DNA of 64,000 nt, taken from positions 1 to 64,000 of the forward strand of contig CASHSZ010000101.1 in the NCBI GenBank assembly GCA_949358305.1. Direction: 5' to 3'. Positions 1 to 64,000 of this stretch are shown here, one piece after another. The stretch comes from Strigamia acuminata. Lineage: Eukaryota > Arthropoda > Chilopoda > Geophilomorpha > Linotaeniidae. Position 1 is the stretch's first letter. Each line of letters begins with the position of its first letter. The notes beneath the pieces were generated by a model. The model ran no database searches and was not told where the DNA came from. It saw only the letters and a list, made by a program, of their open reading frames with translations. The translations under genes and the position numbers were made by a program.

Positions 1-230
1 CGGCCACCTCGGTGGCCACCGCAATCGAATGCGTCGTTGGATTTGTCAATTTTTTTCTATTTTCATTCCAATTTTTACTCCAATTTTTTTATTCAATTTC
101 TATTACAATTTTCATTCGATTTTTATTCAATTTTTGTTTCAATCTTTATTCAATTTTTATTCAGATTTTCTCTCTAATTTTCGATTTGTTTTGTTTGTCT
201 GTTTTGTTAAATAGAAAAATAAAATAAAAT
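1..230. repeat. T-rich low-complexity sequence
   Basis: The stretch is dominated by degenerate AATTTTTATTC-like words on the + strand. Short open frames here are Phe/Ile-rich products of base composition and do not look like genes. Confidence 0.7.
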
Positions 231-1144
231 AAACAAATCTTTGGATTTTTTATGTGGGCGTGTTTGAGTGGCGGTGGAGAAAATGGGATTATCTAGACCA
301 AAAGAGAGAACAACGTGAGCACCCTGTTTGGTTACGTAATTGCTAGGGGCCACGCACATTCCAAGAAGGAGGGTAATAAAGAAAGGTCGTGTAAAGGCGA
401 TAAAAAAGGTAGACGTTTTGTTCCGCAACATCGCCCAAACGATAGAATAAACAAGCGGACGGATGGGCAGGGAGAAGAAAAGCACGCGCGCGATCAAACG
501 CGGTGGGTAAAATGTCAGTTGATTCTATTAGTCAGTCCTGGTCGAGGAGCATGCTGTCTTTAACGATTGAATCGAGGATGGCACAAAGGAGATTCCGTAC
601 CTTGTGTGAGACAAGGTCTCCCATTGAAATCTGAAAATTTAAATCTGCAGTGGTGCGCCCCTGTCGGTTGAGCGAACGATTGAGACGAGTGGTCGAGGTT
701 ATCCGCAGCAGCCAACTATTGTTTATTTTTTAACACACATCCATGTCTGCCCCTATTCATTGCGACGCGTCTAACCGACACATTTGGTTGGCCGGTGACT
801 GCGCAACGCAGCGAGTCTGGGACATGAGACCAGACAGACACCGAAACCCTCCGGATCCCCGCGAAGGTCCGAAACGAACGGTTTGGAAGTGCTCGTGAAT
901 CTGGCGAACGCGGTGATATGAATTCGCGTCATTTAGGACGATGCGACGCGCACCGAGAGATGAAATTTAAATCGTAAACCGATCGAAACGTTTACGATCT
1001 TCGTTTCACACAACACCTAATACGACAATGCAATTAATGGTTGGAGTACACGATGTGAAATTAATTTCACGAATCGGGGAATCAATTTCTATTTTCTTCT
1101 CTCTACGTATCATTTTTATCCTGTAGTCTTTGTGCGTCTTTTCG
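231..1144. other. No recognisable gene or repeat
   Basis: The region is mixed-composition DNA. No open frame has splice signals or a recognisable domain, and I found no repeat shared with the rest of the window. Confidence 0.5.
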
Positions 1145-1370
1145 TTTTTTCCTTGAAATCAGGTTTTCGTGAAACCTGATCCTGGGGTTATCCATGCGTC
1201 ACATCCGCCTGGTAGGTTATTTTTTCCTCGAAATCAGGTTTTCGTGAAACCTGACCCTGGGGTTATCCACGCGTCACATCTGACCGGTATGTTGTTTTTT
1301 TCTTCGAAATCAGGTTTTCGTGAAACTTGATCCTGGGGTTATTCACGCGTCACATCCGCCCGGTAGGTTC
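1145..1370. repeat. Three-copy 75-76 bp tandem repeat with internal dyad
   Basis: The word GAAATCAGGTTTTCGTG begins at 1155, 1230 and 1306, giving spacings of 75 and 76 bp. Each unit carries an ATCAGGTTT / AAACCTGAT dyad with a 5-nt loop (one arm base differs in some units) and ends with a conserved GCGTCACATC block. Units differ at a few positions. Confidence 0.85.
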
Positions 1371-2058
1371 ACGACGCGCGATCACGAGATAATATTGTTT
1401 GCCGACGCGCGCATCATATTCGAGCGTGCGTGTAGCCCGTTCCCCGCGATCACATTGCGACGCAAAGTCGTCCACGACTCCAATGTGCATCCGCGCGTGG
1501 TCGCGCTGCAATACGGAATGCGCTCACGACTCCAATGCACGGTTTTTGGGCGTTTATTAAACATTTTTTGACGTTATTACGTGTGATCGCGCGTATATTT
1601 TGTTGACGAGAAAGAAAAAAAAAAATTCCTCAAAAGCCGGACCAAGGTTTCGATACAGTACGCTAATTTATCTTTTATTTTTGCAATGTGTGCGCGTCCA
1701 ATACAAGCATAAAACTAGCGCGAGAATACCGCGATGGACGACCGATCGCAACTGCCGTTCCGCATGGCGTTTGTCCATCTCCCGACCTGAAAGGAGAGAA
1801 AAATAGAACGCCAATTCGGTCTCAGTCCTGCCAACGGGACCCGACAGTCAGTGGCTAAAAAGCACACCAGACAACAGGTGATACACGAAATCAACGACAG
1901 GTGTCCCAAACTTTTCACACAATCATGATTGTTCCACAAAGCCGAACCGAACACGACAAATAATTTAACAAACAAACAGTAATAACAACGATGTTAAACC
2001 ACTTGTTTGATGATGAAATTGTACGACAACTACTATTTATTTATTTAATTAAAACATA
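1371..2058. other. Unassigned spacer
   Basis: No gene is supported. A short inverted relationship exists among CpG-rich words around 1440-1530 (CGACTCCAATG occurs twice). The right end becomes AT-rich as it approaches the duplicated block that starts near 2059. Confidence 0.45.
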
Positions 2059-2090
2059 ACAACACACGAAAGAAGAAATAAAGAAAAAGA

Positions 2091-2181
2091 AAAAAATAAA
2101 ATAAAATTAAATAAAATAAAATAAAATAAAATAAAATAAAATAAAATAAAATAAAATAAAATAAAATAAAATAAAATAAAA
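2091..2181. repeat. (AAAAT)n microsatellite in the 3' flank of the gene
   Basis: About seventeen AAAAT/AAATA pentamers lie directly beyond the stop codon of the minus-strand gene. The equivalent tract in copy 2 (about 43000-43030) is much shorter, so the array has changed length since duplication. Confidence 0.9.
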
Positions 2182-2197
2182 AATTCGAATGATCTGT

Positions 2198-3496
2198 CTA
2201 GTCGACATTGTCATCGTCATCATCTTCACCATCGTCACTATCACCATCGTCACTATCACCATCGTCACTATCAACATCGTCACCGTCGTCGTCATCATCA
2301 ATTACCCTCTGAAAAGAAAGAAAAAATAAGAGAAACAATCAAAAAAGGTGGATGCGCACCAAACATGTTTACCGGTTGGCAGACCCGTTGCTGAAACTTG
2401 TACAGCGATTCGACAGACTTGATCGAAGTCAACGCCATCAAATCGACACACTGAAAATTATCAAACAAAAATGAATGTACATGAAAGGTCGAAAAGTGGT
2501 CGCGCGCGTCATCGTGCGTTTTATTCTTACCTTGCCAGACAATTTCTTTAACACGGATTCGACCGTGTCCGCCGCAATAGACGATAAAAGAATGCCACCA
2601 TCGCGCGTTTTCTCGGCGACCGGTTCGACATCATCCCGCTCCCGCTGCTCCCGTTCCCCTGATCTCGCCTCCGCCACCTCCACTTCACCCATAGCCACTT
2701 CAACTTCCGCTTCCACTCCATCCACGTCCACCTCTCTATCCTCCTCAGTTATCTCCACCTCCACTTCCATATCATACACATCTGTATCGACCCAGTCCAG
2801 GTCGCTTTCCATCCGCTTCAACTTCTTCTCCATTGATCTCAACCGACCTATCATCTCCTTCCTGCCACGCCACCTCCAACCCATGTACTCTTCGATCCTC
2901 TCAATTCGTTTGGTTGTCCCCGTGAATCTCTTTGCTAGAGTCCACGCGATCTGCCTGGCTTTTTTCACCGCCCCCGCCACCGTCTTTTTCTCGCGCTGCG
3001 GCGGTGGCAGCAGTGGCGACGCCTCTCCTCGACACGACTTGAAAGAGAGAAAAAAGACAAACGGATAAAAAAAAAAAAAAAAACAAAAAAAAAAAAAACG
3101 GATGAACAAATAAATAGATTGATGACAAATAAAGCAAACGAACGAATCAGTACCTCGTTAACTTGCGCCGGGTCTTCCATCTCTCCATCACCCACTAAAC
3201 AAGCGCGTTTAGATGGAATAGGATCCATTTTTGACGGCGTGTCGGTCAATGGCACAGCGGACGACAAATTCGATGTAGTCGTCGTTTCCTCTTCCCCATC
3301 CCCTCCAATCTCTCTGTTTTTCTCCGTAGCGACCTGTAAAAAAAGAAAAAAAAAAAAAAAAAAAAAAAAAAGTGAGGAAGATGGAGGTTATATAAATGAA
3401 TAAAACCTGAACAAAGGAAAACGAATGGGACGTAAACTCAGTTTCGATCTCTGTTAACGACGGACGAAACGTCCAATGGACGTTAGTCACACGCAT
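2198..3496 (-). CDS. Five-exon gene for an acidic coiled-coil-like protein, copy 1
   Basis: I do not recognise the family. Exons on the minus strand are 3407-3496, 3154-3333, 2531-3037, 2373-2450 and 2198-2308, giving 321 residues. All four introns (73, 116, 80 and 64 bp) are phase 0 with GT donors and AG acceptors, so the joined frame stays open. The ATG at 3496 was chosen because the frame is closed by a stop just upstream. Exon 3 (residues 91-259) has a basic stretch, a charged helical segment around RLRSMEKKLKRMESDLD that could form a coiled coil, then a Val/Glu-rich acidic part. Exon 5 is an Asp-rich tail built on a 15-bp coding minisatellite giving GDSDD repeats, ending at TAG. Homopolymer A tracts on the + strand are the pyrimidine tracts of introns 1 and 2. 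A nuclear or chromatin role is possible from composition alone but is not shown. A second intact copy lies at 43048-44375. Confidence 0.8.
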
Positions 3497-3919
3497 CACC
3501 TCGCTCACATCGCTCACTCATTCACTCATTCGCTCACTCACTCACTCGGGACTGTACGTTTGACAAAAATTCGTGATAAAAATTACCCCAATTACATTAA
3601 AATCTTCTATCAATTGTGGTACTAAGGCGTCCATGATGTCGGGTGGTTAGTTCTGCATCCAGGAGGCATAGACAAGACCAATCACGACTCTGCTCATTGT
3701 TGGCCAATCAAATCGCTTCGTACGATGGCGCCAAATTCGATTGTTGGACTGCTTTCTATCGTGTTTTAGAGATTTTTGAGAGAAATCTTACGACGAGAAA
3801 ACTCTTCTCTTTTTTTTTCCATGGAAAGACACACGGGTTAACCACCAAAAATATTTATTTATTTATTTACGTGTGTTTTGTAGACGACGCGTCTTCTATC
3901 GCGTGACACACGCGTGTAA
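3497..3919. other. Upstream region of the acidic-protein gene
   Basis: This region lies 5' of the minus-strand gene. A TCACTCAT/CGCTCACT simple repeat at about 3505-3548 falls directly upstream of the start codon and carries the one-base difference that shifts an upstream ATG between the two gene copies. No other gene is evident. Confidence 0.5.
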
Positions 3920-5153
3920 AAGCTAAGTTCGCGCGTTCGACATGTGAATGCAAAACGTTGACCATACGTCGCCGCGCGCGTCGCCGCGCCGCAAGTGGAC
4001 GAATTCCCCGAAATCGCGCGAACGCCGAAAGTTGAAAATATTCAACTTTGACGCGCGCGACCACTCGTTGCCACCTTTGTTTTCCAGTGAAATCATTGAT
4101 TTTTACATTGAAAACAGTCACATTCTATTGAAATGAATTGTTTTCACGTCAAAACAATACACGAAAAACAATACAAGAAAAAAAGAGTTCATAAACAAAT
4201 ACAATCCTTTCGACGGTGCGCGTGGAAATTACATGCCGCTCAATGCTCGCCTGCTGCGGCCGGGGAGATTGCAATTTCCCGTCGAGCAAGCAAACACAAA
4301 AACCCACCAAATTTTCAACTTTTCCCATTTTAAAAAACAATTAAATATTCTTTAAATTAATAATCAACAATGAAATACCAAAAAAAATCAATTCTTAAGC
4401 AACTTAACAATTTTTGTTTTTGTGCTGCATGGGAACCAAAAAATTGGTTGACGCGAGCTTGTGACATGCGCTGCACAGCCTCGCGAATCCTAAGTGCGTC
4501 CTCAGCCATACGCGTCGGCCTTGACGCGCGCGTTTAGACGCGCACATGTGAACTTAGCTTTGTGCGCGTCCAGATGCGCTCGTCTAGACGACCGCGTCAG
4601 GGCCGACGCGTATAGTTGTGGATGCCTCTAGGATTCGTGAGGCTGTGCAGCGCGTGTCATAAGCGCGTCTCAATTAATTTTTTTTATTCCCATGCTGCAC
4701 GTCGTTTTGAATTAACAATACTCGAAAATAGTCGTTTTAACTTTGAAAATAATTGTTTTAATTTCGAAAATATTCGCTTTCATATCAAAGTGTCCATTCT
4801 CACGCTATATAATGTTTAATACGTAATTTTATTATAAAAAATTTCCAATGTATAAACTTTATTTCTGTTTTCAGTTTCCTGATATGATTAAAGAAAATCC
4901 TAAATATTATTTCCAAACATTTATCAAATTCTTTTCAAAAGCAGTTGTGGAGGCGTCTACTACGAACGTGTCATCGTGGGCGTCAAATTTGAATATTTTT
5001 AACTTTCTGCGTTTGCACGAATTCGCAGAATTCGTCCACTGGCATCGTGGCGACGCATGGTCGACATTTTGTATTCATATGTGACGCGCACTCTATTTAC
5101 TCACGTAGAACACACGAATCGCGCGCGTCAACGCGCACATGTAAATTTAGTTT
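3920..5153. mobile_element. Non-autonomous TIR DNA transposon, copy 1
   Basis: The ends are inverted copies of a motif approximating AARCTAARTTYACATGTGCG, followed by GCGTTGACGCGCGCG. The similarity continues inward for roughly 190 bp: 3930-4100 reversed resembles 4970-5150, including words such as GTCGACATTTTGTATTCA. In this copy the left terminus has lost part of the ACATGTGCGCGTTGACGC block that copy 2 retains. No transposase frame was found. I could not define a convincing target-site duplication because the right end abuts the FB array directly. A further palindrome is nested inside. Confidence 0.65.
4440..4675. repeat. Nested palindrome inside the TIR transposon
   Basis: Left-arm words (CGCTGCACAGCCTCGCGAAT, ACGCGTCGGCC) recur inverted on the right (ATTCGTGAGGCTGTGCAGCG, GGCCGACGCGT), with the centre near 4555. 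The centre holds a copy of the transposon terminal motif ending in ACATGTGAACTTAGCTT. Copy 2 has about 18 extra bases at this centre, consistent with hairpin-tip deletion here. Confidence 0.7.
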
Positions 5154-5164
5154 CACTGAATCGC

Positions 5165-6275
5165 GTACGAGTTTTTCTCTTTTTCAACGCGGAATCGTAT
5201 TCGACTCGCTTTCTAGTCGAGTACGAGTTTTTCCCTTTTTCAACGCGAAATCGTATTCGACTCGCTTTCGAGTCGAGTACGAGTTTTGCCCTTCTTCAAC
5301 GCGAAATCGTATTCGACTCGTTTTCGAGTCGAGTACGAGTTTTGCCCTTCTTCAACGCGAAATCGTATTCGACTCGCTTTCGAGTCGAGTACGAGTTTTG
5401 CCCTTCTTCAACGCGAAATCGTATTCGACTCGCTTTCGAGTCGAGTACGAGTTTTGCCCTTCTTCAACGCGAAATCGTATTCGACTCGTTTTCGAGTCGA
5501 GTACGAGTTTTGCCCTTCTTCAACGCGAAATCGTATTCGACTCGTTTTCGAGTCGAGTACGAGTTTTGCCCTTCTTCAACGCGAAATCGTATTCGACTCG
5601 TTTTCGAGTCGAATGCGAATTTTGCCCTTTCTCAACGCGAAATCGTATTCGACTCGTTTTCGAGTCGAATGCGAGTTTTGCCCTTCTTCAACGCGAAATC
5701 GTATTCGACTCGTTTTCGAGTCGAATGCGAATTTTGCCCTTCTTCGACGCGAAATCGTATTCGACTCGTTTTCGAGTCGAATGCGAAATCGTATTCGACT
5801 CGTTTTCGAGTCGAATGCGAGTTTTGCCCTTCTTCAACGCGAAATCGTATTCGACTCGTTTTCGAGTCGAATGCGAATTTTGCCCTTCTTCGACGCGAAA
5901 TCGTATTCGACTCGTTTTCGAGTCGAATGCGAAATCGTATTCGACTCGTTTTCGAGTCGAATGCGAGTTTTGCCCTTCTTCAACGCGAAATCGTATTCGA
6001 CTCGTTTTCGAGTCGAATGCGAATTTTGCCCTTTCTCAACGCGAAATCGTATTCGACTCGTTTTCGAGTCGAATGCGAGTTTTGCCCTTCTTCAACGCGA
6101 AATCGTATTCGACTCGTTTTCGAGTCGAATGCGAATTTTGCCCTTCTTCAACGCGAAATCGTATTCGACTCGTTTTCGAGTCGAATGCGAATTCGTATTC
6201 GACTCGTTTTCGAGTCGAATGCGAATTTTGCCCTTCTTCAACGCGAAATCGTATTCGATTCGCTTTCGAATCGTA
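5165..6275. repeat. FB-A left arm: about 20 tandem 56-bp units
   Basis: Each unit contains CCCTTCTTCAACGCGAAAT followed by an ATTCGACTCG-TTTT-CGAGTCGAAT hairpin (10-bp stem, T4 loop). Some units are shortened to 34 bp where the CCCTTCTTCAACG part is missing. Units near the core use GATTCG/CGAATC in place of GACTCG/CGAGTC, so dyad symmetry is kept when the arm sequence changes. Confidence 0.92.
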
Positions 6276-6310
6276 TACGAGATGGTCGATTTTTGTTTCC
6301 CGGACTTTGA

Positions 6311-8520
6311 TTTGTATTCGAGTTGTTACGAGTTCGTATTTTGATCGTATTCGTATTCGAATCGAATTCGAATCGTATTCGAATCGAATACGAATCGAAT
6401 TCGAGTCGTATTCGAGATGGTCGATGATTTCCACTCGCTCGTATACGCGTTGTATACGAGCTCGTATTTTGATCGTAATCGTAAACGAATCGTTTACAAG
6501 TCGTATACAAGTCGTATACGACGTGTATACACCTCGTATACGAACGAAGTTTGGAAAATCCACCGGACACTTACTACGACATGAAAACACATAGTAGTCA
6601 CATACGTCTTATTTGGAAATTGTGTTTTCACAAACTTCGTTCGTATACGAGGTGTATACACGTCGTATACGACTTGTATACGACTTGTAAACGATTCGTT
6701 TACGATTACGATCAAAATACGAGCTCGTATACAACGCGTATACGAGCGAGTGGAAATCATCGACCATCTCGAATACGACTCGAATTCGATTAGTATTCGA
6801 TTCGAATACGATTCGAATTCGATTCGAATACGAATACGATCAAAATACGAACTCGTAACAACTCGAATACGAGATAGTCGATGACCCGTTCCCGGACTTT
6901 GACTCGTACGACTCGTATTCGAGATGTATTCGAGATGTATTCGAATCGTATTCGAGTCGCATTCGAGATGGTCGATGATTTCCACTCGCTCGTATACGCG
7001 TTGTATACGAGCTCGTATTTTGATCGTAATCGTAAACGAATCGTTTACAAGTCGTATACAAGTCGTATACGACGTGTATACACCTCGTATACGAACGAAG
7101 TTTGGAAAATCCACCGGACACTTACTACGACATGAAAACACATAGTAGTCACATACGTCTTATTTGGAAATTGTGTTTTCACAAACTTCGTTCGTATACG
7201 AGGTGTATACACGTCGTATACGACTTGTATACGACTTGTAAACGATTCGTTTACGATTACGATCAAAATACGAGCTCGTATACAACGCGTATACGAGCGA
7301 GTGGAAATCATCGACCATCTCGAATACGACTCGAATTCGATTAGTATTCGATTCGAATACGATTCGAATTCGATTCGAATACGAATACGATCAAAATACG
7401 AACTCGTAACAACTCGAATACGAGATAGTCGATGACCCGTTCCCGGACTTTGACTCGTACGACTCGTATTCGAGATGTATTCGAGATGTATTCGAATCGT
7501 ATTCGAGTCGCATTCGAGATGGTCGATGATTTCCACTCGCTCGTATACGCGTTGTATACGAGCTCGTATTTTGATCGTAATCGTAAACGAATCGTTTACA
7601 AGTCGTATACAAGTCGTATACGACGTGTATACACCTCGTATACGAACGAAGTTTGGAAAATCCACCGGACACTTACTACGACATGAAAACACATAGTAGT
7701 CACATACGTCTTATTTGGAAATTGTGTTTTCACAAACTTCGTTCGTATACGAGGTGTATACACGTCGTATACGACTTGTATACGACTTGTAAACGATTCG
7801 TTTACGATTACGATCAAAATACGAGCTCGTATACAACGCGTATACGAGCGAGTGGAAATCATCGACCATCTCGAATACGACTCGAATTCGATTAGTATTC
7901 GATTCGAATACGATTCGAATTCGATTCGAATACGAATACGATCAAAATACGAACTCGTAACAACTCGAATACGAGATAGTCGATGACCCGTTCCCGGACT
8001 TTGACTCGTACGACTCGTATTCGAGATGTATTCGAGATGTATTCGAATCGTATTCGAGTCGCATTCGAGATGGTCGATGATTTCCACTCGCTCGTATACG
8101 CGTTGTATACGAGCTCGTATTTTGATCGTAATCGTAAACGAATCGTTTACAAGTCGTATACAAGTCGTATACGACGTGTATACACCTCGTATACGAACGA
8201 AGTTTGGAAAATCCACCGGACACTTACTACGACATGAAAACACATAGTAGTCACATACGTCTTATTTGGAAATTGTGTTTTCACAAACTTCGTTCGTATA
8301 CGAGGTGTATACACGTCGTATACGACTTGTATACGACTTGTAAACGATTCGTTTACGATTACGATCAAAATACGAGCTCGTATACAACGCGTATACGAGC
8401 GAGTGGAAATCATCGACCATCTCGAATACGACTCGAATTCGATTCGTATTCGATTCGAATACGATTCGAATTCGATTCGAATACGAATACGATCAAAATA
8501 CGAACTCGTAACAACTCGAA
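6311..8520. repeat. FB-A core: four 551-bp modules, each an inverted repeat
   Basis: The word ATGAAAACACATAGTAG starts at 6581, 7132, 7683 and 8234, exactly 551 bp apart. Each module has arms rich in CGTATACG and TTCGAATACG dyads around an asymmetric spacer of about 80 bp bounded by GAACGAAGTTT and AAACTTCGTTC. Modules look essentially identical. FB-D has two such modules, and FB-B and FB-C one each. Confidence 0.93.
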
Positions 8521-8574
8521 TACAAATCAAAGTCCGGGAAACAAAAATCGACCATCTCGTATACGATTCGAAAG

Positions 8575-9985
8575 CGAATCGAATACGATTTCGCGTTGAA
8601 GAAGGGCAAAATTCGCATTCGACTCGAAAACGAGTCGAATACGAATTCGCATTCGACTCGAAAACGAGTCGAATACGATTTCGCGTTGAAGAAGGGCAAA
8701 ATTCGCATTCGACTCGAAAACGAGTCGAATACGATTTCGCGTTGAAGAAGGGCAAAACTCGCATTCGACTCGAAAACGAGTCGAATACGATTTCGCGTTG
8801 AGAAAGGGCAAAATTCGCATTCGACTCGAAAACGAGTCGAATACGATTTCGCGTTGAAGAAGGGCAAAACTCGCATTCGACTCGAAAACGAGTCGAATAC
8901 GATTTCGCATTCGACTCGAAAACGAGTCGAATACGATTTCGCGTCGAAGAAGGGCAAAATTCGCATTCGACTCGAAAACGAGTCGAATACGATTTCGCGT
9001 TGAAGAAGGGCAAAACTCGCATTCGACTCGAAAACGAGTCGAATACGATTTCGCGTTGAGAAAGGGCAAAATTCGCATTCGACTCGAAAACGAGTCGAAT
9101 ACGATTTCGCGTTGAAGAAGGGCAAAACTCGCATTCGACTCGAAAACGAGTCGAATACGATTTCGCATTCGACTCGAAAACGAGTCGAATACGATTTCGC
9201 GTCGAAGAAGGGCAAAATTCGCATTCGACTCGAAAACGAGTCGAATACGATTTCGCGTTGAAGAAGGGCAAAACTCGCATTCGACTCGAAAACGAGTCGA
9301 ATACGATTTCGCGTTGAGAAAGGGCAAAATTCGCATTCGACTCGAAAACGAGTCGAATACGATTTCGCGTTGAAGAAGGGCAAAACTCGCATTCGACTCG
9401 AAAACGAGTCGAATACGATTTCGCATTCGACTCGAAAACGAGTCGAATACGATTTCGCGTCGAAGAAGGGCAAAATTCGCATTCGACTCGAAAACGAGTC
9501 GAATACGATTTCGCGTTGAAGAAGGGCAAAACTCGCATTCGACTCGAAAACGAGTCGAATACGATTTCGCGTTGAGAAAGGGCAAAATTCGCATTCGACT
9601 CGAAAACGAGTCGAATACGATTTCGCGTTGAAGAAGGGCAAAACTCGCATTCGACTCGAAAACGAGTCGAATACGATTTCGCATTCGACTCGAAAACGAG
9701 TCGAATACGATTTCGCGTCGAAGAAGGGCAAAATTCGCATTCGACTCGAAAACGAGTCGAATACGATTTCGCGTTGAAGAAGGGCAAAACTCGCATTCGA
9801 CTCGAAAACGAGTCGAATACGATTTCGCGTTGAGAAAGGGCAAAATTCGCATTCGACTCGAAAACGAGTCGAATACGATTTCGCGTTGAAGAAGGGCAAA
9901 ACTCGCATTCGACTCGAAAACGAGTCGAATACGATTTCGCGTCAAAGAAGGGCAAAATTTGCATTCGACTCGAAAACGAGTCGAA
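8575..9985. repeat. FB-A right arm with a 258-bp higher-order repeat
   Basis: This is the reverse complement of the 56-bp family. The variant word GCGTCGAAGAAGGG begins at 8941, 9199, 9457 and 9715, exactly 258 bp apart, which equals four 56-bp units plus one 34-bp short unit. This indicates block amplification of a five-unit cassette and not unit-by-unit growth. Confidence 0.92.
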
Positions 9986-9990
9986 TACGA

Positions 9991-10354
9991 GATCATTTTT
10001 TGATCTGGGTCGTGAATGCGTCCGTATGTCACGCGAACGCGTGTTGGAGTCGATTCCGAGTTCGTATTCCATCTTGAACGCGCATTGGAGACGTAAACCA
10101 GTTTATTTTACCCACTCTCGCTCGATCCCGCTTCATCGCTCCTTGTCGCTCCTGTGAAAAAAAATACATGAGAATGTGCAGAAATGAACCTTCCAATACT
10201 CACATGAAAATTGACAACCTTGACACAAAACAGTCTATTGACACTCCCAACACCACCCCGGACGTTTTCCGGAAGAGTTTGGTCCACCCGGAATCCCCAG
10301 AATAGTCGCCCCCGAAATGCGGATTTCGCGGAAGCCAATCCGCGGAAAGGGTAA
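9991..10354 (-). repeat. FB right flank with intron-like segment (copy 1 of 6)
   Basis: This flank recurs at 12271-12635, 14931-15289, 33521-33802 (continued at 40288), 42601-42958 and 48426-48785. On the minus strand it reads as an open exon-like segment ending in CAT, then a 52-bp segment (10152-10203) beginning GTGAGT and ending TTTTTCACAG, then a segment that stays open when joined. In the other copies the donor is GTGAGT or GTAAGT and the acceptor is unchanged. The joined frame has no recognised domain. It may be a captured gene fragment or part of an unrecognised element. It ends with a TTTCGCGGA / TCCGCGGAA-type hairpin. Confidence 0.55.
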
Positions 10355-12270
10355 ACAAACAAAATAAAAACTTTAATATACAAGAAACGTACAATTCCAC
10401 TCAACTTTGTTTCAAATTTTATTTATTGGATCATTGAAAATAAACAGTAGTGTTGTGCACTGTACGCTTAAGTGTATACCGGCGATGCGTTGTTTTGTGG
10501 TGGGGATTTGCCTCGATAATTGATCTTTTCTCTTTGTTTGCAATATTTTTTTGGCCTTTTTTGTTGATTTTTCGGTTTGAAATTGTTTTTTTCCGGTGTA
10601 ATTTAAGTGGTGGAAGGTTGTTGCGTGTGTTGAGGGTAATTTTGGCGGTTTTTGGGTCGGGATTAGTGTTTTCTGCGATTTTTTATCGGTATTTGGGGTT
10701 TGATGCAGCGGATAGCGCATGCGAATCGCCGTCGACCGTAGCATTAGCAATTGCAACGTGCCGCGCTATGCCACACAATGTGCCGCCGCGATAGGCCATC
10801 GAATCCGAATGTGTGTGATGCGAAACGCGAGTACGCGCGCGGAGAACGCGCGGCAATGCTAGCAACAGGAGCGCAACTGCCCAAGAAATTGCTCAACAAT
10901 AAAAGGCACGTGGAAGCACGTGCCTGAAACAATAGGCACTTCAAATAAAGTTATTGTTAAAAAACGGGCTTCAAAACCAACAATTACACAATAATTAAGG
11001 GGCAAGAAATGAACTTTGCTGCAATGCAAAGTTCTCAAAATACAGAGAAATGAAAGTTACACTTGTATAAAGAATTGACAATGTTTGAAACCAATAAAAA
11101 CTACAAAAACACACTTGTAAAAAACCCAAAACAACCCCCAGAATGAATTATTTGACTCAAATTAACCCTAAAACAGTCTTGGAGGTCGTGCAGACGACAG
11201 AGTCGGATCGGAAGGTTGCTAAAACCTGACGCCAAAACTAGCAATGGGACAGCTAGTTAGAAAACAGCTTTTTCATCAATCATGAACGCTGAAAACCTCA
11301 CCCAGGGGTAGAAAATGATGGAGAGAACGTTTTCGCCATCTAAAACGGTCTAAAACGGGTCTAAAATGCCTAAACCGGCGCCTGGAACGTGGCGCAGTTG
11401 TTGGGTCAAATATTGTCAAAAATCAGTGGAAATTTGTCAAATATAGGCAAAAATCTGCTGAAATTTGTCAAAAATTGACCAAATTCCGTGCAAGTTTTGC
11501 AAGTTTTGTGCGCATCAAGCCATGCGCGCCTATACTATTGCACGAGCGCATTGACGCGTGATGAAAACCGACCACGTTTATATCAGTGAATTCGAGCTAC
11601 AAAAGTATCGAATCGCCATTCTAGTATGGAACAAAAAAAATTAAAAAATAAAAACTTTAATATACGAGAAACGTACAATTCCACTCAACTTTGTTTCAAA
11701 TTTTATTTATTGGATCATTAAAAATAAACAGTAGTGTTGTGCACTGTACACTTAAATGTATACCGCAGTACAAGTACCGCGGTCCCGGTACTGCACCGGT
11801 ACACGTAAAAACGCGAGTTTCTCAAATTTAAAAAGTTGATGTCGGCGGCGATGCGTTGTTTTGTGGTGAGAATTTGCCTCGAGAATTGATCTTATCTCTT
11901 TGTTTGCAATATTTTTTTTGGCATTCTTTGTTGATTTTTCGGTTTGAATTTGTTTTTTTCCGGTGTAATTTGAGTGGTGGAAGGTTGTTGGGGTGTGTTG
12001 AGGGCAATTTTGGTTATTTGTTGATTTTTAATTGATTTAATCGTTTTCTGTTTGTTTTTGCTGGTTTTTAATCGATTTTTCTGTATTTTTGGTCAATTTT
12101 TACCAATTGTAATTGTTATTTGTCATTCTGAATTGATTATTGTCCGATTTTATTCGATTATTGTCAGATTTCAGTCGATTTTTGTCGATTTCTAATCAAT
12201 GTTTATACATTTCTTATCAAGTTTTGTATATTTTTGTTGATTTTTAATCATATTTGTTCCTTTTTAATCA
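10355..12270. repeat. Dispersed repeat unit U1 (identical copy at 31606-33520)
   Basis: The block starts at GTAAACAAACAAAATAAAAA and is matched essentially base for base by 31606-33520. It contains two tandem homologous starts (CTTTAATATACAAGAAACG near 10370 and again with one change near 11656), a GGCACGTG/CACGTGCC hairpin near 10901, a run of AAATTTGTCAAA words near 11410-11490, and a T-rich tail whose inverted copy is at 20970-21190. Position 10817-10837 is the unoccupied equivalent of the insertion site of copia element 1. No gene is supported. Confidence 0.88.
10752..10802. repeat. Solo end of the 21863-23019 palindrome
   Basis: The last ~50 bp of the palindrome arm, ending CCGCCGCGATAGGCCAT, is present here and at about 31998-32048 without the rest of the element. 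This suggests a deletion remnant or the ancestral sequence from which the palindrome grew. Confidence 0.7.
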
Positions 12271-12635
12271 AAGTCGAAAACGAGTTGTAAATGCGTTCGT
12301 ATGCGACGCGAACGCGTATTGGAGTCGATTCCAAGTTCGTATTCCATCGCAAACGCGCATTTGAGACGTAAACGAGTTTATCTTTTTCACTCTCGCTTGA
12401 TCCCCCTTTATCGCGCCTCATTGCTCCTGTGAAAAAAAATATATGAGAATGCACAGAAATGAACCTTCCAATACTTACATGAAAATTGGCAACCTTGACA
12501 CAAAACAGTCTATCGACACTCCCAACACCACCCCGGACATTTTTCGGAAGAGTTTGGTCCACCCGGAATCCGCAGAATAGTCTCCCCCGAAATGCGGATT
12601 TCGCGGACGCCAATCCGCAAAAAGGATAAAAAATT
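12271..12635 (-). repeat. FB flank with intron-like segment (copy 2 of 6)
   Basis: This is a diverged copy of 9991-10354. The minus-strand donor is GTAAGT here in place of GTGAGT, and the TTTTTCACAG acceptor is conserved. It includes the unoccupied equivalent of the copia 2 insertion site (GAAGAGTTTGGTCC near 12546-12559). Confidence 0.75.
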
Positions 12636-12953
12636 TCCAATGTATAAACTTTATTTCTGTTTTCAGTTTCCTGATATGATTAAAGAAAATCCTAAATATT
12701 ATTTCCAAACATTTATCAAATTCTTTTCAAAAGCAGTTGTGGAGGCGTCTACTACGAACGAGTCATCGTGGGCGTCAAATTTGAATATTTTTAACTTTCT
12801 GCGTTTGCACGAATTCGCAGAATTCGTCCACTGGCATCGTGGCGACGCATGGTCGACATTTTGTATTCATATGTGACGCGCACTCTATTTACTCACGTAG
12901 AACACACGAATCGCGCGCGTCAACGCGCACATGTAAATTTAGTTTCACTGAAT
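12636..12953. repeat. 5'-truncated right end of the TIR transposon
   Basis: The sequence matches about 4832-5153 and is joined to the FB flank at GGAT. The left two thirds of the transposon are absent. An identical truncated piece lies at 40364-40685. A 78-codon frame beginning MYKLYFCFQF is open in all four copies, but the same peptide is partly encoded by the opposite arm, so it is treated as transposon-arm sequence. Confidence 0.75.
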
Positions 12954-14930
12954 CGCGTACGAGTTTTTCCCTTTTTCAACGCGAAATCGTATTCGACTCG
13001 CTTTCTAGTCGAGTACGAATTTTGCCCTTCTTCAACGCGAAATCGTATTCGACTCGCTTTCTAGTCGAGTACGAATTTTGCCCTTCTTCAACGCGAAATC
13101 GTATTCGACTCGTTTTCGAGTCGAGTACGAATTTTGCCCTTCTTCAACGTGAAATCGTATTCGACTCGTTTTCGAGTCGAATGCGAATTTTGTCCTTCTT
13201 CAACGCGAAATCGAATTCGACTCGTTTTCGAGTCGAGTACGAATTTTGCCCTTCTTCAACGCGAAATCGTATTCGACTCGTTTTCGAGTCGAATGCGAAT
13301 TTTGCTTTTCTTCAACGCGAAATCGTATTCGACTCGTTTTCGAGTCGAATGCGAATTTTGCCCTTCTTCAACGCGAAATTGTATTCGACTCGTTTTCGAG
13401 TCGAGTGCGAATTTTGCCCTTCTTCAACGCGAAATCGTATTCGACTCGTTTTCGAGTCGAGTACGAATTTTGCCCTTCTTCAACGCGAAATCGTATTCGA
13501 CTCGTTTTCGAGTCGAATGCGAATTTTGCCCTTCTTCAACGCGAAATCGTATTCGACTCGCTTTCGAGTCGAATGCGAATTTTGCCCTTCTTCAACGCGA
13601 AATCGTATTCGACTCGTTTTCGAGTCGAATGCGAATTTTGCCCTTCTTCAACGCGAAATCGTATTCGACTCGTTTTCGAGTCGAGTACGAATTTTTCCTT
13701 TTCTTTCTCAACGCGAATTCGTATTCGAGTCGCATCCGAATCGAATACGAGATAGTCGATGACCCGTTCCCGGACTTTGACTCGTACGACTCGTATTCGA
13801 GATGTATTCGAGATGTATTCGAATCGTATTCGAGTCGCATTCGAGATGGTCGATGATTTCCACTCGCTCGTATACGCGTTGTATACGAGCTCGTATTTTG
13901 ATCGTAATCGTAAACGAATCGTTTACAAGTCGTATACAAGTTGTATACGACGTGTATACACCTCGTATACGAACGAAGTTTGGAAAATCCACCGGATACT
14001 TACTACGACATGAAAACACATAGTAGTCACATACGTCTTATTTGGAAATTGTGTTTTCACAAACTTCGTTCGTATACGAGGTGTATACACGTCGTATACA
14101 ACTTGTATACGACTTGTAAACGATTCGTTTACGATTACGATCAAAATACGAGCTCGTATACAACGCGTATACGAGCGAGTGGAAATCATCGACCATCTCG
14201 AATACGACTCGAATTCGATTCGTATTCGATTCGAATACGATTCGAATTCGATTCGAATACGAATACGATCAAAATACGAACTCGTAACAACTCGAATACG
14301 AATCAAAGTCCGGGAAACAAAAATCGACCATCTCGTATACGATTCGAAAGCGAATCGAATACGATTTCGCGTTGAAGAAGGGCAAAATTCGTACTCGACT
14401 CGAAAACGAGTCGAATACGATTTCGCGTTGAAGAAGGGCAAAATTCGCATTCGACTCGAAAACGAGTCGAATACGATTTCGCGTTGAAGAAGGGCAAAAT
14501 TCGCATTCGACTCGAAAACGAGTCGAATACGATTTCGCGTTGAAGAAGGGCAAAATTCGCATTCGACTCGAAAACGAGTCGAATACGATTTCGCGTTGAA
14601 GAAGGGCAAAATTCGCATTCGACTCGAAAACGAGTCGAATACGATTTCGCGTTGAAGAAGGGCAAAATTCGTACTCGACTCGAAAACGAGTCGAATACGA
14701 TTTCGCGTTGAAGAAGGACAAAATTCGCATTCGACTCGAAAACGAGTCGAATACGATTTCGCGTTGAAGAAGGGCAAAATTCGTACTCGACTCGAAAACG
14801 AGTCGAATACGATTTCGCGTTGAAGAAGGGCAAAATTCGTACTCGACTCGAAAACGAGTCGAATACGATTTCGCGTTGAAGAAGGGCAAAATTCGTACTC
14901 GACTAGAAAGCGAGTCGAATACGAGATCAT
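12954..14930. mobile_element. Foldback-like element FB-B
   Basis: The left 56-bp array runs about 12960-13735, the core with one spacer module about 13735-14300, and the inverted right array about 14330-14925. The spacer has GGATAC where FB-A has GGACAC. It is the duplicate of FB-C, from which it differs by about 60 bp near the inner end of the left arm. Confidence 0.75.
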
Positions 14931-15289
14931 TTTTTGATCTGGGTCGTGAATGCGTCCGTATGTCACGCGAACGCGTGTTGGAGTCGATTCCGAGTTCGTA
15001 TTCCATCTTGAACGCGCATTGGAGACGTAAACCAGTTTATTTTACCCACTCTCGCTCGATCCCGCTTCATCGCTCCTTGTCGCTCCTGTGAATAAAAATA
15101 CATGAGAATGTGCAGAAATGAACCTTCCAATACTCACATGAAAATTGACAACCTTGACACAAAACAGTCTATTGACACTCCCAACACCACCCCGGACATT
15201 TTCCGGAAGAGTTTGGTCCACCCGGAATCCCCAGAATAGTCGCCCCCGAAATGCGGATTTCGCGGAAGCCAATCCGCGAAAAGGATATG
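14931..15289 (-). repeat. FB flank with intron-like segment (copy 3 of 6)
   Basis: The copy is very close to 9991-10354 and 42601-42958. The minus-strand GTGAGT donor and CACAG acceptor are kept. It ends at GGATAT, the same junction at which the two gene-bearing blocks were joined at 42958. Confidence 0.75.
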
Positions 15290-15660
15290 TTTTTAGCGGC
15301 GCGCCGACGCGTCCGCCACGCCCGTCTGGAGAGCTTAACCTTATGGCGCGCATGCGGATTTCTCGGAGTGCGAAAGGGACCCTATTTTTAACATTACGGC
15401 GGCCTATACCTTGACCCCCTGTTCGCAGTCTCATGGCTGATTTTGCGGATTTCACTTATTTGTATATTCCGCACGATCGCGCGCGTTTTATCAACCTTGG
15501 GAAAGCCGCTTTCTCAAATTTGCAAATTCCACATTGTGTGAACATGCTACAACGCTTCTGTGCGCGTCAATAAAAAAAAAAACCGATTAGAAATGAAATT
15601 CAGGGTTTTGTTAAAATAAAAATTATACAATATAATCAGTCTATAATGCTTCTATAATGC
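15290..15660. repeat. Repeat family shared with 48838-49410 and 51137-51709
   Basis: The block begins with a run resembling CTTATGGCGCGCATGCGG and carries GGCGGCCTATACCTTGACC. About 200 bp are clearly shared with the two right-hand copies before similarity fades. No coding function is supported. Confidence 0.75.
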
Positions 15661-16340
15661 TGTTGGTTTAATCAGCACATTGTAATCGTGTGAAAACACG
15701 CGCGCTCGCAATAATACATTACCCAATGTACTTGCACTGGCATGGACCCATCAGTGCGCACTTTCCCGTGCGTGCTGCTTGCACTATTTACATCAATTGT
15801 TGCTCCACAGGTTGCGCGACCTGCCGGGCAGTTAAGACGTACTAGAATAACCTCAGGATTTGATAAAACCTGATTTTTGGATGACACTAAGTAAATGGCA
15901 GTGAATGTGAGATGTGAGATACACGATGAATTTAATAAAATTTATATTTCCTAATCATGGGATTGGTTTCACGTTTCATAATCCAACAATTAAGTAGAAT
16001 ATCATTATTGCAATTGATTAAAACAAATTTTTTTTACAAATTCTTTGGTTTTACATTTTAAATTTATTTTCCAATAGTTGGCACCATCGCAATTGCTGCG
16101 AGTTTAAAACACTGCATTCAGCAGAATTTACTGCACTTTCAAATCAAGGCCAGGCATACCTACTGCAAAGTAATGTATAAACCATAAAGAAGCCTTTGAT
16201 TCGGAATTGCCTGTAGGTAATTCTGCGCTGGTCTCCAATGGAAATGTCCGCGCCGGTCTTCCGTGCACGGGAAGTCCACAGAAAGTCCGTGCATTCCGTG
16301 CGCTGGGAGTCCGTGCGTCGTACCGCGTGATCTTGCATTG
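15661..16340. other. Unassigned spacer
   Basis: I see no gene, no strong repeat and no structured element. Short direct repeats around GTCCGTGC occur at 16250-16320. Confidence 0.45.
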
Positions 16341-18060
16341 TTTTTTGTGGGCTTTTCCTGATTAGGATTACTTCCTTTTTAACTCTTGAAGAATTAAGTT
16401 TGTTTTTTTTGCTCCAAAACGTCCCAAAACGCCTGAAAATCGCGCAACTCGAGGCAAAACATTACAGTGTGTATTCAAATCAAAACTAGCTACAAATACA
16501 TGCTGAAATTAGCTAAATTTTCAAATTTTTTGGCTTTCAAGAAGTAATGGAAACATTTGACATAACGTGGATCAGTTGCATTCAAAAACTAAAATATTTT
16601 GTGTTTTACTTCAATTTTAAACTAAAAATGATGTCATTTCCTGTTTAAACCCCTGTTAAAGCTTGAAATACATTTTAACTAAAAGAAATAAGTTTGTTTT
16701 TTTCTTCGGCAGTGACGTGTACACACGAGCACGCCTGAGAACGCCAAAAAATGCTAAAAAACGCTCAAAAACGCCTGAAAATCGCGCAACTCGAGGCAAA
16801 ACATTAATTTTTCATCTTTATTTCAACTTTTGTGACGTTTAAAATTGTGTTCTCATGTTTTTTGCCTCAAGTTGCATTGTCATCTGGCGTTTTGGAGTGT
16901 TTTTATGTGTTCGCAGGCGTTCGCAGGCGTTTTTTGGCGTTGTCACTCACTCAAGTGGCCATTTTTAGCATTTTCCGTAGTAAAAATGGCCGTTTTTTGT
17001 CAAAATGGCCATTTTTAGCCATTTTTCAGAGTAAAAATGTTTTTTTTTCACCGTTTTTATAGTAAAATGGCCATTTTTAGTCGTTTTTTTAATCAAAAAT
17101 GGCCGTTTTTATCGTTGAAACGTTATTAAAATGTAACGTTTCAATGGCGTTTTGATCTCGCCTCATTTCCGGTTTTGAAAATTAATAAACGCCCCGGCGT
17201 TTATTCGAGGCAATACCCAACTTGGGCTTTTATTCGCGTCGCACCGCATCATCATCTCACCTTGCCTCCCGTCTTGAAAATTTATAAACGCCCCGGCGTT
17301 TATTCAAGGCAAACCATTGTTTATGTAAGTTTTTCCTGATTAGGGTTACTTCCTTTAGAAGAAACACGTTTATTTCTTCTCGCTTAATCTTGAGTCGTGA
17401 TCTCGCCTCGTTTCTGGTCTTAAAAATTAATAAACACCCCGGCTTTTATTCAAGGCAATACGGTACGTTTATGAAACCCAACTTGGGCTTTCATTTTAAA
17501 AAAAGCGCGTGTTTTTACGTCGAACTAAGAGATACAGGTGAATTAGCAACGCCTAATTTGATTTAATAAATAAAGCAAACAACATCTCGCCTCACTTCTG
17601 GCGTTTGTTCGAGGCAAGCCATTGTTTTTGCATTTTTTTTCCTGATTAGGGTTACTTCCTTTTTAACTCTTGAAGAAATAAGTATGTTTTTTTTACTCGG
17701 CAGTGACGTGTACGCGCGAGTACGCCTGAGAACGCCAAAAAATACTCCAAAACGCCTGAAAATCGTGCAACTCGAGGCAAAACATTAATTGTTTATTTTT
17801 GTTTCAACTTTTGTAACGTTTACAATTGTGTTCTCATGTTTTTTGCCTCAAGTTGCATTGTCATTTTGCGTTTTGGGGCGTTTTTAGGCATTTTTAGGCA
17901 TTTGCGGGCGTTCTTGGGCGTTTTTTGGCGTTGTCATTCAATCAAATGGCCATTTTTAGCCATTTTTAGCCATTTTTCATAGAAAAATGGTCATTTTTAG
18001 CCGTTTTTCATCCAAAATGGCCGTTTTTCATCCAAAAGGGCCGTTTTTCATCCAAAATGG
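16341..18060. repeat. Dyad-rich satellite-like repeats, part 1
   Basis: Recurring blocks include CTGATTAGGGTTACTTCC (16357, 17337, 17643), a GCGCAACTCGAGGCAAAACA block (about 16440, 16785; GTGCAACTC near 17765) and its approximate inverse TTTTTTGCCTCAAGTTGC (about 16858, 17838), and an AAACGCCCCGGCGTTT palindrome (about 17190, 17285). Arrays of AAAATGGCCATTTTT words occupy about 16960-17115 and 17940-18060. The inverted blocks indicate foldback-type or MITE-derived DNA. No gene is supported. Confidence 0.7.
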
Positions 18061-18800
18061 AATAATTGTTGTGTCCGGATTTTATGTCATTTATTGTCTT
18101 AATTAAAGTTAACAAAGTGTCTTTAATTTTTGCTTTTCTTGAATTTCAGCTTTTTAGATATTTTTACATATTAAACTTTCATTTTTTGTGATTTATTAAA
18201 AGTTACAGTGTTTTCATGAATTTTAGTGTCTATGATATTGATATTATCTTTATTCATTGCTATTTAAAGTTTTATTACTTCTCTGTGTCTTATTTCTTTA
18301 ATTCTTGCTCATTTTGTGTGATTTTGGATGATTTTTAGTGCATTCGTCGATTTACAGATCACTTGCGTAAGACGCGTGACGTCATATTTCTTAATCTAGT
18401 TCGGTTGTGTTCAAACTTCTAACCTTTTGTTTGGACCTTATTCTTGTGTTATGGATAGGTTTTAGAATTGATTTAGACTAATTTGGGGGTGATCTGTCGA
18501 TTGGTTTGCTTTATTTTTGTCCCGGAACGGTCGTTTTGTCGTTTCGAGCGTTCGTTGTCGGTACGCACTTGTGCGCTGCTGACCGAGTTCATTCCGTTCG
18601 GCAAACGATTATTTTCAAGTGTTCTTTTAATAAATAGTGCTTTTGTTGTAGGAAATTACATTTCCTAATGTTATTTTATTCAATACAGTGTGTATTCTTG
18701 ATTTTATTCTTGTGTTGAAATTCAAATGTCGTGTTTTGCCGCTCTAGCGGATTTGAAGTGGGCGCCATGTTGGATTTCCCCGCTAATTTCTTTATTTATC
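18061..18800. other. AT-rich spacer without recognised features
   Basis: This is the least repetitive part of the left half. A 61-codon open frame (18483-18668) has no splice support or recognisable domain. Confidence 0.45.
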
Positions 18801-20140
18801 CATTTCATTTGTCTTTTTGAAAATGAATAAACGCCCCGGCGTTTATGCGAGGCAAGCCATAGTTTTTGTAGGTTCTTTCCTGATTAGGGTTACTTGTGAC
18901 GTGCACGCGCGAGCTCGCCTGAGGACGCCAAAAAAAGCTCAAAAACGCCCCAAAACGCCTGAAAATCGCGCAACTCGAAGCAAAAAATTACAGTTTGAAT
19001 TCAAATCAAAACTAACCACAAATACATGCTACAATTAGGTAAATTTTCAAATTTTTTATCAATAAATGATGACTTTCAAGAAGTATGACAACATTTGACA
19101 AAATTTAGACCAGTTGCATTTAAAAACTAAAATATTTTGTGTTTTACTTCAATTTTAAACCAAAAATGACGTCATTTTTTGTTTAAACCGGCGTTTATTT
19201 GAGGCAAACACGCCGCTGAGAACGCCAAAAAATGCTCAAAAACACTCCAAAAGGCCTGAAAATCGCGCAACTTGAGGCAAAAAATTAATTTTTCATCTTT
19301 GTTTCAACTTTTGTGACGTTTAAAATTGTGTTTTCAAGTTTTATGCCTCAAGTTGCATTGTCATCTGGCGTTTTGGGGCGTTTTGGGGCGTTCGCAGGCG
19401 TTTGCACGCGTTTTTTGGCGTTGTCACTCACTCAAGTGGCCATTTTTAGCCAATTTTCGAAGTAAAAATGGCCTTTTTTTTATTAAAATGGCCATTTTCA
19501 GCCATTTGTCATTGTAAAAATGGCCATTTTCAGCCATTTTTTATAGTAAAAATGGCCATTTTTCATCCAAAATGGCCGTTTTTCATCCAAAATGACCATT
19601 TTTATCATTGACACGCTATAAAAATGTAACGTTTCAATGGCGTTTTGACGGAACCGGTAAGTTTTGAAATTTCCCGTGTCCCGTTATTGTGACTCCTCGT
19701 CCGGTTTCTCAGAACCGAAACCCTAATACAGGTGAATTAGTGACGCCTAATTTGTTTTAACAAATAAAGCAAACAACATCTCGCCTCACTTCCAGTCTTG
19801 AAAATTAGTAAACGCCCCGGCGTTTATTCGAGGCAAGCCGTTGTTTTTACAGTAATTTCCTGGTTAGGGTTATTTTTTTTTTAACTCTTGAAGAAATAAG
19901 TTTGTTTTTTTCTCGCCTGCACGCGCGAGCTCGCATGAGAATGCTAAAAAATAAGCAAAAACGTTCTAAAACGCCCCAAAACGTTTCAAAATGCTCCAAA
20001 AAGCCTGAAAATCGTGCCACTCAAAGCAAAAAATTATGTTCGCATGTTTTTTGCCTCAAGTTGCACGGTTATCTGGCGTTTTGGTGCGTTCTTGGGGCGT
20101 TTTCGGGCGTTTTTTTGGCGTTGTCACTCACTCCCGCACT
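18801..20140. repeat. Dyad-rich satellite-like repeats, part 2
   Basis: The blocks of 16341-18060 recur: AAACGCCCCGGCGTTTAT at about 18829 and 19810, the CTGATTAGGGTTACTT block at 18880, CGCGCAACT-GAGGC near 19262, its inverse at about 19342 and 20048, and the AAAATGGCCATTTTT array at about 19430-19615. Divergence among blocks is moderate, so these are older than the FB arrays. Confidence 0.68.
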
Positions 20141-20969
20141 TTGCTGTCTTGTTTATTACAATTTGGTTTAGCTGTTGTATTTATTTTTATTTGTTTTATG
20201 GTTATTTAATGTGTTTTTGTAGCATTCAAAATGTTTTGTTGCCTAATTTCTCGTTTTGGCGCCAACTGTTTGTTTGACAACGCCGTGTCAGAATTTAGGG
20301 ATGATTCTGCTTTGGTTTCTAATTAAAAAAAAAATGTTGTTTTAATTTCAATTGTAACTGCTTATTATAACGTTATTATTAGTATTTTGTAAAGGTTCAT
20401 TCTTTTTCCATGTTAATAAAAAATGAAGTAACTTTCGGTGAAAAAAAAAACAGTTAAATGCGGATCAAAATTAAACACACACGAGAAGTTTAATAAACGT
20501 CCCGGCGTTTATTCGAGGCAATACGGTACATTTGTGAAACCCAACTTGGAACCCGAAAATAACGTGGGGCCGTCTGAACACCTGGATTTGAATTTTCGTC
20601 TATGCGCGCGCCGACGCATGGGGAATGCGGGGTGGGGTTCCTTCCCAGTGTTCCGAACGAGTCAATTTCACCCCGAAAATATCCCGAAATTGCTGATACA
20701 TGCATTTCGAGCCAGAAATATTGATCTTCATGTAAATTTTGATTGTTTAGCTTTTTTTTGAAATTTTACAAATTTTTCTCATCTCCTGCCTTCCTCGCTC
20801 ATTTAACACCAAAATGGCCTGCATTGAGGATTTTTCCCATAATCCTTTTCACACGTATGGAGCGCAAACAGTCGCAATAAATGAAATCAGCGGAATTCGG
20901 CCTTGAGTTTGCGACGCCATCTTGAATACGAGTAACAGCACAGTATGGTGTCAATTATTCGAACTGATC
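20141..20969. other. Unassigned spacer with one repeat block
   Basis: One copy of the CCCGGCGTTTATTCGAGGCA block lies near 20500. The rest shows no gene or structured element. Confidence 0.4.
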
Positions 20970-21190
20970 GTAAGGCATGGGACAAAAATTGATTAAAAAC
21001 GAACAAACATGATTAAAAATCAACAAAAATCGACTGAAATCGGACAATAATCAATTCAGAATGACAAATAACGATTAAAATTGGCAAAAATTGTCACAAA
21101 TAGAGAAAAACCGATTAAAAATCAGCAAGAAACCAATAGAAATTGATAAAATCAAATAAAAATTAACAAATATCCATTTTGTTTGCTTTT
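20970..21190. repeat. Inverted copy of 12010-12260
   Basis: AT-rich words such as GATTAAAAATCAACAAAAAT and CGGACAATAATCAATTCAG are the reverse complement of the U1 tail, in the same order. The orientation is opposite to both U1 copies. Confidence 0.75.
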
Positions 21191-21862
21191 AAACAAATTA
21201 AGAACTTTGAAAACACACGACAATTTTAAACAGTAAACACCGGGGTCAAATAAGCGCCGCTACTCGTTTAAACACCGGGGAGGTGTTAGTGAAGTGCCTC
21301 GAGTGGAGAAATTAATAAACGCTCGAGGCACCACGGTAGGCTTATTAAACACAAAATATGAAACGCTCGATCTTCAACAGGCGCACACGCCCGAGAACAC
21401 CTCGGCATGCCTCAGCACTCTCCAAGAAACGAGAAAAACCAAGGCAAAAAAAAAAAATACACCAAAATTAGGACTAAAATCAAACACACATGGGGCCCGG
21501 AAGATTGATAACATCCCGGCATATATTCAAGGCAGTACGCCATGTTTTTTCCACCATTTTGTAAGTTTATTTCAATATTCATAAAGTTTATTGCTTTTTG
21601 TATCATTAGTAGTATTCCCTTGTGTGATGTGGTTTTATAAATATCACACACAACTGCTTCTGCTGTTTTCTTCACGTTTATGCTTCGTGTATGCACGTGA
21701 AGCCCTCGCACATCTTTTGAGCACCTGTACACATTTGGACACGCTCAAGGTGCTACATCGCGCGCTCAAACGCACTAGATCGCGCGCGCAAACGCGCTAC
21801 ATCACGCATATTAGGGATAAGAACGGACCGGGATAGGGACTGGACTGGTAATGTTTGCCCTC
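21191..21862. other. Spacer with minor CG-rich tandem words
   Basis: Near 21755-21810 a short degenerate tandem repeat of GCGCGCTCAAACGCACTAGA-like words is present. No gene is supported. Confidence 0.45.
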
Positions 21863-23019
21863 ATGGCCTATCGCGGCGGCACATTGTGTGGCATAGCGCG
21901 GCACGTTGCAATTACGTGACGTGGCACGTTGCTGTTACGTGACGCGATAGCCAGTATTTAAGCAGGGAATTCCATCATCGTTTACACAAATGCGCATTGC
22001 AACGTGGAGGCGCATTCGAGTCCTTTACCCAAGCGAAATCGTATTCGATTCGCTTTCGAATCGAATACGAGTTTTGTCCTTTTTCAACGCGAAATCGTAT
22101 TCGATTCGCTTTCAAATCGTATACGAGATGGTCGATGATTTTTGTTTCCCGGACTTTGATTCGTATTCGAGTTGTTACGAGTTCGTATTTTGATCGTATT
22201 CGTATTCGAATCGAATTCGAATCGTATTCGAATCGAATACGAATCGAATTCGAGTCGTATTCGAGATGGTCGATGATTTCCACTCGCTCGTATACGCGTT
22301 GTATACGAGCTCGTATTTTGATCGTAATCGTAAACGAATCGTTTACAAGTCGTATACAAGTTGTATACGACGTGTATACACCTCGTATACGAACGAAGTT
22401 TGTGAAAACACAATTTCCAAATAAGACGTATGTGACTACTATGTGTTTTCATGTCGTAGTAAGTATCCGGTGGATTTTCCAAACTTCGTTCGTATACGAG
22501 GTGTATACACGTCGTATACAACTTGTATACGACTTGTAAACGATTCGTTTACGATTACGATCAAAATACGAGCTCGTATACAACGCGTATACGAGCGAGT
22601 GGAAATCATCGACCATCTCGAATACGACTCGAATTCGATTCGTATTCGATTCGAATACGATTCGAATTCGATTCGAATACGAATACGATCAAAATACGAA
22701 CTCGTAACAACTCGAATACGAATCAAAGTCCGGGAAACAAAAATCATCGACCATCTCGTATACGATTCGAAAGCGAATCGAATACGATTTCGCGTTGAAA
22801 AAGGACAAAACTCGTATTCGATTCGAAAGCGAATCGAATACGATTTCGCTTGGGAAAAGGACTCGAATGCGCCTCCACGTTGCAATGCGCATTTGTGTAA
22901 ACGATGATGGAATCCCCTGCTTAAATACTGGCTATCGCGTCACGTAACAGCAACGTGCCACGTCACGTAATTGCAACGTGCCGCGCTATGCCACACAATG
23001 TGCCGCCGCGATAGGCCAT
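21863..23019. mobile_element. 1.16-kb near-perfect palindrome (foldback element E)
   Basis: Arms 21863-22401 and 22481-23019 (539 bp each) are reverse complements without gaps, with only a few mismatches, around a 79-bp spacer. The termini read ATGGCCTATCGCGGCGGC. The inner half of each arm is the FB core sequence and one 56-bp-type unit. The spacer is the FB spacer (GGATAC subtype) in the opposite orientation to FB-A to FB-D. No coding capacity is apparent. A transcript across it could form a 539-bp hairpin. Confidence 0.88.
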
Positions 23020-23047
23020 CGAACCCGAATGTGTGTGATGCGAAACG

Positions 23048-23596
23048 TGTAGCAGAGGAGTGCGCAATTATCAGCGTAATTGCTGATAGGAAGCGTGAAA
23101 ATAAACAAACGAGTTGTACTACGCGTACGAACGGGCGCGATACGCGGCGTATCGACTTCAGCAAATGCGCGCGGCCTAATGCCGCTTATAAGCGCTAACA
23201 AATGCACTGAAATGTGCACTAAATGAACGACAATGTTTAAAACAATAAAACAAGTTTAATATAAACATAATACATTACAAAAGAGTCCAATCTTGGAAGA
23301 AAATCAGCTAGGACACACACGGCTGTGTGTGTCGCCATCTTGGATTCAGATAACAGTGATGAGGGCACCCTGGTGCCGACAATTGACATTAGATATGAAC
23401 AAATCATTGAATTGAAGAACAAATCACAACAGAACCGAATAATAGTATGGAATTACATACGAGACAGCGCAAAACGAATAGTAACATCGAAATCAATTAA
23501 ATAACAACTAAAATACGCTGTATATCTAAGCACAATGGGAAATCTAGGAAAAAAAACAAATATATTCATCGATACAAATTGGTCTTTTGACCAACA
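23048..23596 (-). repeat. 3' LTR of copia element 1
   Basis: The 549-bp LTR reads TGTTGG...GCTACA in element orientation. It matches 29833-30381 at every position I compared. The insertion is flanked by AAACG. Confidence 0.95.
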
Positions 23597-23608
23597 AATC
23601 CCCTCTTC
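23597..23608 (-). other. Polypurine tract of copia element 1
   Basis: In element orientation GAAGAGGGGATT directly precedes the 3' LTR. This is the expected position of the plus-strand primer. Confidence 0.88.
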
Positions 23609-23803
23609 GATGGAAATATTTATCAGGGGACAAGATGAACGTAAACTGGAATTACAGTTGATAATCGTCGAGAAATAAATGATAAAGTCGAATCATCGAG
23701 CCGGGTACTGTCGTGGTTATCACTTAACTAAGCTCGGAATTCCCACAGAAACTCGATGATCCTCGAAATCGGGTGAAACTAAATCAGGAATGTCACGATA
23801 AAG

Positions 23804-26800
23804 TTATGCTCGGAAGATCTTCGAAATGAGTGACCGCAAACGTTCGGATGAGAGCCATTTCGTAAAAATGTCTGCGATATTCACTTCGGATGCAACTTTT
23901 CGAAGATCGAAGACTCCTGTCGTATACCACTCCCTGAGCCAATGATATTTCACGCGAATGTGTCGAGTTTTCGCGTTCTCAATGTCGTTAGACGTGAATT
24001 GGATAGCGGCCAGGGCATCGGAGTAAACAACAGGTCGAGCTAATCGATTGAGAATCGGGAAATCGGTGTATACGGAGTCCAACCAGAAAAGCTCCTTTAC
24101 ACACTCTACTAGGGCGATAAACTCCGCTTCCATAGTAGAGCATGCAACGGTCGACTGTTTTCGACAGGACCAGCCGATAGGGACGTTGCCGATATACACG
24201 ATGTGTCCTCCGAAACTCAAGGAGGTTTCCGGGTCGCTCGCCCACGATGCGTCGGTGAAAGCCGATAACTGACTCGATGTGCAGCCAGATAACTCGATGC
24301 AAAGGTCTGCAGTATTTGCCACGTACTGCAGAACCTGGAGAAGAGCGCGGATGTGGGTTCGGTTGTAGCACGTGTTATACTGTGCTAGAGCGATGACGGA
24401 GTACAAGATGTCGGGGCGAGTCCTCGATGCCAAAAACAATAGAGAGCCGATTACCGATCGGTAGGGAAAATCTTCTAATTTCTCTGTTGACCCACGAACG
24501 AGTGTTGTTCCCGGGGTCACTGGCACCTTAACTCGGTTGTTAGTTGATGTCCCGAACTTCTTTACAATTTTAGCGATGTAAGCACGTTGTGTAATAAACG
24601 TGCGTCCGGCGTCGCGAATGAACTCGACGCCTAGGAGCTTCGTGATCGGGCCGAGATTTACGATATCGAATTTCGAACTGATGAGTCGAATCAGCTGTGA
24701 GAAAACACTGTCGGATGCATAGAATACAACGATGTCATCCACGTAAATCAGCATGACAGCGGTGTTGCCGAGTACGTAGACACAATTGCATGCCGGCATC
24801 TTTCGAAATCCGAGGGCCCGAAGAGTTTCGTCGAGTTTTTCGAACCATTGCCTGCCGGATTGGTGGAGCCCATATAGCGACTTGAGGAGAAGCCACACGT
24901 TGTTCGGGTCGGAGCATGTGGCACCTGCGGGGATTCGCATATATACTTTATGCTTTAACTCCCCGTACAGGTACGCACCTTTCACGTCGAGGTGGGCGTC
25001 CTGCCAACCACGTATTACGACGAGAAGACAGAAAAACAGACGGATCAATATGAAGTTCACGACTGGGCTAAACACCTCATCAAAATCGACTCCGAGGGTT
25101 TGATAAAAACCCTGCGCTACCAAGCGCGCTCGGTATCGGGTGACGGTTCCGGCTGCATCGGTCTTTAATTTGAAAATCCATTTGCAGCCGAGAATAGTGG
25201 TGTCCGGTGGTCGTGGAACTTCAGTGTAAATTTCTCGCTCTTTAAAAGTGTCCAATTCTTCTTGAATGGCTTCCCGCCATTTCGGAGCGTCGTTGAATTT
25301 CGGAATTTCGGCGAATGAAGCCGGTTCGGTTCGGCATAAATGAGCCGCATGACGAACGCCCGGAAGAACCGGTAACTTGTGCTCGAGATTACCGAAGAAA
25401 AATAGTCCGGGGTCGTAATCGATGTTGTTTAACATACAATATTCTTCGATATCATTGTATGATCGCAATCGGATTTTCGGAGTCGGAAAATAATAGACAT
25501 CGATTAAGATTTTTCCGGGTTTTTGATCCTTTCTCAGATGTTCCTCGCGTACCCATTCACGGCACTCGCTATCTCCGCCGACGAATCGCCACTTATGAGT
25601 GGTGTGGCGCGCAGTCGCTGGTGAACTGGGATCGGGGTCGAAGATTTGCAACCCTTGCGTAGCATGATCGTCGACGCGTTGTTGACGACGGGTTGTAATG
25701 AACCTTGGCGTCGGCACCGGTGTTTCGCGAGGAAGTGGGCGTGTTGGCGAGCGCTGAGGTGATGGCGGAGCGGATGTACGAGGAGTTGTTGGAGGCGATT
25801 GTCGAGCCGATTGTTCCGCTGATGCGTCAACGCGTTCGGATGTTTCCGGATAAATCGACAATTCGTCCATCTCTCGGATATCATGGTCCGTATCATGTTC
25901 CTCTTCATACGAAAGGTGATGAGATTGTCGAATGGACGCAGAACCCGGAGGCAACGTCACGCACAAATCCAGCAATTCCCTTTCCGGAGTTGTCGGTGGC
26001 GGAATGTGGATGTGCGGATATGCGGGAGGCGTGTGCATCGAAGCGGATGCCGTTGACACGTGTTGACTATTGCCATTGTCGGTATCATTCGCGGAATGTT
26101 CGGACGCCTCAGAGTCGGATCCCTTCGGCCACTGTTGATAATGGAGGTTATCATCGAATGTAACTGTTTGTTGTCCGGGACCAGTAAACGATTGTTGCGG
26201 CTGCTGCGTCGAAATTTTTATGGATTTCCGATACGACTGCCGCTCATCGATCTTGACGTGAATAGATTCGTAGACCTTATTGTCCGTCGGATTCCAAATC
26301 CTGTATCCACGGGTCCCAGAAGCGTAGCCGACTAAATACCCCTCCCAGGCCCGCGGATCCAGTTTCTTGCGGCCTGGCGCGGTGTAGTGCACCCAGCACT
26401 TAGAACCAACTTTTCGTAGATGTCGTAACGAAAGGGCTCTCTGTCGCCAAAGGATGTATGGGACCTGATTATTAAGTCGGGAATGAGGGCATCTATTTTT
26501 AATGTAACTAAACGTGACGGCGAGTTCGGCCCAGAGCGCTTCTGGCAACTTGGTTTCAGATAAGACTGCACGAAAGTTGTCGGCCATTGTCCGGTTTATG
26601 CGCTCGGCCGTGCCGTTCATCTGTGGCGATGATGGATTCGTTCGTTGTCCTTGGATGCCCTTGTCTTGTAGATATCGGAGAAACTCGTTTGACATAAACT
26701 CTCCGCCTCGATCAGTCCGAATTGCTTTTATTTGCGTGCCCTGGATTCTCTCAACTCGAGCCACGAAGTCCTTAAAGGTTGCGAAAACCTGCGATTTCTG

Positions 26801-28822
26801 GGCCAGCGGTATAATCCAGCAATAGCGTGTCGCGTCGTCGATGACGGTAAGGACGAAACGTGCTCCTCCAAACGATGGAACTGGGGCTGGCCCCCAAATA
26901 TCCATGTGGAGAAGGTCCAAAGGCTTCGTAGTCGAGGGATTCGGATCAGGCTTATGAGAAGCTTTTGTCGATTTGGCTATTCTGCAGTCGTTGCAGGCCA
27001 ATTCCCTGCTCACTTCCCCTGGTTGCATTCCGTAAACTTGGTCGTTTGCGGCCAACAACTTCATTCCATTGGTGTGAAGGTGGCCGAGACGGCTGTGCCA
27101 CAAACCAGTGGCATCCTTGACCGAAGCTGGATTGGCAATGACCTGCGTTTTCGGCTGGGACGGATTGCCGAGGGGAGGAAAGGAATTTGCATTTGGAATT
27201 GCAGTAGGAGTTGCCGTCGGGATTGACTGTAGGGCACTCGCATAGGAAGGAGGGGTGGTCAAATTGTTGTGGATTTGAGTAGGGATAGGAGGAGGAACCG
27301 GATTGGTTGGAATGGGAGCTTGTTGGACGGGAATTTGCTTCACGGGTTCAACTAGCGGCATTTCAATCCGAAAATCCGTAATTTCTCTTTGCTGTCCTTT
27401 TCCCTTTTTCGGTTTGGGAATTTTAATAAAATCCTCTTCTGTTGTGACGTACATTTGCGGCGGTAGCGTTGGAGTCGGTTGTACAGTGGGAGAAACCGTT
27501 GTCGCAAATGTCGGATTCGTACACAAACCGTCCACATAATAAAGACCTCCTCTCTCCTTTGCACGGATAAGAGGGCTGCGAATGTCCGATTGGTAAACAT
27601 GAATCTCACTGTTGAAAACATGAATATGGTGTCGAGCTTTATCAATTTTCGAAACCGAAATCAAGTTGGCCTCGAAATTCGGCGCGTAGAGAACATTGGT
27701 CAAATTCACGGTGCAGCGGGTCTTGTCGATGGCCATTAGCAAACGAACCGTTCCTTTTCCCGTCACTTGGGACTTGCCCTGCCCCAATTCGATATCAAAT
27801 GGAATGACATCGGTGAATTCAACAAATCCAGCTCGCACGTGAGATACATGGTCTGTTGCGCCGCAATCCAGTATCCACTCATTCGATTGCATGAAATGGG
27901 CTACTGGACGTTGGACAACTTGTGGCGCATTGACGAAAAATGTCCCCTCTCGGTGTGGATGCGAGCTTTCTCGGGGACGCGCGTTGTTGGCCTTCGCGGC
28001 AGCGTTCTTGTTGCGCCTGCGACTTTTGCTCCGAGAATTACGTTGGAGTGAAACCGTAGGTTGTCCCTGTTGTTGACGGGGCGGACGTGGACATCGGTTC
28101 GCGTAATGTCCGAGCTGATCACAATTAAAGCATTTCACTGTCGAAATATCCCGAGGTCCGGATTTATTTCGGGGTCGGAATTGTCCCTTCATAGACGCGT
28201 GAGCTGCTGATTGGCTCGTTCCGAGTAACCCGATGGATTTGAGCCGCATGTGCTCGGAAATCAATTGTTCGGCAACATCCTTCGGCGTGAATTGAGGATC
28301 CGGCCAATGGTATATTGCGAAAGTCGCCTGAGCATATTCGGGCGGCAGACACTTCAGATACTGGTACGCGTGGTGAACCGGGCTAATAATCTCGTTGACA
28401 TCGCTTAATTGCCGCACGTAATTGTCGACACGGGCAATGAAATCCGGCATATCCTCGCCAGGTTGGAGTTGGAGGCTGAGGAACTCCCAGCGCATTGCCG
28501 CCTGACGGGCTCTAGAGCTGGGCGCGTAGGTTTTTGCCAACTTGTCCCACGCCTCCTTTGGCGTGTTACCGGTTTCCAAAATAGTACGCTTGGCGGGGCT
28601 CACATGGAGGTATATGAGGCCTAGCGCCTTGTCCCTCTTTATGTTGAAGCGATCAAGTTCTTTAGCCGTCAGGGTGGCAATGTGTTCTGCCTCTTTGTCC
28701 TCCGTTATGTGACGCCAAAGGCCTTCAGATTTCAGGAGAAACTGCATCGACAATCGCCATTGTTCGTAATTGTCGACACCAAGAACCGTAATTAAATTGT
28801 TCGGATTCCCTGATTTGTGCAT
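23804..28822 (-). CDS. gag-pol: Copia gag-pol polyprotein, intact
   Basis: This single frame of 1672 residues encodes the structural and enzymatic proteins for retrotransposition by reverse transcription in cytoplasmic particles. The ATG at 28822 (AAAATGC context) was chosen because the upstream extension has no ATG. Positions below count from 12 codons upstream of it. A gag capsid domain is followed by the zinc knuckle C243-C246-H251-C256. The protease motif is DCGATDH at 331, with Cys where Ser is usual. After a Pro-rich linker (about 450-575), the integrase has H588/H593/C622/C625 and the triad D653, D716, E752. Reverse transcriptase has LDVKGAY (D1291) and YVDD at 1372. RNase H has TDASW, MEAEF and YSDALA. 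No frameshift or stop interrupts it. All catalytic residues I checked are present, so it is likely functional. Confidence 0.96.
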   Translation of the reverse strand: MHKSGNPNNLITVLGVDNYEQWRLSMQFLLKSEGLWRHITEDKEAEHIATLTAKELDRFNIKRDKALGLIYLHVSPAKRTILETGNTPKEAWDKLAKTYAPSSRARQAAMRWEFLSLQLQPGEDMPDFIARVDNYVRQLSDVNEIISPVHHAYQYLKCLPPEYAQATFAIYHWPDPQFTPKDVAEQLISEHMRLKSIGLLGTSQSAAHASMKGQFRPRNKSGPRDISTVKCFNCDQLGHYANRCPRPPRQQQGQPTVSLQRNSRSKSRRRNKNAAAKANNARPRESSHPHREGTFFVNAPQVVQRPVAHFMQSNEWILDCGATDHVSHVRAGFVEFTDVIPFDIELGQGKSQVTGKGTVRLLMAIDKTRCTVNLTNVLYAPNFEANLISVSKIDKARHHIHVFNSEIHVYQSDIRSPLIRAKERGGLYYVDGLCTNPTFATTVSPTVQPTPTLPPQMYVTTEEDFIKIPKPKKGKGQQREITDFRIEMPLVEPVKQIPVQQAPIPTNPVPPPIPTQIHNNLTTPPSYASALQSIPTATPTAIPNANSFPPLGNPSQPKTQVIANPASVKDATGLWHSRLGHLHTNGMKLLAANDQVYGMQPGEVSRELACNDCRIAKSTKASHKPDPNPSTTKPLDLLHMDIWGPAPVPSFGGARFVLTVIDDATRYCWIIPLAQKSQVFATFKDFVARVERIQGTQIKAIRTDRGGEFMSNEFLRYLQDKGIQGQRTNPSSPQMNGTAERINRTMADNFRAVLSETKLPEALWAELAVTFSYIKNRCPHSRLNNQVPYILWRQRALSLRHLRKVGSKCWVHYTAPGRKKLDPRAWEGYLVGYASGTRGYRIWNPTDNKVYESIHVKIDERQSYRKSIKISTQQPQQSFTGPGQQTVTFDDNLHYQQWPKGSDSEASEHSANDTDNGNSQHVSTASASMHTPPAYPHIHIPPPTTPERELLDLCVTLPPGSASIRQSHHLSYEEEHDTDHDIREMDELSIYPETSERVDASAEQSARQSPPTTPRTSAPPSPQRSPTRPLPRETPVPTPRFITTRRQQRVDDHATQGLQIFDPDPSSPATARHTTHKWRFVGGDSECREWVREEHLRKDQKPGKILIDVYYFPTPKIRLRSYNDIEEYCMLNNIDYDPGLFFFGNLEHKLPVLPGVRHAAHLCRTEPASFAEIPKFNDAPKWREAIQEELDTFKEREIYTEVPRPPDTTILGCKWIFKLKTDAAGTVTRYRARLVAQGFYQTLGVDFDEVFSPVVNFILIRLFFCLLVVIRGWQDAHLDVKGAYLYGELKHKVYMRIPAGATCSDPNNVWLLLKSLYGLHQSGRQWFEKLDETLRALGFRKMPACNCVYVLGNTAVMLIYVDDIVVFYASDSVFSQLIRLISSKFDIVNLGPITKLLGVEFIRDAGRTFITQRAYIAKIVKKFGTSTNNRVKVPVTPGTTLVRGSTEKLEDFPYRSVIGSLLFLASRTRPDILYSVIALAQYNTCYNRTHIRALLQVLQYVANTADLCIELSGCTSSQLSAFTDASWASDPETSLSFGGHIVYIGNVPIGWSCRKQSTVACSTMEAEFIALVECVKELFWLDSVYTDFPILNRLARPVVYSDALAAIQFTSNDIENAKTRHIRVKYHWLREWYTTGVFDLRKVASEVNIADIFTKWLSSERLRSLISKIFRA

Positions 28823-28958
28823 TTTGAATCGCTGGACGAGACACGACGCGGAGAACACAAAGGCTCAGAGAGTGGCACAAAATCGGAGCACAATTCACTA
28901 TTCGGAGCACTGCACTTCACTGATCCCCCGTTGTTCAAAGCGGAAAACCAAAATTGGG

Positions 28959-29069
28959 AGGCAATGCTAAAATTGCCTGACAACCTGTGGCAAGTGTCCC
29001 CCCGACGTCCTTTACGACCACCTGGGGTCACGGGAATGTCGGGTGGCGCAGGGCTCAGCCTTGCCACAG
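28959..29069 (-). other. Structured RNA element in the copia 1 leader
   Basis: The element lies between the primer-binding site and gag. Three stems are visible on the + strand: hairpin AGGCAAT/ATTGCCT (28959-28978), stem A CTGTGGCAAG/CTTGCCACAG (28985-28994 with 29060-29069) and, inside it, stem B CCCGAC/GTCGGG (29001-29006 with 29038-29043). The equivalent element at 38887-38997 differs at six base pairs, every one compensated, while spacings are identical and the loops are nearly invariant. The function is unknown; the location suits packaging, dimerisation or translation control. Confidence 0.82.
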
Positions 29070-29814
29070 AATACAATGGTGCGGTGTTCGGAATCGAACG
29101 GAGGGCACCAAGGATTCTAATTGACCCACCAAAATCCCACTTAAAATTAACAAAGGTAATTTCGACACAAAGGAGAAAAAGATGAATCAACTGCGGTTGC
29201 AGTCCTCGTGCAAATGAAGGCACGGCGCGGTTTTCTCGAAAAACCGGAAAAATCGCAATTTGGACGTTAATGTCCGAATTCTTCTCGAAAATTCGAGGCT
29301 CTTCTTCCTCTTGAATAGATCGAAGATTACGACCGTTCACCGGGGAACCAAGCCGCCAATATTCGAGTATTGGATTCTCGTTGGAACTGTCGCCGAAGCT
29401 AAACAGTGTCGTACGGTGAAATCGGCGAAAAATCTGAAAATAAACAAAAATCGTCTCAAAATTCGCGAATCCCGCGTAATTTTGGACGACATTAAATGCA
29501 GAATCGCTCGGAAAACAGCCCTGGCTGTTGTAAAACGTTGGAAACGTCGAAAAACCTGGAAATAACAATTTTTGCCGTGAAATTTGCGAATCCCGCACAA
29601 TTCCAGGCAAATTTAAACACAAAATGGTGAAATCGACGTCGTGACTCGTGGAAAACGTCGGTAATACGTCCCGGGCGTATGACGAAACGTATGGCGAACG
29701 AAAATCCACTCGAAGATCGTTGGGCACTGAAAATAAATGTTTTTGGCGAAAAATCGCGATTTTCGCGAATTTTCCGTCAAAAATTACACAAAAAGCGAAT
29801 GAATTCAGCAAACA

Positions 29815-29831
29815 ACCATCCTCTGCTACCA
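29815..29831 (-). other. Primer-binding site of copia 1 (initiator tRNA-Met)
   Basis: The + strand here reads ACCATCCTCTGCTACCA, identical to the 3' end (including CCA) of the animal initiator tRNA-Met known from vertebrates. It is separated from the 5' LTR by one base. Confidence 0.92.
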
Positions 29832-29832
29832 A

Positions 29833-30381
29833 TGTAGCAGAGGAGTGCGCAATTATCAGCGTAATTGCTGATAGGAAGCGTGAAAATAAACAAACGAGTT
29901 GTACTACGCGTACGAACGGGCGCGATACGCGGCGTATCGACTTCAGCAAATGCGCGCGGCCTAATGCCGCTTATAAGCGCTAACAAATGCACTGAAATGT
30001 GCACTAAATGAACGACAATGTTTAAAACAATAAAACAAGTTTAATATAAACATAATACATTACAAAAGAGTCCAATCTTGGAAGAAAATCAGCTAGGACA
30101 CACACGGCTGTGTGTGTCGCCATCTTGGATTCAGATAACAGTGATGAGGGCACCCTGGTGCCGACAATTGACATTAGATATGAACAAATCATTGAATTGA
30201 AGAACAAATCACAACAGAACCGAATAATAGTATGGAATTACATACGAGACAGCGCAAAACGAATAGTAACATCGAAATCAATTAAATAACAACTAAAATA
30301 CGCTGTATATCTAAGCACAATGGGAAATCTAGGAAAAAAAACAAATATATTCATCGATACAAATTGGTCTTTTGACCAACA
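29833..30381 (-). repeat. 5' LTR of copia element 1
   Basis: This is the partner of 23048-23596, with the same length and no differences seen. In element orientation it lies directly upstream of the primer-binding site and should carry the promoter. Confidence 0.95.
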
Positions 30382-31605
30382 AAACGCGCGAGTACACGCG
30401 CGGAGAACGCGCGGCAATGCTAGCAACAGGAGCGCAACTGCCCAAGAAATTGCTCAACAATAAAAGGCACGTGGAAGCACGTGCCTGAAACAATAGGCAC
30501 TTCAAATAAAGTTATTGTTAAAAAACGGGCTTGAAAACCAACAATTACACAATAATTAAGGGGCAAGAAATGAACTTTGCTGCAATGCAAAGTTCTCAAA
30601 ATACAGAGAAATGAAAGTTACACTTGTATAAAGAATTGACAATGTTTGAAACCAATAAAAACTACAAAAACACACTTGTAAAAAACCCAAAACAACCCCC
30701 AGAATGAATTATTTGACTCAAATTAACCCTAAAACAGTCTTGGAGGTCGTGCAGACGACAGAGTCGGATCGGAAGGTTGCTAAAACCTGACGCCAAAACT
30801 AGCAATGGGACAGCTAGTTAGAAAACAGGTTTTTCATCAATCATGAACGCTGAAAACCTCACCCAGGGGTAGAAAATGATGGAGAGAACGTTTTCGCCAT
30901 CTAAAACGGTCTAAAACGGGTCTAAAATGCCTAAACCGGCGCCTGGAACGTGGCGCAGTTGTTGGGTCAAATATTGTCAAAAATCAGTGGAAATTTGTCA
31001 AATACTGGCAAAAATCTGCTGAAATTTGTCAAAAATTGCCAAATTTTGGCGCAAGTTACGTGAGGTTTGCGCGCATCCAACTATGACGAAAAATCCATGC
31101 GTGTGCACGCGCGATTTACTGGCGCGTTGGAAGCGTTAAAATAAATTTTTCCAATATCTAACACAATTTGCACCGAATTATGGCAATTTTTGACAAATTT
31201 ACATGGATTTTTGCCAGTATTTGACAAATTTCCACGGATTTTTGACAATATTTGACAAATTCCAGACAAATTTCAGACAAATTTCAATTAATTTTAGAAA
31301 TTTTATGAGAAATTTCAGCAAATGTTTGAGGATTGAGGAAATCTTCTGAAATTTGTCAAATATAGGCAAAAATCTTCTGAAATTTGTCAAATACAGGCAA
31401 AAATCTGCTGAAATTTGTCAAAAATTGCCCAAATTCCGTGCAAGTTTTGCAAGTTTTGCGCGCATCAAATTGTATGCGCGCCTATACTATTGCACGAGCG
31501 CATTGACGCGTGATGAACACCGACCACGTTTACGAAGTGAATTCGAGCTACAAAAGTATCGAGTCGCCATTCTATGATGGAAAAAAAAAATTAAGTGTAA
31601 ACAAA
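30382..31605. repeat. Right half of a third U-type unit
   Basis: From the AAACG target duplication onward the sequence matches 10817-11640, interrupted by about 380 extra bases of AAATTTGTCAAA-type words at 31060-31440. The left half of this unit is the sequence before 23048, so copia 1 split the unit. Confidence 0.82.
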
Positions 31606-33802
31606 CAAAATAAAAACTTTAATATACAAGAAACGTACAATTCCACTCAACTTTGTTTCAAATTTTATTTATTGGATCATTGAAAATAAACAGTAGTGTT
31701 GTGCACTGTACGCTTAAGTGTATACCGGCGATGCGTTGTTTTGTGGTGGGGATTTGCCTCGATAATTGATCTTTTCTCTTTGTTTGCAATATTTTTTTGG
31801 CCTTTTTTGTTGATTTTTCGGTTTGAAATTGTTTTTTTCCGGTGTAATTTAAGTGGTGGAAGGTTGTTGCGTGTGTTGAGGGTAATTTTGGCGGTTTTTG
31901 GGTCGGGATTAGTGTTTTCTGCGATTTTTTATCGGTATTTGGGGTTTGATGCAGCGGATAGCGCATGCGAATCGCCGTCGACCGTAGCATTAGCAATTGC
32001 AACGTGCCGCGCTATGCCACACAATGTGCCGCCGCGATAGGCCATCGAATCCGAATGTGTGTGATGCGAAACGCGAGTACGCGCGCGGAGAACGCGCGGC
32101 AATGCTAGCAACAGGAGCGCAACTGCCCAAGAAATTGCTCAACAATAAAAGGCACGTGGAAGCACGTGCCTGAAACAATAGGCACTTCAAATAAAGTTAT
32201 TGTTAAAAAACGGGCTTCAAAACCAACAATTACACAATAATTAAGGGGCAAGAAATGAACTTTGCTGCAATGCAAAGTTCTCAAAATACAGAGAAATGAA
32301 AGTTACACTTGTATAAAGAATTGACAATGTTTGAAACCAATAAAAACTACAAAAACACACTTGTAAAAAACCCAAAACAACCCCCAGAATGAATTATTTG
32401 ACTCAAATTAACCCTAAAACAGTCTTGGAGGTCGTGCAGACGACAGAGTCGGATCGGAAGGTTGCTAAAACCTGACGCCAAAACTAGCAATGGGACAGCT
32501 AGTTAGAAAACAGCTTTTTCATCAATCATGAACGCTGAAAACCTCACCCAGGGGTAGAAAATGATGGAGAGAACGTTTTCGCCATCTAAAACGGTCTAAA
32601 ACGGGTCTAAAATGCCTAAACCGGCGCCTGGAACGTGGCGCAGTTGTTGGGTCAAATATTGTCAAAAATCAGTGGAAATTTGTCAAATATAGGCAAAAAT
32701 CTGCTGAAATTTGTCAAAAATTGACCAAATTCCGTGCAAGTTTTGCAAGTTTTGTGCGCATCAAGCCATGCGCGCCTATACTATTGCACGAGCGCATTGA
32801 CGCGTGATGAAAACCGACCACGTTTATATCAGTGAATTCGAGCTACAAAAGTATCGAATCGCCATTCTAGTATGGAACAAAAAAAATTAAAAAATAAAAA
32901 CTTTAATATACGAGAAACGTACAATTCCACTCAACTTTGTTTCAAATTTTATTTATTGGATCATTAAAAATAAACAGTAGTGTTGTGCACTGTACACTTA
33001 AATGTATACCGCAGTACAAGTACCGCGGTCCCGGTACTGCACCGGTACACGTAAAAACGCGAGTTTCTCAAATTTAAAAAGTTGATGTCGGCGGCGATGC
33101 GTTGTTTTGTGGTGAGAATTTGCCTCGAGAATTGATCTTATCTCTTTGTTTGCAATATTTTTTTTGGCATTCTTTGTTGATTTTTCGGTTTGAATTTGTT
33201 TTTTTCCGGTGTAATTTGAGTGGTGGAAGGTTGTTGGGGTGTGTTGAGGGCAATTTTGGTTATTTGTTGATTTTTAATTGATTTAATCGTTTTCTGTTTG
33301 TTTTTGCTGGTTTTTAATCGATTTTTCTGTATTTTTGGTCAATTTTTACCAATTGTAATTGTTATTTGTCATTCTGAATTGATTATTGTCCGATTTTATT
33401 CGATTATTGTCAGATTTCAGTCGATTTTTGTCGATTTCTAATCAATGTTTATACATTTCTTATCAAGTTTTGTATATTTTTGTTGATTTTTAATCATATT
33501 TGTTCCTTTTTAATCAAAGTCGAAAACGAGTTGTAAATGCGTTCGTATGCGACGCGAACGCGTATTGGAGTCGATTCCAAGTTCGTATTCCATCGCAAAC
33601 GCGCATTTGAGACGTAAACGAGTTTATCTTTTTCACTCTCGCTTGATCCCCCTTTATCGCGCCTCATTGCTCCTGTGAAAAAAAATATATGAGAATGCAC
33701 AGAAATGAACCTTCCAATACTTACATGAAAATTGGCAACCTTGACACAAAACAGTCTATCGACACTCCCAACACCACCCCGGACATTTTTCGGAAGAGTT
33801 TG
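31606..33802. repeat. Unit U2, duplicate of 10355-12550
   Basis: Sequence and order match U1 and then the FB flank (33521-33802) up to the GTTTG target site, where copia 2 interrupts it. The homology resumes at 40288. Confidence 0.9.
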
Positions 33803-34359
33803 TGTAGCTGTGTGGCGCAAAAATATCGCCGAAATAGGCGATAGGAAGCGTAAAACTGAGTCAAACGCACTTCTAAGTGCGGACAAATGCGCGTGATGCG
33901 CGTACGCGAGTTTGAGCGGACTTACGATCAAATTCGCGTGCACTACACTTATAGAAACGTGTAGTGCCGAACTAAATACAATAGTTAACCAAAAATATAA
34001 CATTTATTAAGAGAAAACTTACATAATGGGTCCAGAATCACTGGACAAACACAAGGAAACACACTACCCGTGTGAGCGGCCATTTGTAATGTGCCAGAGA
34101 CATCTGGTGGCCGATATTATAAACAATAATAATGAAAAGCATAAGAACAAGATAGAGGATGCATGAAACCTAATGTATTGAGTACATTTAACCCGGTATC
34201 ACGCATTCTCCTGACAAACAAGCATGAAAACACTAAATAAACACTGAATAACCCAGGAAAATGGAAACAATTACCGATAAATGATAAAATAAACGTTTCA
34301 AAGCCATTTCACATCGAAAAATGATTTAAATAACTCAAAAGTGGTTCCAAAGTCCAACA
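33803..34359 (-). repeat. 3' LTR of copia element 2
   Basis: The 557-bp LTR has TG...CA ends and matches 39731-40287 at all positions compared. It contains several short hairpins, such as GCACTTCTAAGTGC. Confidence 0.94.
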
Positions 34360-34371
34360 ATTCCCTCCTTC
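34360..34371 (-). other. Polypurine tract of copia element 2
   Basis: In element orientation GAAGGAGGGAAT directly precedes the 3' LTR, in the same position and form as in element 1. Confidence 0.85.
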
Positions 34372-34406
34372 GATGTAAAATGTCGGTGCTAAACAATCGA
34401 AAAAAG

Positions 34407-37400
34407 TTACTTCGAGACGAAAATCCGAGATAATAAATTTCGAAGACGCTCTGAACTGAGCCACTTGGTGAAAATGTCGGATACATTTATCTCACCCGGA
34501 ATTTTGCGGAGTTCGAAACATCCGGCAATGTGCCACTCACGAAGCCAGTGAAACTTCACTCGAATATGTTTCGTTTTCGAGTTCTCGATGTCGTTGTTCG
34601 TGAACTGAATCGAGGCGAGGGCATCGGAAAATATGATCGGTTTCGATAACCGACGTAAAGGTGGAAACACTTGATAAATACTGTCGAGCCAATAGAGTTC
34701 TTTGACGATTTCGACAAGTGCCACAAATTCGGCTTCCATTGTGGAGCAAGCGACGCTGGTCTGCTTCTTGCAGCTCCAGCCAATGGGCACACTTCCGATG
34801 TAAACAATGTATCCGCCGAATGATCTCGATGTAGCAATGTCGGAGGCCCAAGAGGCGTCTGTGCAACCCCACAGTTGACTCGAATCGCATTTCGAAAGTT
34901 CGATGGCGTACTCGCTCGTGTTCGCGACGTAACGAAGGACCTGCAGCAAACACTTGATATGGCTCTCGGTGTAGCAGTTGTTGTACTGCGATAATGCGAT
35001 CACCGAGTACAAAATGTCGGGGCGAGTACGTGAAGCCAGGAACAATAAAGATCCGACGAGTGATCGATACGGAAAATCCGGAAGGTCGGTGAGCGGTCCC
35101 TTGACTAACGTGGTCCCAGGTGTGACTGGCACCTTGATGAGCGCGTCAGATGAAACATTAAACTTTTTGAGGAGTTTGTCAATGTAATTGCGTTGAGTCA
35201 TAAAGACTTTCCCGTCACGACGCTCGAACTCGACTCCCAGCAGTTTGGTGATTGGCCCCAGGTCGACGATGTCGAATTTACTCGTGATCAGCTTGAGTAT
35301 TCGATCCCTGATGTTTTCCGAAGCATAAAATAAAACAATATCGTCGACGTATACCAGCATAATGGCCGAATGTCCGTAGGCGTACACACAATTACATGCT
35401 GGAAACTTTTGAAATCCGAGTTCTGTCAATGTTTCATTAAGTTTCTGGTACCACATGCGCCCCGACTGGTGAAGACCGTAAAGCGACTTGGTCAACAACC
35501 ATACGTTGTCGGGCGAGGAACATGTGGCACCAGCGGGAATCCGCATATAAATCTCGTGGTCAAGGTCGCCGTAGAGGTAGGCACATTTCACGTCGAGGTG
35601 CGTGTCCCTCCATCCGAGGAGAATAACCAGCAGACAAAAGAAGAAACGAATTAGGACAAAATTGACTACGGGACTAAAAACTTCATCGTAGTCAACGCCC
35701 ATTGTCTGCCGAAATCCTTGGGCGACCAGTCGAGCACGATATCGGGTAATCTTTCCGGTAATGTCACTTTTGAACTTAAAAATCCATTTGCAACCGAGCA
35801 CAGTCTTGTCAGGGGGTCTCGGAACCTCCTTATAAACGTCTCGTTGCTTGAAAGTCGAAAGTTCCTCGTCGATTGCTTCGGTCCATTTCGGTGCTTCGGG
35901 CAATTTCACAGCTTCGGCGTATGTGGCCGGTTCCCGAAAACACATGTGGACACGAGGAGGCGATGGCGGAGCATATGGCATGTGGTGTTCTAAATTGCCG
36001 AAGAAGAAAACGGACTCATCATACGGTATCCGGTGTGCGAAACAATAAGCGGCGATATCTGTGTGCGACCGCAAGCGGACACCGTGCTCCGGATAATAAT
36101 AAACGTCGACTTTAATCCTCCCCGGAACCTGATCTTTCCGGAGATGCTCTTCTCTCCTCCATCCGCTGAAGGGCGAAACGCCGCCAACAAAACTCCAAGG
36201 GCAATGAAGAGCGCGTAAAGGCGCCAAATTAGGCGTACCCGGAAGTCGGACAGGCAAGGCAGCCGCTTCGTCGAGAAGGTCTTCGTCAAAATCTGAACCC
36301 TGTTCAGACATCGCTGCGGTGTCGTCAAGACCCGGGAGAGATGGGTAGGACATCGAACGCCGTAGATGAGGCAAGCGGGTGGAACGTACGGTCGGAGTAA
36401 ATTGTCCATGTCCTGCAATGGTCGTAACATTATCGGAGCCATCAGCGACGGTAACAGAGCCATCAGCGTCGGTAACAGAGCCATCAGTCGTAGCAGCTAA
36501 GCCGTCAGCAGCGGCGATGAGACCATCAGCTGTAGGAAGAAATGGTGCGAATGAAGCGAAAGACGGAGCACTCGAAGCGACGGAGGGAGCACGACTGGCA
36601 ATACCATCCTCGTCACTGCTGTCAGCAGAAGAGTCGTTATCCGAATCGTGACGTCGACGAGGCCAAGGCTGAGTTGGAAAGTTATCACGAAAAGTGACAC
36701 GTGACGGGATGTGGCCACGAGCAGGCTCCTCCATGGGTGGAGCATTGTCATCCGGATCTGGAACATAAAAGGGCGAGCGCTTAAAGTTCTGCCGTTCATC
36801 GATTTGGACGTGAACAGATTCGGTGACGGTGTTCGTAGCCGGATTCCACACTCGATACCCTCGAGTTCCCGAAGCGTAGCCAACGAGAAATCCTTCCCAC
36901 GCTCGAGGATCCAGTTTGTTGCGTCCAGGTGCGGTGAAGTGTACCCAGCACTTGGAACCAATCTTACGAAAATGTCTGACGGAAAGAGCACGCTGGCGCC
37001 ACAAAATGTATGGGATTTCGTCGTTGAGCTTCGAATGCGGACTGCGGTTTTTGATATATGTGAACGTCACGGCAAGTTCAGCCCAAAGCGTGTGCGAAAA
37101 TCCGGTTTCGGAGTTGATGGAGCGGAGATAGTCGCCCATTGTCCGGTTCAGGCGTTCGGCGACACCGTTCATCTGTGGCGATGCGGGATTGGTCCGTTGA
37201 GCAACAATACCCTTGTCGGCAAGAAAACGGTCAAAATCCCTCGAAATAAATTCTCCTCCACGGTCGGTGCGAATTGTTTTAATCCGGCAATCAGCAATAC
37301 GTTCAACGCGGGAAACAAAGTCTTTAAACGTAGCAAAAACATCAGATTTACGGGCGATCGGGAAAAGCCAGGCGTACCTGGTGGCGTCATCGATAATGGT

Positions 37401-38750
37401 GAAGGCAAAATTAGCACCGCCGATGGAAGGCAGTCTCGACGGGCCCCAGACGTCCATGTGAAGCAATTCAAGCGGTTTCGTGGTTGAAGGCGCGGAAATT
37501 GGCTTATGTGGAGCACGCGTGGACTTGGCAACACGGCACGTGTTGCAGGAAAGTTCCTGGCGAACAGCAGCTGGATCAAGCCCATAAACCTGGGAGTTAG
37601 CCGCTAAAGTCCGCATGGCCTTCGTATGCAGGTGACCCAGCCTGCCGTGCCACAATCCCGTGGCGTCTGCGACGTTGGCAACCGAAGGATTAACTGGTTT
37701 GGGAGGTAATGCTGCGTTTGACTTGGCAACGGGAGGAGGAGATGCGAGGGCATTGGAATACATCCGGATCTGTTGAGGTTGGGATCCGGGAATAGGAGCA
37801 GGACTGGTAGGGAAAAGTGAAGGGACAAGCAAGGTGTTGGAGGAGACGGGCAAGCGGAAATCGGTCATATTGTCAGCCGACTTCTTCTTAGTCTTGTTGG
37901 AAGACTTGGGCAATGCGGGAAAGTCCTCTTCCTTCGTCACTAGAGTGGTCGGTGTCGGAGTCGGAAGTGATGATGAAACAGACGAACTCGAAACATTAGT
38001 CGGAGCGGCGAATGGCGAGATGAGCCCATCCACGAAATAAAGTCCAGACTTCTGTTTCGCCCGAAGAACACTTAGTTTGATGTCCGTTTCATACGTATGC
38101 AATTCCGAGTTGTGAATGTGGATGTGATGTCCGCATTTATCAATCCGAGAAACCGAGATAAGATTGGCGCCGAAGTCAGGTGCGAATAATACGTCGCGGA
38201 GCAATACGGTGCATTCGCAGCCATCGATGAGCGACTTGACCGGAACGTCACCTTTGCCTGTGACCCTCGAACTGCCCTGGCCTAACTCGATGTTGAACGG
38301 GACAACGGAAACAAAGTTCGTAAACCACGCTTTGACGTGCGAAACGTGGTCGGTGGCCCCACAATCGACAATCCATTCGTGGGACTGGAGAAAATGTACA
38401 ACCGGAGCTTCGATCACCGGTGGAGCCGACAACAGGTAAGCGGCGTCCCTTCGGGGACGAGAAACATCACGGTTTTGACCACCGGATTGCTGCGAACTGT
38501 TATTCTGCCGTCGTTTGCTCTTACTGCGGGGTCGGCCTTGTTGAGACGCGACCGGTTGCGGTTCCTTGCCCTGTTTGCGAGGGCGGGGGCACTTATTCGC
38601 GTAGTGGCCGAAAAAGCCGCAATTAAAACAGCGAACCTGCGAAATCGGACGAGGAGGTCGGGATTGATTGCATCCACGATTGTCCATAGCAAAAGCCGAT
38701 GTTTCCTTCGTGTACCGATTCCAATTCAAGTTGGCTCTTGCTGTCTGCAT
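34407..38750 (-). CDS. gag-pol: Copia pol polyprotein with truncated gag
   Basis: This single frame has 1447 residues from the ATG at 38750 (counting below starts 32 codons upstream). The zinc knuckle C73-C76-H81-C86 is preceded by only about 40 residues, whereas element 1 has about 230 there. The capsid domain is therefore missing while the frame remains open. Protease (DCGATDH), integrase (HMDVWGP, RTDRGGEF, GVAERLNR), reverse transcriptase (LDVKCAY, with Cys in place of the Gly of element 1, and YVDD near residue 1166) and RNase H (TDASW, MEAEF, FSDALA) are all present. The linker before RT is rich in Ala/Asp repeats. Without capsid it probably cannot form particles alone. Whether element 1 could supply capsid in trans is an inference. 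Confidence 0.94.
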   Translation of the reverse strand: MQTARANLNWNRYTKETSAFAMDNRGCNQSRPPRPISQVRCFNCGFFGHYANKCPRPRKQGKEPQPVASQQGRPRSKSKRRQNNSSQQSGGQNRDVSRPRRDAAYLLSAPPVIEAPVVHFLQSHEWIVDCGATDHVSHVKAWFTNFVSVVPFNIELGQGSSRVTGKGDVPVKSLIDGCECTVLLRDVLFAPDFGANLISVSRIDKCGHHIHIHNSELHTYETDIKLSVLRAKQKSGLYFVDGLISPFAAPTNVSSSSVSSSLPTPTPTTLVTKEEDFPALPKSSNKTKKKSADNMTDFRLPVSSNTLLVPSLFPTSPAPIPGSQPQQIRMYSNALASPPPVAKSNAALPPKPVNPSVANVADATGLWHGRLGHLHTKAMRTLAANSQVYGLDPAAVRQELSCNTCRVAKSTRAPHKPISAPSTTKPLELLHMDVWGPSRLPSIGGANFAFTIIDDATRYAWLFPIARKSDVFATFKDFVSRVERIADCRIKTIRTDRGGEFISRDFDRFLADKGIVAQRTNPASPQMNGVAERLNRTMGDYLRSINSETGFSHTLWAELAVTFTYIKNRSPHSKLNDEIPYILWRQRALSVRHFRKIGSKCWVHFTAPGRNKLDPRAWEGFLVGYASGTRGYRVWNPATNTVTESVHVQIDERQNFKRSPFYVPDPDDNAPPMEEPARGHIPSRVTFRDNFPTQPWPRRRHDSDNDSSADSSDEDGIASRAPSVASSAPSFASFAPFLPTADGLIAAADGLAATTDGSVTDADGSVTVADGSDNVTTIAGHGQFTPTVRSTRLPHLRRSMSYPSLPGLDDTAAMSEQGSDFDEDLLDEAAALPVRLPGTPNLAPLRALHCPWSFVGGVSPFSGWRREEHLRKDQVPGRIKVDVYYYPEHGVRLRSHTDIAAYCFAHRIPYDESVFFFGNLEHHMPYAPPSPPRVHMCFREPATYAEAVKLPEAPKWTEAIDEELSTFKQRDVYKEVPRPPDKTVLGCKWIFKFKSDITGKITRYRARLVAQGFRQTMGVDYDEVFSPVVNFVLIRFFFCLLVILLGWRDTHLDVKCAYLYGDLDHEIYMRIPAGATCSSPDNVWLLTKSLYGLHQSGRMWYQKLNETLTELGFQKFPACNCVYAYGHSAIMLVYVDDIVLFYASENIRDRILKLITSKFDIVDLGPITKLLGVEFERRDGKVFMTQRNYIDKLLKKFNVSSDALIKVPVTPGTTLVKGPLTDLPDFPYRSLVGSLLFLASRTRPDILYSVIALSQYNNCYTESHIKCLLQVLRYVANTSEYAIELSKCDSSQLWGCTDASWASDIATSRSFGGYIVYIGSVPIGWSCKKQTSVACSTMEAEFVALVEIVKELYWLDSIYQVFPPLRRLSKPIIFSDALASIQFTNNDIENSKTKHIRVKFHWLREWHIAGCFELRKIPGEINVSDIFTKWLSSERLRNLLSRIFVSK

Positions 38751-38886
38751 TTTTCCGGAGGAAAATCGGAGATAATGGCGATAATGAGCACGCATAAACA
38801 CTCGAGGCACTAAAGACGTAATCGGAGCACTTTTCACTCGAAGCACTTCACTAAACGTTGTTAGAAGCGGAATAACCTCGACGGGG

Positions 38887-38997
38887 AGCCAATGCTAAAA
38901 TTGGCTAAGAACCTTAGACAAGTGTCCCCCTAACGTCCTTTATGACCACCTGGGGCCGCGGGAATGTTAGGTGGCGCAGGGCTCAGCCTTGTCTAAG
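38887..38997 (-). other. Structured RNA element in the copia 2 leader
   Basis: The stems on the + strand are AGCCAAT/ATTGGCT (38887-38906), CTTAGACAAG/CTTGTCTAAG (38913-38922 with 38988-38997) and CCTAAC/GTTAGG (38929-38934 with 38966-38971). Interstem distances of 7, 31 and 17 nt are the same as in element 1. It is the partner that reveals the covariation. Confidence 0.82.
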
Positions 38998-39716
38998 AAT
39001 ACAAGCACAGCTTGGACGGAATGTCCGAAGGGCTGTGCCGATACTAATCGGGACCCACTCCAAAAACTTAAAATTAACAAATAAATTCGAAATCTGAAAT
39101 AAAAAGAAGGAGAAGTTGGTGAATCTGTATGCACAGACGTCCCTGTGCACACCGCGCATAAAAAATGCGGAATTCTTCAAAAGATCGCCGACCGATTTCG
39201 AAAACCGGGAAAAACTTCCCGAAAATCGCCGATACTGTCGCACTCCGGGGTGCAGACAGCGGGTTATGCCCGTTTCTGGATGAAAACGTCGCTCAGACGT
39301 TGTCGGAACGTGACAAATGATGAAAATCGGCGAAAAAATCTGAAAATAAATGAAATTTCCGCAAAAATCGCGAAAAATCGCGAAATTCACGAAAAATTAG
39401 AGGGAAAAAAAAGAACAAGACCTTTCCTAGGTCAATTGTCGCTATCTTGCACAATAAATGCACAAAAAGCAGTGTTTTTAACTCGAAAAACACAAAAAAA
39501 CAGTGTTTTTAACTCGAAAAACACGAAAAAAGGTTGAAAAAATTCAAAAATCGACGATTACGACCGCACTCCGGGGTTGTGAACGTCAGAAAGACGTTGT
39601 TGACTGCCGGAAATCGTCGAAAATCTGAAAAAAACAAAAATTTCCGCAAAAATCGCGAAAAATCGCGAAATTCACGGAAAATTAATGGAAAAACGAGGCA
39701 CTGGTGGCTTTCCAGG

Positions 39717-39728
39717 CCTCTGCTACCA
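39717..39728 (-). other. Primer-binding site of copia 2 (initiator tRNA-Met)
   Basis: CCTCTGCTACCA on the + strand matches the last 12 nt of initiator tRNA-Met. It is two bases from the LTR. The match is shorter than in element 1. Confidence 0.85.
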
Positions 39729-39730
39729 CT

Positions 39731-40287
39731 TGTAGCTGTGTGGCGCAAAAATATCGCCGAAATAGGCGATAGGAAGCGTAAAACTGAGTCAAACGCACTT
39801 CTAAGTGCGGACAAATGCGCGTGATGCGCGTACGCGAGTTTGAGCGGACTTACGATCAAATTCGCGTGCACTACACTTATAGAAACGTGTAGTGCCGAAC
39901 TAAATACAATAGTTAACCAAAAATATAACATTTATTAAGAGAAAACTTACATAATGGGTCCAGAATCACTGGACAAACACAAGGAAACACACTACCCGTG
40001 TGAGCGGCCATTTGTAATGTGCCAGAGACATCTGGTGGCCGATATTATAAACAATAATAATGAAAAGCATAAGAACAAGATAGAGGATGCATGAAACCTA
40101 ATGTATTGAGTACATTTAACCCGGTATCACGCATTCTCCTGACAAACAAGCATGAAAACACTAAATAAACACTGAATAACCCAGGAAAATGGAAACAATT
40201 ACCGATAAATGATAAAATAAACGTTTCAAAGCCATTTCACATCGAAAAATGATTTAAATAACTCAAAAGTGGTTCCAAAGTCCAACA
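39731..40287 (-). repeat. 5' LTR of copia element 2
   Basis: This is the partner of 33803-34359, with the same 557-bp length and no differences seen. It is followed by target duplication GTTTG. Confidence 0.94.
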
Positions 40288-40685
40288 GTTTGGTCCACCC
40301 GGAATCCGCAGAATAGTCTCCCCCGAAATGCGGATTTCGCGGACGCCAATCCGCAAAAAGGATAAAAAATTTCCAATGTATAAACTTTATTTCTGTTTTC
40401 AGTTTCCTGATATGATTAAAGAAAATCCTAAATATTATTTCCAAACATTTATCAAATTCTTTTCAAAAGCAGTTGTGGAGGCGTCTACTACGAACGAGTC
40501 ATCGTGGGCGTCAAATTTGAATATTTTTAACTTTCTGCGTTTGCACGAATTCGCAGAATTCGTCCACTGGCATCGTGGCGACGCATGGTCGACATTTTGT
40601 ATTCATATGTGACGCGCACTCTATTTACTCACGTAGAACACACGAATCGCGCGCGTCAACGCGCACATGTAAATTTAGTTTCACT
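40288..40685. repeat. Resumed FB flank and truncated transposon end
   Basis: Positions 40288-40363 continue the flank broken at 33802. Positions 40364-40685 equal the truncated TIR-transposon end at 12636-12953. Confidence 0.85.
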
Positions 40686-42600
40686 GAATCGCGTACGAGT
40701 TTTTCCCTTTTTCAACGCGAAATCGTATTCGACTCGCTTTCTAGTCGAGTACGAATTTTGCCCTTCTTCAACGCGAAATCGTATTCGACTCGCTTTCTAG
40801 TCGAGTACGAATTTTGCCCTTCTTCAACGCGAAATCGTATTCGACTCGTTTTCGAGTCGAGTACGAATTTTGCCCTTCTTCAACGTGAAATCGTATTCGA
40901 CTCGTTTTCGAGTCGAATGCGAATTTTGTCCTTCTTCAACGCGAAATCGAATTCGACTCGTTTTCGAGTCGAGTACGAATTTTGCCCTTCTTCAACGCGA
41001 AATCGTATTCGACTCGTTTTCGAGTCGAATGCGAATTTTGCTTTTCTTCAACGCGAAATCGTATTCGACTCGTTTTCGAGTCGAATGCGAATTTTGCCCT
41101 TCTTCAACGCGAAATTGTATTCGACTCGTTTTCGAGTCGAGTGCGAATTTTGCCCTTCTTCAACGCGAAATCGTATTCGACTCGTTTTCGAGTCGAGTAC
41201 GAATTTTGCCCTTCTTCAACGCGAAATCGTATTCGACTCGTTTTCGAGTCGAATGCGAATTTTGCCCTTCTTCAACGCGAAATCGTATTCGACTCGCTTT
41301 CGAGTCGAATGCGAATTTTGCCCTTCTTCAACGCGAAATCGTATTCGACTCGTTTTCGAGTCGAATGCGAATTTTGCCCTTCTTCAACGCGAAATCGTAT
41401 TCGAGTCGCATCCGAATCGAATACGAGATAGTCGATGACCCGTTCCCGGACTTTGACTCGTACGACTCGTATTCGAGATGTATTCGAGATGTATTCGAAT
41501 CGTATTCGAGTCGCATTCGAGATGGTCGATGATTTCCACTCGCTCGTATACGCGTTGTATACGAGCTCGTATTTTGATCGTAATCGTAAACGAATCGTTT
41601 ACAAGTCGTATACAAGTTGTATACGACGTGTATACACCTCGTATACGAACGAAGTTTGGAAAATCCACCGGATACTTACTACGACATGAAAACACATAGT
41701 AGTCACATACGTCTTATTTGGAAATTGTGTTTTCACAAACTTCGTTCGTATACGAGGTGTATACACGTCGTATACAACTTGTATACGACTTGTAAACGAT
41801 TCGTTTACGATTACGATCAAAATACGAGCTCGTATACAACGCGTATACGAGCGAGTGGAAATCATCGACCATCTCGAATACGACTCGAATTCGATTCGTA
41901 TTCGATTCGAATACGATTCGAATTCGATTCGAATACGAATACGATCAAAATACGAACTCGTAACAACTCGAATACGAATCAAAGTCCGGGAAACAAAAAT
42001 CGACCATCTCGTATACGATTCGAAAGCGAATCGAATACGATTTCGCGTTGAAGAAGGGCAAAATTCGTACTCGACTCGAAAACGAGTCGAATACGATTTC
42101 GCGTTGAAGAAGGGCAAAATTCGCATTCGACTCGAAAACGAGTCGAATACGATTTCGCGTTGAAGAAGGGCAAAATTCGCATTCGACTCGAAAACGAGTC
42201 GAATACGATTTCGCGTTGAAGAAGGGCAAAATTCGCATTCGACTCGAAAACGAGTCGAATACGATTTCGCGTTGAAGAAGGGCAAAATTCGCATTCGACT
42301 CGAAAACGAGTCGAATACGATTTCGCGTTGAAGAAGGGCAAAATTCGTACTCGACTCGAAAACGAGTCGAATACGATTTCGCGTTGAAGAAGGACAAAAT
42401 TCGCATTCGACTCGAAAACGAGTCGAATACGATTTCGCGTTGAAGAAGGGCAAAATTCGTACTCGACTCGAAAACGAGTCGAATACGATTTCGCGTTGAA
42501 GAAGGGCAAAATTCGTACTCGACTCGAAAACGAGTCGAATACGATTTCGCGTTGAAGAAGGGCAAAATTCGTACTCGACTAGAAAGCGAGTCGAATACGA
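40686..42600. mobile_element. Foldback-like element FB-C
   Basis: This is a duplicate of FB-B: left 56-bp array about 40692-41400, one core module (spacer word at 41686), right inverted array about 42000-42595. It lacks about 60 bp present in FB-B before the CGAGTCGCATCCGAATCG junction. Confidence 0.75.
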
Positions 42601-42958
42601 GATCATTTTTTGATCTGGGTCGTGAATGCGTCCGTATGTCACGCGAACGCGTGTTGGAGTCGATTCCGAGTTCGTATTCCATCTTGAACGCGCATTGGAG
42701 ACGTAAACCAGTTTATTTTACCCACTCTCGCTCGATCCCGCTTCATCGCTCCTTGTCGCTCCTGTGAATAAAAATACATGAGAATGTGCAGAAATGAACC
42801 TTCCAATACTCACATGAAAATTGACAACCTTGACACAAAACAGTCTATTGACACTCCCAACACCACCCCGGACATTTTCCGGAAGAGTTTGGTCCACCCG
42901 GAATCCCCAGAATAGTCGCCCCCGAAATGCGGATTTCGCGGAAGCCAATCCGCGAAAA
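42601..42958 (-). repeat. FB flank with intron-like segment (copy 5 of 6)
   Basis: Near-identical to 14931-15289. Its right end at GGATAT is fused to the second gene-bearing block, marking a duplication junction. Confidence 0.75.
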
Positions 42959-43047
42959 GGATATCAACACACGAAAGAAGAAATAAAGAAAAAGAAAAAA
43001 ATAAAATAAAATAAAATAAAATAAAATAAAAAATTCGAATGATCTGT

Positions 43048-43929
43048 CTAGTCGACATTGTCATCGTCATCATCTTCACCATCGTCACTATCACCATCGT
43101 CACTATCACCATCGTCACTATCACCATCGTCACTATCAACATCGTCACCGTCGTCGTCATCATCAATTACCCTCTGAAAAGAAAGAAAAAATAAGAGAAA
43201 CAATCAAAAAAGGTGGATGCGAACCAAACATGTTTACCGGTTGGCAGACCCGTTGCTGAAACTTGTACAGCGATTCGACGGACTTGATCGAAGTCAACGC
43301 CATCAAATCGACACACTGAAAATTATCAAACAAAAATGAATGTACATGAAAGGTCGAAAAGTGGTCGCGCGCGTCATCGTGCGTTTTATTCTTACCTTGC
43401 CAGACAATTTCTTTAACACGGATTCGACCGTGTCCGCCGCAATAGACGATAAAAGAATGCCACCATCGCGCGTTTTCTCGGCGACCGGTTCGACATCATC
43501 CCGCTCCCGCTGCTCCCGTTCCCCTGATCTCGCCTCCGCCACCTCCACTTCACCCATAGCCACTTCAACTTCCGCTTCCACTCCATCCACGTCCACCTCT
43601 CTATCCTCCTCGGTTATCTCCACCTCCACTTCCATATCATACACATCTGTATCGACCCAGTCCAGGTCGCTTTCCATCTGCTTCAACTTCTTCTCCATTG
43701 ATCTCAACCGACCTATCATCTCCTTCCTGCCACGCCACCTCCAACCCATGTACTCTTCGATCCTCTCAATTCGTTTGGTTGTCCCCGTGAATCTCTTTGC
43801 TAGAGTCCACGCGATCTGCCTGGCTTTTTTCACCGCCCCCGCCACCGTCTTTTTCTCGCGCTGCGGCGGTGGCAGCAGTGGCGACGCCTCTCCTCGACAC
43901 GACTTGAAAGAGAGAAAAAAGACAAACGG

Positions 43930-43974
<45 letters not shown>

Positions 43975-44375
43975 GGATGAACAAATAAATAGATTGATGA
44001 CAAATAAAGCAAACGAACGAATCAGTACCTCGTTAACTTGCGCCGGGTCTTCCATCTCCCCATCACCCACTAAACAAGCGCGTTTAGATGGAATAGGATC
44101 CATTTTTGACGGCGTGTCGGTCAATGGCACAGCGGACGACAAATTCGATGTAGTCGTCGTTTCCTCTTCCCCATCCCCTCCAATCTCTCTGTTTTTCTCC
44201 GTAGCAACCTGTAAAAAAAGAAAAAAAAAAAAAAAAAAAAAAAAAAAAACGTGAGGAAGATGGAGGTTATATAAATGAATAAAACCTGAACAAAGGAAAA
44301 CGAATGGGACGTAAACTCAGTTTCGATCTCTGTTAACGACGGACGAAACGTCCAATGGACGTTAGTCACACGCAT
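43048..44375 (-). CDS. Five-exon gene for an acidic coiled-coil-like protein, copy 2
   Basis: Exons on the minus strand are 44286-44375, 44029-44208, 43396-43902, 43238-43315 and 43048-43173, giving 326 residues from the ATG at 44375. The splice sites and phase-0 introns equal those of the copy at 2198-3496. Exon 5 has one extra 15-bp unit, adding GDSDD to the acidic tail. One replacement is visible in the helical segment (Gln for Arg in KKLKQMESD), along with a synonymous change in the first codon of exon 2. A one-base difference in the simple repeat upstream puts an ATG at 44399 in frame here, so this copy could start eight codons earlier (MSERVSEV); copy 1 cannot. The intron 2 pyrimidine tract is about 45 nt of T on the coding strand. 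Both copies look intact. The family is not recognised. Confidence 0.8.
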
Positions 44376-44790
44376 CACCTCGCTCACTCGCTCACTCATT
44401 CACTCATTCGCTCACTCACTCACTCGGGACTGTACGTTTGACAAAAATTCGTGATAAAAATTACCCCAATTACATTAAAATCTTCTATCAATTGTGGTAC
44501 TAAGGCGTCCATGATGTCGGGTGGTTAGTTCTGCATCCAGGAGACATAGACAAGACCAATCACGACTCTGCTCATTGTTGGCCAATCAAATCGCTTCGTA
44601 CGATGGCGCCAAATTCGATTGTTGGACTGTTTCTATCGTGTTTTAGAGATTTTTGAGAGAAATCTTACGACGAGAAAACTCTTCTCTTTTTTTTCATGGA
44701 AAGACACACGGGTTAACCACCAAAAATATTTATTTATTTACGTGTGTTTTGTAGACGACGCGTCTTCTATCGCGTGACACACGCGTGTAA

Positions 44791-46065
44791 AAGCTAAGTT
44801 CACATGTGCGCGTTGACGCGCGCGTTTTGCGCGTTTGACATGTGAATGCAAAACGTTGACCATACGTCGCCGCGCGCGTCGCCGCGCTGCAAGTGGACGA
44901 ATTCCCCGAAATCGCGCGAACGCCGAAAGTTGAAAATATTCAACTTTGACGCGCGCGACCACTCGTTGCCACCTTTGTTTTCCAGTGAAATCATTGATTT
45001 TTACATTGAAAACAGTCACATTCTATTGAAATGAATTGTTTTCACGTCAAAACAATACACGAAAAACAATACAAGAAAAAAAGAGTTCATAAACAAATAC
45101 AATCGTTTTGACGGTGCGCGTGGAAATTACATGCCGCTCAATGCTCGCCTGCTGCGGCCGGGGAGATTGCAATTTCCCGTCGAGCAAGCAAACACAAAAA
45201 CCCACCAAATTTTCAACTTTTCCCATTGTAAAAAACAATTAAATATTCTTTAAATTAATAATCAACAATAAAATACCAAAAAAATCAATTCTTAAACAAC
45301 TTAACAATTTTTGTTTTTGTGCTGCATGGGAACCAAAAAATTGGTTGACGCGAGCTTGTGACATGCGCTGCACAGCCTCGCGAATCCTAAGTGCATCCTC
45401 AGCCATACGCGTCGGCCTTGACGCGCGCGTTTAGACGCGCACATGTGAACTTAGCTTAAAGCTGCATTCATATGTGCGCGTCCAGATGCGCTCGTCTAGA
45501 CGACCGCGTCAGGGCCGACGCGTATAGTTGTGGATGCCTCTAGGATTCGTGAGGCTGTGCAGCGCGTGTCATAAGCGCGTCTCAATTAATTTTTTTTATT
45601 CTCATGCTGCACGTCGTTTTGAATTAACAATACTCGAAAATAGTCGTTTTAACTTTGAAAATAATTGTTTTAATTTCGAAAATATTCGCTTTCATATCAA
45701 AGTGTCCATTCTCACGCTATATAATGTTTAATACGTAATTTTATTATAAAAAATTTCCAATGTATAAACTTTATTTCTGTTTTCAGTTTCCTGATATGAT
45801 TAAAGAAAATCCTAAATATTATTTCCAAACATTTATCAAATTCTTTTCAAAAGCAGTTGTGGAGGCGTCTACTACGAACGTGTCATCGTGGGCGTCAAAT
45901 TTGAATATTTTTAACTTTCTGCGTTTGCACGAATTCGCAGAATTCGTCCACTGGCATCGTGGCGACGCATGGTCGACATTTTGTATTCATATGTGACGCG
46001 CACTCTATTTACTCACGTAGAACACACGAATCGCGCGCGTCAACGCGCACATGTAAATTTAGTTT
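44791..46065. mobile_element. Non-autonomous TIR DNA transposon, copy 2
   Basis: This is the more complete copy (1275 bp). The left end AAGCTAAGTTCACATGTGCG continues into GCGTTGACGCGCGCG, mirrored at the right end with a few changes. The internal palindrome (about 45345-45590) retains the extra AAAGCTGCATTCATATG segment at its centre. A shorter internal pair of termini (44791 and 45457, flanked by TAA-like bases) could mark an element nested within it. Confidence 0.68.
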
Positions 46066-46075
46066 CACTGAATCG

Positions 46076-48425
46076 CGTACGAGTTTTTCCCTTTTTCAAC
46101 GCGAAATCGTATTCGACTCGCTTTCTAGTCGAGTACGAATTTTGCCCTTCTTCAACGCAAAATCGTATTCGACTCGTTTTCGAGTCGAATGCGAATTTTG
46201 CCCTTCTTCAACGCGAAATCGTATTCGACTCGTTTTCGAGTCGAATGCGAATTCGTATTCGACTCGTTTTCGAGTCGAATGCGAATTTTGCCCTTCTTCA
46301 ACGCGAAATCGTATTCGACTCGTTTTCGAGTCGAGTACGAATTTTGCCCTTCTTCAACGCAAAATCGTATTCGACTCGTTTTCGAGTCGAATGCGAATTT
46401 TGCCCTTCTTCAACGCGAAATCGTATTCGACTCGTTTTCGAGTCGAATGCGAATTCGTATTCGACTCGTTTTCGAGTCGAATGCGAATTTTGCCCTTCTT
46501 CAACGCGAAATCGTATTCGACTCGTTTTCGAGTCGAATACGAGATAGTCGATGACCCGTTCCCGGACTTTGACTCGTACGACTCGTATTCGAGATGTATT
46601 CGAGATGTATTCGAATCGTATTCGAGTCGCATTCGAGATGGTCGATGATTTCCACTCGCTCGTATACGCGTTGTATACGAGCTCGTATTTTGATCGTAAT
46701 CGTAAACGAATCGTTTACAAGTCGTATACAAGTTGTATACGACGTGTATACACCTCGTATACGAACGAAGTTTGGAAAATCCACCGGACACTTACTACGA
46801 CATGAAAACACATAGTAGTCACATACGTCTTATTTGGAAATTGTGTTTTCACAAACTTCGTTCGTATACGAGGTGTATACACGTCGTATACGACTTGTAT
46901 ACGACTTGTAAACGATTCGTTTACGATTACGATCAAAATACGAGCTCGTATACAACGCGTATACGAGCGAGTGGAAATCATCGACCATCTCGAATACGAC
47001 TCGAATTCGATTAGTATTCGATTCGAATACGATTCGAATTCGATTCGAATACGAATACGATCAAAATACGAACTCGTAACAACTCGAATACGAGATAGTC
47101 GATGACCCGTTCCCGGACTTTGACTCGTACGACTCGTATTCGAGATGTATTCGAGATGTATTCGAATCGTATTCGAGTCGCATTCGAGATGGTCGATGAT
47201 TTCCACTCGCTCGTATACGCGTTGTATACGAGCTCGTATTTTGATCGTAATCGTAAACGAATCGTTTACAAGTCGTATACAAGTCGTATACGACGTGTAT
47301 ACACCTCGTATACGAACGAAGTTTGGAAAATCCACCGGACACTTACTACGACATGAAAACACATAGTAGTCACATACGTCTTATTTGGAAATTGTGTTTT
47401 CACAAACTTCGTTCGTATACGAGGTGTATACACGTCGTATACGACTTGTATACGACTTGTAAACGATTCGTTTACGATTACGATCAAAATACGAGCTCGT
47501 ATACAACGCGTATACGAGCGAGTGGAAATCATCGACCATCTCGAATACGACTCGAATTCGATTCGTATTCGATTCGAATACGATTCGAATTCGATTCGAA
47601 TACGAATACGATCAAAATACGAACTCGTAACAACTCGAATACAAATCAAAGTCCGGGAAACAAAAATCGACCATCTCGTATACGATTCGAAAGCGAATCG
47701 AATACGATTTCGCGTTGAAGAAGGGCAAAATTCGCATTCGACTCGAAAACGAGTCGAATACGAATTCGCATTCGACTCGAAAACGAGTCGAATACGATTT
47801 CGCGTTGAAGAAGGGCAAAATTCGCATTCGACTCGAAAACGAGTCGAATACGATTTCGCGTTGAAGAAGGGCAAAACTCGCATTCGACTCGAAAACGAGT
47901 CGAATACGATTTCGCGTTGAGAAAGGGCAAAATTCGCATTCGACTCGAAAACGAGTCGAATACGATTTCGCGTTGAAGAAGGGCAAAACTCGCATTCGAC
48001 TCGAAAACGAGTCGAATACGATTTCGCATTCGACTCGAAAACGAGTCGAATACGATTTCGCGTCGAAGAAGGGCAAAATTCGCATTCGACTCGAAAACGA
48101 GTCGAATACGATTTCGCGTTGAAGAAGGGCAAAACTCGCATTCGACTCGAAAACGAGTCGAATACGATTTCGCGTTGAGAAAGGGCAAAACTCGCATTCG
48201 ACTCGAAAACGAGTCGAATACGATTTCGCGTTGAGAAAGGGCAAAATTCGCATTCGACTCGAAAACGAGTCGAATACGATTTCGCGTTGAAGAAGGGCAA
48301 AACTCGCATTCGACTCGAAAACGAGTCGAATACGATTTCGCATTCGACTCGAAAACGAGTCGAATACGATTTCGCGTCGAAGAAGGGCAAAATTTGCATT
48401 CGACTCGAAAACGAGTCGAATACGA
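46076..48425. mobile_element. Foldback-like element FB-D
   Basis: The left 56-bp array is about 46080-46540. The core has two 551-bp modules (spacer word at 46802 and 47353). The right inverted array is about 47665-48420 and contains one GCGTCGAAGAAG variant inside the array and one at its end. Compared with its paralogue FB-A it has fewer units in every compartment. Confidence 0.75.
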
Positions 48426-48785
48426 GATCATTTTTTGATCTGGGTCGTGAATGCGTCCGTATGTCACGCGAACGCGTGTTGGAGTCGATTCCGAGTTCGT
48501 ATTCCATCTTGAACGCGCATTGGAGACGTAAACCAGTTTATTTTACCCACTCTCGCTCGATCCCGCTTCATCGCTCCTTGTCGCTCCTGTGAAAAAAAAT
48601 ACATGAGAATGTGCAGAAATGAACCTTCCAATACTCACATGAAAATTGACAACCTTGACACAAAACAGTCTATTGACACTCCCAACACCACCCCGGACGT
48701 TTTCCGGAAGAGTTTGGTCCACCCGGAATCCCCAGAATAGTCGCCCCCGAAATGCGGATTTCACGGAAGCCAATCCGCGAAAAGG
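48426..48785 (-). repeat. FB flank with intron-like segment (copy 6 of 6)
   Basis: This is the same flank as 9991-10354. The minus-strand GTGAGT and CACAG signals are conserved. It continues at GGATATGTTTTTAGCGG into the right-hand repeats, as copy 3 does at 15289. Confidence 0.75.
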
Positions 48786-48837
48786 ATATGTTTTTAGCGG
48801 CGCGCCGACGCGTGCGACACACGCTTCTGGAGTGCTT

Positions 48838-49410
48838 AACCTTATGGCGCGCATGCGGATTTCGCGGAGTGCGAAAGGGACCCTATATTTAACATTACGG
48901 CGGCCTATACCTTGACCCCCTGTTCGCAGTCTCGTGGCGGATTCTGCGGATTTCACCTATTCGTACAATCCGCACGATCGCGCGTGTTTTATCATTCTTG
49001 GCAAACCGTTTTTTGAAAACGCGTTGTAACGCATCCTCAACTTTACAAATCTCGCTTAGCGCGATCGCGCTATAACGCTTCTTCGTGTCCAACAAAAACA
49101 GCCGATTTAAAACGAAACTTCGGGTTTCGCTAAAACGCGATTTTGATATCGGGAAGGGCACGTGACCACGTGGGTAAAAATAGAATCGAGTTTCGTGAAA
49201 ACCTAATTTGGAGAAACGGCGTGGTGGTTTTGCGAAATATATCACATGTCACGTGATCGGACGTTGGATCTCGTACATAAACGTTCGTGCCTGGTCAAAC
49301 CAGAGTCTTTAAAAAATATAAATGCATTTCCCGATCATAGGATTAATTTCGCGCCGTGTGCTCCAGTCATTAATTAGGTTATCTTCGTCGTAATTCGTTG
49401 GAATAAAAAT
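48838..49410. repeat. Direct repeat, left copy (partner at 51137-51709)
   Basis: The two copies are offset by exactly 2299 bp and differ at scattered positions. They contain GGCGGCCTATACCTTGACC, a GGGCACGTGACCACGTGGG dyad and end in the satellite head region. A minus-strand 116-codon frame stays open in both copies but has no recognised domain. Confidence 0.85.
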
Positions 49411-52003
49411 TTTATAGAAAATCAGCCGTTATGCATTTTATTTTCATCTTCCGGGGGTCTCGTGCCGTCGTAGTAGGCGTTAGTTTCAATCATCGCTTTC
49501 TACGGATTTTGAGGGGATCCTCAGATCGAGACCAAAGTGAGAGGGCCGTCGCCCCCGTCTCGTGCGCCGCTCGATCCCCGTTTGATGACAAGATGGCATT
49601 CGCCTCTCCCACCCGAGGATCGGTCGGTGGTGCGGTATTTATGCTTGTGCTCCAAATGGGTGGTCGACAGGTCCCCAATCGGTCTCGGGCTCAGACTGGC
49701 CTTCGGGCCGGTCAAAATAACAAATAAATGAATAAATCGGAAATAGAACGCGCCCGTCCCGACGAGAATAGGGGCAAATGGTGTCGTTGAGCGGCGACGG
49801 CAGCGGCAGCCCCGACGGCTCGCCCCGAAAATAAGCTCCCGCACCGGCATTTCTTCGTCCGTCTAAACCTCGCAGCGCGCGTGCGGTCGCGTGCATTCTA
49901 CTCGTGTCCGGTGTGGCGATCGGTACGGGGTAAAAAAAAAATATTACACGCAAAAGGAAAGACGATTAAAATTTTAATTCTCCGGTCGTGGAACCGACTT
50001 TGCGGTTCGTGCTTTAACCGTTAATTAGGTTATCTTCGTCGCAACTCGTCATAATAAAATTTTTACAGAAAATCAATCGTTTCGTATTTTATTTTCACTT
50101 TCCGGGAGTCTCGCGTCGTCGCAGTCGACGCGAGTCTCACCCAACGCGTTCTGCAGGTTCGGCGAGCGTTTTCAGATCGGGGCGGACCGTCTCGTATAGT
50201 ACCGGGCGCGCCTCCCCAACTGACCGGTCGATGGTTGTATAGTTTAAAATTTCCTCGACCGAGTAAACGGTCGATGCTTCAGCGTCCGGTCGATGATGTG
50301 GCATTTGTGCGCGTTCATCCCGTGTCTCTCAGACTGGCCTTCGGGCCGGTCAAAATAAATAAATAAATAAAGAAATCCGAAAATAGAACGTATCCTTCCC
50401 GGCGAATAGATGCGGCTGGGGTCGTTGAGCGACGGCGGCGACGGCGGCGACGGCAACCCCGACGACTCGTCCCAAAAAATAAGCTCTCGTATCGGCACCC
50501 GTTCGTTTATTTAAATGTGCGCGCGGTCGCGTGCATTCTACTCGTGTCCGATGTAGCGATCGATACGAGATAAAAAAAATATCACCCGAAAAAGAAAGAC
50601 GATTAAAGTTTTAATTCTCCGGTCGTGGCACCGACTTTGCGGCTCGTGCTTTAACCGTTAATTAGGTTATCTTCGTCGTAATTCGTTGGAATAAAAATTT
50701 TATAGAAAATCAGCCGTTATGCATTTTATTTTCATCTTCCGGGGGTCTCGCGCCGTCGTTGTGGACGGGAGTCTTCCCGAACACGTTCGACGGGCTTCAC
50801 GAACGCTTTCAGATCGAATGCGGAACTCGGGCCCGCCGCTCGGTCGAGCGGCGCAGTACCCGCCGAGTGGCGTGGTAGCCGGGTTCTCGCGTATGGCGTA
50901 TGCGTCTTCACTAAAGAAACGCCTCTCTCGGTCTCGGACCCCGACGACTCGTCCCAAAAAATAAGCTCTCGTATCGGCACCCGTTCGTTTATTTAAATGT
51001 GCGCGCGGTCGCGTGCATTCTACCCGTGTCCGATGTAGCGATCGATACGGGATAAAAAAAATATCACCCGAAAAAGAAAGACGATTAAAATTTTAATTCT
51101 CCGGTCGTGGCACTGACTTTGCGGCTCGTGCTTTAAAACCTTATGGCGCGCATGCGGATTTCGCGGAGTGCGAAAGGGACCCTATATTTAACATTACGGC
51201 GGCCTATACCTTGACCCCCTGTTCGCAGTCTCGTGGCGGATTCTGCGGATTTCACCTATTCGTACGATCCGCACGATCGCGCGTGTTTTATCATTCTTGG
51301 CAAACCGCTTTTTGAAAACGCGTTGTAACGCATCCTCAACTTTACAAATCTCGCTTAGCGCGATCGCGCTATAACGCTTCTTCGTGTCCAACAAAAACAG
51401 CCGATTAAAAACGAAACTTCGAGTTTCGCTAAAACGCGATTTTGATATCGGGAAGGGCACGTGACCACGTGGGTAAAAATAGAATCGAGTTTCGTGAAAA
51501 CCTAATTTGGAGAAACGGCGTGGTCGTTTTGCGAAATATGTCACATGTCACGTGATCGGACGTTGGATCTCGTACATAAACGTTCGTGCCTGGTCAAACC
51601 AGAGTCTTTAAAAAATATAAATGCATTTCCCGATCATAGGATTAATTTCGCGCCGTGTGCTCCAGTCATTAATTAGGTTATCTTCGTTGCAACTCGTCAT
51701 AATAAAATTTTTACAGAAAATCAATCGTTTCGTATTTTATTTTCACTTTCCGGGAGTCTCGCGTCATCGTAGTCGACGCGAGTCTCACCGAACGCGTTCT
51801 GCGGGTTCGGCGAGCGTTTTCAGATCGGGGCGGACCGTCTCGTATAGTACCGGGCGCGCCTCCCCAACTGACCGGTCGATGGTTATATAGTTTAAAATTT
51901 CCTCGACCGAGTAAACGGTCGATGCTTCAGCGTCCGGTCGATGATGTGGCATTTGTGCGCGTTCATCCCGTGTCTCTCAGACTGGCCTTCGGGCCGGTCA
52001 AAA

Positions 52004-52042
<39 letters not shown>

Positions 52043-53860
52043 ATTGGCCGTAAAATTGGGGCAACTGGGGTCGCTGAGCGGCGGCGGTGGCGGCAGCAAC
52101 GACAGCCCCGACGACTCGCCCCGAAAATAAGTTTCCGCGTCGGCATCCGTTCGTTCGTTCGTTCGTTTAAACGTGCGCGCGGTCGCGTGCATCCTACTCG
52201 TGTCTGACGTGGCGATCGGTACGGAGTAAAAAAAAATCACCCGAAAAAGGAAAGACGATTAAAATTTTAATTCTCCGGTCGTGGCACCGACTTTGCGGTC
52301 CGTGCTTTAACCGATAATTAGGTTATCTTCGTCGTAATTCGTTGGAATAAAAATTTTATAGAAAATGAGCCGTTTCGTATTTTATTTTCATCTTCCGGGG
52401 GTCTCGCGCCGTCGTTGTGGACGGGAGTCTTCCCGAACACGTTCGATGGGTTTTGCCAACACTTTCAGATCGAACTCGGGACTCGGGCCCGCCGCTCGGT
52501 CGAGCGGCGCACAGTACCCGCCGAGCGGCGCGGTATCCGATATAAAAACACCCTTGCTTCGCCACGGTCTCAGACTGGCCTTCGGGCCGGTCAAAATAAT
52601 AAATAAATAAATAAATAAATAAGTCCGAAAATGGAACGTATCCGTCCCGAGGAATAGATGCGGTTGGGGTCGTTGAGCGACGGCGGCGGCAGCGGCAGCC
52701 CCGACGACTCGCCCCGAAAATAAGTTTCCGCGTCGGCATCCGTTCGTTCGTTCGTTCGTTTAAACGTGCGCGCGGTCGCGTGCATCCTACTCGTGTCTGA
52801 CGTGGCGATCGGTACGGAGTAAAAAATATCACCCGAAAAAGAAAGACGATTAAATTTTTAATTCTCCGGTCGTGGCACCGACTCTGCGGTTCGTACTTTA
52901 ACCGTTAATTAGATTATCTTCGTCGTAATTTACCGGGAAAAAAAATTTGTAGGGAATCCGTTGTTTTGTATTTTATTGTCATCTTCCGGGGGTCTCGCGC
53001 CGTCCCAGTCGATGGGAGTCTTTCTCAACACGTTCGATGGGTTTTGCCAACACTTTCAGATCGCCAGCGGAACTCGGGCCCGCCGCTCGGTCGAGCGGCT
53101 CAGTACCCGCCGGGCGGCGTGGTAGCCGGGTTCTCGCTTCCAGTGGCTGTAGGCGTCCTTCTTGAACGCCTTCCTCGCTCTCTCGGTCTCAGACTGGCCT
53201 TCGGGCCGGTCAAAATAACAAATAAATGAATAAATCGGAAATAGAACGCTCCCGTCCCGGCGAGACTAGGGGCGGGTGGCGTCGTTGAGCGGCGGCAGCG
53301 GCGGCGGTAGCCCCGACGACTCGCCCCGAAAATAAGCTCCCGCACCGGCATTTCTTCGTCCGTCTAAACCTCGCAGCGCGCGTGCGGTCGCGTGCATTCT
53401 ACCCGTGTCCGGCGTGGCGATCGGTGCGGAGTAAAAAAAAATCACCCGAAAAAGAAAAACGGTTAAAATTTTAATTCCCCCGTCGTAGAACTGGTTTCGC
53501 GGCTCGCCTTCCAACCGTTAATCATTTTATCTTCGTTGTGGCAGATTCGAATAAAAGTTTTACAAAACAACCGTCGTTTTACATTTTTAAATCATTTCCC
53601 GGGGACCATGTACCGTCGCAGTCGACGCGAGTCCCGGTCATCGCATCCGATAGACTTTGCGGACGTTTTTCAGATCGAGACCGGAGTACCTGTTGAGTAC
53701 CAAATGGCCAGTCGGTCGTTGGTGTGGTTCCGCCTCCCGAAATGTTCGTCGCCATTTTCTGTTGGTCGACTCGCCTACCATCCAATGGTCGGTCGGCGGG
53801 TCTCGGTCTCAGACTGGCCTTCGGGCCGGTCAAAAAAAAAAAAAAATTAATAAATAAATA
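49411..53860. repeat. Tandem satellite, ~620-bp unit, six hairpin-tailed copies
   Basis: Each unit runs from an AATTAGGTTATCTTCGTCG-like head, through a GCCGCTCGGTCGAGCGGC hairpin present in several units, to a GACTGGCC-TTCG-GGCCGGTC hairpin. The tail hairpins are at 49694, 50332, 51980, 52573, 53192 and 53812. They are followed by an AAATA-like run, then a GCCCCGACGACTCGCCCCG-type block. Adjacent hairpin spacings near 593, 619, 620 and 638 bp define the unit. A truncated unit near 50930 lacks the hairpin. Open frames on the minus strand (for example around 49521-49850) shift between units and are not called as genes. Confidence 0.85.
51137..51709. repeat. Direct repeat, right copy (partner at 48838-49410)
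   Basis: It starts within a satellite unit at CTTTAAAACCTTATGGCG and carries the same order of words as 48838-49410 before rejoining the satellite. This indicates a 2.3-kb local duplication with a breakpoint inside a unit. Confidence 0.85.
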
Positions 53861-54880
53861 AATAAATAAATGACAGTTGGGCTCGTTGAGCGGTGGCGAC
53901 GGCGGCGGCAACCCCGACGACTCGTCCCAAAAATAAGCTCCCACATCGACACTCATCCGTTAGTCTAAACCTCTTGACGTGCATTCTACTCGCGTCCGAC
54001 AGATACGGTTCGTTGTGGGCATAGAAAACATCCGCACACCGATACGGCATGTTTCGACGTCGATGCGCGACCGCGAAGCCGAGTCCCCGACGACGTACAT
54101 ACTCGCACAAGCGCGTTCGCGCGCGCGATATTGCGTGTGATGCGATGCCGATGAGCTCGACACGGTCTTTCGACGCGGGCGTCGATAATAATGTCCGTCA
54201 ACGTGGATAAATGTCCGCAGAGTGCTTTGTGTTTATGGCAACGCACCGGGACGCAATTAACCAACCACTTACGAAAATTCAAAACATAATTGTTTAACAA
54301 AAGGAAACTCGTATAATGTTGAAACGATAAAGAAAACGCAAAATTTAGATTCAAATTCAGATTCGAATTGGGTAAGATTAGGTCAGGTTAGACCCACAAA
54401 CTCTGGGGGAGCGACACGAAAATGAAAAGGGCGCACCTATCGCTTATAGATGTCTGGCGATCGACAATGGGTGGACGATTAAAGTTTAAATTTCGGATCG
54501 TGGTATCGGTTTCGCGGTTCGTATTCCAATAGTTAATCACATTATCTTTGTACCAAACGACCGATACAAAAGTTTTGTAAAATATCCGCCGTTTTATATT
54601 TTAATTTCACCTTCCGGTTGCCACGCGCTGTCGTAGTTGGTGCGAATCTCCATCAACGCATTCGACGGGCTTCGAGAGTGATTCCAGTAATCCAGACCAA
54701 TCCTGGCCCTCGCGGAAATCCGGAGGGTTTTGGTTTTCCGCGATTGTTTTACTCACTTCTGTGGTTTTTCTACTGTATGAGTTAATAGATGTTCTTTTGA
54801 ACGTCTCTCTCTGTACAGAATACGGGGCAGCTGGCGCCGACAAGCACCGGCAGCCCCAAACAATTTGTTCAAAAATAAGC
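53861..54880. repeat. Longer (~1-kb type) satellite unit
   Basis: The unit includes the block TTTATGGCAACGCACCGGGA, then CAGATTCGAATTGGGTAAG and ATTAGGTCAGGTTAGAC. Then comes a head region resembling the 620-bp units, ending in a diverged, hairpin-less tail near 54800. Related units recur at 58060-58500 and 61240-63050. Confidence 0.75.
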
Positions 54881-55471
54881 TTCTGCAAGATGTTTCGTAA
54901 AAAAACCCGACGGGATTCCCATTTTTAACATTATGGTGTTTTTTTTTTTTATTGCCACCAAAGCGCGCTACCACCGCAAATTTTCCCGCGTTTGCCATGT
55001 ACGCGCCGAAAACCACAGGCAATGAACTTTTCCACAAACTGAAAAACAAAATATATGGGTAAGCGCACATGGGCGAATAAAACAAGATTAGCCCAGTTTC
55101 GGAATTTATTGGGTCGACGTTTTGTATTCACGCGTGACGGGGGCACCACATGTGGAAAACGCGCGAATCACGCGCGTCTACGCACATTGGAAACTTAGTA
55201 TTAACGTTCGTTTCGAGTTAAATAAAAACGACGACCGTGACGAGGACCACAAAGACGGCGATAGCAGGATTCGTCGGAACAACGAGGATTGCCAACGAGA
55301 GAGACCCGTTCATTCGCCAACGCTCCATAGTTCAAACTTAAATCGTTCTCGGACTGCCACCAGATGTCACATCAGCCGCTCACGACATACACACACTTTG
55401 GTTCGGCAGCTTATATCAAACGCGCGCGTTTTATCTTCCGTCTGATCCTCACTACCACCTCGTGTTCGTTG
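54881..55471 (+). promoter_or_regulatory. Upstream region and 5'UTR exon of the zinc-binding gene
   Basis: The region ends at a TTG/GTAAGT donor at 55471-55472 that would splice to the AG at 55626, giving a 155-bp 5'UTR intron. Part of it (about 55105-55195) resembles the right end of the TIR transposon (GTCGACGTTTTGTATTCA, ending CACATTGGAAACTTAG), so the gene's upstream region incorporates transposon-derived DNA. The promoter itself is inferred from position. Confidence 0.5.
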
Positions 55472-55533
55472 GTAAGTAAGTTTGATGCTTTGTGTGATTT
55501 CTCGGTCAATGGACCACGCCCACGACCACAATC

Positions 55534-55534
<1 letters not shown>

Positions 55535-55612
<78 letters not shown>
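55535..55612 (+). repeat. (CT)39 microsatellite acting as intron pyrimidine tract
   Basis: The uninterrupted CT repeat of 78 bp lies 14 bases before the TTTCAG acceptor of the 5'UTR intron. It would serve as, and may modulate, the polypyrimidine tract. Confidence 0.85.
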
Positions 55613-55614
<2 letters not shown>

Positions 55615-55656
55615 ATTTACTTTCAGTTGTTTACTCGTCTCACAAACAAAAGGAAA

Positions 55657-56205
55657 ATGGCGGAAGCACCACAAGAGGAGGGTGGCGGCAGGTCATACTC
55701 CTGCGCTCTATGCGATGATAAACACCCCGATAGTAAGAAACGGTTATTTATTTACTTATTATTTTATATCTTTTGTTCTATATCTTTTATTTATTTTATA
55801 TACATAAATATTTTTTAATTTTATTTTAATTTTTTTCTTCTTCTTCTTCTCCCCCGCCCCATGTGCCTCAGGACCGAACGGATTCTTCTGCGTCGACGTC
55901 TTTCGCCATCAGCGACAGCGACACAACATCCACAAGGACGTGAAAAATTTCTCGCGCGAGCTCGTCTGTCTGGCATCGGTGAGTGTCCGATTATCCTCTT
56001 CACTCACACACTAGTTAACTAATTCGTATTTTTATTTTTTCCCCTTTCTTCTTAGGCGTTGAAACGAGTGCACCGACTCAACGGGCGACGCTGTCCGTTT
56101 TGTGCGGCGACGCCCTCTCCCGGGGATCTCGTCACTCATTGGGCGGAGGCACACGATTACCAAGCGCCCGCCGGAAACGATGGAGGTGGCGTCAATGGAC
56201 ATTAG
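55657..56205 (+). CDS. Small putative zinc-binding protein, three coding exons
   Basis: The exons are 55657-55732, 55872-55978 and 56056-56205, giving 110 residues. Both introns (139 and 77 bp) have GT donors and pyrimidine-rich AG acceptors, and phases match (phase 1, then phase 0). The ATG has an A at -3 (GAAAATGG). Near the N-terminus is CALCDDKH. Then FFCVDVFRH and many His/Arg residues lead to a C-terminal CPFC followed by H-x4-H about 15 residues later. The Cys/His spacing suggests two zinc sites, the second resembling a degenerate C2H2 finger. It is too short and divergent for me to assign a family. A possible poly(A) signal AATAAA is at 56324. It is convergent with the gene ending at 56412. 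Confidence 0.72.
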
Positions 56206-56411
56206 TTTTTATTTAATTTTATTTTTTCCCCATAATTTGCACTGTCCAACTCTTCTTCATTTGCTTTTATTTGTTCTTTACTTTTTATTATTTATCTATT
56301 TATTTAATTTTTTTTTTTTTTTTAATAAAAAAGAAAACAAACAAACAAAAAAAAATCCACATTAATCATTGTTATTGTTATCATTATTACAAATACACGG
56401 TCAATTTTTTA

Positions 56412-56693
56412 TTATCCCGCGTCTTCTTTGCCAGCCTCTCGATTCTCTTTCTGAGACTCGTCGCCGTCTCCTTCGTCTTTTTCTGATGTGACTCTTACCA
56501 CACCCACATGGACTAACGCGCTCACCACTGAATGCGACAAAAGAACGTCTCCATCTGGAAGCATCTCGACTCTCATGGGGACGTTTCTGTTGCCTTCATT
56601 CTTTCGTTCCTCCTCCTTCGTCGCTCTTTGGACTATAAGATCCACCGTCTTCAACCTGCCCGTCGGCGCACGCGGGATGGAAGCGGCGGACGA
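56412..56693 (-). CDS. 3' terminal exon of an unrecognised gene
   Basis: A minus-strand acceptor with a long pyrimidine tract (ending TTTTCCAG) opens a 93-codon frame ending in TAA at 56412, followed at once by AATAAA. The product includes a short basic/hydrophobic part (GRLKTVDLIVQRATKEEERK), a segment RVEMLPDGDVLLSHSVVSAL, and a Glu/Asp/Lys-rich tail. A phase-compatible upstream exon can be proposed at 56774-56827 (ATG at 56827, first residues MYFVMKIGQM), joined through an 80-bp intron with a weak GTATCA donor, which would give 111 residues. Otherwise the start is unknown. No family is recognised. Confidence 0.6.
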   Translation of the reverse strand, partial: SSAASIPRAPTGRLKTVDLIVQRATKEEERKNEGNRNVPMRVEMLPDGDVLLSHSVVSALVHVGVVRVTSEKDEGDGDESQKENREAGKEDAG

Positions 56694-56773
56694 CTGGAAA
56701 AGGAAAGAAAACAAATAAAAAAATAAAAAATAAACGAAAAAATGAACAAATAGTGAGAATCTCAACGTGATAC

Positions 56774-57540
56774 CCCTTTTTTTTCAGATTTCACTTCCAT
56801 TTGTCCAATTTTCATTACGAAGTACATTACATTACGTTTCGGTCACGGCTTCCGTCAGATGGCGCTCTGGTTTACTTAAATTTTGCCGTAAATTGCTTTT
56901 TTCGCCTTTGTAACTATATTTGATCCAAAAACTAATGACGCCATCGTTTTCAGCGCCAAATTACACGTAGGAAACCTCATTTAATCATTAAAATTGTTCA
57001 GTTTTAAAAATCAGTCTTTTTCAAATTTCCCACCAAATTTGCCACGCGGTCGTCGACTTCGGTGGATCGTAACGGTACTTTTTCTTGACCAAATTGAAAA
57101 ATAAAAGATACAGGCAGGTGCAGATTTGGATTTCCAGTCGAATGAGACTGATTTCAAAATTTATAAATCTCATTTCGAGATAGAAAACAACATTTTTCAG
57201 TTTGCGACGAAGATTTCTGCCTCCATTATAGCTTACGGGATCCGCCGAGTGGCGCTGTTTTCCATTACATTTCGCCGTAATTTAGCATTTTCTTCTTTTT
57301 AACTATATTTAATGCCAATTTCATATTTATAATTGGAAAATAGACCAAAAACTGCACCAGAAAAGTCTACTTTCCAATCGTCCGATTAATTTTTTAATTC
57401 ATTTTTTTGGGATATTACACAAACCGGAAGTACCGGAAGTAGAAACATTACATACAGGTCACGTGACCGGACGTCGAAGACGGACAGACAGAGCCGTTTC
57501 ATTATTAGACTTTCTAAACACAAGGTTTAGAAGTCTAAAA
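56774..57540. other. Spacer with a diverged direct repeat
   Basis: Apart from the possible first exon noted above, I see no gene. Words near 56855-56930 (ATGGCGCTCTGG, GCCGTAAATTGC, AACTATATTTGAT) recur in altered form near 57245-57315, so an old direct duplication of about 390 bp period is present. Confidence 0.45.
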
Positions 57541-59080
57541 AATAGAAATGCATTTCCCGATCGTAGAATTAATTTTGTGCCACGTGCTCCAATCATTAAT
57601 TAAATTATCTTCGCCGCAACTCACTGCCATAAAAGTTTTATAGAAAACCAATCGTTTCATATTTTATTTCCATCTCCCGGTGGTCTGGCGCCGTCATAGT
57701 CGACGGAAGTCTCTCCGAACACGTTCAACGGGCTTCACGAACGCTTTCAGATCGAATGCGGAACTCGGGCCCGCCGCTTGGTCGAGCGGCGCAGTACCCG
57801 CCGAGCGGCGTGGTAGCCGGGTTCTCGCGTATGGCGATAGGGGGTCCTTTCTAAACAAACACCTCTCTCGGTCTCAGACTGGCCTTCGGGTCGGTCAAAA
57901 TAATAAATAAATGAATCGGAAATAGAACGCACCCGTTCTCGCTCGGTCTACCGGCGAATGGGAGCAGTTGGGGCCGTTGAGCGGCGACGACAGCAGCCCT
58001 AACGACTCGTCCCGAAAATAAGTTTCCGCACCGACATCCGTTCGCTTATTTAAACCCCATGACGCGCGCGTGGTTGCCTGCATTTTTCGGCTCGTTTCGA
58101 CACGTTTCGACGTCGACGCGCGACCGTGAGCAAAGTCCTCAGCAACATATGGTCATGAGTGTGTCTTTGCTCGCGATCTACGCGTCTGAGCGCGTTACGA
58201 CGCGCGATAATGCACGTGATGCGATGGGGGTGAGCGCGACACGGGCTTTTGGCGCGGGCGTCGGTAATGATGTCCGTCAACGTGGATGAATGTCCGCGAA
58301 GTGTTTGGTGTTTATGGCAACGCACCAGGACGCAATTAACAACCAACAAGAATTAAAAATATAACTGTTTAACAAAAAGAAACTCCTATAATGTTGAAAC
58401 AATAAAGAAAACGCAAAATTCAGATTCAAATTTAGATTTGAATTAGGTCAGATTAGGCCAGGTTGTAGATCCACAGACTCTCGAGACGACAACAAGAAAA
58501 TAAAAAGGATGCGTTTATCGTTTGTAGGTAGAATCTCGCGCCGAGTTAAATAAAAGTCTTTAAAAAATAGAAATCGATTTCCCGGTCGTAGAATTAATTT
58601 TGTGTCATGTGATCCAGTCATTAATTAGATTTTCGTGGTAGATGTTGCGTGAAACAAGATCGTGAACGTCTCAATTGGTTTACGATTTAAATTTCATCTC
58701 GCAATACACGCTGCACCAACGTAGTCGACGCGAGTTTATATCACTGCACTCGATGGGTTTTGTGAGCATTTTTAGACCAATCGATCGTACAGCTTGTTTG
58801 CTAGTTTCCTTTCGAGGTCAGCGGTTAACTCTTTGCATTCTATGATGCTGTTGGTTCCAACGGCGATACGCGTCTCCCGCCTGCCTCTCGGTCTCAGACT
58901 GGCCTTCGGGCCGGTCAAAAAAAAAGAAAAAAATTAATAAATAGATAAATAAGTCGGGAACAAAACGCATCCATCCCGACGAATAGTGACAGTTGGGCTC
59001 GTTGAGCGGTGGCGAAGGCGGCGGCAACCCCGACGACTCGTCCCAAAAATAAGCTCCCACATCGACACTCATCCGTTCGC
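57541..59080. repeat. Satellite units with hairpin tails at 57877 and 58897
   Basis: The family is the same as 49411-53860 and 53861-54880. The hairpin at 57877-57896 has a G-T pair in place of a G-C pair but keeps the TTCG loop. The one at 58897-58916 matches the consensus. Between them lies a long-type unit with TTTATGGCAACGCACCAGGA. Confidence 0.8.
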
Positions 59081-59416
59081 GTGTGCACGTGTGTGTCTGT
59101 GTGTGGCATTTTACAACGGAGTGGCATCGACGTGTCCATTGGTTGACTCGAGTTCCAACCGTCCCCAACGCCTCGTAAAAATCGACACCGATTTTATGAC
59201 TTTGAACGACTTTATCGCTAACATTTCCATCTGATTCCCCGTAACGACGTTTTGACCATTGCTCCCCCCACACTCCAATTCAAAATTTAATAAGAAATTG
59301 TCAAACTTTTCAAATTCTATGATAAAAGTTGAGTGTTTTTATTGTTTACAAAATAAAAACGAAAAATAAAAAAATAAAATAAAAAAAGATTCAAAATCGA
59401 CTCGTCACATCGCCGA
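59081..59416. other. 3' flank of the repeated-exon gene
   Basis: The stretch contains a minus-strand AATAAA (59338-59343) about 75 bases past the stop codon of the next gene, and otherwise unassigned sequence. Confidence 0.5.
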
Positions 59417-59674
59417 TTACGCGTCTGGTTGTGGGTCACTGAGGAAGAGATCAAATTGAATAAACTAAATGAACAAACTGATGGACGAGCGGACAAATTG
59501 AAACGTTGAACCGAATTAATTACCTCGACGCCGGACGCCCTGGCAACGTCGGTTCGGTGGCCGCGAAACGCGCTAGCATCCTGGCGCGCCCGCGGGATTG
59601 ACTTGAAAAATAGAAAATAAAATAAAATAAATATAAATAAATAAATCAATTCGAATCAAACCAACCAATCGGTC

Positions 59675-59705
<31 letters not shown>

Positions 59706-59812
59706 GTTGAATCGAATTAACTCACATCGGCATCGGACGTCCCGGTCCCATCAACTGGGCGCCCGCGAAGCGAAGAAACAGTAAGGAACGTCCGCGAGGA
59801 TGGCTTAAAAAA

Positions 59813-59847
<35 letters not shown>

Positions 59848-60125
59848 ATGAATAAATAAATCAAACGAGACGTTTGACCGGATTACATCGGTTCCGGAGT
59901 CGCGCGCTGGAATGGCGCAACCCGCATGATGGGTCGAATGTGACCGGGTTCGGTCCACTGCCACGATGGCGACTGGGGCGGATCAATTGGCTGACAACTG
60001 AATAAACAAAGAAATAAAGAAATGAAGAAACGGATAAACGAACGATCGAAACCGGTCGGTCGAATCTCTCACCTTGCATCATCGCCGTCGTTGTTGTGGT
60101 CGTTGGTTTTCTCGTTTTTGTTCAT
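59417..60125 (-). CDS. Five-coding-exon gene with tandemly duplicated symmetric exons
   Basis: The coding exons are 60073-60125, 59887-59997, 59726-59803, 59524-59601 and 59417-59438 on the minus strand, giving 113 residues. Every intron is phase 2, with GT donors (GTGAGA, GTAATC, GTGAGT, GTAATT) and AG acceptors, and the joined frame is open to TAA. Exons 3 and 4 are both 78 bp and encode related 26-residue repeats: RGRSLLFLRFA...PGRPMP and RGRARMLARFA...PGRPAS. The end of exon 2 (GHIRPIMRVAPF) looks like a third, more diverged copy. The N-terminus is Asn/Asp/Lys-rich. Conservation of frame and motif between duplicated exons argues that it is coding. Introns contain AAATA microsatellites. 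No family is recognised, and there is no signal peptide or clear membrane span. Confidence 0.7.
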
Positions 60126-60391
60126 CGTCTGGAACATAGAAATTAAATTAAAGTCGAATGCAAAGGAAAATAAAATAACGGCTAAGAAAAAATAAAAAAT
60201 TGCAAGTCACGAGTCTGTCAAATGAGCGAGCGAGCGGTGCCCGACCGAACCAATGCAGGCGTTCGTGTTTGCACGCGCGTGTTAATTGATACGTTGTCGA
60301 GAGAGGCGTAGAGGTAATCGAGGGTTGTTTTTTTTTCAATTTGTCGATCGATTGACTGATAAATGTGACGGTAGAACGGTCAACTACTCAC

Positions 60392-60490
60392 TTTTTGGAA
60401 GATGGAAACACGACGTCGTCTGTCCCGCGCGTGATCACTATCGATGCATAGAGCGACACCAAGTGACATAATCCGGAAACATGGCGGCTG
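60392..60490 (-). promoter_or_regulatory. Probable 5'UTR exon with a short upstream ORF
   Basis: A GTGAGT donor at 60391 on the minus strand would join to the acceptor before 60128. The exon contains GCCGCCATGTT, a strong start context, opening a 14-codon frame that stops before the donor. If transcribed, this upstream ORF could repress translation of the main frame. The transcription start is not determined. Confidence 0.4.
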
Positions 60491-60700
60491 TCTGTCTGTC
60501 TCCATCCTCTCGGCACACGGTTCCACGCGGCGGGTATCTCCGTCCACTCGACCAATCGTCGTATTCGTTGTTATCCTTTTTCCTTTTTTTTTTCTTTTTT
60601 TTTCTTTCTTTTTTTTTTTCTTTTTTTCTTTTTTAGGCGAGTAAATAAAACTGACTGAAATAAAAATTCCCATCCGTCCACCCATTTCGTTTTGTTTTTT
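60491..60700. other. Spacer with T-rich tract
   Basis: A T/C-rich run occupies about 60570-60635. The rest is unassigned sequence upstream of the minus-strand gene. Confidence 0.5.
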
Positions 60701-63050
60701 AACGTGACGATTCTGAGTAATTACGTCACACCGTGTACCCCAACCATTAATCAGATTATCACGATAGATGTCGCGTGAAATGAGATTGTGAACGCTTAAA
60801 CTGGTCTACGGTTTAAATTCCATTACGCGATGCACGGCGCGCCATCGTAAATGACGCGAATTTCGGTCACTGCATCCGATGGATCTACTAACACCTTCAG
60901 ACCAACCGGGACTGATTCGAGCCCTCGCGGAAATCCGGGGGGTTTCGGTCACAAAAGTCTGCATTCGGGTTGCGCAACCACTCTATTGTTCAGCCGTTGG
61001 TCAACCGGGGCAGTTGGCACCGACGAGCGTCGACAGTCCCAACAAATTCTTCCAAAATAAACTCTCACATCGACATCACAACGTTCCGCCCGGTACAAAC
61101 AAACAAACAGTTATGAAAAACACTTGGGTTATCTATTTATTTATTTATTTGTCCGTTCGTTTCCACACACTCTCTTTGCACATGACAGATTCGGCATCTG
61201 GTCGTAGAAAATTTCAATATTTTGATGCAACACGTTCTGGTGTCAGTGCGCGATCGTGAGCGAAGTCCTCGACAATGTGCTCGCATGAGCGTGTCTTTGT
61301 TTGCCATGCACACGCGTGAACGCGTTCCCACGCGCGATAATATGCGAGGTGCGATGTATGTAAGCGCGACATGGATTTTTGACACCGGCATCGATAATAA
61401 TGTTCACCAACGTGGATAAATGTCCGAAGGTGTCCGGTGCTTATGGCAACGCACCGGGACGCAGTTAAATAGCAAGTAGAATTAAAAATATAATTGTTTA
61501 ATAAAAGGAAACTCTCATAATGTTGAAACGATAAAGCAAACGCAGAATTCAGATCCAAACTCAGATTCGAATTAGGTCAGATTAGGCCAGGTTATAGATC
61601 CACAAACTCCCGAGACGCGACAAGAAAATGAAAAGGACGCGTTTATCACTTATAGGTGCCTGGCGATCGACAACGAGCGGACGATTAAAGTTTAAATTTC
61701 GGATCTTGGAACCGGTTCCGCGGTTCGTATTCCAATGATTAACGAGATTATCTTCGTAGCAACCGACTGGAACAAAAGTTTCGTAAAATATCCGCCGTTT
61801 CATATTTTAATTTTATCTTCCAGAGTTGACGTCCCGTCGGAGTCGACGCGAGTTCTAATCACCGCGTCCGCTGCATTTTGCGAAAGCCTTCATATCGAGA
61901 GCAGAGCGAGGGGCCGTCGTCGCTCGGTCGAGCGGCACAGTACCCACCGAGTGGCGCGGTACCCGAGTTCTTCTGGCGCCAGTGCCTATATGTGTCACAT
62001 TTGCACGCCCCTCTCGGTCTCAGACTGGCCTTCGGGTCGGTCAAAATAATAAATAAATGAATCGGAAATAGAACGCACCCGTTCTCGCTCGGTCTACCGG
62101 CGAATGGGAGCAGTTGGGGCCGTTGAGCGGCGACGACAGCAGCCCTAACGACTCGTCCCGAAAATAAGTTTCCGCACCGACATCCGTTCGCTTATTTAAA
62201 CCCCATCACGCGCGCGTGGTTGCCTGCATTTTTCGGCTTGTTTCGACACGTTTCGACGTCGACGCGCGACCGTGAGCAAAGTCCTCAGCAACATATGGAC
62301 ATGAGTGTGTCTTTGCTCGCGATCTACGACGCGCGATAATGCACGTGATGCGATGGGGGTGAGCGCGACACGGGTTTTTGGCGCGGGCGTCGGTAATGAT
62401 GTCCGTCAACGTGGATATATGTCCACAAAGTGTCCGGTGTTTATGGCAACGCACCAGGGCGCAATTAACTACCAACGAGAATTGAAAATGTAATTGTTTA
62501 ATAAAAGGAAACTCTCATAATGTTGAAACGATAAAGCAAACGCAGTATTCAGATCCAAACTCAGATTCGAATTAGGTCAGATTAGGCCAGGTTATAGATC
62601 CACAAACTCCCGAGACGCGACAAGAAAATGAAAAGGACGCGTTTATCACTTACAGGTGCCTGGCGATCGACAACGAGCGGACGATTAAAGTTTAAATTTC
62701 GGATCTTGGAACCGGTTCCGCGGTTCGTATTCCAATGATTAACGAGATTATCTTCGTAGCAACCGACTGGAACAAAAGTTTCGTAAAATATCCGCCGTTT
62801 CATATTTTAATTTTACCTTCCAGAGTTGACGTCCCGTCGGAGTCGACGCGAGTTCTAATCACCGCGTCCGCTGCATTTTGCGAAAGCCTTCAGACCGAGA
62901 GCAGAGCGAGGGGCCGTCGTCGCTCGGTCGAGCGGCACAGTACCCACCGAGTGGCGCGGTACCCGAGTTCTTCTGACGCCAGTGCCGATAGGTGTCCCTT
63001 TTGCACGCCCCTCTCGGTCTCAGACTGGCCTTCTGGTCAGTCACAATAAC
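60701..63050. repeat. Satellite with an exact 1000-bp tandem step
   Basis: Sequence from about 61490-62050 recurs at 62490-63050 at an offset of exactly 1000 bp with few changes. Tail hairpins are at 62023-62042 (TTCG loop) and 63023-63042 (loop TTCT, with G-to-A restoring a Watson-Crick pair opposite T). The last copy lacks the AAATA run. A partial unit with a degraded tail lies at 60701-61230. Confidence 0.85.
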
Positions 63051-63882
63051 AAATCAAAAATAAGCTACACAACTGACAAAAGTTATGATTAAAATGCTGA
63101 TTAAAAATGTAATAATATTGTTGCCAAATAACTGACGACTATAAATAAATTTTCCACATTGAAATTGTCCGTAAAATCCGAAGTAAAATTCATCGGAGGA
63201 AATTATACCTGTGCACCTCGCTGCGCGGTATCTGCGCATGCGCATTTACGATTTAACGCAAACTTTAAATTAATCCCAGAATCCATCATTGTTCGCAATT
63301 GTGATTGCGTCTGGAATTGTGTGCTATTTTAATTGTAAATTTTAATATTTCAATAATCTCAAATCAAACTGAAAAAAAAAAAAAAAAAAAAATATTCATT
63401 TCATTAAATTCTGATTGTCGCCCCTCTCGACCACGTTGCGTTCATTATCACGCATTAGGGCGCGCTCAAACGCGCGTACCATTAGAGGCGACGCGTTTGC
63501 GTTGGTGCACTGATGTGCGCTTCTCTCGCGGGTGGGCGCAAAGAAATGGAGAGGAAAAGAGAAAACGTAAAGAAGAGAATGGAAAGAATCCTCTCTTTAT
63601 TTTTTTTTATTTCTTTATTTATTTATTTATTTTTTTTCTTAATTTCTAATTTGTGTCACCGAGTGTCGCGTCGTATTCTCGCGTCTTTGCAGCGAGCGAC
63701 GGGCTAAAGCTTTCCTACCATACCGCGCTTTGCTTCGCGCACTTGTACGCATTGGTTCATTCGCTATATCGAGTTTCGTTTGCACGGTAAGCAAACCTAG
63801 TCAATTTTCAAAATAGAAAAAGGGGAAGAATCTCCAACAATTTGACCGACTCGTCAATTAAACCGACCGACCAACTAACTAA
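63051..63882. other. Unassigned region, possible 5' exon and intron of a + strand gene
   Basis: There is a homopolymer A run near 63372 and a T-rich run near 63600. At 63787 a TTTGCACG/GTAAGC donor follows a GC-rich stretch. A good acceptor, TTTTAGTTTTGCAG, ends at about 63987. These could bound an intron of a gene continuing beyond the window. Confidence 0.35.
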
Positions 63883-64000
63883 ATGAACCAGAACGGGTCG
63901 ATGCGCGAGCACGGGCGGGAATCCCCGTGGTTACACCACTATCACCGCCATTTTGTTCTCGATCTCTATCCAATTTTAGTTTTGCAGTCGGACTCACGAT
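63883..64000 (+). CDS. Possible partial coding frame running off the window
   Basis: From an ATG at 63883 the frame is open to the last base (39 codons), encoding a His-rich stretch (HHYHRHF) then hydrophobic residues (VLDLYPILVLQ). The start context is poor. The alternative reading is that this is intron sequence ending at the GCAG acceptor near 63987, in which case only the last bases are exon. The window edge prevents a decision. Confidence 0.25.
   Translation, partial: MNQNGSMREHGRESPWLHHYHRHFVLDLYPILVLQSDSR

Follow-up and report, generated by a model that had tools for sequence, protein, structure and literature searches.

Two copia elements in one window

The window (the whole stretch analysed, 64,000 nucleotides of contig CASHSZ010000101.1 from the centipede Strigamia acuminata) carries two full-length Ty1/copia elements on its minus strand. 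Both show the hallmarks of the class: long terminal repeats (LTRs), a primer-binding site (PBS), the gag-integrase-reverse transcriptase (gag-IN-RT) gene order, and target-site repeats.

23048..30381, minus strand: element 1, full-length copia element; ends placed by eye from the target-site repeat AAACG
23048-23596 and 29833-30381, minus strand: element 1 LTRs, an identical pair
29816..29831, minus strand: element 1 PBS, complementary to the 3' end of initiator Met tRNA, identified by eye
23804..28822, minus strand: element 1 gag-pol ORF, 1672 aa; gag AUG at 28820-28822
33803..40287, minus strand: element 2, full-length copia element; target-site repeat GTTTG
33803-34359 and 39731-40287, minus strand: element 2 LTRs, an identical pair
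34407..38750, minus strand: element 2 gag-pol ORF, 1447 aa counted from the second in-frame AUG; no capsid domain

Both elements are probably young, since in each the two LTRs are identical and a target-site repeat is present. Their gag-pol proteins are 55.7% identical. The element 1 protein contains the Pfam domains Retrotran_gag_2, zf-CCHC, rve, and RVT_2; 17 related gag-pol proteins were found, the best at 29% over residues 1-480. Outside the coding sequence, the two elements share a single strongly conserved segment, in the leader between the PBS and gag (285 and 271 nt, 74%, E 6e-44). All further noncoding matches between them are at most 67 nt long.

Two features of the window stand apart from this leader. 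Both Pols contain, between integrase and reverse transcriptase, a stretch resembling a methyl-CpG-binding domain (35931-36221 and 25328-25615, minus strand). The element 2 fragment matches PF01429 at E 1.5e-6 (28.2 bits; cut-off 21), and the element 1 stretch falls under the cut-off (E 0.0097, 16 bits); a two-sequence profile matches PDB MBD2 chains at E 0.045-0.065 only. No such stretch was found in the three relatives scanned (P0001-P0003), and a full-text literature search, judged by title, gave no paper on such a stretch in copia Pol. It could be a chromatin reader, comparable to the chromodomains of other elements. Separately, long arrays of a 56-bp tandem repeat occupy positions 40574-42680, and several frames are open there on both strands.

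A structured RNA in the leader

An earlier note drew attention to the 111-nt segments 28959-29069 and 38887-38997, describing them as aligned without gaps and as differing at six stem pairs that keep their pairing. Both statements hold. The alignment is gapless (94/111 identical), and 12 of the 17 differences make up six base pairs, of which stem A (10 bp) holds three, stem B two, and the hairpin one. Each of the six has changed on both sides and still pairs. The other five differences are unpaired. Three lie in the stem B loop, in keeping with the "about three" loop and joining changes of the note; two more, which had gone uncounted, sit in the linker that joins stem A to the hairpin.

Because both elements lie on the minus strand, the RNA corresponds to the printed segment read as its reverse complement. 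The 111-nt segment proves to be part of a larger module, 167 nt long, with an additional covarying stem-loop at the 5' side. The 3' limit lies just past the PE hairpin in the alignment of 15 distinct copies.

28955..29121, minus strand: leader RNA of element 1, 167 nt, with covarying structure; 5' end at 29121
38883..39048, minus strand: leader RNA of element 2, 166 nt; cmsearch 168 bits, E 2.8e-38, for a sequence belonging to the covariance model's own training set
29077..29110, minus strand: P0, 5' stem-loop with an outer helix of 6 bp and an inner helix of 4 bp; missed by the earlier note
29060..29069, minus strand: PA (stem A), 5' strand, pairing with 28985-28994
28985..28994, minus strand: PA, 3' strand, pairing with 29060-29069
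29044..29059, minus strand: joining strand A/B, 16 nt, nearly invariant
29001..29043, minus strand: PB (29038-29043/29001-29006) and PC (29033-29035/29008-29010)
29015..29030, minus strand: PD hairpin; basal pair 29030/29015 always U-G or C-A
28959..28978, minus strand: PE hairpin, 7 bp, at the RNA 3' end; 4 of 7 pairs double-changed

RNAalifold, supplied with no structure, predicts all 41 pairs of this fold and six more. It also predicts pairing for parts of joining strand A/B, where the lack of variation leaves no covariation signal. Pseudoknots (CCUG/CAGG and CCACC/GGUGG) are possible by eye, in letters that vary so little that covariation is uninformative. When the unpaired segments were searched for long-range partners elsewhere in their own element, element 1 gave one 8-nt match and element 2 none; no second site shared by the two elements and complementary to these segments was found. 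A pol III promoter in the leader was weighed by eye only and dropped.

Covariation across copies

Further copies were gathered from the same genome, which supplied all those analysed here. A core pattern allowing up to three mismatches has 312 matches in the genome, compared with 1 for the reversed control. From 78 chosen sources the covariance model made 79 matches, two of them within the window; these loci had been picked for matching, so that the number is not a discovery rate.

Pairing is nearly complete at each depth of sampling. Among 15 distinct copies, in an alignment not fitted to the covariance model, 98.4% of cells are paired and 16 of the 41 pairs show double changes. The corresponding values are 98.7% and 23 of 41 for 28 distinct copies (of 44 matches), and 98.0% standard pairs and 24 of 41 for 56 distinct copies (of 79 matches), both from alignments fitted to the model, toward which their counts lean. 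When the partner column is slid by 1-3 positions, pairing in the 56 copies falls to 27-42%. Double-change cells number 57, 206, and 378 in the three alignments, against 18.4±3.5, 69.4±7.2, and 124.5±14.9 after shuffling; none of 500 shuffles reaches the observed value in any of them. Of 500 shuffles, 6 reached the count of double-changed pairs seen in the 56 copies. The number of further standard pair types was not above chance: 24, 40, and 49 in the 15, 28, and 56 copies, values reached by 498, 500, and 417 of 500 shuffles.

In the 56 copies, P0 shows double changes at five of six outer and two of four inner pairs (99.1% and 99.5% paired), and one copy (L070) has lost most of this stem-loop. 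Stems A and B, where unpaired substitutions in further homologues would by the earlier note's criterion speak against the structure, are 99.6% and 99.4% paired. PA has double changes at 8 of 10 pairs; in the PB/PC helix three pairs are double-changed, five are invariant, and one deviates by an unpaired cell only. PE is 99.7% paired. The lower value for PD (87.5%) arises because C-A is scored as unpaired; two other PD pairs are changed on both sides in 23 and 20 of the copies.

Relatedness among copies calls for tests that take descent into account. These used a 55-row MAFFT alignment, likewise not fitted to the model, and a tree from that same alignment; one row with a large P0 deletion (s55) was left out, and some rows are out of register in P0, so the counts for that helix are poor there. 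Both partners of a pair changed on 50 branches, and the pair was kept on 48 of them; the null gives 7.7±2.5 branches, with a maximum of 17 in 2000. Where only one side changed, over all helices together, 44 changes preserved a standard pair and 21 disrupted one. An all-pairs APC-corrected G-test with a parsimony null was the strictest test; it finds three pairs at E<=0.05, all within the structure, among the 25 structure pairs that vary on both sides; its power is limited because the copies are related. Covariation above phylogenetic expectation, which the earlier note had set as the standard, is thus found for the structure as a whole and for few single pairs. The fold itself seems to be under selection.

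Sense strand, invariant core, and a special pair

Variation is unevenly spread over the unpaired positions. Inside PA, 24 of 37 unpaired columns never change, and the average is 0.70 inferred changes per column; the values are 2.01 for paired columns and 1.94 for unpaired columns outside PA. The earlier view that the loops stay fixed while the stems change is therefore correct inside stem A and fails outside it. All 16 columns of joining strand A/B are at least 96% identical in the 56 distinct copies.

At the base of PD, 33 of these 56 copies have a C-A pair and 23 a U-G pair. C-A and U-G pairs are isosteric, and therefore geometry may be what selection keeps at this position.

Outside the special pair (97-112), cells read on the sense strand contain G-U 62 times and A-C 6 times in the 56 copies (85 and 39 with that pair included). 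On the antisense strand this bias would be reversed, which identifies the selected molecule as the element's own sense RNA. The PBS, gag-pol, and LTR order likewise all define minus as the sense strand. The antisense RNA has the lower folding energy over the 111 nt (copy 1, -52.4 versus -46.9 kcal/mol; copy 2, -41.2 versus -37.4 kcal/mol), and was rejected because the G-U bias and the element orientation both pick the sense strand.

Position, strand, tree-aware covariation, a nearly invariant unpaired core, and the lack of any Rfam match together support the proposal, made at the outset from two copies, of a selected functional leader RNA of no named family in this copia lineage, with packaging, dimerization, or translation among its conceivable roles.

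Position before gag

In most copies the spacing between the RNA and gag is similar. The first AUG past the RNA opens gag at about 115-175 nt in 78 of 89 cases among the loci listed. In the first set (49 loci listed, 78 processed) 42 do so directly, five are of the element 2 type, starting 15 codons upstream in frame, and two do not. In the second (40 loci listed), where many gag starts were judged from 8-9 residues, 36 do so directly, one is of the element 2 type (the same locus as L026), and three do not.

Upstream of the RNA, AUG is depleted: summed over 17 related leaders, 25 were observed and 95.5 expected, with a fixed 605-nt stretch taken for the eight leaders that lack an exact PBS match. 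The control triplet CAT is somewhat low too (129 versus 167.9). The two window elements have two upstream AUGs each, where 12.5 and 8.3 are expected, and their upstream ORFs have no common end before the fold.

Families that lack the capsid domain

The copia gag domain (PF14223) is present in element 1 and has no match in element 2, whose protein aligns to that of element 1 only from residue 223, just ahead of the zinc knuckle. By eye, a start codon and a CCHC motif are present in element 2. The 30-nt start of this shortened gag occurs in 37 copies, all exact; at that start, 29 of 30 loci are collinear with element 2.

A 35-nt core from the element 2 RNA is exact at 79 places, the 37 shortened-gag copies among them (compared by eye). 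Seven of the other 42 were examined, and in all seven tblastn finds a match to the capsid domain, split into two pieces in L255 and in L023. The RNA of six capsid-encoding loci is identical to that of element 2 at 108/110 positions, and that of L023 at 111/111. Just upstream, the 50 nt before the RNA in capsid-encoding loci match element 2 at 26/35 to 36/46 positions. Two further loci, L058 and L076, retain the RNA and carry a different in-frame capsid deletion, in L076 read from a short translation only. Another, L052, matches just residues 159-230 of the gag query, with the frame not established. The RNA is thus kept in families that lack the capsid domain and have nonetheless amplified; the identical LTR pair of element 2 belongs to one of them.

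Exchange among families is also likely. In L002 the 111-nt core is identical to that of element 1, and its 3.1-kb locus is 78% identical; either co-packaged RNAs have recombined or the core is strongly constrained. RNA modules may be carried from one family to another by recombination. Two observations concern the elements at large. In 16 of 30 element-2-type loci (L009-L038) the LTRs are only 88-89% identical to those of element 2 and the LTR-to-gag-pol stretch is about 97-98% identical to it overall, a sign of LTR exchange by recombination. Three element-2-type cores on C12 (8592762, 8598986, and 8605210) lie on one strand at a spacing of exactly 6,224 bases, which resembles an array of tandem elements with common LTRs.

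A proposed packaging signal and its alternatives

What might such an RNA do? The chances are about even that it is a cis-acting packaging signal of the genomic RNA, similar to the retroviral psi. Gag, probably through its zinc knuckle, would bind the compact fold, and the bound fold would select the transcript for virus-like particles; capsid-less families would take Gag made by others, the RNA being kept as their entry into the particle. The leader RNA has three features of a psi-type signal: it lies between the PBS and gag on the genomic RNA strand, its structure is conserved, and it is retained by defective elements that would presumably need Gag in trans. Set against this, its location shortly before the gag AUG suits translation control equally well, and capsid-less families could keep the RNA for translating the remaining ORF, or by recent descent alone. 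In Ty1, moreover, point mutations in the 5' pseudoknot stems do not affect packaging, full disruption being described as unexplored in an excerpt of the account cited (PMC8396678).

The main rival is translation control, given the similar spacing of RNA and gag in most copies. Here the fold would govern ribosome access to the gag AUG by internal entry, by shunting, or as a switch between translation and packaging. This is a real but lesser possibility, favored by the first AUG past the RNA opening gag directly in most loci listed of both sets, and by the AUG depletion upstream. The same depletion speaks against internal entry, since an AUG-poor leader suggests scanning and makes an IRES needless, with the reservation that the control triplet is also somewhat low. 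Many upstream AUGs that block scanning are common, although not obligatory, in IRES leaders, and the 17 leaders show the opposite; nor does any Rfam IRES family match. A shunt needs upstream ORFs that end at a common place before the fold, and those of the two window elements do not. A role in RNA export, stability, or host-factor binding is improbable, although a conserved fold with a nearly invariant core would suit any protein ligand.

The remaining alternatives concern the core and the DNA. The invariant joining strand might pair with initiator Met tRNA as an element for priming reverse transcription, in the manner of the Ty1 boxes; an excerpt on Ty1 describes Box0 and Box1 as binding the primer tRNA (PMC8396678). 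RNA positions 71-79, of which eight fall within the joining strand, show complementarity to nt 7-15 of this genome's initiator Met tRNA, which the PBS points to as primer. However, tRNA-Trp likewise offers 9 nt (among 33 distinct strings, several of one tRNA kind), so the match may well not be specific, and the site lies about 0.7 kb from the PBS; this reading too is unlikely. A self-cleaving ribozyme is a distant prospect. The compact fold and nearly invariant core would fit one, and plant retrozymes are reported to carry hammerheads (PMC4918200); but no Rfam family, ribozymes included, matches at E<=5, and cleavage between the PBS and gag would cut the genomic RNA. It is scarcely credible that the pattern has no RNA function at all. 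In that case quasi-palindrome correction, by template switching in hairpin DNA or cDNA, would keep the arms complementary and recombination would spread the copies. Such correction does yield double changes on one branch, and recombination between families is likely (L002, L023). Nevertheless, the excess of G-U over A-C is one that, to our knowledge, no DNA mechanism produces, and neither the invariant unpaired columns within PA nor a pair that is U-G or C-A in 56/56 distinct copies fits this explanation.

Relation to known systems

None of the 4227 covariance models of Rfam 15 matches the 64 kb at the gathering score, nor positions 28700-29400 at E<=5, in agreement with the earlier note, which recognized no named family. 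Among the papers listed by full-text searches, in a collection with few of the subscription journals, none describes this leader RNA in its title or at the start of its abstract. Viral contigs gave 0 matches to the core pattern, and a protein search of them confirmed no relative. In prokaryotes, a search for relatives gave 98 matches to a shorter pattern; cmsearch found two of 80 loci, at E 0.38 and 0.67, which were taken as chance.

The retroviral psi sits between the PBS and gag; whether the leader RNA is homologous to it in sequence was judged through Rfam only. An excerpt of PMC8396678 places psi near the 5' end of the genomic RNA, bound by Gag, as Gag would presumably bind here. The Ty1 5' leader, as described in the same excerpt, contains the PBS, Box0/1, PAL1/2, CYC5, a pseudoknot, and a proposed packaging region (+230-580), with packaging sequences still not precisely defined (PMC8396678). 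Going by that description, the leader RNA shares with Ty1 the copia superfamily, a structured 5' region (in Ty1 with cis-acting roles in packaging and priming), and the initiator Met tRNA primer (PMC8396678). It differs in being a single compact module of 167 nt that lies a short way upstream of gag and has covariation support from several families.

For the capsid-less families, the nearest parallel is the BARE1/BARE2 helper-parasite pair of barley. BARE2, a Gag-less copia element, is packaged into particles in trans and retains packaging and dimerization signals, as an excerpt of PMC3735527 relates. In that plant element a deletion abolishes the start codon (PMC3735527, same excerpt), whereas element 2 has a start codon and CCHC motif by eye.

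Packaging signals are a known kind of element; what is new here is this module, with its record of covariation and its presence in capsid-less families as well. The leader RNA is a candidate new RNA family. More tentatively, it may represent the first packaging module with covariation support from a copia lineage of animals. It would then be a 167-nt psi, built around a nearly invariant unpaired core and an obligate wobble-type pair, that capsid-encoding helpers share with capsid-less parasites; the parasites would have arisen by repeated capsid loss and would use the same Gag. The 48 pair-keeping branch changes, the nearly invariant core, and a near-identical RNA in capsid-encoding and capsid-less families make the choice of RNA by copia Gag testable with a small module, because natural families supply those variants.

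A last observation concerns the tRNA rather than the leader. Among the 40 initiator Met tRNA matches listed, 10 run from nt 10-13 to nt 73, and another 11 are pieces of 30-33 nt that fall within nt 7-41. Both kinds look like products of retroelement priming or of a tRNA-derived repeat.
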